Assembly: GCF_000314735.2 (NCBI RefSeq)
Contig: NZ_KB375270.1
Span: 124,001-188,000, forward strand
Source of the DNA: Afipia felis ATCC 53690
GTDB lineage: Bacteria > Pseudomonadota > Alphaproteobacteria > Rhizobiales > Xanthobacteraceae
Direction of reading: 5' to 3'
DNA: 64,000 bases
Position numbers and translations under genes: made by a program. The first letter of the stretch is position 1. The number at the start of each line of letters is the position of its first letter. The notes under the pieces were generated by a model. It searched no databases and was not told the origin of the DNA. It saw only the letters and a list, made by a program, of their open reading frames with translations. This document shows positions 1 to 64,000 of this stretch, piece by piece.

Positions 1-81
1 AATGAAGCTGCTGCGTATGCAGCGCGCCCGCTGCCATACTTGCCTTGGCCACTGGTGGCCGCTAACCTCTCTGAACTGTTG

Positions 82-131
82 ATGGGGATGGAGTTCCCCC
101 GATAACCGCCGCAAGGCTGATGACTCCTACC
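82..131 (+). ncRNA. Fluoride riboswitch (crcB motif)
   Basis: The stretch contains the crcB-motif core: GGGGATGGAGTTCCCCC at 84-100, then AACCGCC at 104-110 and GGCTGATGACTCCTAC at 115-130. These are the conserved blocks of the fluoride-sensing aptamer. It lies just upstream of a small membrane ORF and crcB (fluC), the classical target of this riboswitch. The aptamer binds fluoride with magnesium and turns on expression of the exporter. The first 80 bases of the window show no gene and probably hold the promoter. Confidence 0.93.
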
Positions 132-153
132 AGGCGCTTTCGCGTCGGTAGGA
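125..153 (+). promoter_or_regulatory. Hairpin overlapping the 3' end of the fluoride aptamer (probable expression platform)
   Basis: TCCTACC (125-131) pairs perfectly with GGTAGGA (147-153) around a 15-nt loop. The left arm is part of the conserved aptamer 3' block, so the ligand-bound aptamer and this hairpin compete for the same bases. There is no U-tract after it, so control of translation or of mRNA structure is more likely than intrinsic termination. That mechanism is inference from the overlap. Confidence 0.55.
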
Positions 154-189
154 ATGATTCCTCCCAGCGATGTGCCCGGAGAAGGGTGC

Positions 190-411
190 ATGACAATGGC
201 TGGGCCGCCTCGTGAGACATCGCGTTCGAGACCTCCTCGTTCAAGGCTTCCTCATTCACTTGCCATCGCACTCTGGACCACAGGCTCGATCTGGGCCGTG
301 GCGGTCGCTGCGTATCTGCTCGGCGCAGACATGGAGTTGATCGTCCCGTTGATGGTGTTCGGCCTGCTGACAGGCGTGGCCGAATGGATGACAAGAGGAA
401 GAGACAAGTGA
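190..411 (+). CDS. Small membrane protein upstream of the fluoride channel
   Basis: I do not recognise a family. The reading frame could also begin at 154, but ATG 190 has GAAGGG four bases upstream and lies outside the hairpin, so it is preferred (73 aa). The N-terminal third is basic and proline-rich. It is followed by two hydrophobic segments (roughly residues 25-45 and 48-62) and a short charged tail. The stop TGA (409-411) overlaps a GTG start for crcB in a GTGA junction, which implies translational coupling. Position between the riboswitch and crcB suggests a role in fluoride resistance, perhaps as an accessory subunit, but this is inference. Confidence 0.6.
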   Translation: MTMAGPPRETSRSRPPRSRLPHSLAIALWTTGSIWAVAVAAYLLGADMELIVPLMVFGLLTGVAEWMTRGRDK

Positions 412-791
412 ACTTGATTTTTATTATGGCGGTGGCCGTGGGCGGCGCGATCGGCTCGGTGATGCGGTATCTGGTCGGCATTGGCGCAGGCAGGCTGTTC
501 GGCACGGATTTCCCGTGGGGAACGCTCATCATCAACATCACTGGCTCGTTCGTGATGGGCCTTTTTGCGGGCCTGTTCGCGACGCGATGGAATTTGCCGC
601 AGGCCACGCGGATATTCCTCACCGTCGGCATCTGCGGCGGCTACACCACATTCTCGACCTTCTCGCTGGATTCGTTCTATCTGATCGAGCGTGGCGAACT
701 CGCCGCGACCGCCGTCTACATGATCGGCTCGGCCGTACTGTCGGTCGGCGCACTGATCGGTGCGATGCATCTGGTGCGGACGATGGCGTGA
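408..791 (+). CDS. crcB: Fluoride-specific ion channel CrcB/FluC
   Basis: A 127-aa protein of four hydrophobic segments that passively exports fluoride as a dual-topology dimer in the inner membrane. The family signatures are visible: GGAIGSVMRY near residues 12-21, GTLIINITGSF at 38-48 with the pore asparagine, and GGYTTFSTFS at 77-86 with the phenylalanines of the fluoride track. GTG 408 is chosen because AGAGGAAGAG sits just before it and it overlaps the upstream stop as GTGA. ATG 384 would add eight charged residues and has no good ribosome site. Expression is very probably controlled by the fluoride riboswitch. Confidence 0.95.
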   Translation: MNLIFIMAVAVGGAIGSVMRYLVGIGAGRLFGTDFPWGTLIINITGSFVMGLFAGLFATRWNLPQATRIFLTVGICGGYTTFSTFSLDSFYLIERGELAATAVYMIGSAVLSVGALIGAMHLVRTMA

Positions 792-807
792 GAGTCGGAG
801 GTTTTTC

Positions 808-1230
808 GTGTCGTTGAAGATCAGAAATGCTCGTCCTGAAGATGAAACAGCTGTCATCGCGCTGTGGCAGTCCTGCGGACTGGTTGCGAGCTATAACGAC
901 CCGGCAGCCGATTTCCGATTTGCTTTGGCTGGTGCGTGCTCGGACGTTTTGGTCGGCGAGGATGAATCCGGCCAGATCACGGACAGCGTCATGATCGGGC
1001 ACGACGGCCATCGCGGTTGGCTCTATTATGTTGCATCCGATCCCGGCTCACGCGGCAGCGGTATTGGCAAGCAGATGGTGCAGGCGGCGGAGGACTGGCT
1101 GCGCGCACGAGGCATCGTCAAAGCGCAGTTGCTGGTGCGGGAGACGAACACGCAGGTGGTGTCGTTCTATGAACGTCTTGGATTCGAAACCGCGCCGCGT
1201 GTGGTAATGAGCAAGTGGCTGAAGGAATAG
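808..1230 (+). CDS. GNAT family N-acetyltransferase (YpeA-like)
   Basis: A 140-aa single-domain GNAT enzyme that would transfer an acetyl group from acetyl-CoA to an amine of unknown substrate. The acetyl-CoA pyrophosphate loop SRGSGIG is at residues 81-87, preceded by the beta-strand WLYYVASDP. The C-terminal FYERLGFE motif is typical of the family. The start is GTG 808 with TCGGAGG five bases upstream. It starts 16 bp after crcB and probably shares its transcript. Overall it resembles YpeA/Eis-like small acetyltransferases, but the substrate cannot be told. Confidence 0.85.
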   Translation: MSLKIRNARPEDETAVIALWQSCGLVASYNDPAADFRFALAGACSDVLVGEDESGQITDSVMIGHDGHRGWLYYVASDPGSRGSGIGKQMVQAAEDWLRARGIVKAQLLVRETNTQVVSFYERLGFETAPRVVMSKWLKE

Positions 1231-1297
1231 GGCGAAGGACGAATAAAAGAGACGCCAACTGAGGCGGCCTTACTTTTTTGCGGCCATGGAGCAAAAA

Positions 1298-1312
1298 GAA
1301 CATATTGCGAAC
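1298..1312. promoter_or_regulatory. LexA SOS box upstream of recA (GAAC-N7-GAAC)
   Basis: GAAC (1298-1301), seven bases, GAAC (1309-1312). This is the reverse complement of GTTC-N7-GTTC, the direct-repeat operator bound by LexA in Alphaproteobacteria. A third GAAC follows at 1316-1319 with N3 spacing. The site lies 117 bp before the recA start, so recA is expected to be repressed by LexA and induced by DNA damage. Confidence 0.88.
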
Positions 1313-1428
1313 AAGGAACAAATAGGGTACATTCATTTCATCGGACGTTTTCAGCGATTCCGGTCCGCCGCTTCAGGGAAGCCCGTTTGTCCGGCCGGCG
1401 AATCCCGTACAATAAGGAGTGACCCCCC

Positions 1429-2511
<1,083 letters not shown>

Positions 2512-2569
2512 TCATTATTCATGCCGGATCGCGTTTTGCGCGCCTTGCATGAATAGAGACAAATTCCGG

Positions 2570-2590
2570 GACCTGAGAGCTTCTCAGGTC
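2570..2590. other. Hairpin downstream of recA
   Basis: GACCTGAGA (2570-2578) and TCTCAGGTC (2582-2590) form a perfect 9-bp stem with a three-base loop, 59 bp after the recA stop. No T-run follows, so it may be a weak or Rho-assisted terminator or a processing structure. Nothing else is visible in the recA to 2713 gap. Confidence 0.4.
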
Positions 2591-2712
2591 TGGCGCGATG
2601 TGGGCAAGACGGGAATCCTTGCTCGCGCAACATTGTGCATCGGAAGGCAAAGCGGGCGCTGCGGATGTTGAGTTGCCGACATCCATAGCGTCCGTTTTGT
2701 TTTGTAAATCCC

Positions 2713-2997
2713 TCAAGGGGCTGACGAGCAGATTTGGCCTCTTAAGAAAGCCTTTTGCTTAAGTGTTTCAGTCAGCCACGGCACTGAATGCTCGGCCGCT
2801 TCCAGGGTTTGCGCTGCCGATGGATAGACGCCGCTGGAAAAAGTGTGTGTCGGTGTCCATCGGCCTTCGTCTTCCGGGTCGCGCCGAAATTCCTCGAAGC
2901 CAAAGGTGCCGTCCGGCCTGGAAAAGAAATCGACGCACCTGTGGTCTTCATCCTCGACACTCACGAAAACTGTCCAAGACTTGTTCGTTCGTGACAT
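2713..2997 (-). CDS. Hypothetical protein (94 aa)
   Basis: No family recognised with certainty. The frame is open further upstream, inside gcvP, but the protein-like part begins at ATG 2997 (MSRTNKSW). It has a compact, balanced composition with aromatic and acidic residues (VFVSVEDEDH, GFEEFRRDPEDEGRW, EAAEHSVPWLTETL), unlike the low-complexity upstream shadow. It sits 22 bp downstream of gcvP on the same strand and may be co-transcribed with the glycine cleavage operon. No signal peptide or membrane segment. The function is unknown. Confidence 0.6.
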   Translation of the reverse strand: MSRTNKSWTVFVSVEDEDHRCVDFFSRPDGTFGFEEFRRDPEDEGRWTPTHTFSSGVYPSAAQTLEAAEHSVPWLTETLKQKAFLRGQICSSAP

Positions 2998-3019
2998 GGC
3001 GCATCCCGTGGTTCCTGTC

Positions 3020-5875
3020 TTACTCCGCCGCCTGGGCGTAATCGCTGACCGGCGGGCAGGAGCAGACGAGATTGCGATCGCCATAGACGTTATCAACGCG
3101 GCCGACCGGCGACCAGTATTTGTCCTGCCGCGGGCTGCCATCCGGGAAGCAGCCTTCCGCGCGTGAATAGGGTCTCTGCCAGTTATCGTCGGCGATGTCG
3201 TGCACGGTGTGTGGCGCGTAGCGCAGGGGCGAGGCGTCGATGGGGAACTTGCCATCCTCCACTTCGGCGATTTCCTGACGGATCGCGATCATCGCCTCGC
3301 AGAAACGATCCAGCTCTGCCTTCGATTCGGATTCGGTTGGCTCGATCATCAGCGTGCCCGGCACTGGGAAACTCATGGTCGGCGCGTGGAAGCCGTAATC
3401 GATCAGCCGCTTGGCGATGTCGTCCACGGTGGCACCGCAGGCCGTCTTCAGCGGGCGCGGATCGATGATGCACTCATGTGCGACGCGGCCGTTGTGGTTG
3501 CGATAGAGCACGGGGAAATGCGCATCAAGCCGCTTTGCGATGTAGTTGGCGTTGAGGATTGCGACTTCCGTGGCGCGGTGCAGGCCGTCGGCTCCCATCA
3601 TCAGGATGTAGAGATAGGAGATGGTGAGGATCGATGCCGAGCCGTAGGGCGCGGCGCTCACCGCGCCGATGTCTTCGCCATTCAGCGGCGGCAGGAACGG
3701 CGCGAGATGCTTCTTCACACCGATCGGCCCCATGCCGGGGCCACCGCCACCATGCGGAATGCAGAAGGTCTTGTGCAGATTGAGGTGGCTCACATCGGCA
3801 CCGTAATCGCCGGGGCGGGCGAGGCCGACCTGCGCGTTGAGGTTGGCGCCGTCGAGATAGACCTGCCCGCCATGGGCATGGACAATGTCGCAGATCTCGC
3901 GGATCGCTTCCTCGAACACGCCATGCGTCGAAGGGTAGGTGATCATGATTGCCGCCAGCGTATCGGCATGCGCCTCGGCTTTCTTGCGCAGATCGGCGAC
4001 ATCGACATTGCCATGCGTGTCGCAGGCGACGACCACCACCTTCATGCCAGCCATGCTGGCGGACGCCGGGTTAGTGCCGTGCGCGGAAGCAGGAATCAGG
4101 CAGACGTCGCGCTGCGCTTCGTCGCGCGCAGCATAATAGGCGCGGATCGCAAGCAGCCCCGCATATTCGCCCTGCGCGCCAGAGTTCGGCTGCAGCGACA
4201 CCGCGTCATAGCCGGTGATTTCCTCGAGCCATTGCTCCAGCCGTGCAAACAGCGCGTGATAGCCCGCGGCCTGTTCAGTCGGTGCGAAGGGGTGGATGTT
4301 GCCGAACTCCGGCCATGTCAGCGGGATCATTTCGGTGGTGGCGTTCAGCTTCATGGTGCAGGAGCCGAGCGGGATCATCGCGCGGTCGAGCGCGAGGTCA
4401 CGGTCGGAGAGCTTGCGCATGTAGCGCAGCAATTCCGTCTCGGAGCGATAGGCGTGAAACACCGGATGGGTCAGGAATGTGTCGTTGCGCAGGAGCGCGG
4501 AGGGCAGGGTGTCTGTTGTCTCACGCTCCACCTCGGCGTAATCGAGCGCGCCGCCGAACGCGCGCCATATTGCTTCAATGGTTGCAGGCGTGGTGGTTTC
4601 ATCCAGCGCGAGGCCGATCTCGTTCTTTGCAACCCGAAAATTGAGGCGCTCGGTCTGCGCGCGGGAAAGAATGTCGGCGCGCTGTGCGCCTTCGGCTTTC
4701 ACCGTCACGGTGTCGAAGAAGCTCTCGCTGAGGGGCGCAAAGCCAAGCTGCCGCAGTCCGCTCGCGAGCGTCGCCGCACGGCGGTGCACGGTGCGCGCGA
4801 TATGAACGAGGCCCTCGGGGCCATGATAGACCGCATACATCGACGAGATGATCGCAAGCAACACTTGTGCGGTGCAGATGTTCGACGTCGCCTTCTCGCG
4901 GCGGATGTGCTGTTCACGGGTCTGCAACGCGAGGCGATAGGCGGGTTGCCCGCGCGAGTCCACCGACAATCCGACGAGGCGACCGGGCAGCGATCGCTTG
5001 AGCGCATCCTTCACCGCCATATAGGCGGCATGCGGTCCGCCATAGCCCATTGGCACGCCGAATCGCTGTGTGGAGCCGATCGCGATGTCGGCGCCGAGTT
5101 CGCCTGGCGCGGCGAGCAGCGTCAGCGCCAGAATGTCGGCAGCGACGACGGCGACGCCGCCCTTAGCGTGCAGAGCTGCGATGGCCGGGCGAAAATCTCG
5201 TATTGCGCCGTCCGTGCCGGGATACTGGAACAGCGCACCGAACAGGTCCGCGCTGTCGAGATCCCGCAGCGGGTCGCCGACGATGAGCGTCCAGCCGAGC
5301 GGCTCGGCGCGGGTCCGCAGCACCGCGAGCGTCTGTGGGTGCACATTGCGGTCGACGAAAAATGCCTTGGCTTTCACAGACGATGAGCGTTCGGCCAGCG
5401 CCATCGCTTCGGCCGCGGCGGTTGCTTCATCGAGCAGCGATGCGTTGGCGACATCGAGCCCGGTCAGATCGCAGATCATGGTCTGGAAATTGAACAGCGC
5501 TTCCAGCCGTCCCTGGCTGATTTCCGGCTGGTATGGCGTGTAGGCCGTGTACCAGGCCGGGTTCTCGAGAATGTTGCGCAGGATCACCGTGGGCAGTTGC
5601 GTCCCGGAATAGCCTTGTCCGATCAGTGAGGTGAATATCCGGTTTTGTGCGGCGAGTTCGCGCATATGGGCGAGAGCATCGGCTTCGCTCAATGCGGGTG
5701 GAAGATCGAGCAAACGATTGAGGCGAATGTCGGCGGGCAGCGTTTCGCTGATCAGCGCATCAAGGCTCGATGCGCCGGCGGTCTCCAGCATAGCCTCGAT
5801 ATCGCGCGGCGAGGGACCGATATGGCGGCGGCCGAAGGTGGTGGCGGGTTCGTTCGCTGGGCGATGCATCGTCAT
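3020..5875 (-). CDS. gcvP: Glycine dehydrogenase (decarboxylating), P protein
   Basis: A 951-aa P protein of the glycine cleavage system. It decarboxylates glycine using pyridoxal phosphate and passes the methylamine group to lipoyl-GcvH. Length is that of the fused, homodimeric type rather than the split GcvPA/GcvPB type. The PLP lysine lies in [17 protein letters not shown], at about residue 702. The N-terminal half begins RRHIGPS, as in the family. ATG 5875 has GAGG seven bases upstream. It is the last of gcvT-gcvH-gcvP, 67 bp after gcvH, and should be controlled by the glycine riboswitch ahead of gcvT. Confidence 0.97.
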
Positions 5876-5942
5876 GTGACATCCTCGAAGGAAATCTGTC
5901 TGGTCTCGCCATACCGGGTTTGTCCCGGCATGGCGAAAAGGA

Positions 5943-6308
5943 TCACTCGGTCTGCGCCTTGTAGGCTGCTTCATCCATCAGCCCGTCCAGTTCGCTCTTG
6001 TCGGCAAGCTTCAGCTTGAAAAACCACGCCTTGCCCTGTGGGTCGGAGTTGATAAGCGACGGATCAGCGGCGAGTGCGTCGTTGGATTCGACGACTTCGC
6101 CGGAGATCGGCGCATAGACATCCGATGCGGCCTTCACGCTTTCGACAGTGGCGGCGGTTTCCGCCTTCTTCAGGCTGCGACCTGCCTTCGGCAGTTCGAC
6201 GAACACCACGTCGCCGAGTTGGCTTTGTGCGAAGTCGGTGATGCCGATGGTTGCGGTATCGCCATCGATCTGGAGCCATTCATGATCGGACGTGAAAAGC
6301 GTGGTCAT
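5943..6308 (-). CDS. gcvH: Glycine cleavage system H protein
   Basis: A 121-aa lipoyl carrier that shuttles the aminomethyl group between P, T and L proteins. The lipoylated lysine is K59 in VESVKAASD, and [10 protein letters not shown] at 31-40 is the conserved strand region. It starts 8 bp after the gcvT stop, so it is in one transcript with gcvT and gcvP. The first residues [11 protein letters not shown] match the usual H-protein start. Confidence 0.97.
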
Positions 6309-6316
6309 GGATTTCC

Positions 6317-7465
6317 TCAGCGTTGATAGGTGGGAGCGACGAAAGGCAGTTTTGCGACATGCATCGGCAAGCGCTGGCCGCGCAGGTCGGTGAACAGTCC
6401 GGTGCCGGGTGTGGCGAGCGGCGTGGGCACATAGCCCATCGCTACGGGGCCGTTGACGCTCGGGCCGAAGCCGCCGGAGGTCACTCGGCCGATCTTGTTG
6501 GTGGAGGATGCATCGGCGAATAGCGGCGCACCCTCGCGCACCGGGGCACGGCCTTCCGCCTTCAGGCCGACGCGGCGGCTGGGCGCGCCTTCTTCAAGCT
6601 GGCGCAGGATGGTGTTCGCACCGGGAAATCCGCCCTCGCGCGCGCCGCCCTTGCGACGGGCTTTCTGGATCGACCATTCGAGCGCAGCCTCGACCGGCGT
6701 TGTGGTGGTGTCGATGTCATGCCCGTAGAGGCAAAGCCCGGCTTCCAGCCGCAGGCTGTCGCGCGCACCGAGACCAATGGGAAGTACTGCGGCGTCAGCG
6801 AGCAGCGTCGTTACCAGACGTTCGGCGTCGGACGCCGGGACCGAGATCTCGAAACCGTCCTCGCCGGTATAACCGGAGCGCGAGACGAAGCATGGGATGT
6901 CGAGCAGCGTACGCGGTCCGCTGTCCATGAACCGCATCGTGGCGATGCCGGTATCGAATTTGGTCAGCACATCCACCGCCTTCGGGCCCTGCAGGGCAAT
7001 CAGCGCGCGGTCGGGCAGGGGGATGATCTCGCAATCACGGGCGAGGTGGGCGCGCAAATGCGCCTCGTCGTCGGCCTTGCACGCGGCGTTGACGACCAGA
7101 AAAAGCTCGTCGCCGAAATTCGCGACCATCAGGTCGTCGAGGATGCCGCCTTCGTTATTGGTGAACAACGCGTAGCGCTGACGACCCGGTGCGATGCCGA
7201 GGATGTCCTGCGGAACGAGACGCTCCAGCGCTGCTGCTGCGTCCTCGACCCGGCCTGATTTCGGCCGGAGCCTGATCTGGCCCATATGCGAGACATCGAA
7301 CAAGCCGGCGGAGGTACGAGTGTGGAGATGCTCCTTGAGCACGCCGGCGGCGTACTGCACCGGCATCTCATAGCCCGCGAACGGCACCACCTTGCCGCCA
7401 CAGCTTAGATGCAGGGCATGAAGAGGGACGCGTTTCAGAGAGGAAAAGGTGGCTGGCTCGGACAT
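6317..7465 (-). CDS. gcvT: Aminomethyltransferase, glycine cleavage T protein
   Basis: A 382-aa tetrahydrofolate-dependent T protein that releases ammonia from the aminomethyl-lipoyl group of GcvH and forms methylene-THF. The family landmarks are [11 protein letters not shown] near residue 27, [11 protein letters not shown] near 56, and [13 protein letters not shown] in the middle with the folate-contacting region. ATG 7465 has AGGAG six bases upstream. It is the first gene of the operon, directly behind a tandem glycine riboswitch. The L protein (lpd) is not in this window, as is usual. Confidence 0.97.
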
Positions 7466-7509
7466 CGGTGCTCCTGTGGGTTTGCCGGGACGGGCGTCCC
7501 GAAAACCTG

Positions 7510-7700
7510 CCGAAGCCCCACCTGTCGCTGTGCCTGAGAGTATTATCCCGTCGGCGGATACCGCACCGTTTCCGGCCGTATCTCTTTCCAGATGTATCGT
7601 CCCTCACACGGTCCTTTTGCCTGAGAGTTTCCGGGGCGGTTGCTCCTTCGGCGCCGGCCGGCTTTCAGTTCAAAGCGGCCGATCTCTCCCGGTGTGACGG
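7510..7700 (-). ncRNA. Tandem glycine riboswitch (two aptamers)
   Basis: On the minus strand the sequence starts CGGGAGAGATC, then reaches the first conserved CTCTCAGGCAAAAGGACCG (about 7605-7625). A second AGAGAT then leads to a second CTCTCAGGCACAGCGACAGG (about 7521-7540). These are the two glycine aptamers joined by a short linker. It ends about 45 bp before the gcvT start, so glycine binding should switch on gcvTHP. No clear terminator follows, so control may be translational. The remaining 200 bases up to alaS contain no gene and presumably hold the two divergent promoters. Confidence 0.95.
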
Positions 7701-7901
7701 GTCGTTATATTGCACAGCAAAACATGGGATTCCTGGGCTGTCAACGCAACGGCATCCCCCCATACATGCGTTAAATGACATTGGTTCGGGTTTCGCCCGT
7801 TTTGTGGACAAGGGCGGTATCCCCCGTCTAAAAGCGGCGTGGAAAATCTGCATTTTACCCGGCATGGTCCGGCACGGATTCGCAAGGTCGATTGGACGGT
7901 T

Positions 7902-10562
<2,661 letters not shown>

Positions 10563-10588
10563 CGCTTCAGGCGCACTAGGAACCATCA

Positions 10589-11503
10589 ATGCACAAAGGG
10601 GCACCCACCCATCAGGTCCGATTGGGCGGACTTCTTTTTCTCGCATCCACGGCGATCGGCTGGGGTCTGAATTGGCCAGCCATGAAGATTCTCCTGCGCG
10701 ACTGGCCGCCTTTGTTCGCGCGCGGCGTTTCCGGTGTTGTCGCGACACTCATCCTGTTCGCGATTGCAGCGGCGAGCCGCGAACGTTTGGGCGTGCCGCG
10801 AAAGGCGTGGGGGCCGCTGCTCCTTGCTTCATTCACCAATGTCTTTGCCTGGATGGGTTTTACCACCATCTCGATGACGACACTGTCGATCAGTGAGGCT
10901 GCACTTCTCGTTTATACAATGCCGATTTGGGCGACGATTCTTGCGTGGCCCGTTCTTGGCTCGCGGCCGAAACCGCGCGACGTGACCGGACTCATTTTGG
11001 GATTCGCGGGACTCTTCGTTCTCTTTTCAGGCCACCCCCTTGGACTTGCATCTGACAAAACTGTCAGCATCGCTCTGGCGCTCGGCGCTGCCATTCTCTT
11101 TGCGCTCGGCAGCCTTTTGAATGCCCGGTCCGCGCCGGCTGCGCCGATTTCTTTTGTGGCTTGGCAGATCGGATTGGGATGCCTTCCGATGGTCGTGCTG
11201 GGCCTCGCATTCGAACATCCGGATATAGGAGCTCTCAAGATCGATAGTGGCCTCATGCTGGTCTACATGACCCTTGTGCCGATGGGGACTTGTTATCTGA
11301 CATGGTTCGCGGCCATTCGTCGTCTTTCTGCCACGACAGCAGCGGTGGGTATGCTGTCCGTACCCGTGATCGGTATTCTCGCTGGGGCACTCTTTCTGGG
11401 TGATAGCGTCGGCTGGCGCGAAATATGTGCAATTGTACTTACGCTGGCTGGAGTCACGATGGCGCTTTCAAAGCCGAAGCCTGTGATTGAGCAGGGCGTC
11501 TAA
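10589..11503 (+). CDS. EamA/DMT family transporter
   Basis: A 304-aa inner-membrane protein with about ten hydrophobic helices, arranged as two EamA repeats. The first repeat begins GLLFLASTAIGWGLNWPAMK and the second is in the stretch from TVSIALALGAAILFALG to the C-terminal GREICAIVLTLAGV region. Members export amino acids, nucleosides or other metabolites, and the substrate here is unknown. It starts 26 bp after alaS on the same strand and may be co-transcribed, although no functional link is apparent. Confidence 0.85.
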   Translation: MHKGAPTHQVRLGGLLFLASTAIGWGLNWPAMKILLRDWPPLFARGVSGVVATLILFAIAAASRERLGVPRKAWGPLLLASFTNVFAWMGFTTISMTTLSISEAALLVYTMPIWATILAWPVLGSRPKPRDVTGLILGFAGLFVLFSGHPLGLASDKTVSIALALGAAILFALGSLLNARSAPAAPISFVAWQIGLGCLPMVVLGLAFEHPDIGALKIDSGLMLVYMTLVPMGTCYLTWFAAIRRLSATTAAVGMLSVPVIGILAGALFLGDSVGWREICAIVLTLAGVTMALSKPKPVIEQGV

Positions 11504-11576
11504 GAGTACGGGTTACGTCATACTCGCCATACCGATCGGTCCGGCATGGTGAAAATCCAGCGCTACTTCGTTCCGC

Positions 11577-12410
11577 TCAGTGCGACATGAACACGGGCGT
11601 GGTCATTGATCCGAGGATGCCGCGGGTAACGCCGCCGAGCACAAATTCGCGCAAGCGCGAATGGCCGTAGCCACCCATCACCACAAGATCGCTGCCGTGA
11701 TCGCCGGTATAAGACAGGATAGCGTTGTTGACGTCGACATCGGCTGCCGGCACCACCCTCAATGCTACCTCGATGCCGTGCCGGGCGAGATGGTTCACGA
11801 TACCCGTGCCGCTCGCCTGGTGACGTGAATCCTGAGTCTTTTCGTTGGCGATGATCAGGACCTCGACCTTGTTCGCTCGCTTCAACAGCGGCCGGGCGTC
11901 ATTCACGGCACGCGCGGCGGTCGAACTGCCATCCCAGCAGCATACCACATGGTCGAGCCGCAGGCTGTCTTTCTGAATGTAGGGCACGATCAGTACAGGC
12001 CGTCCGGAATCGAACAATGCCGACTCGATGATGGCCTCGTTATCGTCATCTCTGGTCTCGGCCTGCTGTATGATGCTGAGGTCGGAGCGCCGTGCTTTCA
12101 CCGCGAAGGCTGCCGCCGAATGAGGCAGGCGGTGCGTGACGATCTCGTGATCGAAGGAAAGGCCGGCTTCCTCTGCGGCAGCCTGGAACCGTGCCGTCGC
12201 CTCACGCGCCTCGCGCTCCTTCTCCTCAATGATGTTGGAGACCACCGATGCGGGAAGTGTGGGGATCGGATACTGCGGAAAACCAAGCGGGTCGCAGAAC
12301 GCCATCGCAGTCACATGCGCGTCAAATGCTTTTGCAACCGACATCGCATAGCTGAGAGAGCGGTCGCGACCTGGATCGGTTTCGAGCTTGAGGGTGATAT
12401 CTTTGATCAC
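11577..12410 (-). CDS. Universal stress protein, tandem UspA domains
   Basis: A 277-aa cytoplasmic protein of two UspA folds (about residues 3-140 and 148-277). The second domain carries the ATP-binding pattern G-2x-G-9x-G in GGYGHSRLREFVLGG. The first lacks it, as is common in tandem Usp proteins. GTG 12410 is chosen because TTGGAGG lies about seven bases before it. The ATG 42 bases further up would add an atypical MMWHQ extension. It stands alone, divergent from the ybaL-like antiporter, and probably serves general stress survival. Confidence 0.85.
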   Translation of the reverse strand: MIKDITLKLETDPGRDRSLSYAMSVAKAFDAHVTAMAFCDPLGFPQYPIPTLPASVVSNIIEEKEREAREATARFQAAAEEAGLSFDHEIVTHRLPHSAAAFAVKARRSDLSIIQQAETRDDDNEAIIESALFDSGRPVLIVPYIQKDSLRLDHVVCCWDGSSTAARAVNDARPLLKRANKVEVLIIANEKTQDSRHQASGTGIVNHLARHGIEVALRVVPAADVDVNNAILSYTGDHGSDLVVMGGYGHSRLREFVLGGVTRGILGSMTTPVFMSH

Positions 12411-12614
12411 GAGATGCCTCCAATCGACGGGTTGCAATTGATGCCACATCATCGCGCGGCCTCACGGTAACGGGTTGAGGCACGTCAATGTTCATCATAT
12501 CCGTCCGGGGGACTTCGTGTCCTTGTCGTCGCAGGTTTGGCCTGGTCGGGACTGCGGCGATGGGTAGCCGGGCAGCACGCTGGTAACTTGATATCGGATG
12601 CTACAAAATACCGC

Positions 12615-14303
12615 ATGAATCATAATACTCCTTTGATATCAACGGTCGTCGTCGGCCTTGTGCTGGCATTTGTCTTCGGTGCGCTGGTCCAGCGTGTCCG
12701 TATTTCTCCGCTCGTGGGCTATCTGCTTGCCGGCGTGGTGATGGGGCCGTTCACGCCCGGCTACGTTGCCGACCAGAATATTGCCAATGAGCTCGCCGAA
12801 ATCGGCATCATTCTTCTGATGTTTGGTGTCGGGCTGCATTTCTCGCTGAAGGATTTGTGGTCGGTGCGGGCGATCGCGCTGCCCGGCGCGGTGGTGCAGA
12901 TTTCGGCCGCCACGGTGATGGGCTGGGGATTGGGTTGGTTGCTCGGCTGGAGCACCGACAAGGGCATCATGTTCGGCATCGCGCTTTCGACGGCTTCGAC
13001 CGTCGTGCTGTTGCGTGCGATGCAGGAGCGGCGGCTGATCGACACCGAACGTGGCCGCATCGCGGTCGGCTGGCTGATCGTCGAGGATATCGCCTGTGTG
13101 CTGACGCTGGTGATGCTGCCTCCTCTAGCAGGGATGTTAAAGGGCCATGCGGCAGGCGAGATGGATGTCGCATCGCTGGTCTGGCCGCTCGCGTTGACGC
13201 TCGGCAAGGTCGCGGCCTTCGTCGTACTGATGCTGGTGGTCGGTCGCCGCCTCATACCGGCGCTTCTGCATTACGTCGCGCATACGGGCTCGCGCGAACT
13301 ATTCCGTCTTGCGGTATTCGCGATCTCACTTGGTGTGGCCTTCGGCGCGGCGATCCTGTTCGACGTTTCATTCGCGCTGGGGGCTTTCTTTGCCGGCATG
13401 ATCCTGAGCGAATCCGAACTCAGCCAGCGTGCCGCGAGCGAGACGCTGCCGCTGCGCGATGCATTTGCGGTGCTGTTCTTCGTTTCCGTGGGCATGCTGT
13501 TCAATCCCTCGATCATCGTGAACGAGCCGTTGCCGCTTCTGGCGACGCTGTTCATCATCCTGTTCGGCAAATCGCTTGCGGCTTACGGCATCGTGCGGGT
13601 GTTCGGCTATTCCAGGTCGACGGCACTGACAATCTCGGCGAGTCTCGCCCAGATCGGCGAGTTCTCGTTCATCCTCGTCAGCCTCGGGGTCAGCCTGTCA
13701 TTGATGACGGAGCGCGGACGTGACCTCGTACTTGCGGGATCGATCATCACCATCATGCTCAACCCGCTGTGGTTTGCGTTGCTCGACCGCATTCTGGTGG
13801 AGAAAAAGGACGCGCCCCCGTTACCGCCGGACGAGAAGCCGGCTCCGCCGCGCGTCGAACTGCCGGTTACGAGGCTTTCGAACCATGTCGTTCTGGTTGG
13901 CTATGGCCGTGTCGGTGGCGTGGTTGGCAAAGCGCTGCGGGGGGCGAACGAGCCATTTCTGGTGATCGAGGACAATCCCGGCACGATCGAGAGGTTGCGG
14001 CAGGAAGGTGTCGAAGTCATCAACGGCAACGCGGCGGCGGCGGGCGTGTTGCAGGCGGCTAATCTCGATGTTGCGCGCGGCTTGCTGGTCGCCATCCCCG
14101 ATGCTTTCGAGGGTGGCCAGATCGTTGCCAAGGCGCGCGCCATCAGTACGAATCTGCCGATTATCGCGCGGGCGCATTCAGAAGAAGAGATCGCCCATCT
14201 CAAGCACCACGGGGCGAATTCGGTCATCATGGGGGAGCATGAGATCGCCAAGGCGATGATCGCGCAGATCGGCGCGGCGGAGGCGCCCTCGCTGGCGTCC
14301 TGA
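12615..14303 (+). CDS. ybaL: Cation:proton antiporter with TrkA-N domain (YbaL-type)
   Basis: A 562-aa CPA2/Kef-type transporter. The N-terminal 380 residues form about 12 membrane segments beginning HNTPLISTVVVGLVLAFVFG, followed by RISPLVGYLLAGVVMGPFTPG, which closely matches E. coli YbaL. From about residue 415 there is a Rossmann RCK/TrkA-N domain (VVLVGYGRVGGVVG) that binds NAD(H). The predicted role is K+ or Na+/H+ exchange gated by nucleotide. ATG 12615 gives the expected N-terminus. The ribosome site is poor, and an upstream in-frame start at 12537 cannot be excluded. Confidence 0.88.
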   Translation: MNHNTPLISTVVVGLVLAFVFGALVQRVRISPLVGYLLAGVVMGPFTPGYVADQNIANELAEIGIILLMFGVGLHFSLKDLWSVRAIALPGAVVQISAATVMGWGLGWLLGWSTDKGIMFGIALSTASTVVLLRAMQERRLIDTERGRIAVGWLIVEDIACVLTLVMLPPLAGMLKGHAAGEMDVASLVWPLALTLGKVAAFVVLMLVVGRRLIPALLHYVAHTGSRELFRLAVFAISLGVAFGAAILFDVSFALGAFFAGMILSESELSQRAASETLPLRDAFAVLFFVSVGMLFNPSIIVNEPLPLLATLFIILFGKSLAAYGIVRVFGYSRSTALTISASLAQIGEFSFILVSLGVSLSLMTERGRDLVLAGSIITIMLNPLWFALLDRILVEKKDAPPLPPDEKPAPPRVELPVTRLSNHVVLVGYGRVGGVVGKALRGANEPFLVIEDNPGTIERLRQEGVEVINGNAAAAGVLQAANLDVARGLLVAIPDAFEGGQIVAKARAISTNLPIIARAHSEEEIAHLKHHGANSVIMGEHEIAKAMIAQIGAAEAPSLAS

Positions 14304-14358
14304 CGCTGCCAGAACCTCATGCTTGTCGTGGGCATCCAAGACGATGCGCAGATACGCG

Positions 14359-15216
14359 TCAGGCCGGTCGCATGTGCCGCGCGTAAAAGGCGAGTTCGAT
14401 CGAGATGAAGCGTGCGTAACTGTCACGCAGATAGGCGGTCGCGTGGGGAGTCCCTGCCTCATTGGTCGAGAAAAAACCGAGCCCGGTGCCTTCGACGATC
14501 ATGTTTGAGACTTGCGTCTTCGATAGTCCGAAACGTTTGGCAATCTGCGCCCGGCTCGGTAGTGGCGTGCCATCAATATCGGACATCATCACCGCCAGCA
14601 CGACAGGGATGGCACCTTCGCGCTTTCCGAAGAAGCATGTGAATTTAGGCATGCGGTCGATCAGCGGAATACCCGTCGCATGCGCGTATCCGGCAGCAGC
14701 GGCGAAACGCCGGATGAAATCCGGATCTTGCGCCAACATCTGCGCGCGTTGCATCTCCGGCTGCACTGCGTCGAGGGCGTTCACTGCATGGGGCATCCAA
14801 CTCTTGACGAAATCGCACATGCGCGGGGTCGGATGGTAGGATTTCGAGCGGCGGTCAGATGGATTTCGTGATGTTTTGACGAAGCCTGCCAGTTTCAGCA
14901 GGGTGAGCGTTGTCTTCAGAGTGCGCGGGGTGAGTTCCTCCCGCTGTGCACACAGGTCGAGCAACTGGGTATAGGTAACGCCGCCGAGCGGGCCATGCCT
15001 TTCATAATAGGCAGCAAAACAAAATACATAAGCGGTCAAACGGAAGCGCGTTTCCGAAGCCATCAGCTTGTTGATGAGGCGCGGCGCCTCGCGGAACCGC
15101 GAGATCGCAACCGTGTATTCGCGAATGGCGGTGGGAAACGTCGGCGAGGTGCGCAATTGCGCGGCTTCAGCCATCAGGGAGTCGCTCAGGTCATCGTCGG
15201 CATCAGTGGGTGACAT
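14359..15216 (-). CDS. Winged-helix transcriptional regulator (MarR-like), two HTH regions
   Basis: A 285-aa protein without membrane segments. Residues about 75-130 (LLDLCAQREELTPRTLKTTL, then LLKLAGFVKTSRNPSDRRSK) look like a MarR-type winged helix with a basic wing. A second helix-turn-helix is visible near residues 220-250 (PSRAQIAKRFGLSKTQVSNM). Two DNA-binding units in one chain are unusual for MarR proteins. ATG 15216 starts MSPTDADDD. Upstream codons would add a basic low-complexity stretch. The target is unknown. It is convergent with the ybaL-like gene. Confidence 0.6.
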   Translation of the reverse strand: MSPTDADDDLSDSLMAEAAQLRTSPTFPTAIREYTVAISRFREAPRLINKLMASETRFRLTAYVFCFAAYYERHGPLGGVTYTQLLDLCAQREELTPRTLKTTLTLLKLAGFVKTSRNPSDRRSKSYHPTPRMCDFVKSWMPHAVNALDAVQPEMQRAQMLAQDPDFIRRFAAAAGYAHATGIPLIDRMPKFTCFFGKREGAIPVVLAVMMSDIDGTPLPSRAQIAKRFGLSKTQVSNMIVEGTGLGFFSTNEAGTPHATAYLRDSYARFISIELAFYARHMRPA

Positions 15217-15450
15217 GGTGCTTTGCCGCAACGATCCTGCCCGGTCCGAATATCTGGCACGTTTTTGACCGCGCCAGATTTGCATGAACGGTTTACGTTT
15301 TTCCGGGAACGGGGGGAATTGGAAATAGGCGCGATGCTGCTGCAGGCGGTGTGTTTGGCCCTGGTCTGGTGGTCACCACCTCTGTCCTGCTTGGTTGATG
15401 TCCGCGGGCGATCTGTTCCAGGAATTTCAGCACGGAGCTTTTTCAATTAC

Positions 15451-15480
15451 GAAAAAAGGCGCGGAGTGATCCGCGCCTTT
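15451..15480 (-). terminator. Rho-independent terminator after icd
   Basis: AAAGGCGCGGA (15455-15465) pairs with TCCGCGCCTTT (15470-15480) around a GTGA loop. Read on the minus strand, the stem is followed by TTTTTTC. It lies 25 bp beyond the icd stop. The rest of the icd to regulator gap (15217-15450) shows no gene. Confidence 0.88.
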
Positions 15481-15505
15481 CATTGTGTGAGCTCTATTTT
15501 GAGGC

Positions 15506-16726
15506 TCAGGCTGTCGCCGCCATCGCCTTGGTCAGGTTTTCCGCGACCTTGTCGAGGAAGCCGGTGGTGGAAAGCCACTTTTGGTCGGGACCGACCAGCA
15601 GCGCCAGATCCTTGGTCATGAAGCCTGACTCGACGGTGTCGACGCAGACCTTCTCCAGCGTCTTGGCGAACTTCGCCAGTTCGGCGTTGTTGTCGAGCTT
15701 GGCGCGGTGGGCGAGACCCTGCGTCCACGCGAAGATCGATGCGATCGAGTTGGTCGAGGTTTCCTTGCCCTTCTGGTGCTCACGGTAGTGGCGCGTCACG
15801 GTGCCGTGGGCGGCTTCGGCTTCCACCACCTGTCCGTCCGGCGTCAGCAACACCGAGGTCATCAGGCCGAGCGAGCCGTAACCCTGCGCCACGGTGTCGG
15901 ACTGCACGTCGCCGTCGTAGTTTTTACAGGCCCAGACATAGCCACCAGACCATTTCAGCGCCGAGGCGACCATGTCGTCGATCAGACGGTGCTCGTAGGT
16001 CAGGCCCTTGGCTTCGAACTTCGATTTGAACTCGGTGTCGTAGATCTCCTGGAAGATGTCCTTGAAGCGGCCGTCATACACCTTGAGGATGGTGTTCTTG
16101 GTCGACAGGTACACCGGATAGCCGCGCGACAGGCCGTAGTTCATCGAGGCGCGGGCGAAGTCGCGGATCGAGTCGTCGAGGTTGTACATGCCCATGGCGA
16201 CGCCGGCGCCGGGGGCCTTGAAGACTTCGCGCTCGATTACCGTACCGTCCTCGCCGACGAACTTCATCGTTAGCGCGCCTTTGCCGGGGAATTTGAAGTC
16301 GGTTGCGCGGTACTGGTCGCCGAAGGCGTGGCGGCCGATGATGATCGGCTTGGTCCAGCCCGGAACAAGACGCGGCACGTTCTTGCAGATGATCGGTTCG
16401 CGGAAGATGACGCCGCCGAGGATGTTGCGGATGGTGCCGTTCGGCGACTTCCACATCTCCTTGAGGCCGAACTCCTTCACGCGGGCTTCATCAGGGGTGA
16501 TGGTCGCGCACTTGACGCCGACGCCGTACTTCTTGATCGCGTTGGCGGCGTCGATGGTGACCTGATCGTTGGTCTTGTCGCGGTATTCCATCCCGAGGTC
16601 GTAATATTCGAGCTTCACATCGAGGAAGGGGTTGATGAGCTTGTCCTTGATGTACTGCCAGATGATCCGGGTCATCTCGTCGCCATCGAGCTCGACAACC
16701 GGGTTCGCTACCTTGATTTTGGCCAT
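15506..16726 (-). CDS. icd: NADP-dependent isocitrate dehydrogenase
   Basis: A 406-aa enzyme of the eukaryote-like, dimeric IDH subfamily common in Alphaproteobacteria. It oxidatively decarboxylates isocitrate to 2-oxoglutarate in the TCA cycle. Landmarks are [14 protein letters not shown] at the N-terminus, [10 protein letters not shown], the phosphate-binding [12 protein letters not shown], and [14 protein letters not shown] near residue 310 for NADP. ATG 16726 opens [15 protein letters not shown], the family start. It is transcribed alone and ends at a strong terminator. The divergent intergenic region contains the 21-bp repeat array. Confidence 0.97.
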
Positions 16727-16986
16727 GAGGATGCGTGCCTTTTTTTGAGGTTTTTGGAGTGTGTAACCGAGGAATGCGCGCCTCTTAGCACCCGCGGAAC
16801 GGCGGCGGAAGGCAGCTCAAAGCAGCATTTGGTGAGCGGTATTCCGGCGCGATCGGCAGGCCTGCCGTGTGCTTTCGCCAAGGCGGAATCGTCGATTCAA
16901 AAGGGTTCCGTAACCCATTCCGATTACAATCGAATTTCAGTCCGGCCGAGCGCCGTTTGGCTGCGATTTTCCGCCGCACGGAGGCG

Positions 16987-17196
16987 TTGAATCGTTTTCT
17001 TCAGAAGTTGATTCAACTTCTTAAGCGCCTGAATCATCGCCTTCAGGCGTTGATTCGGATTGTTCGCTTTCTGAATCAAAATCTTATCGCGTTGATTCAA
17101 GACCTTCGCGGCTTGATTCAGCGCCTTCAGGGCTTGAATCGGCACCTTCGATGGTTGATGCAGGCGCTTCAGCCATTGAATCGGAAAGCGAAGACG
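16987..17196. repeat. Ten-unit 21-bp tandem repeat with phased GANTC sites
   Basis: Ten contiguous 21-bp units with consensus TTGATTCAGCGCCTTCAGGGC, degenerate, run from 16987 and end directly against the ATG of trmJ at 17197. GANTC occurs at 16989, 17010, 17031, 17052, 17073, 17094, 17115, 17136 and 17178. The unit at 17157 has GATGC instead. Two further GANTC sites lie at 16886 and 16894. The array is a multiple of three, in frame with trmJ and free of stops. It reads as heptads beginning LI or LN, and the opposite strand also encodes heptads. The rest of the 16727-17196 gap holds no other gene. Confidence 0.92.
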
Positions 17197-18378
17197 ATGT
17201 CGGGGACCGACAAGACCAAGCCGCGTACCGACCTGCCGGGCCCCGTGGTGGTGCTGGTGGAGCCGCAGCTTGGCGAGAACATCGGCATGGCCGCTCGCGC
17301 CATGGGTAATTTCGGCCTGACACGTTTACGTTTGGTGAAGCCGCGCGACGGCTGGCCGAACATGGCGGCCCAGCGGGCGGCGGCAGGTGCCGACCACATT
17401 CTGGAGCGGGTGGAGTTGTTCGAGACGGTCGAGGCGGCCGTGGCCGATTGCGCGCTGCTGTTTGCGACCACCGCCCGCGCGCACGATCAGGCCAAGCCTG
17501 TGGTCGCTCCGGATGCTGCAGCCCGCGAGATCGTGGACGAGACGGCGCGCGGCGCCACAGCTGGTATTCTGTTCGGCCGGGAGCGTTCAGGTCTGACCAA
17601 TGAAGAGGTTGCACTCGCCAATCGGATTGTGACTTTCCCGGTCAATCCGGGGTTCGCCTCGCTCAATCTGGCGCAGGCGGTGCTCTTGATGGGCTATGAG
17701 TGGTTCAAGCTGGCGTCTGGTGGTCAGATACCGTTTTCGATGCCGGAGCGTTCCGAGCCAGCGTCCCAGCATCAGATGCACGCGTTTTTCGACAATCTGG
17801 TCGCGGAACTCGACAAGGTCGAGTTCCTGCGCCCAGCCGAGAAGCGAGACGTCATGCTGGTCAATTTACGTAATATTTTCAGTCGGATGGAGCCAAGCAA
17901 ACAGGATATGCACACCCTCCACGGCGTGGTGATGGCGATTGCCGAGGGGCGCAAGGGGCCGGCCAAGGGTGGGGTGCTCGATGGGACCCAGGCTGCGCAG
18001 CTGCGAGCGCTGTTGGCGGAACAGGGCTCCCCGGCAACCGAGGGCAGATCGGGTTCCGTGCGGGGGCTGGCGCGGCTGCTGCGCCGGAACCCCACGGATG
18101 CAGAGCGCATCCTCTGGCAGGCATTGACCAAGGACCGCCGCTTCGCCGCGCAGTTCAAGCGGCAGACGCCGGTCGGTCGTCACATCCCCGATTTCGTCTC
18201 GTTTCCGCGGCGGATGGCGATCGAGATCGTCCATCCGAAGGAAAGCGAGGCTGTCGCCCACGAACGCGCCGTACGGGCCGCCTGGCTCGCTGAGCGCGGC
18301 TATCGTGTAGTTTCGCTGCAGGCGGCTGATATCGAGCGTGATCTGGAAGCGGAATTGAGGCGTCTGGAAGAAGTCTGA
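17197..18378 (+). CDS. trmJ: TrmJ-like tRNA (Cm32/Um32) methyltransferase with C-terminal DUF559 domain
   Basis: A 393-aa protein. Residues about 15-175 are a SPOUT 2'-O-methyltransferase with VVLVEPQLGENIGMAARAM, GILFGRERSGLTNEEV and FPVNPGFASLNLAQAV. These motifs identify the TrmJ/YfhQ group, which methylates the wobble-proximal position 32 of tRNAs using S-adenosylmethionine. Residues about 290-393 resemble DUF559, a Vsr-like nuclease fold (LARLLRRNPTDAERILWQAL, then HIPDFVSFPRRMAIEI). The usual acidic EVDG-type site is replaced by EIVHPKE, so catalysis is doubtful. ATG 17197 directly follows the repeat array. An in-frame start at 16867 would add 110 residues of heptads. Confidence 0.85.
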   Translation: MSGTDKTKPRTDLPGPVVVLVEPQLGENIGMAARAMGNFGLTRLRLVKPRDGWPNMAAQRAAAGADHILERVELFETVEAAVADCALLFATTARAHDQAKPVVAPDAAAREIVDETARGATAGILFGRERSGLTNEEVALANRIVTFPVNPGFASLNLAQAVLLMGYEWFKLASGGQIPFSMPERSEPASQHQMHAFFDNLVAELDKVEFLRPAEKRDVMLVNLRNIFSRMEPSKQDMHTLHGVVMAIAEGRKGPAKGGVLDGTQAAQLRALLAEQGSPATEGRSGSVRGLARLLRRNPTDAERILWQALTKDRRFAAQFKRQTPVGRHIPDFVSFPRRMAIEIVHPKESEAVAHERAVRAAWLAERGYRVVSLQAADIERDLEAELRRLEEV

Positions 18379-18544
18379 TCCGGCGTTGGGTCTGCGCTGC
18401 GTTCAGTGCCCAATTTCGCGGCGGGTCAGCGCAGGCATTGGGCATAATAATTCGTTTGGCGCGTGAATTCGTATCTTTTGGCGCGAAAAGCGGCTGGCAC
18501 GACCGTTGCTCCTCTTGAGGCATCTGCAATGCTCAGGAGGCCTC

Positions 18545-19033
18545 ATGAAACGACCCGATCTCACCGAGAAGCTGCTCGACATCAAGCGCGAGAACGGCTG
18601 GAGCTGGAAACATATCTGCGCCGAGATCGGCGGCCATTCCGAAGTGCTGATCGTGGGCGCTATCCTCGGACAGATGAAGCTGACCAAGCCGCAGGCTGCA
18701 GCCGCGGCAAAACTGTTCGGCCTCTCCAAAGTCGAACAGGCGCTTCTCAACGAAGTGCCGATGCGCGGGGAGGGCCTGACGATGCCGCCGACCGACCCGC
18801 TGATCTATCGCTTCTACGAACTGGTGATGATCAACGGCCCGGCATGGAAGGCGCTGATCGAGGAGGAGTTCGGTGACGGCATCATGTCGGCGATCGATTT
18901 CGACATGACCATGCAGCGCGTCGCCGATCCGAAGGGCGACCGCGTCAGTATCGGCATGACGGGCAAGTTCCTGCCGTATAAATATTACGGCGCTACCGGC
19001 AACCACGCTCCGCTGGGTTACAAGGAGGAGTGA
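18545..19033 (+). CDS. cynS: Cyanate hydratase (cyanase)
   Basis: A 162-aa cyanase that converts cyanate and bicarbonate to ammonia and carbon dioxide. It has an N-terminal helical domain and a C-terminal catalytic domain that assembles as a decamer. The catalytic residues correspond to R89, E92 and S115 (PLIYRFYELV and DGIMSAIDFD). AGGAGG lies four bases before ATG 18545. No cynR, cynT or cyanate transporter is adjacent, so the gene seems to be a stand-alone detoxification or nitrogen-scavenging unit. A GC-rich hairpin at about 19056-19081 may end the transcript. Confidence 0.96.
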   Translation: MKRPDLTEKLLDIKRENGWSWKHICAEIGGHSEVLIVGAILGQMKLTKPQAAAAAKLFGLSKVEQALLNEVPMRGEGLTMPPTDPLIYRFYELVMINGPAWKALIEEEFGDGIMSAIDFDMTMQRVADPKGDRVSIGMTGKFLPYKYYGATGNHAPLGYKEE

Positions 19034-19111
19034 GTAGTCGTAGGCGCGATTCCGAGAGGCCCGCGCCTTGGCGCGAGCCTCGAAGATGACGAAAGCTAGG
19101 AAGCGGCGAAA

Positions 19112-19429
19112 TTATTGGCCGGCCTTCACCTGGGCGACGGCGGGGGCCAGCAATTCGTCCATTTTCACGCGAATCTGCTGTTCGGAGACGCCTTTGTCGG
19201 CGAGGTCGCGGGCGACCTTGCCCAGCACGTCGCTGTCGCCGGAGACCTCGAAATCGGCCGCCACGACGTCCTTGGCATAGGACGTGGCGGCATCGCCGGT
19301 CAGACCGAGCTTTTCGGCGGCCCACAATCCGAGCAGCTTGTTTCGCCGCGCGATCGCCTTGAATCTTTGTTCCTCGTCGACGGCAAACTTCTTTTCAAAG
19401 CCTTCCTCGCGCTTATCGAAACTCGACAT
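19112..19429 (-). CDS. DUF1476 protein, F1-ATPase inhibitor zeta subunit
   Basis: A 105-aa, highly helical, charged protein. The start MSSFDKREEGFEKKFAVDEE is the signature of DUF1476. In Paracoccus this family is the zeta subunit that blocks the F1-ATPase rotor and prevents wasteful ATP hydrolysis. The N-terminal segment is the inhibitory region, and the remainder forms a four-helix bundle. It is divergent from purC, an arrangement often seen in Alphaproteobacteria. No ATP synthase genes are nearby. Confidence 0.9.
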   Translation of the reverse strand: MSSFDKREEGFEKKFAVDEEQRFKAIARRNKLLGLWAAEKLGLTGDAATSYAKDVVAADFEVSGDSDVLGKVARDLADKGVSEQQIRVKMDELLAPAVAQVKAGQ

Positions 19430-19602
19430 ATATCTGACCTGCCAGTTGAATCCCGGAATTGGGAGCCTGTTTTAAATATCGCCGGCGGGGGTGGTTCCCG
19501 CAACGTCCCGAAAGGTCGCAGGAGGCCGATAAGAAGCTGGTAAAACCCCCGAAAATAGCCGGGGTTGCGTTGTAACAAGGGGAGTGATCGGCTAGGTTGC
19601 CC

Positions 19603-19671
19603 ATGAGTCCAGTTCGCGGTTTGTTTTCGTGGATCAAGGACTTCGCGGCAGCTCCGCCGTGCGTCGCGTAG
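19603..19671 (+). CDS. Possible 22-residue leader peptide or small ORF before purC
   Basis: ATG 19603 opens a 22-codon frame (MSPVRGLFSWIKDFAAAP, then PCVA) ending in TAG at 19669, 52 bp ahead of purC. TAGG lies six bases upstream. The peptide has an amphipathic helix-like middle. It could be a leader ORF or chance. The remainder of the 19430-19722 gap shows only a GC-rich inverted repeat near 19543-19568 and no gene. Confidence 0.25.
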   Translation: MSPVRGLFSWIKDFAAAPPCVA

Positions 19672-19722
19672 AGTTTCGGAGCATCCCGATCCATGGATTT
19701 CAACAACACTCGGTACATCCCA

Positions 19723-20490
19723 ATGAGCCGTCGGCGTCGCATCTATGAAGGCAAGGGCAAGGTTCTTTATGAAGGACCGGAGCCTGGCACCCTGATCCAG
19801 CATTTCAAGGATGACGCGACCGCGTTCAATGCCAAGAAACACCAGATCATCGAGGGCAAGGGTGTCCTCAACAACCGGATCTCGGAATATATTTTCCAGC
19901 ATCTGAACGACATCGGTGTGCCGACGCACTTCATCAAGCGGCTCAACATGCGTGAGCAGTTGATCCGAGAGGTCGAGATCGTGCCGCTCGAGGTTGTGGT
20001 GCGCAATGTCGCTGCAGGCTCGCTTTCGCAGCGCCTCGGCATCGAGGAAGGCACACAGCTTCCGCGCTCGATCATCGAGTTCTATTACAAGAACGACCAG
20101 CTCGGCGATCCGATGGTGTCCGAAGAGCACATCACCGCGTTCGGTTGGGCGACGCCGCAGGAGATCGACGACATCATGGCGCTCGCCATCCGCGTCAACG
20201 ATTTCCTTTCCGGAGTTTTCCTTGGCGTCGGCATCCGTCTCGTCGACTTCAAGATGGAATGCGGCCGCCTCTATGAAAACGAGATGATGCGCATCGTCGT
20301 TGCCGACGAAATCTCGCCGGACTCGTGCCGGCTATGGGACATCAAGTCGAACGAGAAGATGGACAAGGATCGCTTCCGCCGCGATCTCGGTGGCCTGCTC
20401 GAGGCCTATACCGAAGTCGCCAAGCGTCTCGGTATTCTGATCGACAACGAGCGTCCGGCAGGCTCCGGCCCGGTGCTGGTGAAAAGCTGA
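19723..20490 (+). CDS. purC: Phosphoribosylaminoimidazole-succinocarboxamide synthase (SAICAR synthetase)
   Basis: A 255-aa ATP-dependent enzyme that joins CAIR and aspartate to give SAICAR, step 8 of purine synthesis. The landmarks are [15 protein letters not shown] at the N-terminus, [34 protein letters not shown] with the catalytic region, and [18 protein letters not shown] 19723 ([10 protein letters not shown]) is favoured over an in-frame ATG at 19693 because the family starts there. It is the first gene of purC-purS-purQ, with gaps of 6 and 7 bp. Confidence 0.97.
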
Positions 20491-20496
20491 CCAGCC

Positions 20497-20739
20497 ATGA
20501 AAGCACGCGTTACGGTTACGCTGAAGAACGGCATTCTTGATCCGCAGGGCAAAGCCATCGAGGGTGCGCTGAAATCGCTCGGCGTCGATGGCATCGCCAG
20601 CGTACGTCAGGGCAAGGTGTTCGATATCGAGGTTGAAAGCGGCGACAAGGCCAAGGCCGAAGCCGCGCTCAAGGCCGCTGCCGACAAGCTGCTCGCCAAT
20701 ACGGTGATCGAGAACTATCGCGTCGAGGTTCTGGGCTAA
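20497..20739 (+). CDS. purS: Phosphoribosylformylglycinamidine synthase subunit PurS
   Basis: An 80-aa small subunit of the three-part FGAM synthase (PurS, PurQ, PurL). It bridges the glutaminase and the synthetase and helps channel ammonia. The start [20 protein letters not shown] and the central [18 protein letters not shown] are diagnostic. It begins 6 bp after purC and ends 7 bp before purQ, so the three are certainly co-transcribed. Confidence 0.97.
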
Positions 20740-20746
20740 GCGACCG

Positions 20747-21448
20747 ATGAAATCAGCCGTTCTCGTATTCCCCGGCATCAATCGCGAGCGCGACATGGCG
20801 CGCACATTGAAGCTCGTGTCCGGCACTGAGCCGACCATGGTCTGGCATGCCGAGACCGAATTGCCGAAGGGCACCGATCTCGTCGTTATTCCTGGCGGCT
20901 TCTCTTATGGCGATTATCTGCGTTGCGGAGCCATTGCGGCACGCTCGCCGGTGATGGATGCGGTACGGGCTTATGCGGCGAAGGGCGGCCTCGTGCTCGG
21001 CGTCTGCAACGGTTTCCAGATCCTGTGCGAGAGCGGCCTGTTGCCCGGCATCCTGATGCGCAACGCGCGGCTGCAATTCGTCTGCCGCGACGTGCATCTG
21101 CGCGTGGAGCGTTCCGATACGCCGTTCACACGCGGCTATAATGCGGGGCAGGTGATCCGGGTGCCGGTGGCGCATGGTGAAGGCAACTATGCTGCCGATG
21201 CCGAGACGCTGAAGCGCCTCGAAGGCGATAGCCGCGTGCTCTATCGCTACTGCTCGACCGATGGCGACGTCGGCGACCTGCATAATTTCAACGGCGCGGC
21301 CGCTTCCATCGCCGGTATTGTCAACGAGAAGGGCAACGTGCTTGGCATGATGCCGCATCCCGAGAACCACGTCGAAGACGTGATGGGTTGCACTGACGGC
21401 CGCGGCTTGTTCGCTGGCCTCGCCGCGCATCTGGACCGCGCGGCGTAA
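20747..21448 (+). CDS. purQ: Phosphoribosylformylglycinamidine synthase subunit PurQ (glutaminase)
   Basis: A 233-aa class I glutamine amidotransferase that supplies ammonia to PurL. The nucleophile is C87 in [14 protein letters not shown]. The His/Glu pair of the triad is in [10 protein letters not shown] near the C-terminus. The oxyanion region is [14 protein letters not shown]. It is the final gene of the purCSQ operon and is followed by a clear terminator. Confidence 0.97.
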
Positions 21449-21491
21449 GCGGATTCTGCGCCACCCGCTTGGACATCAATAGCCGGAAGCA

Positions 21492-21518
21492 AAATGCCCG
21501 CGACAGGCGCGGGCATTT
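21492..21518 (+). terminator. Terminator between purQ and the chemoreceptor gene
   Basis: AAATGCCCGCG (21492-21502) pairs with CGCGGGCATTT (21508-21518) around ACAGG. The stem lies 44 bp after purQ and 33 bp beyond the convergent mcp stop, so it can serve both. The flanking A and T runs are inside the stem ends rather than a long U-tract. Confidence 0.75.
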
Positions 21519-21550
21519 AAACCGGTTGAGCCGCGTTGTCGGCCGATGCT

Positions 21551-22900
21551 TTACGCCGAACGCAGCATAGCGAGGAAGCCGCTGACATCGTTGCGCAGCC
21601 GGACGCTTTCCTCCGTCAGCGCCTGCGCCGAGGCGTGAACGCCGCTCGCAGCCGATCCGGTGTCCTCGGCGCCCTTGCTGACCTTCTCGATATTGGCCGC
21701 CGCATCGGACGACGCTTCCGCCGCGAGATGGATGTTGCGGGCGATCTCGCGCGTGGCGGCTTCCTGCTGATCAACGGCCTCGAAGATCGCGCTGGCAATT
21801 GCCGAGATATGCGTGATGGTTTCGCCGATCCCGGTGATCGCGGCGACGGTCTCGCCTGTGGTCGCCTGCATGCCGGTGATCTGCGCGCCGATTTCATCGG
21901 TCGCCTTGGCGGTCTGCGCCGCCAGTGCCTTGACCTCCTGCGCCACCACGGCAAAACCCTTGCCGGCTTCTCCCGCACGCGCGGCCTCGATGGTGGCGTT
22001 GAGCGCGAGCAGGTTGGTCTGTGCGGCGATTGCGTTGATGATCTTGATGACGTCGCCAATCCGGCTTGCGGATTCGTTCAGGCCCGCCACCTGGTTGTTG
22101 GCAGTCTCGGCCTGGCTGACCGCATCTTTGGCCACTTTCAGCGATTCCTGTACCTGACGCGAGATTTCGGTGACGGAGGAGCCCATTTCTTCGGTGCCTG
22201 CCGCGACCGACTGGACGTTGGCAGAAGCCTGATTGGATGTCGTCGCTACCACCTGCGTTTGGGCCTGAGCTGCGCTCGCGGCGCCCTTGAGCGTATCCGC
22301 GGCGGTACGCAGATCTTCGGCCATGGTTCCGACGCGGCCGACGATCTGGGCGATGGTCTGCTCGAATTGCGTGGCAAGGCGCTCCAGCGCTTCGTGCTTT
22401 TCGCGCTTTCCGGCGTCGAGATAGACCGATATGGCGAAATCCATATCGAGCATCGCCGCACTAACGACGGCATCGATCATCGCCGCTTTCCGCGCCGTCT
22501 GGCTTTTACCACCGAAGCGGGCTGTGATGGTGGTTTCTATGTGGGCGATCAGGCCGCTGATGATGCGCTTGTAGCCTGCGATGTACCAGCGCGGCTCCAG
22601 ACCGAGACGATGGTGTGTCTCGCCGATCCGCGTCACCGATCGCACATATTCCGCGTCGAATTTCGCGGCGAGGATCACGTCCCAGTGCGCGATCTGTGCG
22701 GCCTTGGCGTGCGCCACGATTGCTGGAGTTGGAAGCAGCGTGCGCATTTCCGCGAAGGTCGTGATCGATTTGTAGAAGCCGTCGAGAATGCCGGGCAGGG
22801 CGGTCACGATGGAGGGACGGATTTCAGCAAGGAGGGAGCGGGCGCGGTCGTCGAGGCCACTGAACGCGAGGCGAGTGGCGAGAGAGTCGTGAGATGTCAT
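21551..22900 (-). CDS. Globin-coupled methyl-accepting chemotaxis protein (HemAT-like)
   Basis: A 449-aa soluble chemoreceptor with no transmembrane segment. Residues about 10-165 form a protoglobin-type heme sensor, with the probable proximal histidine at 96/97 in [20 protein letters not shown]. Residues about 200-440 are the coiled-coil signalling domain, whose conserved hairpin is near [20 protein letters not shown]. Such proteins sense oxygen, CO or NO and control CheA for aerotaxis. It stands alone between purQ and purL on the opposite strand, splitting the FGAM synthase genes. Other che genes are not in the window. Confidence 0.92.
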
Positions 22901-23193
22901 GATCTGGTGAGTACCTGCCGCGCCCGAATTTGGTATCCCCTCCGGCAGCGCAGGGTCCGGAGAGCGAAAAGTGCTTCGCCAGGGGGACTCGATCGAGGCA
23001 TGCCGCTGACATACCTACACTATTGCGCTATGGTTAATGGTCCCTAAATTGAGTTCCAACGGTGGCCGAAGGGTGGCTGCCAAGGCTCTGTCGAACTGTC
23101 CCCAGTTTTGACCCAGGGGGTACGACCGGGCCGCGGAAAGCCCTTCCCGCGCCATGCCGTTCTCCGTAAACAAGGGCATCTTTAGCCCCGCGA

Positions 23194-25413
23194 GTGCATG
23201 ATTTGATCTCCAACGAGCCTGCCATCACGCCCGAACTGATCGCCTCCCACGGCCTCAAGCCGGACGAGTACGAGCGCATCCTCAAGCTGATCGGACGCAC
23301 GCCGACCTTCACCGAACTCGGCATCTTCTCGGCGATGTGGAACGAGCACTGCTCGTACAAATCGTCGCGCATCCATCTGCGCGGCCTGCCGACGAAGGCG
23401 CCGTGGGTGATCCAGGGGCCGGGCGAGAACGCCGGCGTGATCGACATCGGTGACGGGCTCGCCGTGGTGTTCAAGATGGAGAGCCACAACCATCCGAGCT
23501 ATATCGAGCCGTATCAGGGCGCGACCACCGGCGTCGGCGGCATTCTGCGCGACGTGTTCACCATGGGCGCGCGCCCGATCGCCTGCCTCAATGCGCTGTC
23601 GTTCGGCGCGCCCGAACATCCCAAGACGCGGCACCTGGTGTCCGGCGTGGTCGCGGGGGTCGGCGGTTATGGCAATTCGTTCGGCGTACCGACCGTGGGC
23701 GGGCAGGTGCGCTTCCACACCCGTTATGACGGCAATAACCTCGTCAATGCGATGGCGGTGGGTCTCGCCGAGACCGACAAGATTTTCTATGCGGCGGCGT
23801 CTGGCGTGAACATGCCGATCGTCTATCTCGGCTCCAAGACCGGACGCGACGGCATCCATGGTGCGACCATGGCGTCCGCCGAGTTCGATGACGACAGCGA
23901 CGAGAAGCGCCCGACCGTGCAGGTCGGTGACCCGTTCGCCGAAAAGCTGCTGCTGGAAGCCTGCCTTGAGATCATGGAAGCCGGTTGTGTGATCGCGATC
24001 CAGGACATGGGCGCGGCGGGCCTCACATGCTCTGCGGTCGAAATGGGCGCGAAGGGCGATCTCGGCGTCGATCTCGATCTCGATGCGGTGCCGACGCGCG
24101 AGACCGGCATGAGCGCCTACGAGATGATGCTCTCGGAGTCGCAAGAGCGCATGCTCATGGTGCTCAAGCCCGAGAAGGAAAAGGAAGCCGAGGCGATCTT
24201 CAAGAAGTGGGGCCTCGACTTCGCTATTGTCGGTTACACCACGCCGACACAGCGTTTCGTCGTCAAGCACGGCGGCGACGTGATGGCTGATCTGCCGATC
24301 AAGGAACTGGAGTCGGAAGCGCCGCTCTATGACCGGCCGCATGTGCCGTCGCCGCAACTGCCGATCATTCACGCCCGCGACGTGAAGGCGCCGATGCCGG
24401 TGACGGACGCGCTGGTGAAGCTGATTGCGACGCCGGAATTGTGTTCGAAGCGTTGGGTATGGGAGCAGTACGATCACGTGATCGGCGGCAACACTGTGCA
24501 GCGACCGGGCGGCGACGCAGCCGTCGTGCGCGTGCTCGAAGGGCCGAAGGCGCTTGCGCTGACCGTCGATGTGACGCCGCGCTATTGCGAAGCCGATCCA
24601 GTCGAGGGTGGCAAGCAAGCGGTGGCGGAAGCCTGGCGCAACATCACGGCGGTCGGTGGTAAGCCGCTCGCCATCACCGATAACCTCAATTTCGGCAATC
24701 CCGAGCGAGCCGAGATCATGGGGCAATTCGTCGGCTGTCTGAACGGCATCGCGCAGGCCTGCGTGGCGCTCGACTTCCCGATCGTGTCCGGCAACGTCTC
24801 GCTCTACAACGAGACCAACGGCCGCGGCATTCTGCCGACGCCTTCCATCGGCGGCGTCGGACTGCTCGATGATTTCCAGAAGTCCGCGACGCTCGCGTTC
24901 AAGGCTGAGGGCGAAGCAATCCTGTTGATCGGTGACACGCAGGGCTGGCTCGGCCAGTCGGTCTATCTGCGCGACATCTGCGGCCGAGAGGAAGGCGCGC
25001 CGCCGCCGGTCGATCTCGCCGCCGAGAAGCGCAACGGTGACGTGGTGCGCGGCATGATCAAGAGCGGCACCGCGACCGCCGTGCATGACATCTCCGACGG
25101 CGGACTTCTGGTTGCGCTCGCGGAAATGGCGATGGCGAGCGGCATCGGCGCGAGGCTCGATGCGCCGCCGGCCGAGACCGTGCCGCATGCGTGGTGGTTC
25201 GGCGAGGATCAGGCGCGCTACATCGTGACCGTACCGGTCGATCATCTGCTGACTGTGATGAGCAAGCTCAAGGCGGTCGGCGTGCCTTGCGTCGAGATCG
25301 GTAAGACCGGCGGCAATGCGCTCGCCATCGAGGGCGAGAAGCCCGTTGCGATCGCAACGCTCAAGGAAGGCTTCGAGAATTGGCTGCCCGACTACATGGC
25401 GGGGCGCGGCTAA
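23194..25413 (+). CDS. purL: Phosphoribosylformylglycinamidine synthase subunit PurL
   Basis: A 739-aa small-type PurL, the synthetase subunit that uses ATP and PurQ-derived ammonia to turn FGAR into FGAM. It lacks a glutaminase domain, consistent with the separate purS and purQ. Landmarks are [39 protein letters not shown], and GAPGENAG-like [13 protein letters not shown]. The start is GTG 23194. The sequence from [16 protein letters not shown] onward matches relatives. It is separated from purQ by the mcp gene and must have its own promoter in 22901-23193, where no gene is visible. Confidence 0.97.
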
Positions 25414-25446
25414 TTTTAGCCGCGTCTGGTTCCGCCCTGCGCCAGA

Positions 25447-25499
25447 TCACGCCGTGACATGACACTCTGCACGTGAGTCACGCCGTGACGTGATACTCT
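25447..25499. repeat. 22-bp direct repeat at the 3' end of the MFS gene
   Basis: TCACGCCGTGACATGACACT(CT) at 25447-25468 recurs with two changes as TCACGCCGTGACGTGATACT(CT) at 25478-25499, a 31-bp period. The second copy encodes the last residues and stop of the MFS protein, so the downstream copy duplicates the gene end. It is probably a slippage product. Confidence 0.8.
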
Positions 25500-26812
25500 T
25501 CGCTGATATCCTTGCCTGTGTAGTCCGTCATCATGGCCGTTGCGACGAGGCTCACCACGGCGCAGCACGCGATGTAGATCGCGATCACATAAGGCGTCTG
25601 GTATCTGCCATACAGCCACGTCGCGATCAGGGGAGCCGGGCCGCCCGCGATGACCGATGCAAGCTGATAGCCGAGAGACGCACCGCTATAGCGCAACCGG
25701 CCGGTGAAGCTCTCAGCGATCAGGGCAGCCTGGGGGCCGTACATCATGTCGTGCGGGATCAGCGACAGCACGATCGCGAGGAAGATGATCCACTCCACGC
25801 CCGTGTTGACCATGCCGAAGTAGATGAATCCGAACACGCCGACTACCACCGCACCGATCATGTACATCGCCTTCCGTCCGATGACATCGGAGAGATAGCC
25901 AAAGAACGGAATCGAGAAGAAGGACACGACCGAGGCTACGAGAATAGCCGTCAGCAGGAAGTCTCGCGACACGTGCAACGAACCTGTGCCGTAGGCAAAA
26001 ATGAATGCCGTGAAGATGTAGAAGGGCGCTTGCTCAGCCATTCGTGCAAATGCCGATAGCAGGATCTCCTTAGGCTGGCGTTTGATGACTTCGAGGATAG
26101 GGGTGCGTTCGATGCGTTGCTGGGCGACCAGTTTCGTAAAGACAGGCGTTTCCAGAATGCCGAGGCGGATATAGAGGCCGATGGCGACAAGGATCAGGCT
26201 CAGGACAAACGGAATGCGCCAGCCCCAGGCGAGAAACTGCTCGCCGGACATCTGGCTGAAAGCCAGAACCGCAAGATTGGCCAGGAAAAGTCCGGAGGGA
26301 ACGCCGAACTGTGGCCAGGAGGCGATGAAGCCGCGCGACTTGTTTGTGCGGGCCCATTCCATCGATAGCAGAACCGATCCGCCCCATTCGCCGCCAACGC
26401 CGACCCCCTGAATGAAGCGCAGGACGGTCAGAATGACCGCGCCCCAGATGCCGATGCTTGCGTAGGTCGGGACGAGCGCGACCGCAAAGGTCGCGAGACC
26501 CATTAACATCAATGTTGCGATCAGCGTTGATTTGCGACCGATACGATCGCCATAGTGGCCGAAAATCGCAGCGCCGATGGGCCGGGCGATAAAGCCGACG
26601 GCATAGATTGCGAAGGCCTCCAGCGTGCCGACCCACGGATCGGAATGCGGGAAGAATAGCTTGGCGAATACGAGGCCGGTAACGATGCTGTAGAGGAAGA
26701 AGTCGTACCATTCGATGGCCGTGCCGATGGTGGACGCGATGATGGCGCGGCGCAGCTGCACCTGATGTTCGGCAGCTGAAAGCGGGGTAGGGATAACGTT
26801 AGTGGAGGACAT
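25478..26812 (-). CDS. MFS transporter of the metabolite:H+ symporter (MHS) family
   Basis: A 444-aa inner-membrane carrier with twelve predicted helices. The MHS signature GTAIEWYDFFLYS lies at about residues 30-42. The MFS motif GDRIGRKSTL is in the first loop, and a second copy, SDVIGRKAMY, is in the middle. Relatives (ProP, ShiA, KgtP) take up dicarboxylates, shikimate or osmolytes with protons, and the substrate here is not evident. The ORF ends in a repeated segment. Upstream, 26813-26968 separates it from an acyltransferase on the same strand, with no gene visible there. Confidence 0.9.
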   Translation of the reverse strand: MSSTNVIPTPLSAAEHQVQLRRAIIASTIGTAIEWYDFFLYSIVTGLVFAKLFFPHSDPWVGTLEAFAIYAVGFIARPIGAAIFGHYGDRIGRKSTLIATLMLMGLATFAVALVPTYASIGIWGAVILTVLRFIQGVGVGGEWGGSVLLSMEWARTNKSRGFIASWPQFGVPSGLFLANLAVLAFSQMSGEQFLAWGWRIPFVLSLILVAIGLYIRLGILETPVFTKLVAQQRIERTPILEVIKRQPKEILLSAFARMAEQAPFYIFTAFIFAYGTGSLHVSRDFLLTAILVASVVSFFSIPFFGYLSDVIGRKAMYMIGAVVVGVFGFIYFGMVNTGVEWIIFLAIVLSLIPHDMMYGPQAALIAESFTGRLRYSGASLGYQLASVIAGGPAPLIATWLYGRYQTPYVIAIYIACCAVVSLVATAMMTDYTGKDISEEYHVTA

Positions 26813-26968
26813 GACATTTCTCCTTCAACGAGGAGTCGCGACGTGAGGTCTGTGCCAGTCGCGATATATTTTGTGAAGGAACTCGGAGCCGGAGGGGCAG
26901 GTTCCAGACGACAGGATGCCCGCGGCATTAAATTTCGGTGAGGGAGACGGTGTTCTTCGCCGTCGCCG

Positions 26969-28099
26969 TCACAAGACCCGTTTTGCGCCCGGCAAGCTGC
27001 GCAGGACCAGCGTCGCGAGCCAGCTCGCACCGAGCCCGAAGGCGAATGACAGGCCTGCTTTGCTGAAAGCAGACAGGTCCCTGCCGAACAGCCAGTGCTG
27101 TATCCACAGCACCGGCAAATAGTGGATGAGGAAAATGCCGTAGGCGGCCGGCTGCATGGCATCGAGCAGCGGCGCGCGTGATTGCTCCGAACGCATGAAC
27201 CAGGCGAGCACAGCGAACGTCATCGCTGCGCTGAACAGCGGGAACGCGAACGCATAAGCGACCTCCCACCATTGCGGCAGCATGTTGGGATCGGGAAGGA
27301 TGCCACGCCGGTAATAAACGAGCGCCACGATCGTGCCGTAGGCGGCGAGCGCCGCCAACGCCCAGCGGCCCCATTGCCGCGCCAGTGCGTTGCCTCGGCC
27401 GAGCAACCCGCGCTCGGGATCGGCGTAGCCGATGCCAGCACCAAAAAGAAAGCAGCCGGCATAGAGCAGGGTGCGACTCGCCTGAACCGATAGCGGCCCG
27501 AATTCGAACCATTTGGTGGCGCCGAAATGAAGCCGCATCGGCACGTAAGCCAGCGTCGTGACCACGGCGAAGGCGATGAAGTACACCAATGGCCGCGAAT
27601 ATCCGGCACGTGACAGCCGATTGATGGGGGCGGGAAAGTCAGGTGCTATCCGGTAGACCAACGCGGCCAACACGTCGAACGCCAGCAGCACCCAGATGAA
27701 CCACACCGGGCCGCTCGGCCATGGCCCCACCGTGACCGTCTTCCACCAGAAGGCCCCAAGGCCGAGAGGATCGGGGCGGTGCAATTCCAGCGCGTAATAG
27801 GCGAGCGGCATCAGCAGCAGGGCCGCTACGGCGAATGGCAATGCCAGCCGCAACACCCGATCGTCCAGAAACTGCCAGGTCGATTTGCGGCGCAGGCTTG
27901 GCCACACGAACAGGCCGGACAGGAAGAAGAACGACGCCATGAAGAAACTGTCATTGGCGAGCACGATGCCGTCGAAGCCGAGCCATGTCGGCGCATCGGC
28001 ATGTCCGTAGTACGTGTAGGGGATGATCGCGTGATGAATGACGACGAGCACCGTCAGGGCAGTGCGGGCGCGATCGAGGGCGACATTTCGTCCGGACAT
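26969..28099 (-). CDS. Acyltransferase 3 family membrane protein
   Basis: A 376-aa membrane protein of about ten helices, related to OpgC/NodX-type acyltransferases that O-acylate glycans or lipids. The family start VALDRARTALTVLVVIHHA, with a conserved histidine pair, is clear, and FMASFFFLSGLFV follows. The C-terminal part has GIFLIHYLPVLWIQHWLFG. The acceptor is unknown. It lies 37 bp downstream of the DUF427 gene on the same strand, and the two could be co-transcribed. Confidence 0.85.
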   Translation of the reverse strand: MSGRNVALDRARTALTVLVVIHHAIIPYTYYGHADAPTWLGFDGIVLANDSFFMASFFFLSGLFVWPSLRRKSTWQFLDDRVLRLALPFAVAALLLMPLAYYALELHRPDPLGLGAFWWKTVTVGPWPSGPVWFIWVLLAFDVLAALVYRIAPDFPAPINRLSRAGYSRPLVYFIAFAVVTTLAYVPMRLHFGATKWFEFGPLSVQASRTLLYAGCFLFGAGIGYADPERGLLGRGNALARQWGRWALAALAAYGTIVALVYYRRGILPDPNMLPQWWEVAYAFAFPLFSAAMTFAVLAWFMRSEQSRAPLLDAMQPAAYGIFLIHYLPVLWIQHWLFGRDLSAFSKAGLSFAFGLGASWLATLVLRSLPGAKRVL

Positions 28100-28136
28100 G
28101 GTCCCCGATAGCAGCGCCGGAAGTTCCCGGCAATTC

Positions 28137-28499
28137 TCAGGCGGGCAATTCTTCGATTTTGACCCGATCGGGATAGAACGCCAGATGGCCTGCGATTTCC
28201 TTCACCGCGTCATAGGGCGCCTCGTAGCTCCAGACTGCGTTGTCGAGCGCCGCGCCATCGGCATGGATGGTGAAATAACTGGCGTCGCCCTTGTAGGGAC
28301 AATGGGTCTGCCGGTCGGTGGCGGACAAAAGCGTCATATCGGCATCGGCTCGGGGCACGTATTGGACCGCCGGATAAGAGGCCTCCCGAAGGACGAGAGC
28401 CCTCACCGTCTCGGCGACGACCTTGCCGCCGGCGGTGACACGCACACGCCGGGGATTCGGAGCGATGGTGATGGGGTGGTCCGGGCCCGGGATTTTCAT
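28137..28499 (-). CDS. DUF427 domain protein
   Basis: A 120-aa soluble protein. The segments KIPGPDHPITIAPNPRRVRV at the start, then THCPYKGDASYF and NAVWSYEAPYDAVKEIAGHLAFYPDRV, are typical of DUF427 (PF04248), a small beta-rich family of unknown function. ATG 28499 follows AGGAG. It is divergent from bolA, with 137 bp between them that contains both promoters. Confidence 0.9.
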   Translation of the reverse strand: MKIPGPDHPITIAPNPRRVRVTAGGKVVAETVRALVLREASYPAVQYVPRADADMTLLSATDRQTHCPYKGDASYFTIHADGAALDNAVWSYEAPYDAVKEIAGHLAFYPDRVKIEELPA

Positions 28500-28636
28500 G
28501 TGGCACTCTCCTGTGGGTGCTGGCGATATAGGTGCGATTGCGACGTTTGCCCGCGTGACCTCGTGGCTTGTCGGGGTTAGAATCGGGCATATCTGCTATG
28601 ACAACAGCCTGCGGGCTGAAAACAGGAGACCCTGGA

Positions 28637-28870
28637 ATGCCTATGGACGCGCGGGACATCGAAACCATGATCAAGGCGGCGATTCCCGATGCCACAGTTA
28701 CAATCCGCGACCTCGCTGGGGACGGTGACCATTACGCTGCGACCGTGATTTCGGAATCATTCCGCGGCAAGTCTCGCGTGCAGCAGCACCAGATCGTCTA
28801 TCAGTCGCTGAAGGGCCAGATGGGCGGCGTACTGCATGCGCTTGCGTTGCAAACCGGCGTGCCCGAGTAA
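28637..28870 (+). CDS. bolA: BolA family protein
   Basis: A 77-aa BolA/IbaG protein. It has the class II KH-like fold with VQQHQIVYQSLKG and a conserved histidine that can co-ligate an iron-sulphur cluster with a monothiol glutaredoxin. CAGGAGA lies ten bases before ATG 28637. In many relatives bolA is followed directly by grxD. Here the next gene is ltrA and grxD is 3.7 kb away. The likely role is iron-sulphur handling and iron regulation together with Grx4. Confidence 0.9.
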   Translation: MPMDARDIETMIKAAIPDATVTIRDLAGDGDHYAATVISESFRGKSRVQQHQIVYQSLKGQMGGVLHALALQTGVPE

Positions 28871-28894
28871 CACGCTGACAGCGGGGGCGCGGGA

Positions 28895-30073
28895 ATGAGC
28901 GCGGCGCGGTCCTTTCTGCGGGAGAAAAACCCGCACGGCCATCACCGCGTCACCTATGTCGAATTGTTCTTCGATCTCGTTTTCGTGTTCGCGATCACCC
29001 AGATCTCGCACACGCTGCTCACGCATTTCACACCGCTCGGCATATTGCAGGTTCTGATCCTGTTCTTCGCCGTATGGTGGGTGTGGATCTACACGTCCTG
29101 GATCACCAACTGGCTCGATCCCGAACGCACGCCGACGCGGCTGATGCTGTTCGGAATGATGATAGCAGGCCTGCTGCTGTCGACTTCCATTCCCAAAGCG
29201 TTCGACAGCCGTGGCCTTGCGTTCGCGCTGGCCTTCGTCGTTATGCAGGTCGGACGGACGGTGTATTCCGCGCTTGCCGTGCCCGCGTCGGAAACGGCGA
29301 TGCGGATGAACCTCTGGCGCATCGCGGCGTGGCTTACCTGCAGCGGCGTGTTCTGGATCGCGGGTGGCCTCGCCGAGGGCATGATGCGGCCCACGCTGTG
29401 GAGCATTGCGCTGGCGATCGAATATGCAGGCCCTGCGATGCGATTTCGCACACCGGGGCTCGGCGCCTCATCCTTTCAGGATTGGGATGTCGAAGGTGGG
29501 CACATGGCGGAGCGGTGCGCGTCCTTCATCATCATCGCGCTTGGTGAATCCATTGTGGTGACGGGTGCGACCTTCTCCGAGATTCCATGGTCGACGGTGA
29601 CGATCGCATCCTTCATCGTCAGCCTGATCGGCAGTATCGCGATGTGGTGGGTCTATTTCCATATCGGCGTGGAAGCGGGCGCCAAGCAGATCACCCATTC
29701 CGAGGAAAGCGGCCGGTTCGCGCGCATCGCCTACACCTATCTGCATCTGCCGATCGTGCTCGGCATTGTGGTGTCGGCGGTGGGAGACGAGGTGCTGCTC
29801 GCTCATCCGCAAGGGCACATGGACACGAAGGCGATGCTGAGCATCATCGGCGGCCCGTTGCTGTTTCTGCTCGGTACCGTGCTGTTCAAACACGTCATTC
29901 GCGGCATTTATCAATTGTCGCATCTGGTCGGGATGGCGCTGCTGCTCGTCCTGTTTCCGATTGCGCCGTCTCTGACGCCGCTTACTCTGGCGGCGCTGGT
30001 TGCTGGCGTCCTCGTCATCGTGGGAGCGTGGGAGGCTGCTTCGCTCGGTGGTGCGGATCGCGCGGAGGCTTAA
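28895..30073 (+). CDS. Low temperature requirement protein A (LtrA) family
   Basis: A 392-aa protein with about ten membrane helices. The opening HHRVTYVELFFDLVFVFAITQ, with its acidic and histidine residues, is the hallmark of the LtrA family (PF06772). FIIIALGESIVVTGA near residue 215 is a second conserved block. In Listeria the family was linked to cold growth. The biochemical function is not known. It begins 24 bp after bolA. Its TAA stop and the egtD stop share the palindrome TTAA at 30070-30073, so the genes converge end to end. Confidence 0.85.
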   Translation: MSAARSFLREKNPHGHHRVTYVELFFDLVFVFAITQISHTLLTHFTPLGILQVLILFFAVWWVWIYTSWITNWLDPERTPTRLMLFGMMIAGLLLSTSIPKAFDSRGLAFALAFVVMQVGRTVYSALAVPASETAMRMNLWRIAAWLTCSGVFWIAGGLAEGMMRPTLWSIALAIEYAGPAMRFRTPGLGASSFQDWDVEGGHMAERCASFIIIALGESIVVTGATFSEIPWSTVTIASFIVSLIGSIAMWWVYFHIGVEAGAKQITHSEESGRFARIAYTYLHLPIVLGIVVSAVGDEVLLAHPQGHMDTKAMLSIIGGPLLFLLGTVLFKHVIRGIYQLSHLVGMALLLVLFPIAPSLTPLTLAALVAGVLVIVGAWEAASLGGADRAEA

Positions 30074-31044
30074 GCCAAGTCCGCGCGCAACGCATGGACC
30101 GAGAACATATCCCGCGCGTCGGTCCAGACCTTGTCCGGCATCCATCCGGCGCGGCGGGCCAAGTCCTGAAAACGCGCAACGCTGTATTTGTAGCTCGACT
30201 CGGTGTGGATGCTTTCGCCTGCGCGGAATGCGATGTCATGCCCGAGCAGGTGGACGGTCTGCGCATCTTGGCTCACGAGATGCATCTCGATCCGATGCGA
30301 GGTGCGGTTATAGACCGCGCGATGGGCAAACCGGGAAATGTTGAAATCGCCGGCGAGCTCGCCGTTGATCCGGGACAGGATGTTCTTGTTGAACCGGCTC
30401 GTCACCCCGGCATCGTCGTCATAGGCTGCCTGCAGGACGCGGTCATCTTTCTCCAGATCAACGCCAACGATGAGGATGGCATCGGGGCCGAGAATGCTCC
30501 GGGCTGTCCGCAGAAATGCGCAGGCCTCCTCGGGTTCGAAATTGCCGATGGTCGAACCTGGAAAAAAACCGGCTTTCGGCAGCGGCGCGATCTCGTTGGA
30601 CAATGAAAAGGGCCGCGTGAAATCGGCGGCGACAGGATGGACGGCAAGGTGCGGGAAGTCGCGTCGCAAGGCATCGGCCTGCCGCGCAAGGAATGCGCCG
30701 GAAATATCGACCGGCACATAGGCGCCGATCCGGTCGTGGGCGAGAAGCAGTCGCGCTTTCGTCGTTGCACCAGCGCCGAATTCGACCAGCGCTGCGTTTT
30801 CCGGAATCGTCGCGGCGATTTCGCGGCCACGTTCCCGCAAAATGCCAAGCTCGGTGCGCGTCGGATAATACTCCGGCAGCCGCGTGATCTCCTCGAACAG
30901 ATCGGAGCCGGTTTCATCATAGAAATATTTCGGCGAGAGCTTCTTGGGTTGCTGATTCAGCCCCAAAATAGCATCCCGCGCGAACACCGGATCGATGTGG
31001 GTGGGTTCACAGCGCTCGGCTCGCGCGGATACATGAATACTCAT
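30070..31044 (-). CDS. egtD: L-histidine N-alpha-methyltransferase EgtD
   Basis: A 324-aa SAM-dependent enzyme that trimethylates histidine to hercynine in ergothioneine synthesis. The SAM site LVEFGAGATTKARLLL is near residues 86-101. KKLSPKYFYDETGSDLFEEI near 34-53 and FPGSTIGNFEPEEA at about 161-174 are characteristic. It follows egtB by 41 bp on the same strand, forming an egtB-egtD operon. No egtC or egtE is seen nearby, so the sulphur-transfer steps must be encoded elsewhere or be performed by other enzymes. Confidence 0.95.
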   Translation of the reverse strand: MSIHVSARAERCEPTHIDPVFARDAILGLNQQPKKLSPKYFYDETGSDLFEEITRLPEYYPTRTELGILRERGREIAATIPENAALVEFGAGATTKARLLLAHDRIGAYVPVDISGAFLARQADALRRDFPHLAVHPVAADFTRPFSLSNEIAPLPKAGFFPGSTIGNFEPEEACAFLRTARSILGPDAILIVGVDLEKDDRVLQAAYDDDAGVTSRFNKNILSRINGELAGDFNISRFAHRAVYNRTSHRIEMHLVSQDAQTVHLLGHDIAFRAGESIHTESSYKYSVARFQDLARRAGWMPDKVWTDARDMFSVHALRADLA

Positions 31045-31085
31045 GCGTCACTCCGTTGCATATTCTGAATGTGAGGCGCGTTGGT

Positions 31086-32333
31086 TCAGATGGCGTAATC
31101 CGCAAGCCGCAGCCCGGTGAACTGCCAGCGATGATGCGGATAGAAGAAGTTGCGATAACTCACGCGCGCATGTCCCTCCGGTGTCGCCACGGAGGATCCG
31201 CGCAGCACGTACTGGTTCACCATGAACTTGCCGTTGTATTCGCCGAGCGCGCCCGGAATGGCGCGATAGCCGGGATAGGGCGCGTAGGATGAACGGCTCC
31301 ACTGCCAGACGATGCCATAGGCGTCATCGAGTTGGCCTGCGCGAGCCGCGACTTCCCATTCCATCTCCGTCGGCAGGTGCTTGCCACACCAGCGTGCGAA
31401 GGCGTCTGCTTCGTAATAGCTGACATGGCACACTGGCGTGTCGAGATCGACCGGCTTGAGGCCGGCGAGCGTCATGATGTGCCATTGGCCGTCGATCTTG
31501 CGCCAATGGCCCGGCGCTTCCCATGCCTCGCGCTCGACGGTTGCAAATCCGTCCATCAGCCACAGCGTCGCGGTGCGATAGCCGCCGTCGTTGATGAAAG
31601 CGAGCCATTCGCGGTTGGTGACGAGTTGACGTGCGATTTTCACCGGGCCGACCAGAACGCGGTGCGGCGGCTTTTCATTGTCGAAATGGAAGCTATCGCC
31701 CTGATGGCCGATAGTGTGAATGCCTTCGTTGAGCGTGAACCATGCATCGCCATCTGTGTGAGTGGCTGGAAACGACCAGCTCTCGTCATAAGCAGGCGGA
31801 ATTGGGTTCTGCGCGAAGGCGTGGAGAATGTCGGTATGCATCAGTTCCTGATGCTGCTGCTCGTGATTGAAACCGACCTCCATCAGTGGCGCGATTTCAC
31901 GCAGCTTGTCCTCGCCGGCGCTGGCAAGAAACGCCAGCATCTGCGTGTCGACATATTGCCGATAGGCGGTGACGGCCTCGACGCCCGGGCGAGTCAGATG
32001 ACCGCGCTGTGCGCGAGCGTGACGCGGACCTGCGCTGACGTAATAGGAGTTGAACAGAAAAGCATAATCGGGGTGGAAGACCTTGTAGCCCGGCACGTGC
32101 TGACCGAGCACGAATTGCTCGAAGAACCATGTGGTGTGAGCGCGATGCCATTTCGCGGGGCTTGCATCCGGCATCGACTGGACGAGTTGATCTTCGGCGG
32201 ACAACGGTGCCGCGCGACGCTCGGTCTCGTCGCGAATCGCGCGATAAGCGTCTGACAGCGCGCGGGAGAGGGATGTTTTAGAGAATGCCGACGTAACGGA
32301 CTGGCCGGAGGCCACGAAAGCTCGATTTGTCAC
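31086..32333 (-). CDS. egtB: Ergothioneine biosynthesis sulfoxide synthase EgtB
   Basis: A 415-aa non-heme iron enzyme that couples hercynine with a thiol (gamma-glutamylcysteine or cysteine) and oxygen. The N-terminal DinB-like domain supplies the iron ligands: a histidine in KWHRAHTTWFFEQF and the HxxxH of NHEQQHQELMHTDILHA. From about residue 190 a formylglycine-generating-enzyme-like domain follows (FTLNEGIHTIGHQG, then HLPTEMEWEVAARAG, then VLRGSSVATPEGH). It is upstream of egtD in the same operon. The 264-bp region before it, shared with grxD, shows no further gene. Confidence 0.95.
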   Translation of the reverse strand: MTNRAFVASGQSVTSAFSKTSLSRALSDAYRAIRDETERRAAPLSAEDQLVQSMPDASPAKWHRAHTTWFFEQFVLGQHVPGYKVFHPDYAFLFNSYYVSAGPRHARAQRGHLTRPGVEAVTAYRQYVDTQMLAFLASAGEDKLREIAPLMEVGFNHEQQHQELMHTDILHAFAQNPIPPAYDESWSFPATHTDGDAWFTLNEGIHTIGHQGDSFHFDNEKPPHRVLVGPVKIARQLVTNREWLAFINDGGYRTATLWLMDGFATVEREAWEAPGHWRKIDGQWHIMTLAGLKPVDLDTPVCHVSYYEADAFARWCGKHLPTEMEWEVAARAGQLDDAYGIVWQWSRSSYAPYPGYRAIPGALGEYNGKFMVNQYVLRGSSVATPEGHARVSYRNFFYPHHRWQFTGLRLADYAI

Positions 32334-32597
32334 GAAAATCTCCGGTTTGGGAGAAAACAGTGTTCCGGCGGTTAGGTTCCTAGGTAAGGCTCTTCTACGC
32401 TCAGGCTATGGCATTGTTTCTGTGCCGAGCGCACATCGGCGTGATTTGGCGTGAAATGTCCAAATTGAGGCCGCAAAATCCGGCTTTCGGGCCTGATTTC
32501 ATTGGATGGACGTTCGATTCTCGCTACATATATGAGTGAGGCGGCAGCCTGCCGGTGATCGGGACATCGGAGGCCAGACCCGCCAAGGGATAAGACG

Positions 32598-32933
32598 ATG
32601 AGCATCGAGCAATTTATCGAGAGTGAAGTGAAGTCCAACGACGTCGTGCTGTTCATGAAGGGCACGCCGCAGTTTCCGCAGTGCGGGTTTTCGGGCCAGG
32701 TGGTCCAGATTCTCGATCACGTCGGGGTGCCCTACAAGGGGCTGAACGTTCTGGACTCGGCCGATCTGCGCAACGGCATCAAGGACTATTCGAACTGGCC
32801 GACCATCCCCCAGCTTTACGTGAAGGGCGAGTTCGTCGGCGGTTGCGACATCGTGCGCGAGATGTTCCAGAGCGGCGAATTGCAGAAGATGTTTTCCGAC
32901 AAGGGCGTCTCGGTACGCCAGGCAGCGGGCTAG
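32598..32933 (+). CDS. grxD: Monothiol glutaredoxin, Grx4 family
   Basis: A 111-aa CGFS glutaredoxin. The active site CGFS is at residues 29-32, after FMKGTPQFPQ, and the glutathione-binding WPTIPQLYVKGEFVGGCDI follows. It carries or transfers [2Fe-2S] clusters and pairs with BolA. AAGGGAT lies upstream of ATG 32598. It is followed by a bidirectional terminator shared with rpsD. Confidence 0.97.
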   Translation: MSIEQFIESEVKSNDVVLFMKGTPQFPQCGFSGQVVQILDHVGVPYKGLNVLDSADLRNGIKDYSNWPTIPQLYVKGEFVGGCDIVREMFQSGELQKMFSDKGVSVRQAAG

Positions 32934-32975
32934 TTTCTGCTCTCACCGATGTTGCGCCGGCGATCGGCGCAAAGA

Positions 32976-33003
32976 AAAAGGCCGCCCGATGAGGCGGCCT
33001 TTT
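32976..33003. terminator. Bidirectional terminator between grxD and rpsD
   Basis: AAAAGGCCGCC (32976-32986) pairs with GGCGGCCTTTT (32993-33003). It lies 43 bp after grxD and 24 bp beyond the rpsD stop, and has an A-run on one side and a T-run on the other. It therefore works for both strands. The stem sequence is identical to the one between the alpha/beta hydrolase gene and rpe. Confidence 0.92.
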
Positions 33004-33026
33004 GATTTTGAACGCTCGCGCAGGAA

Positions 33027-33644
33027 TTAGCGCGAATAGAATTCGATGATGAGGTGCGGCTCCATCTGAACCGGGAAGGGGACTTCCGACAGGTTCGGAA
33101 CGCGCGTGAATTTCGCGGTCTGCTTGCCGTGATCGACTTCGATGAAGTCAGGCACGTCGCGCTCGGCGAGCTGGTTGGCTTCGAGCACCGTGGCGAGCTG
33201 CTTGGAGGAATCCTTCACCTCGATCACGTCGCCGACCTTGACCTTGTAGCTCGAGATGTTGACGCGCTTGCCGTTCACCTTGATGTGGCCGTGGTTGATG
33301 AACTGGCGCGCGGCGAACATCGTCGGCACGAACTTGGAGCGATAGACGACCGCATCGAGACGGCGCTCGAGCAGGCCGATCAGGTTCTCGCCCGAGTCGC
33401 CCTTGAGACGGGTCGCTTCGACGTAAACGGCGTAGAACTGACGCTCGGAAATGTTGGCGTAATAGCCCTTGAGCTTCTGCTTGGCGCGGAGCTGCGTGCC
33501 GAAGTCGGAGAGCTTGCCCTTGCGGCGCTGGCCGTGCTGGCCGGGGCCGTATTCGCGCTTGTTGACGGGGCTCTTCGGGCGGCCCCAGATGTTCTGGCCC
33601 ATACGGCGATCAATTTTATACTTCGCCTCACTGCGCTTAGTCAT
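33027..33644 (-). CDS. rpsD: 30S ribosomal protein S4
   Basis: A 205-aa primary 16S rRNA-binding protein. The start [21 protein letters not shown] and the S4 RNA-binding domain ([20 protein letters not shown], then [15 protein letters not shown]) are clear. ATG 33644 with GAGG upstream is chosen. An open frame extends further to 33752 but encodes unlike residues. Unlike in enterobacteria it is not in the alpha operon but stands alone. Confidence 0.98.
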
Positions 33645-33769
33645 CGCGTCCTCTTTCGTAAGTTTGAGTTTTGAGGAAACGCGCCCTCCTGTGTAACCGG
33701 GAAATCCCGGATACCGACAGGTCGTCCTCGTAAGCATTACGGGGAAAACCACGGGTCGCGAAACACAAC

Positions 33770-33788
33770 GCGGGCCGAAACGGCCCGC
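33770..33788 (-). other. GC-rich hairpin between the cupin gene and rpsD
   Basis: GCGGGCCG (33770-33777) and CGGCCCGC (33781-33788) pair around a three-base loop. On the minus strand it is followed by GTTGTGTTT. It lies 82 bp after the cupin stop and 125 bp before rpsD. It may terminate the cupin transcript or be a leader structure of rpsD. The sequence cannot decide. Confidence 0.45.
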
Positions 33789-33870
33789 GAGCAGGGGTGT
33801 TCTTAAGGAGAAAGCGCCGCCAAGTCAAACGTTTGGGGCTGTTTTGGCGCCGAAAATCCCGCCCCGATTT

Positions 33871-34290
33871 TTACTTCAGGGGGGCGGGGGAGGCGATTGG
33901 CTTGCCTTTCTCGACAACGTAAATCCCTAGCAATTTTAATGGTTTGCCGGGAGCAACCTTGACGTCATGGGGCACATTGGGAGGTACCTGGATCACAACG
34001 CCGGGCTTCAGCGCCTGATCTGGCTTGCCCTCGACAATGAGCGTGCCTTCGCCCTCCAGGACATAGCTGAGATCAAAACCCGGGTGGGTATGGCGGCCCG
34101 CGCTCACGGTTCCCGCGGGAATCTCCGCGATCGCCTCGACGACATGATAGCCCGCAGGGAAATCAACATCCTGCAGCGGCGTGCGTTTGATGGCCGACGC
34201 AGCCGGTGCCGGAGTCATGGCTGTCTGCGCATGGGCCACGCTCACGCCAGCCAGCGCGATCGAAAAACAAAGTATCGTGCTCTTCAACAT
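33871..34290 (-). CDS. Exported cupin-domain protein
   Basis: A 139-aa protein with a signal peptide (MLKSTILCFSIALAGVSVAHA, cleavage near residue 21). The cupin 2 barrel contains the metal-binding pattern GRHTHPGFDLSYVLEGEG and PPNVPHDVKV. The bound metal and substrate are unknown. ATG 34290 is preferred over the longer frame from 34329 because it gives a clean signal sequence and has GGGAG upstream. It probably acts in the periplasm. Confidence 0.8.
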   Translation of the reverse strand: MLKSTILCFSIALAGVSVAHAQTAMTPAPAASAIKRTPLQDVDFPAGYHVVEAIAEIPAGTVSAGRHTHPGFDLSYVLEGEGTLIVEGKPDQALKPGVVIQVPPNVPHDVKVAPGKPLKLLGIYVVEKGKPIASPAPLK

Positions 34291-34367
34291 GGGGCTCTCC
34301 CTGGTGCTGTCCTCTCCCGGGACAGGCATGCGAAGGCTAACAGCGCGATGCAGGGAAGCAAAAGAAA

Positions 34368-35165
34368 TTAGGCGTGATCCAGCGCCTGTGCGCCGAAGAA
34401 CGGCCGCAGCGCCATCGCAAAAGCGGGCGAAGGAGAGTTGCCCGACGTGAATAAAAATTTCGCGGGCGATGGAATATTCTCGGTTGCCGAATGCCCGAGC
34501 AGGTTTTCCACGCGCCGGGCGATGGCAGGGGCGGGATCGATCCAGTCCACCGGCCAGGGCGCGATCCGCCGGATCTGTTCCAGCAACAACGGATAATGGG
34601 TGCAGGCCAGCACCACGGTATCCGTACGCGGATCGCCATCGACGAAGCAGGGCGCGATCTCGGCGAGAACCGCGCCGTCGCTCACGGCCTCGCCGCGCAG
34701 GGCGGTCTCCGCCAGTGCGGCGAGATTGCCCGCGCCGACCAGCGTTACCTCGCAGCCCTGCGCGAAATCGGCGATCAGCTTTTTGGTGTATTCGCGCTTC
34801 ACGGTGCCGCGCGTGCCGAGCACGGACACCCGCTTCGTCCTTGATGAGGCGCAGGCAGGCTTGATCGCGGGTACGGTGCCGACGAAGGGAACGGAATAGG
34901 CCTTACGCAAATGATCCATCACCAGCGTCGAGGCGGTGTTGCAAGCGATGACGACGAGATCGGGCTGATGGCGTGCGATCAGTGTGCCTATCAGCGGCAC
35001 CACACGGGCGACGATCTCGTCCTCGGTGTGATGGCCGTAGGGGAAGAATGCGTCGTCGGCGACATAGGTGTAGGCGGCGTCGGGGCGGGCCATGACGATT
35101 TCGCGCAGCACCGTCAGGCCGCCGAGGCCGGAATCGAATACGAGGATTGTGGGCGGCTTCGACAC
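34368..35165 (-). CDS. murI: Glutamate racemase
   Basis: A 265-aa cofactor-independent racemase that supplies D-glutamate for peptidoglycan. The two catalytic cysteines are C75 in VIACNTAST and C188 in VLACTHYPLL. The N-terminal IL-FDSGLGGLTVL (residues 7-20) and PYG (43-45) are family motifs. It lies 77 bp upstream of the cupin gene on the same strand and could share its transcript. Confidence 0.96.
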   Translation of the reverse strand: MSKPPTILVFDSGLGGLTVLREIVMARPDAAYTYVADDAFFPYGHHTEDEIVARVVPLIGTLIARHQPDLVVIACNTASTLVMDHLRKAYSVPFVGTVPAIKPACASSRTKRVSVLGTRGTVKREYTKKLIADFAQGCEVTLVGAGNLAALAETALRGEAVSDGAVLAEIAPCFVDGDPRTDTVVLACTHYPLLLEQIRRIAPWPVDWIDPAPAIARRVENLLGHSATENIPSPAKFLFTSGNSPSPAFAMALRPFFGAQALDHA

Positions 35166-35250
35166 GAAAAGAGCTTAGCTGGTCGTTGGTTATGAATGAG
35201 TTGCGGACGCTGCTGGCGTGAGGCGGCGCAGCCCAACGCTATACTCCAAT

Positions 35251-35284
35251 TTAGAGTAATTCCAATACTTAGAGTAATTCCAAT
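35251..35284. repeat. 16-bp direct repeat upstream of cytochrome b561 gene
   Basis: TTAGAGTAATTCCAAT at 35251-35266 is repeated exactly at 35269-35284 (18-bp period), 74 bp before the cytochrome b561 start. Direct repeats with this spacing can be operators, but no known regulator site was recognised. Confidence 0.7.
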
Positions 35285-35357
35285 CAGTTGTCCGGCGGCT
35301 CACTTGTCCGCGCCCACCTTCTATGGCTTCTCGTCGGGTTCACGGGCGGCGGATGAG

Positions 35358-35909
35358 ATGCTGAACAACACGACACGATCCTGGGGCACGGTAGCGCGCG
35401 CGTTTCACTGGGTGCTTGGCATCGCCATCATTGGCATGATCGCCTATGGCTGGTGGATGAACCACTTTCCGGCGCGGGCGGATCGCTTCTTCCACCGTTC
35501 GATCCACGCCGATATCGGCTATCTCGTGCTGCTGTTCACGGCACTGCGGCTGATCTGGAAAGTGACGAACCCTATGCCTGTGCTGCCCGCCAGCACGCGC
35601 GCCTGGGAGCGGGGGCTCGCGCACCTCAACCAGTGGTCGCTCTACGTCCTGACATTTGTGGTTGCCATGCTCGGCTGGGCTCATTCAGGCGCGCACAAGC
35701 CGGACTATGCGGATTTCTTCGGGCTATTCCGGGTGCCGCAGTTCACGGTCGAGAACAAGCAGAACGCGCGCGATTTCGAGAACTGGCACATCTATGCGGC
35801 CTATGTGCTGCTGGCGCTGATCGTGTTGCATGTCCTCGCCGCGCTCTATCATCGCTTCATCAAGCGTGACGGCGTGCTGGAGCGGATGGTCGACGGCCGG
35901 GCGAGCTAA
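35358..35909 (+). CDS. Cytochrome b561
   Basis: A 183-aa, four-helix inner-membrane cytochrome b of the bacterial CybB type. Histidines suited to bind two hemes b are in VARAFHWVLGIA, FFHRSIHADIGY, NWHIYAAYVLLALIVLHVLAALYHRF. These proteins oxidise ubiquinol or pass electrons to periplasmic partners, including superoxide. ATG 35358 (MLNNTTRSWGTVARAFHW) is the natural start. The longer open frame lacks protein-like sequence. Confidence 0.93.
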   Translation: MLNNTTRSWGTVARAFHWVLGIAIIGMIAYGWWMNHFPARADRFFHRSIHADIGYLVLLFTALRLIWKVTNPMPVLPASTRAWERGLAHLNQWSLYVLTFVVAMLGWAHSGAHKPDYADFFGLFRVPQFTVENKQNARDFENWHIYAAYVLLALIVLHVLAALYHRFIKRDGVLERMVDGRAS

Positions 35910-35920
35910 GTCCTGCGCCT

Positions 35921-36478
35921 TTAAATCCGGTTGAGCAGCCGCCCGAGCAGCACCAGCCCCTGCGGCCACAACCCGAGGCGCGATGTGCCGTTGATGTGAC
36001 CCAGTTCTCCGGCGTCATGGAAAGCCGAATCCCAGCCTGAGGCAAACGTGCGGGCGCGCTCCAGCGTCACGAACGGATCGTTGCTGCTCGCAACCGTGAT
36101 GGAGGGGACAGGCAGTGGCTTGCGCGGCAGCGGCGCGAAGTTCCGGACGGCATCCGGCGTGTGCTCGACTGACTCCACATCGGACGGCGCCACCAGTAAT
36201 GCGCCTTTGACGCGTCCCGGTTCGTGCATGGTGAGCCAGTGCACGGCGAGCGCGACGCCGAGGCTGTGGGCGATCAGGACAACGGGTCGCTTGCCCTGCG
36301 CGACGGCCTGATCGAGCCGCGCCAGCCAGTCGGCCAGTTGCGGCGTGTCCCAATCGTCCTGCAGGACCCGTGAGGCATTCGGAAACGCCATCGACCAGTG
36401 CGACTGCCAGTGATCGACCCCGGAGTTGGTCAGGCCGGGGAGGATCAGGAAATCGAAGGCCTCGCAGGACGGGATCAT
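35921..36478 (-). CDS. RBBP9/YdeN family serine hydrolase
   Basis: A 185-aa minimal alpha/beta hydrolase. The nucleophile is S72 in VVLIAHSLGVALAV. The aspartate is probably in SSNDPFVTL and the histidine in GELGHINGTSRLG near the C-terminus. Family members are small esterases of unknown physiological substrate. It starts 9 bp after purB on the same strand, so it is likely co-transcribed with purB. Confidence 0.88.
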   Translation of the reverse strand: MIPSCEAFDFLILPGLTNSGVDHWQSHWSMAFPNASRVLQDDWDTPQLADWLARLDQAVAQGKRPVVLIAHSLGVALAVHWLTMHEPGRVKGALLVAPSDVESVEHTPDAVRNFAPLPRKPLPVPSITVASSNDPFVTLERARTFASGWDSAFHDAGELGHINGTSRLGLWPQGLVLLGRLLNRI

Positions 36479-36487
36479 GGCGATCGT

Positions 36488-37795
36488 TCAGGATTTCCCG
36501 AACACTCGGTCAAAGATCGTGTCGACGTGCTTAAAGTGATAGGCGAGATCAAATTGCTCTTCGATCTCCTTGTCGGACAAGAGCTTTTTAACGTCCTCAT
36601 CCTTTTTCAGAAGCGACTGGAAGTCGCCTTCGCCACGCCAGACAGGCATCGCGTTGCGCTGCACGAGGCGGTAGGCGTCCTCGCGCGAGGCACCCTTCTG
36701 CGTCAGTGCCAGCAGCAGCCGTTGCGAGTGGACCAGGCCGCCGAGGCGGTCGAGGTTCTTCTGCATGTTCTCGGGATAGACGAGAAGCTTCTCGATCACG
36801 CCGGCAAGCCGGTTGAGCGCGAAGTCGAGCGTCACGGTGGCGTCGGGGCCCATCATCCGCTCGGCGGAGGAGTGCGAGATGTCGCGCTCGTGCCAGAGCA
36901 CGACGTTCTCCAGCGCGGGGGTGACATAAGCGCGGACCATGCGTGACAGGCCGGTGAGATTTTCGGTCAGCACCGGGTTACGCTTGTGCGGCATCGCCGA
37001 GGAGCCCTTCTGCCCCTGCGAGAAGAACTCTTCGGCTTCCAGCACTTCGGTGCGCTGCATGTGCCGGATTTCAACCGCGAGGCGTTCCATCGATGCCGCG
37101 ACGACGCCAAGCGTCGCGAAGAACATGGCGTGACGGTCGCGCGGGATCACCTGCGTCGAGATCGGTTCGACGGTCAGCCCCATTGCCTTGGCGACATGTT
37201 CTTCCACCCGCGGATCGATCTGCGCAAAGGTGCCGACGGCGCCCGAGATGGCGCAGGTCGCGATTTCCTTCCGCGCGGCGACGAGGCGGGCGCGGGCACG
37301 GTCAAATTCGGCGTAGGCGTAAGCGAGCTTGAGGCCGAAAGTCACCGGCTCGGCATGGATGCCGTGCGAGCGGCCGATGACCGGCGTGAGCTTGTGCTCG
37401 AATGCGCGTGCTTTAAGAGCCGCGAGCACGCGGTCGATATCGGCGATCAGAAGATCGGCGGCGCGCGCGAGTTGCACGTTCAGGCAGGTGTCGAGCACGT
37501 CCGACGAGGTCATGCCCTGATGCACGAACCGTGCTTCGGGGCCGACAATCTCGGCAAGGTGCGTGAGGAAGGCGATGACGTCGTGCTTGGTCTCGCGCTC
37601 GATCTCGTCGATGCGCTCGACATTGAAGGTTACGCCCTTGGCTTTTTCCCAGACCTTCTTCGCCGCGTCCTTCGGAATCGTGCCGATCTCGGCCAGCGCG
37701 TCGGCGGCATGGGCCTCGATCTCGAACCAGATCTGGAAACGCGTCTGAGGCTCCCAGATGGAGGTCATTTCGGGGCGGGAATAGCGAGGAATCAT
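36488..37795 (-). CDS. purB: Adenylosuccinate lyase
   Basis: A 435-aa fumarase/aspartase-superfamily lyase that acts twice in purine synthesis, on SAICAR and on adenylosuccinate. The superfamily signature is SSAMPHKRNP near residue 265, and GRSHGIHAEPVTFG near 145 carries the catalytic histidine. ATG 37795 (MIPRYSRPEMTSIW) is the family start; a 9-residue longer form is possible. It is the fifth purine gene in the window, but in a separate transcription unit. Confidence 0.97.
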   Translation of the reverse strand: MIPRYSRPEMTSIWEPQTRFQIWFEIEAHAADALAEIGTIPKDAAKKVWEKAKGVTFNVERIDEIERETKHDVIAFLTHLAEIVGPEARFVHQGMTSSDVLDTCLNVQLARAADLLIADIDRVLAALKARAFEHKLTPVIGRSHGIHAEPVTFGLKLAYAYAEFDRARARLVAARKEIATCAISGAVGTFAQIDPRVEEHVAKAMGLTVEPISTQVIPRDRHAMFFATLGVVAASMERLAVEIRHMQRTEVLEAEEFFSQGQKGSSAMPHKRNPVLTENLTGLSRMVRAYVTPALENVVLWHERDISHSSAERMMGPDATVTLDFALNRLAGVIEKLLVYPENMQKNLDRLGGLVHSQRLLLALTQKGASREDAYRLVQRNAMPVWRGEGDFQSLLKKDEDVKKLLSDKEIEEQFDLAYHFKHVDTIFDRVFGKS

Positions 37796-38033
37796 GGGCT
37801 GCCTTCCTGGGGAAAAGGCCATCTTATTGGGACATCGGCGGCCTGTTGTCTATGCATATGCCCGCCCATTCCACATTTCGAAACCCAAGGCTGCGCGGGC
37901 AATTTCATGATGCGGCACAGCGACATAACCAAACTTTGACTTCTCCGGTATGGCTTTGCCTCCCCAGCCGGAATGTTGGCGTTACGATGCATTCAATCCG
38001 GCGCCAAAGTCCGGATGAATTGGGGAAGATTTC

Positions 38034-39977
38034 ATGAAACGCCTGTTTGCTGCGGCCAGCGCGCTGGCCGTCACCATGACCGCCACGCCGTCCAATGCCA
38101 AAGTCATCAAATTCGAAATCCTGAAAACTGAATCGCCGGCTTTCGGCGGGCGCACGTTCGGCAGTGTCGGAACCTATGATCGGGTGTTCGCGCGGGCGAC
38201 GATCGCGCTGGCGCCGTCCGATCCGCATAACGGCATCATCGCGGACATCGAGCATGCGCCGCGCGATGCACAGGGCCTCGTCCAGGCGACGACGGACGTA
38301 CAGATGCTCCGGCCGACCAATGCGGCCCACGGCAATCGCCGGCTGTTCTATGAAGTGCTCAACCGCGGTAGCAAGCTCGGGCTCGCGCTGTTCGACGACA
38401 CGCCGAAAGTCATCAATGATCCCGAGACGGCGGAAGATGCCGGAAACGGCTTTCTGATGCGAAAGGGTTACACGGTCGTGTGGAGCGGCTGGCAGGGCGA
38501 TCTCACTCCAGGTGAGGGGCGGATGACGTTTTCGCCGCCGGTCGTTTCCGGGATCACGGGTCTCGCGTGCGAGGAATACATCTTCGATCACGAGAACAAT
38601 CCGGCGACCGCCAAGCTGAGCTATCCCGCCGCCGATCTTGATGTCGCGCATGCCAAGCTCTCCGTGCGCGAAGCGGAGGCCGATCAGCGCGCGACGCCTG
38701 TCGATCTGTCGTTCACGTTCACCGACGATACGCATATCTCAATCAAGCGCCCGGCGGGCTTCGATGCAGGCGCGATCTACGAACTGATCTATCAGGCTAA
38801 AAATCCCAAGGTGATGGGAATGGGCTTTGCCGCGACGCGCGACATTGTTTCTTTCCTGCGTTACGAGAAGGCGGATGCCGCAGGTGGCGCCAATCCACTT
38901 GCCGGGCAGGTCGACAAGGCGATCGGCTTCGGTCTCTCGCAGAGCGGCCGCTTCCTGCACGACTATCTCTATCTCGGCTTCAACGGTGATGAAGCCGGGC
39001 GGATGGTGTTCGACGGCGTGATGCCGCACATTTCCGGGGGCAAGAAGACCTTCACGAATTATCGCTTCAGCCAGCCGGGCCGCTCGCCTTACGAGCACGC
39101 CGACATGCTGTATCCCGGCTCGGAGTTTCCCTTCACTTACACGACCACGACCGATGTTCTTACCGGCAGGACCGACGGCATCCTCAAACGCTGCGAGGAA
39201 CAGAAGAATTGTCCGAAGATTCTGAAATCGGACAGCGAGATCGAGTTTTATCAGCAGCGTGCGGCGCTGGTCTCGACCGGCACCGACGGCAAGCCGGTGG
39301 AGATTCCGGACAATGTCCGGGTCTACTTCCTCTCGAACCTGCAACACTACGCGCTGGCGCACGCAAAGTCGGCGATGGTGAAGCAATGCAAATATCCGTC
39401 AAACCCGCTGAATGCCGGGCCGTCGGTCCGCGCGTTGCTGGTGGCGCTCGATGCCTGGATCACGGACGGCACCGCGCCGCCGCCGAGCCGCTATCCGAGC
39501 GTTGCCGATGGCACGCTGGTAGCACCGGATGCGAAGGATGTTGGCTTTCCGGCCAATCCCGCATTTCCTTATACCGAGCGGCTGGCACGGCCGACCCTGA
39601 TCGATTTCAGCGAAATGCCGCCGGCGAAGATCAAGCCGTATCCCATCTTCGTGCCCAAGACCGATGCCGATGGCCGCGCCATCGCGGGCGTGCATCTGCC
39701 GACATTGGAAGCACCCATCGCCACGCACACTGGGTGGAACATCCGCAAGGCAGGTTTTTCGGAAGGTGAGCTTTGCGACAACAACGGATCGATGATCCCG
39801 TTTGCGGCGACGAAGGAGGAGCGGCTGAAGACCGGTGATCCGCGTCTGTCGCTCGCCGAACGTTATCCGCATCCGGGCGATCGCGCTGCCGCAGTCGAGA
39901 AGGCCGCGAAGCAGCTTGTTCAGGACCGGCTGTTACTCAAGGAAGACGTCAAGACATTCACCGACGCGGTGAATTGA
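38034..39977 (+). CDS. Exported alpha/beta hydrolase domain protein (Abhydrolase_10-like)
   Basis: A 647-aa protein with a signal peptide (cleavage near residue 22, after SNA). It resembles the large alpha/beta hydrolase domain-containing proteins common in Bradyrhizobium. GFGLSQSGRFLHDYLYLG near residue 310 carries the likely nucleophile serine. FDGVMPHISGG and EFPFTY follow. No substrate is known. It stands alone between purB (divergent) and rpe (convergent). The 238-bp upstream region holds no other gene. Confidence 0.75.
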   Translation: MKRLFAAASALAVTMTATPSNAKVIKFEILKTESPAFGGRTFGSVGTYDRVFARATIALAPSDPHNGIIADIEHAPRDAQGLVQATTDVQMLRPTNAAHGNRRLFYEVLNRGSKLGLALFDDTPKVINDPETAEDAGNGFLMRKGYTVVWSGWQGDLTPGEGRMTFSPPVVSGITGLACEEYIFDHENNPATAKLSYPAADLDVAHAKLSVREAEADQRATPVDLSFTFTDDTHISIKRPAGFDAGAIYELIYQAKNPKVMGMGFAATRDIVSFLRYEKADAAGGANPLAGQVDKAIGFGLSQSGRFLHDYLYLGFNGDEAGRMVFDGVMPHISGGKKTFTNYRFSQPGRSPYEHADMLYPGSEFPFTYTTTTDVLTGRTDGILKRCEEQKNCPKILKSDSEIEFYQQRAALVSTGTDGKPVEIPDNVRVYFLSNLQHYALAHAKSAMVKQCKYPSNPLNAGPSVRALLVALDAWITDGTAPPPSRYPSVADGTLVAPDAKDVGFPANPAFPYTERLARPTLIDFSEMPPAKIKPYPIFVPKTDADGRAIAGVHLPTLEAPIATHTGWNIRKAGFSEGELCDNNGSMIPFAATKEERLKTGDPRLSLAERYPHPGDRAAAVEKAAKQLVQDRLLLKEDVKTFTDAVN

Positions 39978-39987
39978 TCGGAGAAAG

Positions 39988-40014
39988 AAAAGGCCGCCTT
40001 CGAGGCGGCCTTTT
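39988..40014. terminator. Bidirectional terminator between the hydrolase gene and rpe
   Basis: AAAAGGCCGCC (39988-39998) pairs with GGCGGCCTTTT (40004-40014), with an A-rich left flank and a T-run on the right. It lies 11 bp after the hydrolase stop and just beyond the rpe stop, so it serves both. Confidence 0.92.
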
Positions 40015-40018
40015 TGTT

Positions 40019-40720
40019 TCAGATTGCTTCGCCGCGCGCATTCGCGGCCGCGTTACGGATCGCCGAAATGTTCGTCTTGTAGTGGTCGAACGTGCCGCCT
40101 TTGAAGACTGCCGATCCGGCGACGAAAGCGTTCGCGCCCGCGGCGGTGATCTGTGCTGCGTTGTCCGCCGTGACGCCGCCATCGACCATGATGTCGATCG
40201 GGCGGCCCGCGCACATCGCGCGGATCGTCGTGATCTTTTCCAGCACGGCCGGAATGAAGGACTGACCGCCGAAGCCGGGATTGACCGACATCACCAGCAC
40301 GATGTCGATGAGGTCGAGCACATACTCGATAACGTTCGCAGGCGTCGCCGGATTGAGCGCGACACCGGCCTTCTTGCCGAGTGCCCGGACCGCCTGCACC
40401 GAGCGGTGAAGGTGGGGTCCGGCTTCCGCATGCACCGTGATGTGGTCGCAGCCTGCCTTCGCGAACGCCTCGAGATAGGGGTCGCAGGGCGCGATCATCA
40501 GATGTGCGTCGAAGATCTTCTTGGTGTGCGGACGCATCGCCTTGATGATGTCCGGCCCGTAGGAAATGTTCGGCACGAAATGGCCGTCCATCACGTCCAT
40601 GTGGAGCCAGTCGGCACCCGCCATATCGACGGCGCGGACCTCTTCGCCCAGACGGGCGTAGTCGGAGGCGAGAACCGATGGCGCGATAATCAGCGGACGG
40701 TGTGCGGATGGCAGGGACAT
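40019..40720 (-). CDS. rpe: Ribulose-phosphate 3-epimerase
   Basis: A 233-aa TIM-barrel metalloenzyme that interconverts ribulose 5-phosphate and xylulose 5-phosphate. Landmarks are [18 protein letters not shown], the metal ligands in [27 protein letters not shown] and [15 protein letters not shown] 40720 ([10 protein letters not shown]) is chosen because upstream in-frame sequence is not protein-like. It may serve the pentose phosphate or Calvin cycle. No other Calvin genes are near. Confidence 0.96.
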
Positions 40721-40963
40721 GGCACCAAGCTTGAGCGTTGAAAATGAACTGATCCGTGTCGGATGGCGTTCGCTATCACGCCTCAGGCCCCGGCGCAAAA
40801 CCTGAAGCCGGCTCAGCACGGCATTTTCTGCCGCTCGGCGGCAGCTTTTGCCGGACGAGGCGAGGGCGCTTCTCTCAAAAAATATCGATTTTCCGGGCAT
40901 TTCTCATCCGGCACGACAATTGCTGGAACTTCTGCAGGGCCGCGCATGCGCGGCGGAGGGAGT

Positions 40964-41719
40964 ATGGCCATGTATCTGGCTTTGGCAGGTGCCGCATCGA
41001 CAGCGCTCGATCTGTTGTCGTCGCTGACGTCGTCGAAATCGTCGTCGACGCAGCCGACGACTGGGGTATCCCAGGGCTCGAAGCCGTTCGTCATTTCGTC
41101 CAGCACGTCGGCGTCAGTGACGACCTCGTCTCCCGCGACATGGGGGCAGAGCGGGGCGCTTTCGCCCGATACGTGGAATGCGCTGCTCGCGGCGCAATCG
41201 CCGTCGGCGACCGCCAACTCTGCTACCTCGCCGTCGAACGCGATGAAAGATTTGTTCTCGCAGCTCGACGTCAATGGCGACGGCTCGATTTCGAAATCGG
41301 AATTCGAACAGCAGCTCGGTGCCGGCGGCACCAATGTCGCGGCGGCGGACAACGTGTTCGCCAAGCTCGACACGGACGGCGACGGCTCCGTCAGCATCAA
41401 TGAACTGACCAGCGCGCTGCAGGCCCGAAAGAGTGGCGGCAGCCATCATGCGCATGGCGGCCACGGTGGAGGCGGCGGCGGTCTGGCTGACGCCTTGTCG
41501 CAATCGATCGACGGCGCCACAACCACCACCACGACCAATTCTGACGGTTCGACCACCACCACGCTGACCTATGCCGACGGCTCGAAGGTTACCTCGACCA
41601 GTGCGGCATCCAGTGCCGGTTCGTCCAGCGCCGCGTCATCCTATAATCTGATCGAAAAACTGATCCAGTCACAGTCTCAGGCGGTCTCCAACGCTTCGAC
41701 CTCGTCTGTCAAAGTCTAG
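40964..41719 (+). CDS. EF-hand protein with Ser/Thr-rich and His/Gly-rich segments
   Basis: A 251-aa protein. Two canonical calcium-binding EF-hands are at residues 102-113 (DVNGDGSISKSE) and 136-147 (DTDGDGSVSINE). They are embedded between a Ser/Thr-rich N-terminal third and a tail rich in Thr and Ser. A HHAHGGHGGGGGG linker follows at 161-173. GGAGGG sits just before ATG 40964. There is no clear signal peptide, although residues 3-22 are mildly hydrophobic. It could be an exported calcium- or metal-binding surface protein. The role is unknown. Confidence 0.85.
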   Translation: MAMYLALAGAASTALDLLSSLTSSKSSSTQPTTGVSQGSKPFVISSSTSASVTTSSPATWGQSGALSPDTWNALLAAQSPSATANSATSPSNAMKDLFSQLDVNGDGSISKSEFEQQLGAGGTNVAAADNVFAKLDTDGDGSVSINELTSALQARKSGGSHHAHGGHGGGGGGLADALSQSIDGATTTTTTNSDGSTTTTLTYADGSKVTSTSAASSAGSSSAASSYNLIEKLIQSQSQAVSNASTSSVKV

Positions 41720-41776
41720 CGCGTAGAAAACGCGCCTAGCTCACTACCCCGTACGCACACACACGCGGTACCAGTG

Positions 41777-41813
41777 CGCCCGATGCTTACGTAGCAATAC
41801 GTGACATCGGGCG
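41777..41813 (+). terminator. Long hairpin terminator after the EF-hand gene
   Basis: CGCCCGATG (41777-41785) pairs with CATCGGGCG (41805-41813), and an inner ACGTA/TACGT stem extends it to about 14 pairs. ATTTTC follows on the plus strand. It is a probable Rho-independent terminator 58 bp past the stop. Confidence 0.7.
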
Positions 41814-41876
41814 ATTTTCATATGTCGCTAACGATGCCGTCGCGTAATCGCCGTGAGGTTTGCGTGGCGGAGTGGC

Positions 41877-43046
41877 ATGTTGCGGACGGCGTTGCTGTGC
41901 GGAAGTATGATAATGGCCGCGTTCCATCCTGCGTGGGCGGAGGATGAGTTCGTCGCTTCTTTGCGGCTGCGCGGCGGCTACGATTCCAATCCGCAGTTTT
42001 CGAACGGCAGCGGCATCGGCGGCTCCGCCTTCATCGGCACCGATGCGTCGATGGCGGCCGCTCACAAGGACGGCGATGCGAGCCTTGGGATCGCGGCGGA
42101 AGCGAGCCAGATTCAATACGCCAACCCGCAGGCGACACCGGCCCTGAACGGCAAGGTCATCATTCGCGGCATGCTGGGCAGCGACGATCTGAATGTCAGC
42201 TCGGTCACGACGATCTCCGACATCAGTACCTATAACCTGCGTTCGTCCGACCTAATCCAGTCGGTCAAGGGCGAAGCGAAAATTGGTTCATTCAAATTAT
42301 TCGCGACGGCGGAGGGAGCGCGCTCGAGCCTCAATCAGACCAACGCGATCTTTCAGGATTTTTTGCCCGAGGCGCAGCAGTATCTGCGCGGCACGCTTAT
42401 TCCCGGCGTCGCCTATGCCTGTGGAAAATTCGAGGTCGGGGCGTCGGTCAACCTGTCGATGCGGCGCTATGCGCAGGAGTTCGATGTGTTCGGTTATCGC
42501 CGTGACAATGAACGAATCCAGCCGTTCGTGTTCGCGAAATATGCCGACAAGGATTTCAGCGTCACAGGGTCGCTGTCGCAATTGCGCGGCACCTGGCACG
42601 ATCCTGATTTCAGCAACGTGAAGGCGTTGCTTTACGAGGGGCATCTTCACTGGCGCCACGATGCCTGGACGCTCGATCTGACGGCGTGGAAACGCGCCAA
42701 CGAGACCACCTTTCCAATTTCGCCGATCACGATCGATGCGGCCTATACCGGCAAGCTGTCATGGGCCGCGACGCCGCAACTGACGCTGAGTGCGGCGGCG
42801 GGTTACACCACGACGCGTTATCTCGAATCGCCGTTCGATGCGCAGACCGCGACGGTCGCGTTCGGCGGCTCCTACGATCTTGGTAACGACTATGCGCTGG
42901 GGCTGGATCTCACCTACGCACACGGCGTTCTGATTTCCGGCGACAAGGCGAGCGCCTTGATCCTGTCGTCATCGATCACGAAGAAATTTTCGCCGTTTGC
43001 AAAAGCGGCGGTGGAAAAAGATAAGAATCCCAACCGGAAAATATGA
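41877..43046 (+). CDS. Outer-membrane beta-barrel protein
   Basis: A 389-aa exported protein. The signal peptide MLRTALLCGSMIMAAFHPAWA ends near residue 21. The mature part begins LRLRGGYDSNPQF, a motif shared by putative beta-barrel porin-type proteins, and continues with alternating amphipathic strands ending near KKFSPFAKAAVEKD. ATG 41877 is favoured because GGCGGA lies five bases upstream; GTG 41853 is an alternative. Its function may be transport or adhesion, but no specific match was recognised. Confidence 0.7.
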   Translation: MLRTALLCGSMIMAAFHPAWAEDEFVASLRLRGGYDSNPQFSNGSGIGGSAFIGTDASMAAAHKDGDASLGIAAEASQIQYANPQATPALNGKVIIRGMLGSDDLNVSSVTTISDISTYNLRSSDLIQSVKGEAKIGSFKLFATAEGARSSLNQTNAIFQDFLPEAQQYLRGTLIPGVAYACGKFEVGASVNLSMRRYAQEFDVFGYRRDNERIQPFVFAKYADKDFSVTGSLSQLRGTWHDPDFSNVKALLYEGHLHWRHDAWTLDLTAWKRANETTFPISPITIDAAYTGKLSWAATPQLTLSAAAGYTTTRYLESPFDAQTATVAFGGSYDLGNDYALGLDLTYAHGVLISGDKASALILSSSITKKFSPFAKAAVEKDKNPNRKI

Positions 43047-43092
43047 GTGCGGATGGGAAACTTCCCCATCCGCGTTGTTGCAGGTGCGGAGC

Positions 43093-43350
43093 TTAGTAGC
43101 CGCAGCCGCAGCCGCCACCATGGCCGCCGCCGAGGATTCCGCCGCGACCAAGCACGGCGCCAAGGATTCCGCCCTTGCCGGTGGTGACCGCCGTGTTGAC
43201 GACGAGGGCGCTGCGGCCGCTGAGCAGGCCGAGCACGCCGCCTTTTCCGGTCAGCACGTTCGCGCCGATGCCGATGCCACCGCCCTTCGCAAAGCTCGGC
43301 GATGCAGCGAGAACGGTCGCGGTGGCGGCGAGGATCAGGATTTTCTTCAT
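43093..43350 (-). CDS. Small exported glycine-rich protein
   Basis: An 85-aa protein with a signal peptide (MKKILILAATATVLAASPSFA). The mature 64 residues are very rich in glycine, with two TGKGG(V/I)LG repeats, and end GHGGGCGCGY. ATG 43350 is the start; the frame extends further without protein-like sequence. It is convergent with the barrel gene, 46 bp away. No known family was recognised. The Cys/His/Gly tail could bind metal. The 181-bp space to the KTSC gene has no other ORF of note. Confidence 0.7.
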   Translation of the reverse strand: MKKILILAATATVLAASPSFAKGGGIGIGANVLTGKGGVLGLLSGRSALVVNTAVTTGKGGILGAVLGRGGILGGGHGGGCGCGY

Positions 43351-43531
43351 GGCGTTTGCTCCACTGTTGGACATGCACGGCATGTGCATGCGCCTCACCG
43401 TGGAGACGCAGGAGAGACGCGCCAATCGAAACAGAAAGCTAACCTTAAATCCTACGCGAAGGCGCGTAGATCGTTCAGCTTCGGCGTCACGACGCTACCA
43501 CCTCCCGTTGAGGTATCGGGAACCGAGTTTG

Positions 43532-43750
43532 TTAACTCGCCTGACGATGGGGCGCGAGGATTTCGCGATAGCCGTACTGATCGCGGATTTCCCGATTGAA
43601 AAATCCGCCGCGAGATTCGGCGTGGCTGAAGGCCGAGAACTTCTCCGGTGGTACGTCGAAATAAACATACTGGCGGCCGGACACGAACGTGACCCACAAT
43701 TCGCGATCGATCGGATCGTACATGATACGGCGGATGGCGGTCGAAGGCAT
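43532..43750 (-). CDS. KTSC domain protein
   Basis: A 72-aa protein matching the KTSC domain: a short N-terminal AIRRIMYDPIDRELWVTFVSGRQ-like core followed by YVYFDVPPEKF and the C-terminal AFSHAESRGGFFNREIRDQY. The domain occurs alone or attached to lysyl-tRNA synthetase relatives and has no defined function. It lies downstream of the nitrite reductase terminator on the same strand and is therefore probably a separate unit. Confidence 0.85.
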   Translation of the reverse strand: MPSTAIRRIMYDPIDRELWVTFVSGRQYVYFDVPPEKFSAFSHAESRGGFFNREIRDQYGYREILAPHRQAS

Positions 43751-43811
43751 GGGCGCTCTCCTCTCGGAGAGATAACGCGCCCGCTGCTGCGAAGTTCAAA
43801 GTATGCCGGTC

Positions 43812-43849
43812 AAAAAAGCCCGGCGGGAAGGTCGGATTCCCGCCGGGCT
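43812..43849 (-). terminator. Strong terminator closing the nitrite reductase operon
   Basis: A perfect 13-bp stem, AGCCCGGCGGGAA (43817-43829) with TTCCCGCCGGGCT (43837-43849), around a 7-nt loop. Read on the minus strand it is followed by TTTTTTG. It lies 23 bp after the nirK stop and marks the end of the MCO-cytochrome-nirK unit. Confidence 0.93.
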
Positions 43850-43871
43850 GTAGATCCTTCAAGGGACGCGA

Positions 43872-44822
43872 TTACAGCCTTGGAAGGATCTTGTCGCCAT
43901 GACCCATCGATGGGTCGGCCTTATTGCTGAACATGATCACCGCGATGGAACCGGAGAGGGCAGCACGCATCGAGTGGTTCACGAGAGCATAAGCGCCTTC
44001 CTTCGGCGAAATGACATCGAAGGTCGCTGCGTCGCCAGGGGCGACGGTGTAGTTCTGCATGCCCGTCAGCACGTTCTTCGGGTTGCCCGACGGATAGACG
44101 CGGTCCCAGATGCCCGCGATCGGGTGGAAGCCGGAAAATTCGTTCGGGCCGGCGTTGATGAGATAGATACGCACGCGTTCACCCGGCTTGGCTTCGAGCG
44201 TCTGCGTGGCGTTGACGTCATGTACGGGATCGTACTGGAAGGGGACGGCGTTGAAGGCGTCGTGCTGCCAGTTGTTGGCCATCATGCCTTTGACGTCTTC
44301 GGGATTGTCGAAGGTCTGGTGCTCAACCAGGATGTATTCACGATCCGCCTTTGGCATCGCGTCCGGGTCCTTCGGATCGATGATGATGGCGCCGATCATT
44401 CCGCGCGCGATGTGCTGGATCATCGGGTCGGCGCCGCAGTGATAGAAGAATGCGCCGGGATTGTCGGCGGTGAAGGTGAAGGTTTTGGTTTCGCCGGGCT
44501 TGATCGGAGCGAACGCGGTCAGCACGTCAGCGCGCGCGGCGTGGAAGTCGATGGAGTGCGAGTTCTTGTTGGCGGGGTCGTTCGTCAGCGTGAACTCGAT
44601 GGTATCGCCTTCGGTGGCGCGCACGACAGGCCCGGGAATCTGGCCGTCATAAGTCCAGCCGATGGCCTTGTGACCTTCATTGTCGATCGGCACCATCGTT
44701 TCCTTGGCCGTGAGATTGACCTTGACGGTCTTGGCCTCGGCATCGCTGGAGATGGCGCTCATGCATGTTGCCATCGCCACCACACCGCCTGCCATCAGCG
44801 CGGCCCGCAAAGTTCTGTTCAT
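43872..44822 (-). CDS. nirK: Copper-containing nitrite reductase, AniA-like
   Basis: A 316-aa periplasmic enzyme (signal peptide about 1-30) that reduces nitrite to nitric oxide. Aligned to the family, all ligands are present. Type 1 copper: H89, C129, H137, M142. Type 2 copper: H94, H128, H283. Catalytic: D92 and H233. The C-to-H spacing is eight residues, as in AniA, rather than nine as in Alcaligenes NirK, so it belongs with the class II/AniA group. GGGAG lies upstream of the MMNRT start region, and ATG 44822 has the better spacing. It is the last gene of the operon, after two cytochromes c that could be electron donors. Confidence 0.88.
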   Translation of the reverse strand: MNRTLRAALMAGGVVAMATCMSAISSDAEAKTVKVNLTAKETMVPIDNEGHKAIGWTYDGQIPGPVVRATEGDTIEFTLTNDPANKNSHSIDFHAARADVLTAFAPIKPGETKTFTFTADNPGAFFYHCGADPMIQHIARGMIGAIIIDPKDPDAMPKADREYILVEHQTFDNPEDVKGMMANNWQHDAFNAVPFQYDPVHDVNATQTLEAKPGERVRIYLINAGPNEFSGFHPIAGIWDRVYPSGNPKNVLTGMQNYTVAPGDAATFDVISPKEGAYALVNHSMRAALSGSIAVIMFSNKADPSMGHGDKILPRL

Positions 44823-44872
44823 CATATGCTCCCTTTTGTGAAACTGATTTCGTGAAGTCGTTGCGTGCAAGG

Positions 44873-45274
44873 TCACTTACCGCAATGGCAAACCGTTCTG
44901 AGGTACTTCACCATCTCGGTGATCTGCTTGTCGGAGAGAACCGCGCCCCAGGTCGGCATCAGCACCGACTTGTTGACCGCGAGGCCGCCTTCCTTGATCG
45001 CCTTGAACAGTTCGTCGTCAGGCGTGTCGCCCATGCCCTTGCTGTCGGTGTGGTCGCGCGGGCGCACGGACAGGCCAGGTAAATTGACGCCGGTGCCATT
45101 GCGCTTCAGCCCATGACACTGCGCGCAATAGATGTTGTAGACCTGCTCGATCGGCGGATCGGCGCGGCCGATGTCCGGCGTAAGAAGCAGAGCTGCGGCC
45201 GCAAGCGCGGAGGCGAGCACGAGACTTTTCCACGAGGAGAGGGCAGGAGACGGGTATTTCACGAGCGCATTCAT
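44873..45274 (-). CDS. Monoheme cytochrome c
   Basis: A 133-aa class I cytochrome c with an N-terminal hydrophobic anchor or signal (residues 15-37). The heme site is CAQCH at 50-54, and a probable axial methionine is in SVLMPTWGAVL. It overlaps the preceding diheme cytochrome by four bases (ATGA) and is 50 bp before nirK, so it is likely an electron carrier for the copper enzymes. Confidence 0.9.
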   Translation of the reverse strand: MNALVKYPSPALSSWKSLVLASALAAAALLLTPDIGRADPPIEQVYNIYCAQCHGLKRNGTGVNLPGLSVRPRDHTDSKGMGDTPDDELFKAIKEGGLAVNKSVLMPTWGAVLSDKQITEMVKYLRTVCHCGK

Positions 45275-45951
45275 TTGCTGTCTCCCCGGCCTTGTATCGA
45301 CAGGTACGCGGTGATCCGCTGGATATCCTGATCCTTCAGCGCGAGCATCGGCATCCAGACGTGCGGATCGAAGCGCTGCGGATCGATGGTGTAGGCGGCG
45401 ATGAAGTCGGGTTGCAGCCGTGCACCGGCGTTGGTGAGTTCAGGCCCCGAGAAACCGCCTTGCCCGTTTTCGCCCTGATGGCAGGTGACGCAGCCGCGCA
45501 GTTTGGTGAAGGCGAGAGCACCCATGCGCGCGCCGCCGGTGTCGCCCTTGAAAGTGCCTGCGGCCACGAGGTCGGGCGCTTTCAACGCCATCAACGCAGC
45601 AGCGGCGCTTTCGGCGGCGGCTTTCGTGAGTTTGGGATGCGGGGTGATCTTCGATGGATCCGGCACGTCGTGCTCGGGCCCTTCGATGATCGTCTTGAAA
45701 TAGGGATACCCCGCTGGGCGGATCGGCTTTGGATCCTGCAGCCAGGCCACCAGCCAGTCGGCGTTGAACTTGCTGCCGGCGTACCAGAGGTCGGGCCCCT
45801 TGCGGGACATGAGCCGCTCGAGCGACGTGTCAGTCGGCTTGGTGAGGGCGTGGCACGAGGCACAACTGGCGTCGAGTTTGTCGGCGGCCTGCGCCCCGCT
45901 GAGCAGAGCCGCGGTCAATATCGCGGTTGCCAAAGGCAGTTTGTATTTCAT
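45271..45951 (-). CDS. Diheme cytochrome c
   Basis: A 226-aa periplasmic protein with a signal peptide (MKYKLPLATAILTAALLSGAQA). The two heme sites are CASCH at 30-34 and CVTCH at 154-158, each followed by a cytochrome c fold with candidate methionines (such as HVWMPMLAL). It lies 20 bp after the multicopper oxidase gene and overlaps the next cytochrome. It probably links the quinol pool or cytochrome c pool to the copper enzymes. Confidence 0.9.
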   Translation of the reverse strand: MKYKLPLATAILTAALLSGAQAADKLDASCASCHALTKPTDTSLERLMSRKGPDLWYAGSKFNADWLVAWLQDPKPIRPAGYPYFKTIIEGPEHDVPDPSKITPHPKLTKAAAESAAAALMALKAPDLVAAGTFKGDTGGARMGALAFTKLRGCVTCHQGENGQGGFSGPELTNAGARLQPDFIAAYTIDPQRFDPHVWMPMLALKDQDIQRITAYLSIQGRGDSK

Positions 45952-45971
45952 CTTGGCTTCCTCATTCGACG

Positions 45972-47027
45972 TTACGGCGCCGGCACTCCCTTGAACGCGG
46001 AGCTTTCATGCATGCCGAGCGGCTTCTTCAGCGATTCCTCGTAGTAGAAGTCGGGCACGAATTGCTTGTTCTTCCAGCTGTAGAAGGACTGCTCCTTCAC
46101 CGGAATTTCCTCGTATTCGATGGTGGTCATCATGCCGCCCATCGGCGACTTGCCGTTCACGGTGTGGCGATCGATGTGATCGTGAACCATCCAGATGCCG
46201 GGATTGTCGGCGCGCAGGATCAGGTCGTAGCGCTCACCCGGTCCGAACAGGATGGTGTCGGCGAGATAGGGATTGGCGAGCGGCCGTCCGTCCTTGGCGT
46301 AGACCTCGAAGTCGTGGCCGTGGATGTGGATGGAGTGCAGCTCGTCGCCGGCGCCAATCAGGCGAATCCGGATGACGTCGCCCTTCTTGATGCGCAGCGG
46401 CTGCGTGTCGGGAAATGCCTTGCCGTTGACGGTGAAGAAATCCGGCTCATCGCCAGGGATGCCGCCCTGGCCGGGCTTGTTCGCCCACTGGGAGACCCAG
46501 CTGGAGAACATCATGACGTAGTCTTTGGTGACTTCCTTCTCGACGGCAGGCGGATCGATAGGATCGACGATCAGCGGCCCCCACATGCCGCGCATCGCGA
46601 CATGCTCGTTCACGTTGACGTGGCAGTGGTACCACATCGTGCCGGATGGCTCGGCCTTGAAGCGATAGGTGAAAGTCTCGCCCGGCGGAATGGCGGGCTG
46701 CGTAGTGTCTGGCACGCCGTCGTTCTTCCAGCTTCCGCGCTGAAACATGCCGTGCCAATGGATCGTGTGTGGCAGCGTGGTCTGATTTTCGACGTCGATG
46801 ACGAGATCATCGCCTTCCTTGACGTGAATCAGTGGCCCCGGCGTCTGGCCGTTGAACGAGAAGGTGTGGAAGGTTTGCTTATCCACCAGCGTGAGAATGG
46901 TGTCCTCGATCGTCATCGAGAAATGCCGGGTTTCCGCGATGGCGGGGGACATGAACATCGTCAGCCCCGAAGCGATCATTGCAGAGAGAAGGGTAGCGAT
47001 AGGCAAGCGTCGTCCGCAGGCAGTCAT
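45972..47027 (-). CDS. Two-domain multicopper oxidase, type 1 copper in domain 1
   Basis: A 351-aa exported cupredoxin protein (signal peptide about 1-31). Domain 1 has HTIHWHG (87-93) and WYHCHVN with H-C-H at 134-136 plus H142 and a following Met, so it carries the type 1 site and half of the trinuclear site. Domain 2 has HSIHIHGHD (231-239) and H282, H284, H288 but no cysteine. This pattern fits a two-domain laccase with the blue copper in domain 1 (type C). AAAGG precedes ATG 47027. It is the first gene of the nirK operon, with a -10-like TATAAA and a palindromic operator just upstream. Confidence 0.88.
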   Translation of the reverse strand: MTACGRRLPIATLLSAMIASGLTMFMSPAIAETRHFSMTIEDTILTLVDKQTFHTFSFNGQTPGPLIHVKEGDDLVIDVENQTTLPHTIHWHGMFQRGSWKNDGVPDTTQPAIPPGETFTYRFKAEPSGTMWYHCHVNVNEHVAMRGMWGPLIVDPIDPPAVEKEVTKDYVMMFSSWVSQWANKPGQGGIPGDEPDFFTVNGKAFPDTQPLRIKKGDVIRIRLIGAGDELHSIHIHGHDFEVYAKDGRPLANPYLADTILFGPGERYDLILRADNPGIWMVHDHIDRHTVNGKSPMGGMMTTIEYEEIPVKEQSFYSWKNKQFVPDFYYEESLKKPLGMHESSAFKGVPAP

Positions 47028-47038
47028 GGCGAGCCTTT

Positions 47039-47061
47039 AAGATATATTTATAATAGATGTT
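47039..47061. promoter_or_regulatory. NsrR-like operator in the MCO-nirK operon promoter
   Basis: AAGATATATTT-A-TAATAGATGTT is an 11-1-11 imperfect palindrome. The left arm differs by one base from the NsrR half-site AAGATGYATTT, and the right arm matches 8 of 11. It covers a -10-like TATAAA on the minus strand, 12 bp before the ATG of the multicopper oxidase. A repressor there would block the operon promoter. Confidence 0.55.
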
Positions 47062-47206
47062 TTATGGCGAGAGTGACAGGAAGCGCCCGGCAGGGAGAGG
47101 GTCTGCCGGGCGCTCCCTGTCAGGCCCCCGAGGATGTGGAAGGATGTTTCATAATTGATCCCCAAATCGAATTTGATGAAGGCACCCTGTCACTGTTATT
47201 GTTTCA

Positions 47207-47229
47207 AAGCAATATTTAAAATGCATCTT
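47207..47229. promoter_or_regulatory. NsrR-like operator between the MCO operon and the TPR gene
   Basis: AAGCAATATTT-A-AAATGCATCTT. The right arm is a perfect NsrR half-site and the left matches 8 of 11. It lies in the 244-bp gap between the MCO and TPR genes, about 180 bp upstream of the MCO start. No gene is visible in that gap. Confidence 0.6.
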
Positions 47230-47271
47230 TTAACAACCGGTACGATAAATATTTCGGGTCACGATGTTTCT

Positions 47272-47907
47272 TTACATTCCTGCAACGCATAGCGCTTCCA
47301 GCGCGAGTCGGCTGACGCCGACCTGCTCGGCGGCCTCGGGCATCACCTGCCACAGTCGCGCGTACCAGAGGGGGTCGTTTCCGACGGTGCGCATCAGTCC
47401 GACGAGTTTTACAAGTGCGGGCTTGGGCTTGCCGTTCTGCAGCATCCAGTGCGCCATGTAGAAGCGTGCGACCAGATCGTTCGGATTCGACTGCAGCACG
47501 CTTTCGAATTCGATGCGCGCGCGGTCGCTGATTTTCCCGCTCGCGGAAAGTGCGAGAGCCTCGCCGAGCGCTGAGCGCAGCGACGTATTGGCTTGGTCAT
47601 CTGCAACAGCTTGTTCGAGAGCTGGTACGGCGAGAGAGGGCAGGCCGCTGTCGAGCAGAACGCCGCCGAGGATGGTCCATTGCCTGGCTGGGTTCGACAG
47701 AAGGAGTTTAGGCAGATCGGGCAGTCCCCCGATGGGCTCCGGCGCAATGGTCGCAGCGCTGTTGAGCGGCGCAGTGATGCGATGTGTCGTGAGCGGAGGC
47801 AGGCGAGTCAAAGCGAGCGCCGCGATGGCTCCAATGCCAATGCCTGTCACAGAGACGGTGAGATAAAGTCGCCAGCCGGAGAAAATGCCGCGCAAGGTGA
47901 AAGTCAT
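47272..47907 (-). CDS. TPR protein, CcmH/NrfG-like (cytochrome c biogenesis type)
   Basis: A 211-aa protein with one N-terminal membrane anchor (residues about 14-36) and a periplasmic TPR-type domain. The segments LGEALALSASGKISDRARIEFESVL and VARFYMAHWMLQNGKPKPAL resemble the C-terminal domain of CcmH/CcmI and NrfG, which hold apocytochrome c for heme attachment. It lies upstream of the cytochrome-containing operon and has its own operator-like site. GAGGGAG lies six bases before ATG 47907. It may mature the adjacent cytochromes. Confidence 0.75.
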   Translation of the reverse strand: MTFTLRGIFSGWRLYLTVSVTGIGIGAIAALALTRLPPLTTHRITAPLNSAATIAPEPIGGLPDLPKLLLSNPARQWTILGGVLLDSGLPSLAVPALEQAVADDQANTSLRSALGEALALSASGKISDRARIEFESVLQSNPNDLVARFYMAHWMLQNGKPKPALVKLVGLMRTVGNDPLWYARLWQVMPEAAEQVGVSRLALEALCVAGM

Positions 47908-47953
47908 ATCCGACTCCCTCGAAAAGGAGCTTGTCTCTTACGGCTTCCGTTTT

Positions 47954-47976
47954 AAGATGTAAACAAAGTATATGTT
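47954..47976. promoter_or_regulatory. NsrR-like operator upstream of the TPR gene
   Basis: AAGATGTAAAC-A-AAGTATATGTT is an 11-1-11 imperfect palindrome with 8 of 11 matches to the NsrR half-site on each arm. It overlaps TATACT, a good -10 on the minus strand, 47 bp before the TPR gene. Confidence 0.45.
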
Positions 47977-48038
47977 ATTGAGCTCGCAAAGGGCACGAAG
48001 CAAACGTCCGGCAAACTACGATGTTGATGATCTGAATG

Positions 48039-49040
48039 TCAGTCGCCGTAACGATCTCGCCATGCAGGCAACGCGTCCGCGAAGGGCAGCGCACGCCCCT
48101 CATAGACACCGCGGGCAATGGCGCGCGCGACGACGTTGGCCGCTTCCATCCCAAGTTGCGTCAGCCCGTAAAGCGGATCAACCGGCTTGTCGCCGAGCGA
48201 GACGGCGAACACGATGTCACCGTCGAGCGGGGCATGGGCAGGATAGATCGCGCGTGCAAAACCGGTCTGGGCAAGCATCGCAAGCCGTCGTGCCTGCGGC
48301 TTGGTCAGGGCTGCATCGGTTGCGACGACGACAAGCGTGGTGTTTTCACCGGCGTTGGCACGGTCTGCGCCCTTCAGGCGTGGCGCAAGCATGTCCGGCG
48401 TGAAGCTCTGCGGCAGGCCGCGGCCGCCGAATTCGCCATTCTGTTCGAACGGTGCGGACCAGAACCACGGGCCGTCTCCGACAGTGATGCTGCCAACTGC
48501 GTTGACCACGGCCAGTGCTGCGACCTTGATGCCGCCGAGCGTGGTCGCGGACGCGGAGCCCAGTCCGCCTTTGAAATTCGCGGTGGTCCCGCCGTAACCG
48601 GCGCCGGCGTTGCCGAGCGCGAACATGCCATCCGTCGCGTTCGTCGCTGCGGTGAAGCCGAAATCGCGATAGGGCGCGAAGCGGCCCCATTTCTTGTTGC
48701 CGCCATTGAGAAGATCGAACACCACGGCACCCGGCACGATCGGTACGCGCGCGTCACCGATGGCGAAGCCGCGTCCTTGTTCGGCGAGCCATGCTTGGAC
48801 GCCGCCGCCGGTCTCGAGCCCGAAGGCCGAACCGCCGGAGAGGGCCAGCCCGTCAATCCGCTCCACCGTATTGGCAAGATCGAGCAGCGCGCTGTCGCGT
48901 GTGCCGGGCCCGCCGCCGCGAATGTCCAGTGCGGCGACAGCAGGCGTGTCGAACAGGATCGCGGTTGCGCCGGACGCGAGAGTCTCGTCATGCGCGTGGC
49001 CGACTTTAATGCCCTCGATATCGGTGAGCAGGTTCTTCAT
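48039..49040 (-). CDS. P1 family (DmpA/BapA-like) aminopeptidase
   Basis: A 333-aa self-processing N-terminal nucleophile peptidase. The start LTDIEGIKVGHAHDETLASG and GGGPGTRDSALLD are family-typical, and FALGNAGAGYGGTTANFKGG lies near residue 140. The autocleavage site is predicted before T234 in GENTTLVVVATDA. Members remove N-terminal residues or beta-amino acids from peptides. No signal peptide. It stands alone; the neighbours are unrelated. Confidence 0.9.
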   Translation of the reverse strand: MKNLLTDIEGIKVGHAHDETLASGATAILFDTPAVAALDIRGGGPGTRDSALLDLANTVERIDGLALSGGSAFGLETGGGVQAWLAEQGRGFAIGDARVPIVPGAVVFDLLNGGNKKWGRFAPYRDFGFTAATNATDGMFALGNAGAGYGGTTANFKGGLGSASATTLGGIKVAALAVVNAVGSITVGDGPWFWSAPFEQNGEFGGRGLPQSFTPDMLAPRLKGADRANAGENTTLVVVATDAALTKPQARRLAMLAQTGFARAIYPAHAPLDGDIVFAVSLGDKPVDPLYGLTQLGMEAANVVARAIARGVYEGRALPFADALPAWRDRYGD

Positions 49041-49175
49041 GGTGTGTGATGTCTCCTGGGCTCAGATGAGCGTGTCCATCGCAGGCGGTCAATCGGCTCG
49101 CGTTACTAGCAAAGAGGCATTTACACATAAAAGTGAGGCCTTGCGCTCCGACAGGCGATGGAGGCATTTAGGCCC

Positions 49176-49910
49176 ATGATTCAGAACATCTCTATTCCGA
49201 CAGCCTTGTTCGCAGGCCTTGTCAGTTTCCTCTCGCCCTGTGTGCTGCCTCTGGTGCCGGCCTATCTCGTGTATCTGACGGGCGCGACTGTCGAACACGT
49301 TGCGAGCGAGGAAAAGCCTGCGACGTCGCGTCGCGCGGTGTTGCTGTGCGCGCTTCTGTTCGTGCTGGGCTTCTCCACGGTGTTCGTCGGGTTAGGCGCG
49401 AGCGCGACCGTGATCGGCGCGGCTCTGCGACGCTGGTCGGCCGAATTGTCGATCGCGGCCGGCGTCGTCATCATCGTGATGGGATTGCACTTCCTGGGGC
49501 TGACGCGCATCGGCTTCCTGATGCGCGAAGGACGATTGCCGATCCCCAAGCCGGTCGGGCTATGGGGCGCCTATGTGATGGGGCTTGCCTTCGCGTTCGG
49601 CTGGACGCCGTGCATCGGGCCGGTGCTGGCCGCGATCCTGTCGATCGCAGCGTCCGAGAATACCGTTCAGAAGGGTGCGTTGCTGCTTGCGGTGTATTCG
49701 GCAGGGCTCGGCATTCCGTTCCTGCTCGCGGCCGTCCTGATTGAGCGTTCGTCGTCGGCGCTCGCGCGGTTGAAGCGTTACCTTCCGACTGTCGAGCGCG
49801 TCATGGGCGGGTTGATGGTGCTTGTCGGCATCGCATTCCTTACCGGCGCGGTGTCCAATGTCGGTGTCTGGCTTTTAGAAGCTTTTCCGGCGCTGCAAAG
49901 CATCGGCTGA
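49176..49910 (+). CDS. ccdA: Cytochrome c biogenesis protein CcdA
   Basis: A 244-aa inner-membrane protein with six predicted helices that passes reducing equivalents from cytoplasmic thioredoxin to periplasmic thiol proteins. The reactive cysteines are C22 in SFLSPCVLPLVPAY and C146 in GWTPCIGPVLA. ATG 49176 (MIQNISIPTAL) matches relatives, although GGAGG is rather far (11 bases). An in-frame ATG at 49158 adds six residues. The cysteine geometry is complete. It may support the cytochromes c encoded nearby. Confidence 0.92.
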   Translation: MIQNISIPTALFAGLVSFLSPCVLPLVPAYLVYLTGATVEHVASEEKPATSRRAVLLCALLFVLGFSTVFVGLGASATVIGAALRRWSAELSIAAGVVIIVMGLHFLGLTRIGFLMREGRLPIPKPVGLWGAYVMGLAFAFGWTPCIGPVLAAILSIAASENTVQKGALLLAVYSAGLGIPFLLAAVLIERSSSALARLKRYLPTVERVMGGLMVLVGIAFLTGAVSNVGVWLLEAFPALQSIG

Positions 49911-49913
49911 ATG

Positions 49914-49939
49914 AGGCTCTCTCCCGAAGGAGAGAGCCT
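49914..49939. terminator. Hairpin between ccdA and livK
   Basis: AGGCTCTCTCC (49914-49924) pairs with GGAGAGAGCCT (49929-49939) around CGAA. It sits between convergent ccdA and livK and can serve both, though neither side has a long T-run. Confidence 0.65.
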
Positions 49940-49945
49940 GCGCAT

Positions 49946-51067
49946 TCAGTTCGGCAGTTCGGCGTAGTTGCCCTTGTCGTCCCACTTATAGACGACGTAA
50001 CCGGTCTGCTTGATATCGCCCTTGGCATCGAATGACAGCGGACCGATCACCGTATTCCACTCACCGGCCTTGATGGAAGTTGCGACCTTCTGCGGGTCGG
50101 TGGTGTTGGCCTTGGCTGCGGCCTGCGACCAGACCTGGAAAGCCGCGTAGGTGTAGAGCGTGTAACCTTCCGGATCGATGTTCTTGGCCTTGAACTTGTC
50201 GACGATGGCCTTTGCGTCCGGCCGGTTGCGCGGGTCGGGGCCGAAGGTGAACAGCGTGCCAGCCGCGAGCGGGCCGGTGATGGAAGCGAATTCCTTGTCG
50301 TTCATGGCATCGCCCGCCATCATGACGGTCTTCAGACCCTGATCGCGCATCTGGCGCAGGATCAACCCGGCTTCCTGGTGGTAGCCGCCGACATAGACGA
50401 GATCGATGTTTTCGCGCTTCAGGCGCGAGACGATGGAATTAAAGTCCTTGTCACCCTTGTTGTAGGACTCGAACATTTTCTCCTGGATGCCGCCTGCGTT
50501 GAGCGCTTTCTTTGTCTCATCCGCCAGACCTTTGCCGTAGGTGGTCTTGTCGTTGAGGATCGCGATGTTCTTGCCGGCGTAGTGCTTCAGAAGATATGCC
50601 GCCGCAGCGCTGCCCTGCTGGTCGTCACGTCCGCAAACGCGGAACACGTTCCACAATTTACGTTCGGTCAGCAGCGGGTTCGTCGAACCGGGGCTGATCT
50701 GGAGGACATTGCCATCGGCGTAAACTTCCGAAGCAGGAATCGATGAGGACGAGCAATAATGTCCTGCGACGAAAACCGAGCCCGCATTGGCGATCTTCTC
50801 GGCGATCGAGCGGGCCTGCTTCGGATCGCAGGCATCGTCGCCGACTTGCAGCGCGAGCTTCTTGCCCATCACGCCACCGGATGCGTTGATGTCAGCCACG
50901 GCCTGTTCGGCGCCGTTGCGTAGCTGCCGTCCGAAAGCGGATTCACCGCCGGTCATGGGACCGGCGACGGCAACCGGAATGGTTTGTGCCATGGCCTGCG
51001 CGGAGAAGCCGAGCAGGGCTGCCGCGCAGGTTACGGCAAGCAAGCGGATAGGGGTCATGCGTGTCAT
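49946..51067 (-). CDS. livK: Branched-chain amino acid ABC transporter, substrate-binding protein
   Basis: A 373-aa periplasmic binding protein with a signal peptide ending near AQAMAQ (residues 23-28). The mature start IPVAVAGPMTGGESAFGRQL and the disulphide-type VGDDACDPKQARSIAE, GHYCSSSSIPAS are typical of LivK/LivJ. It is the last gene of the liv cluster, 99 bp after the DUF6867-like gene. It likely binds Leu/Ile/Val or related amino acids. Confidence 0.93.
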   Translation of the reverse strand: MTRMTPIRLLAVTCAAALLGFSAQAMAQTIPVAVAGPMTGGESAFGRQLRNGAEQAVADINASGGVMGKKLALQVGDDACDPKQARSIAEKIANAGSVFVAGHYCSSSSIPASEVYADGNVLQISPGSTNPLLTERKLWNVFRVCGRDDQQGSAAAAYLLKHYAGKNIAILNDKTTYGKGLADETKKALNAGGIQEKMFESYNKGDKDFNSIVSRLKRENIDLVYVGGYHQEAGLILRQMRDQGLKTVMMAGDAMNDKEFASITGPLAAGTLFTFGPDPRNRPDAKAIVDKFKAKNIDPEGYTLYTYAAFQVWSQAAAKANTTDPQKVATSIKAGEWNTVIGPLSFDAKGDIKQTGYVVYKWDDKGNYAELPN

Positions 51068-51166
51068 CCCTCGGTGAAATCCAAAGTGTAATGGGACCGT
51101 ATAGTTGAACGAAATGGCTATTGAGTCACGCCCGGAAAATCGCCGGGTTGCCGTTCACCGGCAATT

Positions 51167-51538
51167 TTAATGTGACGACGTATGTTGCGGTGCATCTTGT
51201 CGCAGCTGCCAGCCTAGCGGGCCGCGGGATTCGTAGAGCCAGTAATATTGCCGCACCATCTGCCGGGCGCGGGTATGCTGGAAGGCAAGGCAGATCACGA
51301 CAAGCAGAATGCCGGTTTCGGCCAGCCAGGGCATGGGCGATAACAGTGGTTCTTCGAACAGCGCGAAGTGCACGAAGCGCACGGCCATCGCCATCGGGAT
51401 CGTCGCCAACACCGCGACATGGATGCCGCGCCATGTTCGCGCGATGGCGCGTCCGGCGAGCCATGCGCCGCCGCCTCCGAGAATGAGGGTGAGAATGACC
51501 GACTGCCACCAGGCTTCGTTGACGTACAATTGCTGCAT
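51167..51538 (-). CDS. Small membrane protein of the liv operon (DUF6867-like)
   Basis: A 123-aa protein with three hydrophobic helices (about 14-32, 38-60, 70-86) and a basic C-terminal tail. It overlaps livF by one base (TGATG) and sits between livF and livK. Such a small gene is commonly found at this place in Bradyrhizobiaceae, which suggests a transporter accessory. Biochemical function unknown. Confidence 0.75.
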   Translation of the reverse strand: MQQLYVNEAWWQSVILTLILGGGGAWLAGRAIARTWRGIHVAVLATIPMAMAVRFVHFALFEEPLLSPMPWLAETGILLVVICLAFQHTRARQMVRQYYWLYESRGPLGWQLRQDAPQHTSSH

Positions 51539-52269
51539 CAGTGCCGCCCGCCTTCGAGATAGGCCGTGCGGATTTCCGGCCGCTCCAGCAGCTCGTTCGC
51601 CACGCCGGACATAGTGATGAGGCCGTTGACCATAACGTAGCCGCGATGGGCGAGTTTCAGCGCATGGTTTGCGTTCTGCTCGACGAGCAACACGGTGAGA
51701 CCATCGGTCTGGTTCAGCGCGCGGATGGCGTCGAAGATCTGTCGCGTGATGAGTGGGGCAAGACCGAGCGAAGGCTCGTCCAGCATCAGCAATCGCGGAC
51801 GGCTCATTAACGCACGGCCGATTGCGAGCATCTGCTGTTCGCCGCCCGACAGTGTGCCGCCGCGTTGTGTCAGGCGTTCCTTGAGACGCGGAAACAGAGT
51901 GAGGACGCGCTCGAGATCGGCGGCGTGCTCGCTTTCGCTGGCTTCTGCTGCGTCGGCTCCCATCTGCAGGTTTTCGGCGACGCTCATGCGCGGAAAAATC
52001 CGCCGCCCTTCCGGCGATTGAGCAATGCGCAGGCGGGCGAGCTCGTGCGTCGGCGTATGGGTGATATCCTCGCCGTCGAACAGGATTTCGCCCGAGCGCG
52101 CGCGGGGGCGGCCGAAGATCGTCATCATCAGGGTGGATTTGCCCGCGCCGTTCGCGCCGATCAGTGCGACGATCTCGCCGCGCTGAACATCGAGGTCGAT
52201 GCCTTTCAGCGCTTCGATGTTCCCGTAGGCAGCGCGCAGGCCACGGATCGCGAGCAGGGGCGACGTCAT
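51538..52269 (-). CDS. livF: Branched-chain amino acid ABC transporter ATP-binding protein LivF
   Basis: A 243-aa ATPase. Walker A is GANGAGKS at 38-45, the signature is LSGGEQQMLAIGRAL near 140, and Walker B is RLLMLDEPSLGL. It overlaps livG by four bases and the small membrane gene by one. It forms a heterodimer with LivG. Confidence 0.95.
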   Translation of the reverse strand: MTSPLLAIRGLRAAYGNIEALKGIDLDVQRGEIVALIGANGAGKSTLMMTIFGRPRARSGEILFDGEDITHTPTHELARLRIAQSPEGRRIFPRMSVAENLQMGADAAEASESEHAADLERVLTLFPRLKERLTQRGGTLSGGEQQMLAIGRALMSRPRLLMLDEPSLGLAPLITRQIFDAIRALNQTDGLTVLLVEQNANHALKLAHRGYVMVNGLITMSGVANELLERPEIRTAYLEGGRH

Positions 52270-53102
52270 GCGTCCTGCTCCATCACTTCGATGGCGGTCT
52301 TTTCATCCGCGCCGAGATAGGCGGCGATGACCTTCGGGTCGTCGCGAATCTCGCGCGGCGTGCCCTCGGCGATCTTGACGCCGTAATCCAGTACGACAAT
52401 GCGGTCGGCAATTTCCATCACCACCGACATGTCGTGTTCGATCAGCAGGATCGACGTGCCATAATCCTTCCGGATCGACAGCAGCAGTTCGCTCAACGCC
52501 TCGCCTTCGCGCGCATTCAGTCCAGCGGCGGGTTCATCGAGGCAGAGCAACGCGGGCTCCGCGCACATCGCGCGGGCGATCTCAAGCCTGCGCTGATCGC
52601 CATAAGGCAGATTACCCGCCGCATCGTCGGCGCGATCGATAAGACCGATGCGCTCAAGCCAATGACGCGCGCGCTCGACAGCCTGCCGCTCGGCTGCGCG
52701 GAAGGACGGCGCGCCAATGAGACCGAGAACGCTCATGCCGGACGCGCGCATCAGGCTGGTGTGTTGCGCGACCATGAGATTTTCGAGTGCGGTCATGCCG
52801 GAGAACAGGCGGATGTTCTGGAACGTGCGCGCTACTTTCGCGACTTTGGAGACGCGATAATCCAGAAGCCGCTCGAGCAGGAATTCGCGGCCGTCTTCAT
52901 GCGTCAGGCGCAGCATGCCGGTGGTCGGCTTGTAGAACCCGGTGATGCAATTGAATACCGTGGTTTTACCCGCACCGTTGGGACCGATCAGCGCGGTGAT
53001 GTCGCCGCGCTTTGCCTCGAACGACAGGTCGTTGACGGCCACGATGCCACCGAAGCGCATCGACAAATGCTGCACATCGAGGATGGGGCCAGACGCGCTC
53101 AT
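52266..53102 (-). CDS. livG: Branched-chain amino acid ABC transporter ATP-binding protein LivG
   Basis: A 278-aa ATPase. Walker A is GPNGAGKT at 40-47. The signature region is NLPYGDQRRLEIARAM, and Walker B is ALLCLDEPAAGLN. The C-terminus (YLGADEKTAIEVMEQDA) is usual for LivG. It overlaps livM and livF by four bases (ATGA) on either side, so it is tightly coupled. Confidence 0.95.
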   Translation of the reverse strand: MSASGPILDVQHLSMRFGGIVAVNDLSFEAKRGDITALIGPNGAGKTTVFNCITGFYKPTTGMLRLTHEDGREFLLERLLDYRVSKVAKVARTFQNIRLFSGMTALENLMVAQHTSLMRASGMSVLGLIGAPSFRAAERQAVERARHWLERIGLIDRADDAAGNLPYGDQRRLEIARAMCAEPALLCLDEPAAGLNAREGEALSELLLSIRKDYGTSILLIEHDMSVVMEIADRIVVLDYGVKIAEGTPREIRDDPKVIAAYLGADEKTAIEVMEQDA

Positions 53103-54427
53103 CGGCCTTCCTTGACGAGATCGGAGGAGACTCTGGTGCGCGTCGAAAGAAACAAAGACGGCTCGCGATGGGCGATCAGGCCGCGCGGCCGCCAGATCAT
53201 CAGCAGCACCATCGCGCCGCCAAACGCCAGCATGCGGAATTGCTCGAAGCCGCGGAATAACTCGAACCCGCCGATCAAGGCGAGCGCGGAGAGTACGACG
53301 CCGAGCTGGGAGCCCATGCCGCCGAGCACGACGATGGCGAGCACCAGCGCAGATTCCTGGAACGAGAACGATTCAGGGCTGATGAAGCCCTGTCGCGTCG
53401 CGAAGAAGGCGCCCGCGAATCCTGCGAACATCGCGCCGGTGGCAAAGGCGGTGAGCTTGGTCGTTGTGGTGTTGATGCCGAGCGAGCGGCAGGCGATCTC
53501 GTCTTCGCGCAGGGCTTCCCATGCGCGTCCGATCGGGAGGCGACGCAGGCGGATCGCGACCCAGTTAGTCAGAAGTGCCAGTGCGAGAATGATATAGAAC
53601 AGCAGCACGAGACGGTGTGTCGGTGAGAACGGAATGCCGAGATGGGCGGCGAGGCCGTTCGGGCCCGGTGTTACCGGAATGCCGAACAATGTGGGGCGCG
53701 GAATGCCGGAAATGCCATTGGGGCCGCCGGTGACGTGCTGCCAGTTCAACAGTACCAGACGGATGATCTCGCCGAATGCGAGTGTGACGATGGCGAGATA
53801 ATCGCCGCGCAGCCGGAGCACCGGGAAGCCGAGCAGCATGCCCCAGAAGGCGGCGAGGATTCCGGCAAGCGGCAGGCAGATCCAGAACGACAGGCCGAAG
53901 GTCGTGGACAGGAGTGCATAGGAATAAGCGCCGACCGCGTAGAAGGCGACGTAGCCGAGGTCGAGCAGGCCTGCGAGGCCGACCACGATGTTCAATCCCC
54001 AGCCGAGCATCACATAGGTCAGGACCAGAATGCCGAGGTCCAGCATGTAGCGCTGGTTATAGAAAATCACCGGCACGAGGAACGCGAACACCAGCAGCGA
54101 GGGCACGACAAGGCGGCCGAGCGTCGACAGCCCGCGTTTCGCGCTTTCCGGCAGAACAGGCGCATGGTGTCTCGCTGCCAGCCACTGCCGGAACAGTTCG
54201 GTGAGGATGCTGCCCGCGAAGACGAGGACGACCATGATCGCGAGGTCGCCGAACCGCGTCCAGTAGATCAACTGGCCGGTCGGCCCTGCCTCGGTGCGGA
54301 TGCCTATCATCAGCGAGAATAGCACCAGCGCGACGAACGCGCTCAGCAGCGACTTCTTCAGGATGAAGGCGGCGCCCGTCTGCGGAGCGCGTTTTGGTTT
54401 TGGAGCGGGAGGCGTCGTGTCCGTCAC
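53099..54427 (-). CDS. livM: Branched-chain amino acid ABC transporter permease LivM
   Basis: A 442-aa inner-membrane permease with about ten helices. The first 100 residues form an extra membrane region that is longer than in the short LivM forms. The core includes VGLAGLLDLGYVAFYAVGAY, and REDEIACRSLGINTTTTKLTAFA near residue 320 is the coupling loop. It overlaps livG by four bases and starts 8 bp after livH. Confidence 0.95.
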   Translation of the reverse strand: MTDTTPPAPKPKRAPQTGAAFILKKSLLSAFVALVLFSLMIGIRTEAGPTGQLIYWTRFGDLAIMVVLVFAGSILTELFRQWLAARHHAPVLPESAKRGLSTLGRLVVPSLLVFAFLVPVIFYNQRYMLDLGILVLTYVMLGWGLNIVVGLAGLLDLGYVAFYAVGAYSYALLSTTFGLSFWICLPLAGILAAFWGMLLGFPVLRLRGDYLAIVTLAFGEIIRLVLLNWQHVTGGPNGISGIPRPTLFGIPVTPGPNGLAAHLGIPFSPTHRLVLLFYIILALALLTNWVAIRLRRLPIGRAWEALREDEIACRSLGINTTTTKLTAFATGAMFAGFAGAFFATRQGFISPESFSFQESALVLAIVVLGGMGSQLGVVLSALALIGGFELFRGFEQFRMLAFGGAMVLLMIWRPRGLIAHREPSLFLSTRTRVSSDLVKEGR

Positions 54428-54435
54428 GCCGATGC

Positions 54436-55350
54436 TCAGACTTTTTCGACTTCGGGACGGCCGAGCAGGCCGGTCGGCAGGAAGATGAGCACGACGATCA
54501 AAATCGAGAAGGCAGCGACGTCCTTATATTCGGATGAGAAATAGGCGGACCAGAGCGTTTCGATCAGTCCGATGGCAAGCCCGCCGAGCATGGCACCGGG
54601 CAGCGAGCCGATGCCCCCGAGAACGGCGGCGGTGAAGGCTTTGATGCCCGCGACGAAGCCCATGTAGAAATCGACGACGCCGTAATAGAGCAGGTACATC
54701 ATGCCCGCGACGGCTGCGAGCGCCGCGCCGATCACGAAGGTCATCGAGATCGTGCGATCGACATCGACGCCGAGCAGCGCCGCCATGGTCTGGTCCTGCT
54801 CGCAGGCGCGCATGTCGCGGCCGAGCCGCGTGCGAGTCACCACCCACGAGAAGACCGCGAGCAGCACCACGGTGGTGAGGACGACGATGATCTGGATGTT
54901 GGACAGGCGCACGACGAAGCCGTCCTGCTCAAACAGCGTGTAGCCGCCGGTCACGATCGGCGGCACTGGCTTCACGCGGGCGCCCTGCGCGACCTGCGAG
55001 AAGTTCGACAGTACGAACGACATGCCGATCGCCGAGAGCATCGGGGCGAGGCGGAAGGAATGGCGCAGCGGCCGGTAGGCGATGCGCTCGACCGTCCAGC
55101 CGTAAAGCGCGGTGGTTGCCATCGCCACGAGAACCACGAGCAACAGCACGACGGGCACAGCGGTGATGCCGAGCGAGACCAGCACGAGGAAGGAAATCAG
55201 GGCGATGAAGCCGCCGATCATGAAGATGTCGCCATGGGCGAAATTGATCATGCCGACGATGCCGTAGACCATCGTGTAGCCGATCGCGATCAGCCCGTAG
55301 ATCGAGCCGAGCACCAGTCCGTTGATGAGCTGCTGTGCGAAATAATCCAT
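54436..55350 (-). CDS. livH: Branched-chain amino acid ABC transporter permease LivH
   Basis: A 304-aa permease with about eight helices. ATG 55350 starts MDYFAQQLINGLVLGSIYGL, the family N-terminus. In-frame codons further upstream add 49 unlike residues. ACEQDQTMAALLGVDVDRTI near residue 190 is the ATPase-coupling loop. It heads the livHMGF-DUF6867-livK operon. The 234 bp upstream, up to 55585, holds the promoter and no gene. Confidence 0.95.
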   Translation of the reverse strand: MDYFAQQLINGLVLGSIYGLIAIGYTMVYGIVGMINFAHGDIFMIGGFIALISFLVLVSLGITAVPVVLLLVVLVAMATTALYGWTVERIAYRPLRHSFRLAPMLSAIGMSFVLSNFSQVAQGARVKPVPPIVTGGYTLFEQDGFVVRLSNIQIIVVLTTVVLLAVFSWVVTRTRLGRDMRACEQDQTMAALLGVDVDRTISMTFVIGAALAAVAGMMYLLYYGVVDFYMGFVAGIKAFTAAVLGGIGSLPGAMLGGLAIGLIETLWSAYFSSEYKDVAAFSILIVVLIFLPTGLLGRPEVEKV

Positions 55351-55584
55351 CGGCTGCCGCGGTTGGCGTTGTGGTTGGCGTCTCCGGCTCCGGCAGCCAA
55401 GACGTTGGATTGCGACAATTTTTATCAGCGGGAACCGGGTGCGGCAACTGTGGCAGGCGGCTGCGGCTTCGAACGATGGAGGAACCCGCCGGATCACGGG
55501 ATGCTGAAAAAGAACCGGAGATTCTGCGGAACGTGGTTCAGGGGCAGCCGTTCTAAGGGGCGTTCAAACAGGAGACATGATCCA

Positions 55585-55731
55585 ATGTCGAACCAGAACC
55601 AGCAGTCCCAGCAGAACCAGAAACCCGGTCAGCAGCAGCAGCAGCAGGGCGGTGGCCAGAAGGGTGGTCAGCAGCAACAGCAGCAGGGTAAGCCGGGCGG
55701 TCAGCAGGGCAGCCAAAAAGGCGGCCACTAG
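55585..55731 (+). CDS. Gln/Gly-rich mini-protein (48 aa)
   Basis: A 48-residue protein made almost only of Gln, Gly, Asn, Lys, Ser and Pro (poly-Q runs of six, and GGGQKGGQ). GGAGA lies ten bases before ATG 55585, and a strong terminator follows 33 bp after the stop. This argues for a real short transcription unit. No fold, signal peptide or membrane segment. It may be a disordered protein, a storage or matrix component, or a dual-function sRNA. The function is unknown. Confidence 0.65.
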   Translation: MSNQNQQSQQNQKPGQQQQQQGGGQKGGQQQQQQGKPGGQQGSQKGGH

Positions 55732-55763
55732 CCGTCTGTGGAAAACTCCGTTGAAAAACTTGA

Positions 55764-55792
55764 GGAAAACCCCGTTTTCGGCGGGGTTTTCC
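55764..55792 (+). terminator. Terminator after the Gln/Gly-rich gene
   Basis: GGAAAACCCCG (55764-55774) pairs with CGGGGTTTTCC (55782-55792) around a 7-nt loop. The T-run is inside the right arm (GGGGTTTTCC), typical of rhizobial terminators, and it is 33 bp past the stop. Confidence 0.85.
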
Positions 55793-55911
55793 ACTTGGTC
55801 TGGGCCATTGGCCTAGTCCGTTAACGTAAACAGACGGTTTAGATTGCCGCTCCTGGGCTCGCGTGGCACTGCGCGAGTGAAGCGCCTTTTTGGTGCGGAA
55901 GGAGCGAGACG

Positions 55912-56439
55912 ATGAAGGAATGGCGGCTCGGCATTTTCAACGGTGCGCTGCTGGCCTGCTACTTCATCCCGAACTGGACGATTGCCGCCTTCAAGATCGT
56001 GATGTCGCCGGTTCGCGGGATGTACGAGCCCGCCAACATCGCGCCTGCGATGTTCGTGAGCGATCATCTGTCGTGGTCGGCGCTTGGGCTCGTCCGCTTC
56101 GCGTGGCTGTTCGCGTTGTCGAAATTTCTGGTCGCAGCCTTTTTCCTTGTCTTCCTGCTTCTGGTGATTCGCGAGGCTCTGTCGCGCAAACGCGGTGCGG
56201 AGGAGGCGCTGGCCTTTGCGTTGACGCTTGGCAGTCTCATCAGCTTCGGCAGCATGCTCGCGGCCACCTCGGTCGGCGAGGCTGCGGCGGTCCGGCTCCA
56301 TGCGACCGAGCTTCTGATGCTGCTCGCGGCAGGCATTGTGCTGCTCGTCGAAAGCGGCGCGCATGAACATGCGAGCGCCGAGGTGCCGTATGTCGGCCGC
56401 CAGCCGTCGAGCGTGATTTCGTCGTCTAACGCTGTGTGA
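55912..56439 (+). CDS. Membrane protein of unknown function
   Basis: A 175-aa protein with four hydrophobic segments (about 5-25, 56-85, 98-118, 128-147). No family recognised. GGAAGGAGCGAGACG precedes ATG 55912, a good ribosome site. Its end overlaps the convergent pcaD-like gene by 14 bp. The C-terminal tail is polar and Ser-rich. Confidence 0.7.
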   Translation: MKEWRLGIFNGALLACYFIPNWTIAAFKIVMSPVRGMYEPANIAPAMFVSDHLSWSALGLVRFAWLFALSKFLVAAFFLVFLLLVIREALSRKRGAEEALAFALTLGSLISFGSMLAATSVGEAAAVRLHATELLMLLAAGIVLLVESGAHEHASAEVPYVGRQPSSVISSSNAV

Positions 56440-57208
56440 GAAAGCCTGTCACCGCTTCGTTGAAGCCATAGGGCGCTTCGACGTTTGACACGTGCGCGGC
56501 ATCGAGGATCGTGAGGCTCGCGCCGGGAATGCCGGCGCGGATTGTGGCGGCCATCTGCAATGGCGATGAGGTGTCGTAGCGCCCAGCCATGACCAGCGTG
56601 CGTGCCTTGATACGCGGCAGCGCTTCCCGCAAATCGAGACCGATCAATGCGCCGCAGCTTGCAGCGTAACCGGCCACCGGATTGGAGGTTAGCATTGTCC
56701 GGATGCGGTTGACCGTCTGCGGCTCGCGTTCGCGAAATTCCTCGGTGAACCATCCTGCCATGACGCCATCGGCGATGGCATCGACACCCTTCTCCGTCAC
56801 CGTCTTGATGCGGGCCTCCCACGGCGCCGGATCAGGAACGTGGCAGGTGGTGTTGGCCAGCACCAATTGATCGATCCGCTCCGGCGCATTTGCCGCGATC
56901 CATTGTCCCACCGCGCCGCCGATCGAGAGGCCGCACCAATGCGTGCGGGCGATGTTCAGATCGTCGAGGATCGCCAGCGCATCCCGGCCGAAATCTTCGA
57001 TGCTGTAGGGGCCGGGCGGCGTGCCCGATTTGCCATGGCCGCGCCGGTCATAGCGGATGACCCGGAAGAACCGGGTCAGGGCGGCCATCTGCGGCTCCCA
57101 GATCTGCAGCGTGGTGCCGAGCGGATTGGACAGCATCAGCGTGGGGCCGCCGTCGCGGCCATCCACTGAAACATTGAGCATGCAGCCGTCGGCTTCGATC
57201 ATCGGCAT
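56426..57208 (-). CDS. pcaD: 3-oxoadipate enol-lactonase-like alpha/beta hydrolase
   Basis: A 260-aa hydrolase resembling PcaD, which opens 3-oxoadipate enol-lactone in the beta-ketoadipate pathway. RYDRRGHGKSGTPPGPYSIED, the nucleophile S95 in WCGLSIGGAVGQW, the acid in GRYDTSSP and the histidine in DAAHVSNVE complete the triad. No other pca genes are adjacent, so the specific substrate is less sure than the family. Confidence 0.78.
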   Translation of the reverse strand: MPMIEADGCMLNVSVDGRDGGPTLMLSNPLGTTLQIWEPQMAALTRFFRVIRYDRRGHGKSGTPPGPYSIEDFGRDALAILDDLNIARTHWCGLSIGGAVGQWIAANAPERIDQLVLANTTCHVPDPAPWEARIKTVTEKGVDAIADGVMAGWFTEEFREREPQTVNRIRTMLTSNPVAGYAASCGALIGLDLREALPRIKARTLVMAGRYDTSSPLQMAATIRAGIPGASLTILDAAHVSNVEAPYGFNEAVTGFLTQR

Positions 57209-57361
57209 AATATGAATCCAGCCTTATTTCACAGGACGAAAGCCCAAAGACCCAATGGGCGTAGAGTGAGATGCCAAATCCGGCAAGGGGTGTGTATAAT
57301 CGGGCCATCCGGGCCGGTCATTGCGGGATTTATACAGGAATATTCCAGAGCAGGACGGATC

Positions 57362-57700
57362 ATGTTGGAGCGTGACGAGGATCTATTGCGGGCTGCGGAA
57401 AGTTGGGTCGGTGCCGGTCATGGCGCCGCGCTGGCGACGGTCGTGCAGACCTGGGGTTCGGCGCCGCGCCCGGCGGGTTCGAATCTCGTCATCAAGGATG
57501 ACGGCGTGTTCCTCGGTTCGGTGTCGGGCGGCTGCGTCGAAGGCGCGGTGATTACCGAAGCGCTCGATGTGATAGAGAGTGGCACGCCGAAGCTGCTTGA
57601 ATTCGGTGTCGCCGACGAGACGGCCTGGAAAGTCGGCCTGTCGTGCGGCGGGACCATCCGTGTGTTCGTCGAGAAGATCGAAGCGAAAGACCGATCGTGA
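57362..57700 (+). CDS. XdhC family protein, N-terminal (XdhC/CoxI) half
   Basis: A 112-aa protein equal to the N-terminal XdhC_CoxI domain. ATVVQTWGSAPRPAGSNLVI and SVSGGCVEGAVI carry the conserved cysteine, and GLSCGGTIRVFVE follows. Such proteins bind molybdenum cofactor and insert it in xanthine dehydrogenase- or CO dehydrogenase-type enzymes. It overlaps the next gene as GTGA, where the C-terminal half is encoded. A single-chain XdhC is thus split in two here. Confidence 0.85.
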   Translation: MLERDEDLLRAAESWVGAGHGAALATVVQTWGSAPRPAGSNLVIKDDGVFLGSVSGGCVEGAVITEALDVIESGTPKLLEFGVADETAWKVGLSCGGTIRVFVEKIEAKDRS

Positions 57701-58413
57701 AGCAGGACACCCTCGCTCAACTCAATGTCGAACGGCTGGCGCGCCGTCCTGTCGTCGTGATTACCAATATCGCGACAGGAGAGCAGCGCCTCGTCAAGGC
57801 CGCCGATATCGAGAAGGATCCGTTGCGCGCCGAACTCGACAAGCATTTGCGCATGGGCCGGAGCGAACTGATCCAGGTCGGCGACGACAATCTGTTCCTG
57901 AACATCTATGCGCCGACGGCGCGTCTTATCATCGTGGGCGCGGTTCACATCAGTCAGACTCTCGCGCCGCTGGCGCAGTCGCTTGGCTACGATGTCTGTA
58001 TCGTCGATCCGCGCACCGCGTTTGCCTCGCCCGAGCGTTTCCCCGACGTGCGTGTGATTGCGGACTGGCCGGAGACGGTGCTGCCGCCGATGAATGTCGA
58101 TCGGTACACGGCGGTGGCGGCTCTGACGCACGATCCCAAGATCGACGATTTCGCGCTGTTGCATGCGCTCGGAAGAGATTGCTTCTATATCGGCGCGCTC
58201 GGCTCGCGTAAAACCCATGGCAAGCGCCTCGACCGCCTGAAGGCGGCTGGGGAAAGCGACAATGCGCTGTCGCGCATCCGCTCGCCGATCGGAATGGATA
58301 TCGGCGCGGTGTCTCCGCCTGAGATTGCAGTGTCGGTCATGGCGCAGATCACCGCAGCCTTGCGTCTGCCGACATCCAGTATCAACGCCCCACGTGTGAG
58401 TGTTCCAGCATGA
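57697..58413 (+). CDS. XdhC family protein, C-terminal Rossmann half
   Basis: A 238-aa protein. The segment LIIVGAVHISQTLAPLAQSLGYDV near residues 88-111 starts the Rossmann-type XdhC C-terminal domain, and FYIGALGSRKTHGKRLDRL and PIGMDIGAVSPPEIAVSVMAQI are conserved. GTG 57697 overlaps the previous stop. It overlaps the next gene by four bases. It acts with the upstream half in maturing a molybdenum hydroxylase, whose structural genes are not in the window. Confidence 0.88.
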   Translation: MKQDTLAQLNVERLARRPVVVITNIATGEQRLVKAADIEKDPLRAELDKHLRMGRSELIQVGDDNLFLNIYAPTARLIIVGAVHISQTLAPLAQSLGYDVCIVDPRTAFASPERFPDVRVIADWPETVLPPMNVDRYTAVAALTHDPKIDDFALLHALGRDCFYIGALGSRKTHGKRLDRLKAAGESDNALSRIRSPIGMDIGAVSPPEIAVSVMAQITAALRLPTSSINAPRVSVPA

Positions 58414-60017
58414 AATTCGGACCCGTTTCGCCCAAGGAAGCCATCGGCGGTGTTGCCGTTCATGCGATCCGGCAGAGCTCTTTTACTCTGAAGAAGGGTA
58501 CGCTGATTACGCCCGTCGAAGCAGAGGCGCTGGAGCAGGCGGGCATCAAGCAGATCGTGGTGGCGCGCCTCGAAGACGGAGACGTCTCGGAAGACGCTGC
58601 TGCCGCGGGCATCGCGCGGATGATCGCGGGCGAAGGTATTCAGGTCGAGAAGGCGTTTACCGGCCGCTGCAATCTGTTCGCCGCGCATCCCGGAATTCTC
58701 GTGATTGACCGCGATGCTGTCGATGAACTCAACCGTGTCGATGAATCGATCACCTTCGCCACGCTGCCGGCCTTCAAGGCTGTCGCAGAAGGCGAGATGA
58801 TCGCGACCGTGAAACTCATTCCGTTTGGAATCGAGCAAGCCGTTTACGACAAGGCGGTGGACGCCGCGAAGCAGCGCCAGATCAAAATCATGCCGTTCTC
58901 CGTCAAGCGGGTCGGCGTGGTGTCGACGATGCTGCCGGGTCTCGCGCCCAAGGTGATCGACAAGACGGTGCAGGTGACAAAGGAGCGGCTCGCCCGCGCG
59001 GGAGCGTCGATCATCGCCGAGCGGCGCGTCCAGCATAGTGAACCTGCGCTCAAGGCTGCAGTCGAGGAATTGCTGGGTCTTGGCTCCGAGCTGGTCCTGA
59101 TTTTCGGCGCGTCCGCCATCGCGGATAGGCGCGACATCATTCCGTCCGCGGTCGAGAAAGCCGGCGGCAAGGTCGAGCATTTCGGCATGCCGGTCGACCC
59201 GGGTAATCTCCTTCTGGTGGCGCGTATCGGCGACGTGCCGGTGCTCGGCGCGCCGGGATGCGCCCGTTCGCCGAAGGAGAACGGCTTCGACTGGGTGCTG
59301 ATGCGGCTTCTCGCCAGCCTCAAGGTCACGCGCAAGGAAATCACCGCGATGGGCGTGGGAGGGTTGCTGATGGAAATCATTTCGCGGCCTCAGTCTCGCG
59401 AGCCGGAAAAGGAAGTCATCGAGACCGACGTTACCGCTATTATCCTCGCCGCTGGTCGCTCGACGCGCATGGGCGGGCCGAACAAGCTGCTCGCCAAGAT
59501 CGGCGGCAAACCGTTGGTCCGCATCGCGGCCGAACAGGCGCTGGCCTCGCGGGCGGAATCCGTCGTCGTCGTGACCGGCCATCAGCACGAGCAGATCGAG
59601 GAAGCCTTGCAGGGTCTCGACGTGACGTTCGTGCATAATCCTGATTATGCCGAAGGGCTCGCGACCTCGCTCAAATCCGGCATCAATGCTGTGCCTGCTT
59701 CCAGCGGCGCGGCGATCGTTTGCCTGGGCGACATGCCGCTCGTCGGCAGCGGTCTGATCGACCGGCTGATCGAGGCTTATGCGCCGGAGCGCGACGGCCT
59801 GATCGCCATTCCGGTGGCGGACGGCCGCCGTGGCAATCCGGTGCTGTGGTCACGCAAGCTGTTCAAGGAATTGCTGGCGCTCGAAGGCGATATTGGCGCG
59901 CGCCATGTCGTTCAAAAATATGCCGAAATGGTCGTCGAAGTCCCGGCGACCGGCGTCAGCGCTTTCCTCGATGTCGATACCCCCGACGTGCTGGCGAAGC
60001 TGCTGGCGAAGCGGTGA
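58410..60017 (+). CDS. Molybdopterin-binding / NTP-transferase fusion protein (MocA-like)
   Basis: A 535-aa two-part protein. Residues about 1-335 resemble a MoeA/MogA-like molybdopterin-binding domain (GVVSTMLPGLAPKVIDKTV, ELVLIFGASAIADRRDIIP, VPVLGAPGCARSPKENGF). Residues about 340-535 form a MobA/MocA-like nucleotidyltransferase, starting VTAIILAAGRSTRMGGPNKLL. It probably binds molybdopterin and adds CMP (or GMP) to give the dinucleotide cofactor used by XdhC-dependent enzymes. It overlaps the upstream XdhC gene by four bases. Confidence 0.88.
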   Translation: MKFGPVSPKEAIGGVAVHAIRQSSFTLKKGTLITPVEAEALEQAGIKQIVVARLEDGDVSEDAAAAGIARMIAGEGIQVEKAFTGRCNLFAAHPGILVIDRDAVDELNRVDESITFATLPAFKAVAEGEMIATVKLIPFGIEQAVYDKAVDAAKQRQIKIMPFSVKRVGVVSTMLPGLAPKVIDKTVQVTKERLARAGASIIAERRVQHSEPALKAAVEELLGLGSELVLIFGASAIADRRDIIPSAVEKAGGKVEHFGMPVDPGNLLLVARIGDVPVLGAPGCARSPKENGFDWVLMRLLASLKVTRKEITAMGVGGLLMEIISRPQSREPEKEVIETDVTAIILAAGRSTRMGGPNKLLAKIGGKPLVRIAAEQALASRAESVVVVTGHQHEQIEEALQGLDVTFVHNPDYAEGLATSLKSGINAVPASSGAAIVCLGDMPLVGSGLIDRLIEAYAPERDGLIAIPVADGRRGNPVLWSRKLFKELLALEGDIGARHVVQKYAEMVVEVPATGVSAFLDVDTPDVLAKLLAKR

Positions 60018-60079
60018 AAGTTCATTCACCAAGTTGAAACCGGTTCCCGGTAATTTCGTCCCCGCTTGGGGGAAGCGAT

Positions 60080-60460
60080 ATGACTTGCACCTTGATCCGG
60101 CATCTTGCCGGATTGTTTTTTGCTGCGATCCTGATTTGCGGCCCAATCGCCGCGCCATCTCATGCAGCAGGCGCACTTGCTGTCGGCAAATGCGGGGCTT
60201 ACGGACAGGCCTTCGATTACAAACATCAGAATGCGGCGATCGCGGCCGCCCGTAAGCAATGCGACGGTCAGTGCACTGTCGTGACAATGCGACGGGCCTG
60301 CGTGGCGCTTGCCATCGACATGAAAAATCCCTGTGGCGCCTTCGGCTATGCCGTGGAGCCGCGTATTTCGAGCGCGCTCAATGCGGCGAGCAAGAAGTGT
60401 TACGCCTACGGCGGCAAGGAATGCGTGATCCGTGCCTGGGCCTGTGACGCGCGCGGCTGA
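60080..60460 (+). CDS. DUF4189 exported protein
   Basis: A 126-aa secreted protein. Signal peptide about residues 1-29 (LAGLFFAAILICGPIAAPSHA). The mature part has six or more cysteines and repeats of the type AxxAAxxxC (NAAIAAARKQC, NAASKKCYAYGG), typical of DUF4189. Disulphides probably stabilise it in the periplasm. The function is unknown. It lies 62 bp after the molybdopterin fusion gene and may be separate. Confidence 0.82.
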   Translation: MTCTLIRHLAGLFFAAILICGPIAAPSHAAGALAVGKCGAYGQAFDYKHQNAAIAAARKQCDGQCTVVTMRRACVALAIDMKNPCGAFGYAVEPRISSALNAASKKCYAYGGKECVIRAWACDARG

Positions 60461-60466
60461 TAGCGT

Positions 60467-61219
60467 CTAGCGCCGCGTCAGCAGGCTGAAGCGCCCGTAC
60501 ATCCCCGAGCGTCTGTCGTTATCGCGAACGTAGCCCGCGCCGAGGGCCCATTCGAAGCCGCCGAACTGCAGCGAAGTGACGTGTGCGCCCGCGCGATATT
60601 GCCGATAGGTGCGGTCGCCTGAGGTCTCGATTTCCGGCCCGAACCAGAAGCGTTCGAACACGCGCCATCCGGTGGCGGCACGGGCACCGTAATTGTTGCC
60701 GATGGTCGAGCCGGTCAGGGTCGCGGCCACCATCATGCGGGCGGGGAGAGGCTCCCACCATGTATCGATGTTGAAGCGCGCGCCCGCATGCGTCCCGTGC
60801 AGCTTGTTGGACGGATCGAACGGCAGCGTCCAGTGATGCTGGATGTCGAGGCCCGCGAACATCTTGATTTCGAGATCGCCGCGCTTGATGCGGTAGCCCG
60901 GCAGGATAGATGCGACCAGATCGGCGCCTTTGATATCCGTGCCAGAGGATCGATAGAGATAGTCGCCGCCAGCGAGCAGCGCCTTCAGAGTGAAGCCGTC
61001 TTTGTCCAGTCCACGGGGCGACCATACCGCGCCGCCATAAGCCGTGCCGCCTTTGTGCCAGAGATCTGCGCCGGTGAAATAAAGAAGGGTTGCGTCACGA
61101 CTGCTTGGAGGTGGAGCAGCGAACCAGTCGTTCGCAGATAAAGAGTCGGCCATCGCCGGTTCTGCAAGAACCGAGGTTACGCCAATCCACGCAACGGTGA
61201 GACCGCGGACGCAACGCAT
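60467..61219 (-). CDS. bcsS: Cellulose biosynthesis protein BcsS
   Basis: A 250-aa outer-membrane-type protein. Signal peptide residues 1-24. SANDWFAAPPPSSRDATLLYFTGADLW and the strand pattern up to FSLLTRR match BcsS, a beta-barrel found with bacterial cellulose clusters in Rhizobiales. No bcsA, bcsB or bcsZ is nearby, so it is an orphan here. It is convergent with the DUF4189 gene, with 6 bp between the stops. Confidence 0.82.
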   Translation of the reverse strand: MRCVRGLTVAWIGVTSVLAEPAMADSLSANDWFAAPPPSSRDATLLYFTGADLWHKGGTAYGGAVWSPRGLDKDGFTLKALLAGGDYLYRSSGTDIKGADLVASILPGYRIKRGDLEIKMFAGLDIQHHWTLPFDPSNKLHGTHAGARFNIDTWWEPLPARMMVAATLTGSTIGNNYGARAATGWRVFERFWFGPEIETSGDRTYRQYRAGAHVTSLQFGGFEWALGAGYVRDNDRRSGMYGRFSLLTRR

Positions 61220-61347
61220 GCCCTGACTCTCGGGCTATGTTGAAACCGATTACGTAAAAATACAGATAGGAGTAAATCGGCAGGTGCTGCCGTCGTCCAG
61301 AGGCGGCGTGAGAACGTCTGCGGAACGGATGAGAAAAATCTGATAAT

Positions 61348-61809
61348 CTAGAGTTGCGGTGCAACCAGATTTTCCGTGGTGACGTGATCGCGCTTTTCGA
61401 TGATCTCGGCGATGAAGTGACGGTGGCAGTTGGTATGATCGCGCTCGAAGCAGAGCAGGCACACTGGCCCCCCGGTTTTGACGAGACCGGCGAGTTCGTC
61501 CATTTCCTTTTTCGCCTGCAGCGTTTTCAGGTGCGCGGCGTAGATTTTCTTCATCGTCCCGACATCGCCCTTGCGCACGGCTTCGCGGCCTTCTTTCGGC
61601 GTTCCCAATCCGCGCAGATGAATGTAGCCGATGCCGCGGTCGTCGAGGCTCGCGGCCAACTGATTTTTCGAGAACCCTGCACGCCGTGAAGAGGCAATGG
61701 CCCGCACATCGACCAGCAGCTTGACGCCAGCCTGCTCCAACTCGTCGAGAACTGCGCGGGAGCTGACCTGCTCATAGCCGATGGTAAAAATCTTTTTCTT
61801 CCTTGCCAT
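61348..61809 (-). CDS. DUF488 domain protein
   Basis: A 153-aa protein. IFTIGYEQVSSRAVLDELEQ at the start, VDVRAIASSRRAGFSKNQLA, and the C-terminal CLLCFERDHTNCHRHFIAE with its cysteines and histidines are the DUF488 signature. The family has no established reaction. It lies 12 bp after the DUF72 gene on the same strand and the two are co-transcribed. Confidence 0.9.
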   Translation of the reverse strand: MARKKKIFTIGYEQVSSRAVLDELEQAGVKLLVDVRAIASSRRAGFSKNQLAASLDDRGIGYIHLRGLGTPKEGREAVRKGDVGTMKKIYAAHLKTLQAKKEMDELAGLVKTGGPVCLLCFERDHTNCHRHFIAEIIEKRDHVTTENLVAPQL

Positions 61810-61821
61810 GATCCCGGCCTT

Positions 61822-62628
61822 CTATTTTTTGGTGATGCGAGCGATCAACTCCATTGCTCCGGCGGGAGCATGCACCTTTCCGCCGTGGATAATGTAAGCG
61901 AAGACGTCGCGTGGCTCTTTCTTCGCAGCCTTCTTGCCGATGCGCGGCAGGTCGTTCGGCCCGCCGCCGTCGGCCCAGGCTTGCAGCCGCTCCGCCCATT
62001 CTGCGAGTTGCTTTGGAGGATAGGCGGTCTTCACGCTGTCCTGTCCGGTCTGCAGTCGCGCGTAGACGAAATCGCCGGCAATGTCGCCGATCGCCGGGTA
62101 GATGGCGTGGTCGGCATAGACGACCGGGACTGAGAATTCTTTCAGAAGGGCGATGAAGGCCTCGTTCTGGAAGCTTTCATGGCGCACTTCGACCACATGA
62201 CGCAGCCTGTGTCCGTCGATCTCGCGCGGTAGCAGTTCGAGAAACGCACCGAAGTCAGCCGCGTCGAATTGCTTGGTCGGCATGAATTGCCACAGCACCG
62301 GGCCGAGTTTGTCGCCGAGTTCGAGCACGCCGGAATCGTAGAACCGCTTGATGGAGTCGCCTGCTTCCGCGAGCACGCGGCGGTTGGTGGCGAAGCGTGG
62401 TCCTTTCAGCGAGAAAACGAAGCCTTCCGGTACTTCGGCGGCCCATTTGCGGAAGCTTGCCGGCTTCTGCGAGCCGTAATAGGTGCCGTTGATCTCAATC
62501 GAGGTCAGTTTCGAGGCCGCGTAGCCGAGTTCCTTCGATTGGGCGAGTTTTTCGGGGTAAAATACGCCCCGCCACGGCGCGAAGGTCCAGCCGCCGATCC
62601 CGATGTAAATTCTGCCTTTTTGCGCCAT
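61822..62628 (-). CDS. DUF72 domain protein
   Basis: A 268-aa TIM-barrel-like protein. IYIGIGGWTFAPWRGVFYPE, TSIEINGTYYGSQKPASFRKW and VEVRHESF are conserved in DUF72 (YecE-like). The family function is not settled. It is the first gene of a DUF72-DUF488 pair. The region 62629-62941 (313 bp) upstream of it has an inverted repeat at 62746-62762 and no convincing gene. Confidence 0.92.
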   Translation of the reverse strand: MAQKGRIYIGIGGWTFAPWRGVFYPEKLAQSKELGYAASKLTSIEINGTYYGSQKPASFRKWAAEVPEGFVFSLKGPRFATNRRVLAEAGDSIKRFYDSGVLELGDKLGPVLWQFMPTKQFDAADFGAFLELLPREIDGHRLRHVVEVRHESFQNEAFIALLKEFSVPVVYADHAIYPAIGDIAGDFVYARLQTGQDSVKTAYPPKQLAEWAERLQAWADGGGPNDLPRIGKKAAKKEPRDVFAYIIHGGKVHAPAGAMELIARITKK

Positions 62629-62941
62629 GTGGTTCCTTCAAACCCGCTAAGGGCCTCTTGAATATCCGGTTTTAATCCCCATCTCACACCTAACGGCGGT
62701 GTTGTTGCCCCTCCCGCACCATCGCCGAAACGGCCACGAAAGACTGGCGGATTCGATCCGCCCCGGGGCGAGCGCCGGATGTACGCGCAGCCTTGGTCAT
62801 TCGTGGTCGTTACTATTTTCAACCCTAAATTTACTTTGCGCCACCGCCATTTGCGCGGGTTACCTTTCTGGCAATGTGTTGCTGCGAAGGTGCCTGCCAT
62901 ATGGCCCTGCCGCTGTGGCGAGGCCGACCCAATGACCCATC

Positions 62942-64000
62942 ATGGATCGACCTGTTTCGCTAGCTCTTCGGGAGTCTCTTCACACGGATGCGCCGCAGTT
63001 GTGCATCGTGGTGCCGACCTTCAACGAGCGTGATAACGCGCCGCTGCTGTTCAGACGGATCGAGGCTGCGCTGGATGGTGTCGCGTTTGAGGTCGTCTTC
63101 GTCGACGATAACTCACCAGATCACACCTGGCAGGTCGTGCGCAATCTCGCGCAGGCGGATTCGCGGGTGCGTTGCATTCGTCGGATCGGCCGCCGCGGAT
63201 TATCCGGGGCCTGCATCGAAGGTATCCTGTCGTCCTCCGCGCCGTTCGTCGCGGTGATGGACGCGGATCTCCAGCACGACGAGACATGCCTTTCCGCCAT
63301 GCTTGCGCTGTTGCGGAACGGCAAGGCCGATCTTGCCATCGGCAGCCGATATGTCGGCGGCGGTAATGCCGACAGCTTTTCAGGCACCCGCGCGGGCGGC
63401 AGCAAATTCGCGACCGAAATCGCCAAGCGATTGTTGCGTGTCGAGGTCGCCGATCCGATGAGCGGCTTCTTCATGGTGCGGCGTGACCGCTTCGAGGAAC
63501 TGGCGCCTTCGCTTTCGGAGCAGGGCTTCAAGATTTTGCTCGACCTGATCGCAACCGCGAAGGGAGGGCTGCGCACAGTCGAGGTGCCTTATACGTTCGG
63601 CACGCGGATGCATGGCGAGAGTAAGCTCGACTCGCTTGTGGTGATGGATTTTCTTGGCCTCGTGCTCGCGAAGCTGACGCGCGATCTCGTTTCGCTGCGT
63701 TTCCTGTTGTTCGCTTTTGTCGGTGGCATCGGTCTTCTGGTGCACCTCGCGACGCTTTACCTTGCACTCGCGCTAGGCGCGACCTTCGTGGTGGCACAGG
63801 CGACCGCGGCCTTCGTCGCCATGACCGGAAATTTCCTGCTCAACAACCGGCTGACCTATCGTGATCAGCGCCTGCGCGGTGCGCGTCTCGTTCAGGGTCT
63901 GATCGCATTCTACATCGTCTGCAGCGTCGGCCTTCTCGCGAATGTCGGCGTCGCATTCTCGGTCTACAATCAGGAGCCGATCTGGTGGCTCGCGGGCGTC
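62942..64000 (+). CDS. Dolichol-phosphate mannosyltransferase-like GT2 with GtrA domain (partial)
   Basis: The first 353 residues of a glycosyltransferase truncated by the window end. The catalytic GT2 domain starts CIVVPTFNERDNAPLLFRRI, with VVFVDDNSPDHTW and the nucleotide-sugar motif VMDADLQHDE. After about residue 240 a GtrA-type membrane region with several helices follows (FLLFAFVGGIGLLVHLATLY). It would transfer a sugar from UDP- or GDP-sugar to a polyprenyl phosphate at the inner membrane. The ribosome site is weak at ATG 62942. The C-terminus is not in the window. Confidence 0.88.
   Translation, partial: MDRPVSLALRESLHTDAPQLCIVVPTFNERDNAPLLFRRIEAALDGVAFEVVFVDDNSPDHTWQVVRNLAQADSRVRCIRRIGRRGLSGACIEGILSSSAPFVAVMDADLQHDETCLSAMLALLRNGKADLAIGSRYVGGGNADSFSGTRAGGSKFATEIAKRLLRVEVADPMSGFFMVRRDRFEELAPSLSEQGFKILLDLIATAKGGLRTVEVPYTFGTRMHGESKLDSLVVMDFLGLVLAKLTRDLVSLRFLLFAFVGGIGLLVHLATLYLALALGATFVVAQATAAFVAMTGNFLLNNRLTYRDQRLRGARLVQGLIAFYIVCSVGLLANVGVAFSVYNQEPIWWLAGV

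Follow-up and report, generated by a model that had tools for sequence, protein, structure and literature searches.

A constrained 21-bp ladder of GANTC sites beside trmJ in Afipia felis: a possible docking array for a methylation-dependent DNA-binding protein

The ladder in the icd-trmJ spacer

The window analysed here is a stretch of 64,000 nucleotides from Afipia felis ATCC 53690 (contig NZ_KB375270.1, positions 124,001 to 188,000), in which the spacer between the divergent genes icd and trmJ holds a ladder of short units (Table 1). As the initial annotation had it, the ladder comprises ten units of 21 bp, nine of which contain GANTC (at 16989, 17010, 17031, 17052, 17073, 17094, 17115, 17136, and 17178). 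Eight GAWTC sites run unbroken from 16989 to 17140 and are followed by GATGC at 17157, which the letters of the window confirm as annotated, and by GAATC at 17178. The setting had also been described correctly, with the 210-bp block ending directly at the trmJ ATG in the divergent icd-trmJ region. Three features were absent from that annotation: the unit is a near-palindrome, roughly [CA]AGNNNTTGAWTCAANNNCTT, its central base is nearly always A or T and tends to alternate, and comparable ladders occur at other places in the order.

Table 1. Positions of the ladder and its neighbours in the window.
Feature	Position	Strand	Basis or remark
Ladder, ten 21-bp near-palindromic units, nine with GANTC	16987..17196	.	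Letters read; core constraint between species
Two extra GANTC (16886, 16894)	16886..16898	.	At least 95 bp before the first ladder site, off-register
trmJ, SpoU/TrmJ methyltransferase domain with C-terminal DUF559	17197..18378	+	Start region aligned in relatives
icd, isocitrate dehydrogenase, divergent neighbour	15506..16726	-	Start 263 bp from the first ladder site

GANTC is the CcrM site in Alphaproteobacteria. The motif is scarce in the window: it occurs 144 times, or once per 444 bases, where dinucleotide shuffles give 343 on average. This under-representation makes the block a sharp local excess; nine GANTC within 210 bases in a single 21-bp register are far beyond chance. The two off-register GANTC before the ladder have a comparable pair at -312/-304 in the related locus L002.

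The ATG at 17197 is most likely the true start of trmJ. The encoded protein fuses a C-terminal DUF559 domain (endonuclease-like) to the SpoU methyltransferase; its best named relatives align over nearly the entire length, the nearest named one being that of Afipia sp. 1NLS2. No sigma-70-type promoter was found at 16600-17300. Terminator-like matches occur in the spacer before the ladder at 16854-16867 and 16903-16916 (two, versus a shuffled mean of 1.1), and the sole Rfam match in 16000-18500 (mir-5911, E 0.31) was judged to be chance. Elsewhere in the window, an AT-rich short tandem repeat with a period of 18 lies at 35245-35284.

Distribution within the genus Afipia

A search for TrmJ over 61 genomes returned 30 loci, all of which were read, and 14 of these carry at least four GANTC in a 21-bp register upstream of trmJ when one-unit skips are allowed. 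A sequence-only model of four ladder units (R1) was made from 19 stretches, each 84 bases long and holding four GAWTC, taken from 12 of the 30 loci; because these stretches were chosen for GAWTC, matches to R1 resemble the source ladders. Searches with R1 over more than 40 genomes ran with stricter filters. The model matches 26 of the 29 genomes of the genus (23 of 23 among those of good quality), and the best match lies within 3.2 kb upstream of trmJ in all 26, as compared by hand. In A. felis no second place scores below E 0.1, so that the ladder is single-copy there at this threshold, and a BLAST search of the array against the same genome returned the array itself and eight weak matches, none of them a ladder, among which L034 holds one GANTC pair 21 bp apart. 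Weak extra matches within the genus (E 0.017 to 0.095) occur in G003, G004, G018, G020, and G028.

The position of the ladder relative to trmJ varies. In 20 fetched regions it lies beside trmJ, approximately 350 bp upstream (G003), or approximately 3 kb upstream on the icd side, the last arrangement applying to 10 of the 26 genomes with an R1 match. In four genomes with a distant ladder (G005, G013, G018, and G019) two genes stand between ladder and trmJ, and the one intervening gene that was checked resembles an EmrB-like transporter at a score under the family cut-off. The proposed tie to the trmJ start therefore stands only in part: the ladder adjoins the ATG in A. felis, but this position is not essential, given the ladders some 3 kb away in those 10 genomes and those beside other genes elsewhere. 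Genes are inserted within or beside the ladder in some genomes, as in G004 (L078), where ladders stand on both sides of the inserted stretch, and a two-unit relic persists at trmJ after insertion in G012 (L083) and G026 (L092). Among the three genomes that R1 does not match, G009 has trmJ with no ladder in the 1.5 kb examined, G023 gave no TrmJ match, and in G002 the TrmJ match is weak and partial.

Distribution beyond the genus

Ladders of two or three units lie directly at trmJ in many Bradyrhizobium and three Tardiphaga loci, and three units are found in L095-L101, which carry two further genus codes within the family (possibly Bradyrhizobium and Tardiphaga themselves). R1 matches 73 of 296 genomes of the family at E 0.01. 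At E 0.001 it matches 88 of 397 genomes in the order sample (49 at 1e-5 or better, A. felis included), leaving 309 with no match at that threshold, and 10 of 387 in the class sample, leaving 377. The phylum sample yields 29 matching genomes at 0.001 out of 397, a figure that covers the whole sample with class members included; 12 of its matches lie outside the class, none better than 8.4e-5 and so none passing E 1e-5, and we take these as the noise level. One family outside the order (f58) gives a good match (6.8e-10), with an array visible in L228, and the Shinella match H9 consists of two GANTC 21 bp apart, a longer array being absent.

By sequence matching, 79 arrays of three or more sites fall into 20 groups of loci, and these approximately 20 groups are mostly from Hyphomicrobiales. 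Away from trmJ, where the surrounding ORFs were called by script and ten neighbours were given Pfam names, an array lies behind a CoA-transferase gene in one genus, a two-unit array lies at the end of tpiA (L184), another array lies between alaS and icd (L185), and several sit between convergent ORFs. As regards promoter placement, ladders are thus found at the trmJ start in some genomes, about 3 kb off in others, and behind gene ends or inside an ORF. In FemAB-like genes (PF04339), ladder units lie in frame within the N-terminal coding part, as heptads of an ES-rich linker; the Pfam search for this family was run only on L187, L190, and L216, and L186, L191, L194, L220, and L234 were assigned by likeness. 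The FemAB-like case appears to be a DNA signal written inside a protein linker. BLAST of the array against plasmids (15 records, best E 0.6) found nothing convincing, and the best match to phages (57 records, best E 0.06) was taken as chance. A general 21-bp spacing of GANTC was not found in sampled genome DNA (5 pairs versus a mean of 1.7 in A. felis, none in G451).

Constraint on the units and their base patterns

The initial annotation had raised the prospect that relatives keep GANTC while the other bases drift, and this is borne out. In a comparison made without selecting units for GAWTC, the three closest species (G000, G007, and G021) show 0 changes in 50 core positions in every pair, and 27, 18, and 15 changes per 160 array positions outside the core; when they are compared with G020, which is more distant, 3 of 50 core positions and 36 to 41 of the other 160 differ. 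The CoA-transferase locus, which belongs to another family, behaves similarly: across six genomes its spacers drift but its four GATTC sites remain in alignment. Six pairwise comparisons among four genomes gave 0 to 4 core differences in 24 positions (once 3 in 28), and 33 to 49 differences in 105 to 221 positions elsewhere in the array. Among the in-register units of arrays with three or more sites from 20 regions, 134 of 139 carry GANTC, an upper figure because array ends are GANTC by definition.

These data bear on the reading of the ladder as a selfish or neutral palindromic repeat, expanding by slippage or spreading in the manner of REP or Rickettsia elements. Such a repeat could be expected from the approximately 20 groups of loci without mutual match, from the several R1 matches per genome in some genomes, and from the in-frame copies within FemAB-like genes. 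However, unit identity outside the core is flat over distances of one to four units within an array (0.505, 0.494, 0.479, and 0.508); adjacent units are no more alike than those four apart, which gives no indication of recent expansion or homogenisation. The core is also constrained at both the trmJ and the CoA-transferase loci, and copy number is low, with one copy in A. felis at E below 0.1 and a handful in the richest of 11 genomes, so that a repeat of this kind appears quite improbable. The neutral minisatellite, which the initial annotation had named as the outcome that would overturn its proposal, is disfavoured by the unhomogenised units, by the constrained core motif, and by the retention of the locus in 26 of 29 genomes of the genus. 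A REP-type element is likewise disfavoured, as stem arms are not kept by compensating changes (the pair of positions 19 and 3 being a weak exception) and copies per genome are few.

The constraint extends beyond the methylation motif. In the arrays of the Afipia group, where sites were picked for GANTC with any N and the central base was therefore free, 132 of 134 sites have A or T at the centre; the count is 425 of 609 for GANTC elsewhere in the A. felis genome. At loci outside the genus the corresponding figure (122 of 128) is biased by R1 and is not counted as evidence. The TT..AA flanks and the CTT/AAG arms are conserved as well; something reads more than GANTC in this array. Within the Afipia group, A and T alternate at the centre in 100 of 125 neighbouring unit pairs. 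A recent duplication of 42-bp blocks was considered as the source of this alternation and is not supported. Arrays of other families keep one orientation of the centre, or nearly so (L202, L205, L210, L218, and L227). Outlying GANTC near the arrays appeared to be phased at 10.5-11 bp (113 neighbouring sites, before homologous loci were removed), but after the 79 arrays were collapsed to the 20 groups the phasing was not significant (21 sites, R 0.30, p about 0.15 with the longest array per group; R 0.20, p about 0.36 with random group members).

Reading frame and pairing in transcripts

The ladder could also be read as protein, either as a heptad extension of the TrmJ N-terminus, an option in the initial annotation, or as a small coiled-coil protein of its own. 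In favour of this, the trmJ frame runs open through the array in the window and in L002, giving L-(I/N)-(Q/R)-x-L, and also through the short ladders of L013 and L095; in 11 of 47 named loci no stop intervenes before trmJ. These 47 have two GANTC 21 bp apart no more than 260 bp from trmJ, and belong to a set of 80 named loci that includes one contig taken in both directions (L122, L127). The remaining 36 have a stop before trmJ, the frame offsets number 29, 12, and 6, and the array is out of the trmJ frame in L003, L004, L007, L018, L020, L024, L025, and L028. Counted by codon position (1, 2, and 3), G000 and G007 differ at 6, 13, and 8 sites in the array and at 3, 4, and 75 in trmJ; across the four close species, too, a third-position excess is present in trmJ and absent from the array. 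The A/T swaps at the unit centre would moreover mean swaps of isoleucine and asparagine. A conserved TrmJ extension is refuted by offsets in all three frames together with the stops, and with frame not kept and no codon-position signal the coding reading as a whole is extremely unlikely. Annotation pipelines may carry TrmJ wrongly into the array.

A further possibility is that, in a transcript such as a trmJ leader, adjacent units pair to form successive hairpins. The fold of the array is more stable than expected on both strands (z -6.85 on the forward and z -4.14 on the reverse strand), although a palindromic consensus by itself yields such folds. The central bases of neighbouring units are complementary in 81% of 137 pairs, or 79% of 122 distinct pairs, and one junction pair (position 19 with 3) covaries with p 0.001, uncorrected; these statistics on pairing and palindromy, and the count of alternating centres, come from units picked for GAWTC, so that the core columns are fixed by choice. 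However, the variable NNN bases are unpaired between neighbours (1.07 of 3 versus 1.16 when shuffled) and do not pair inside the unit either, the aligned sites at the CoA-transferase locus are all GATTC and lie behind an apparent terminator (judged by eye), and several arrays sit between convergent ORFs. Taken with both kinds of evidence, an RNA element seems a poor prospect.

CcrM, GcrA, and the candidate reader

A GcrA and a RAMA-domain protein are present in all ten genomes tested (A. felis and nine others), a count that demonstrates presence and not association, all ten having been selected for a ladder match. The A. felis RAMA-domain protein matches the solved CcrM 6pbd with E 1.1e-153 and is on that likeness a CcrM, although it scores 612.7 bits with the NCBIfam equivalog model of Caulobacter CcrM, below the cut-off of 830. 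As a CcrM marker, PF18284 was rejected, as it found nothing in the ten genomes and among the controls matched only E. coli. PF07750, the GcrA family, has a match above its cut-off in the archaeal control Sulfolobus acidocaldarius as well.

The best explanation at present, although we hold it tentatively and at somewhat less than an even chance, is that the block acts in cis, as a high-affinity docking array for dimers of a methylation-dependent DNA-binding protein, with GcrA as the leading candidate; of the three options in the initial annotation, the methylation sensor and the protein-binding ladder are those left standing. The analysis establishes the array itself, how it is constrained, how widely it occurs, and that CcrM and GcrA genes are present, whereas methylation of the sites, binding, the identity of the reader, and any titration are inferred. 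CcrM sites spaced two helical turns apart would all face one side of the helix, and once CcrM had methylated them several dimers of the reader could bind side by side. Replication would make all the sites hemimethylated together, and the array would then lose or change its load until CcrM acted again. The 21-bp step places the sites on one face, which is how SeqA needs GATC to be arranged in vitro (PMC5145175), a precedent for spacing by helical turns.

In Caulobacter, GcrA is described as dimeric and as preferring GANTC in its methylated form; the highest-ranking target in vivo, CCNA_00697, is an N-terminal coding sequence that contains three GANTC (PMC3667746). The GcrA proteins of S. meliloti and B. 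abortus have similar specificity on the probes of that study (PMC3667746). Binding was best for a three-site probe (Kd 4 uM), followed by a single-site probe (6.5) and a two-site probe (8.5), and a probe without GANTC was shifted by GcrA too (PMC3667746); this order and this shift suggest that more sites do not simply mean tighter binding. The order of the Kd values slightly lowers the docking reading and raises its rival, the operator. A reporter of the CCNA_00697 region was little affected by GcrA depletion, with a drop of 31% (PMC3667746).

That main rival, a real possibility that we nonetheless regard as less than probable, is that the ladder is an operator array for another dimeric protein, one that reads the palindrome TTGAWTCAA with its CTT/AAG arms, the overlap with GANTC being incidental and methylation irrelevant. 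Several observations that favour such an operator protein count against the docking array. CcrM needs GANTC with any N, and CcrM and GcrA are widespread in the class; the centre is nonetheless A or T in 132 of the 134 sites, the palindromic conservation extends past GANTC, and the matches are concentrated in one order, most genomes of the order and class samples lacking an R1 match. The docking array likewise leaves the alternation of A and T in the 100 of 125 neighbouring units unaccounted for. Also counting against it are the phasing of outlying sites that vanished when homologous loci were collapsed, the lack of a general 21-bp GANTC spacing in sampled genomes, the trmJ locus of G009 with no ladder in 1.5 kb, and the failure to find a sigma-70-type promoter at 16600-17300. 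Against an operator, we know of no candidate protein for the TTGAWTCAA site, some arrays lie behind gene ends or inside an ORF (as called by script), and the GANTC core is kept in every family met, the last being a weak point because R1 was made from arrays chosen for GAWTC.

For the docking array, the occurrence of similar arrays behind gene ends and inside coding sequence suggests that they may be storage or titration sites rather than switches of single genes. A more general and more speculative claim, which we consider unlikely but worth stating, is that phased GANTC ladders are an order-wide class of chromosomal elements in Hyphomicrobiales, methylation-gated reservoirs on which many dimers of GcrA or another reader would line up, to be released in one step when the fork passes. 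If so, the reservoirs would serve for titration and timing, with a role towards GcrA like that of datA towards DnaA. The docking array predicts strong, cooperative, methylation-dependent binding of the reader and a one-step change at fork passage. It may also be relevant to cases where GcrA binds strongly but controls the promoter little, as reported for the coding-region peak in Caulobacter. A conserved array in a fixed helical register is a ready-made probe for the reading of CcrM methylation away from Caulobacter promoters.

Likeness to known systems

Literature searches gave no title or abstract on GANTC ladders, and none was found in the parts covered of PMC3973325, PMC8725594, PMC11514494, PMC3667746, PMC11711589, PMC7987155, and PMC5145175. 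The Caulobacter target CCNA_00697 resembles the ladder in having several GANTC close together (PMC3667746). The target lies in coding sequence near the start and is bound by a dimer in a methylation-dependent manner, a property that the ladder would share if our interpretation holds; it has three sites where the ladder has ten units, and the sections covered mention neither a fixed 21-bp register nor a palindromic unit (PMC3667746). In gammaproteobacteria, SeqA binds pairs of hemimethylated GATC best in vitro when the sites are phased by whole helical turns (two to three), so that phased methylation sites are common to both systems (PMC5145175). SeqA differs in its site and in the methylase involved, and the likeness is an analogy rather than family membership (PMC5145175).

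Another comparison is with repeated palindromes, and it concerns architecture and genomic position rather than methylation. REP/BIME and Rickettsia palindromic elements consist of short palindromic units that lie between genes, behind gene ends, and sometimes in frame within genes. The ladder shares the short palindromic units and these kinds of site, and is unlike them in its low copy number, its strict 21-bp register, its constrained methylation core, and its variable arms, which do not pair.
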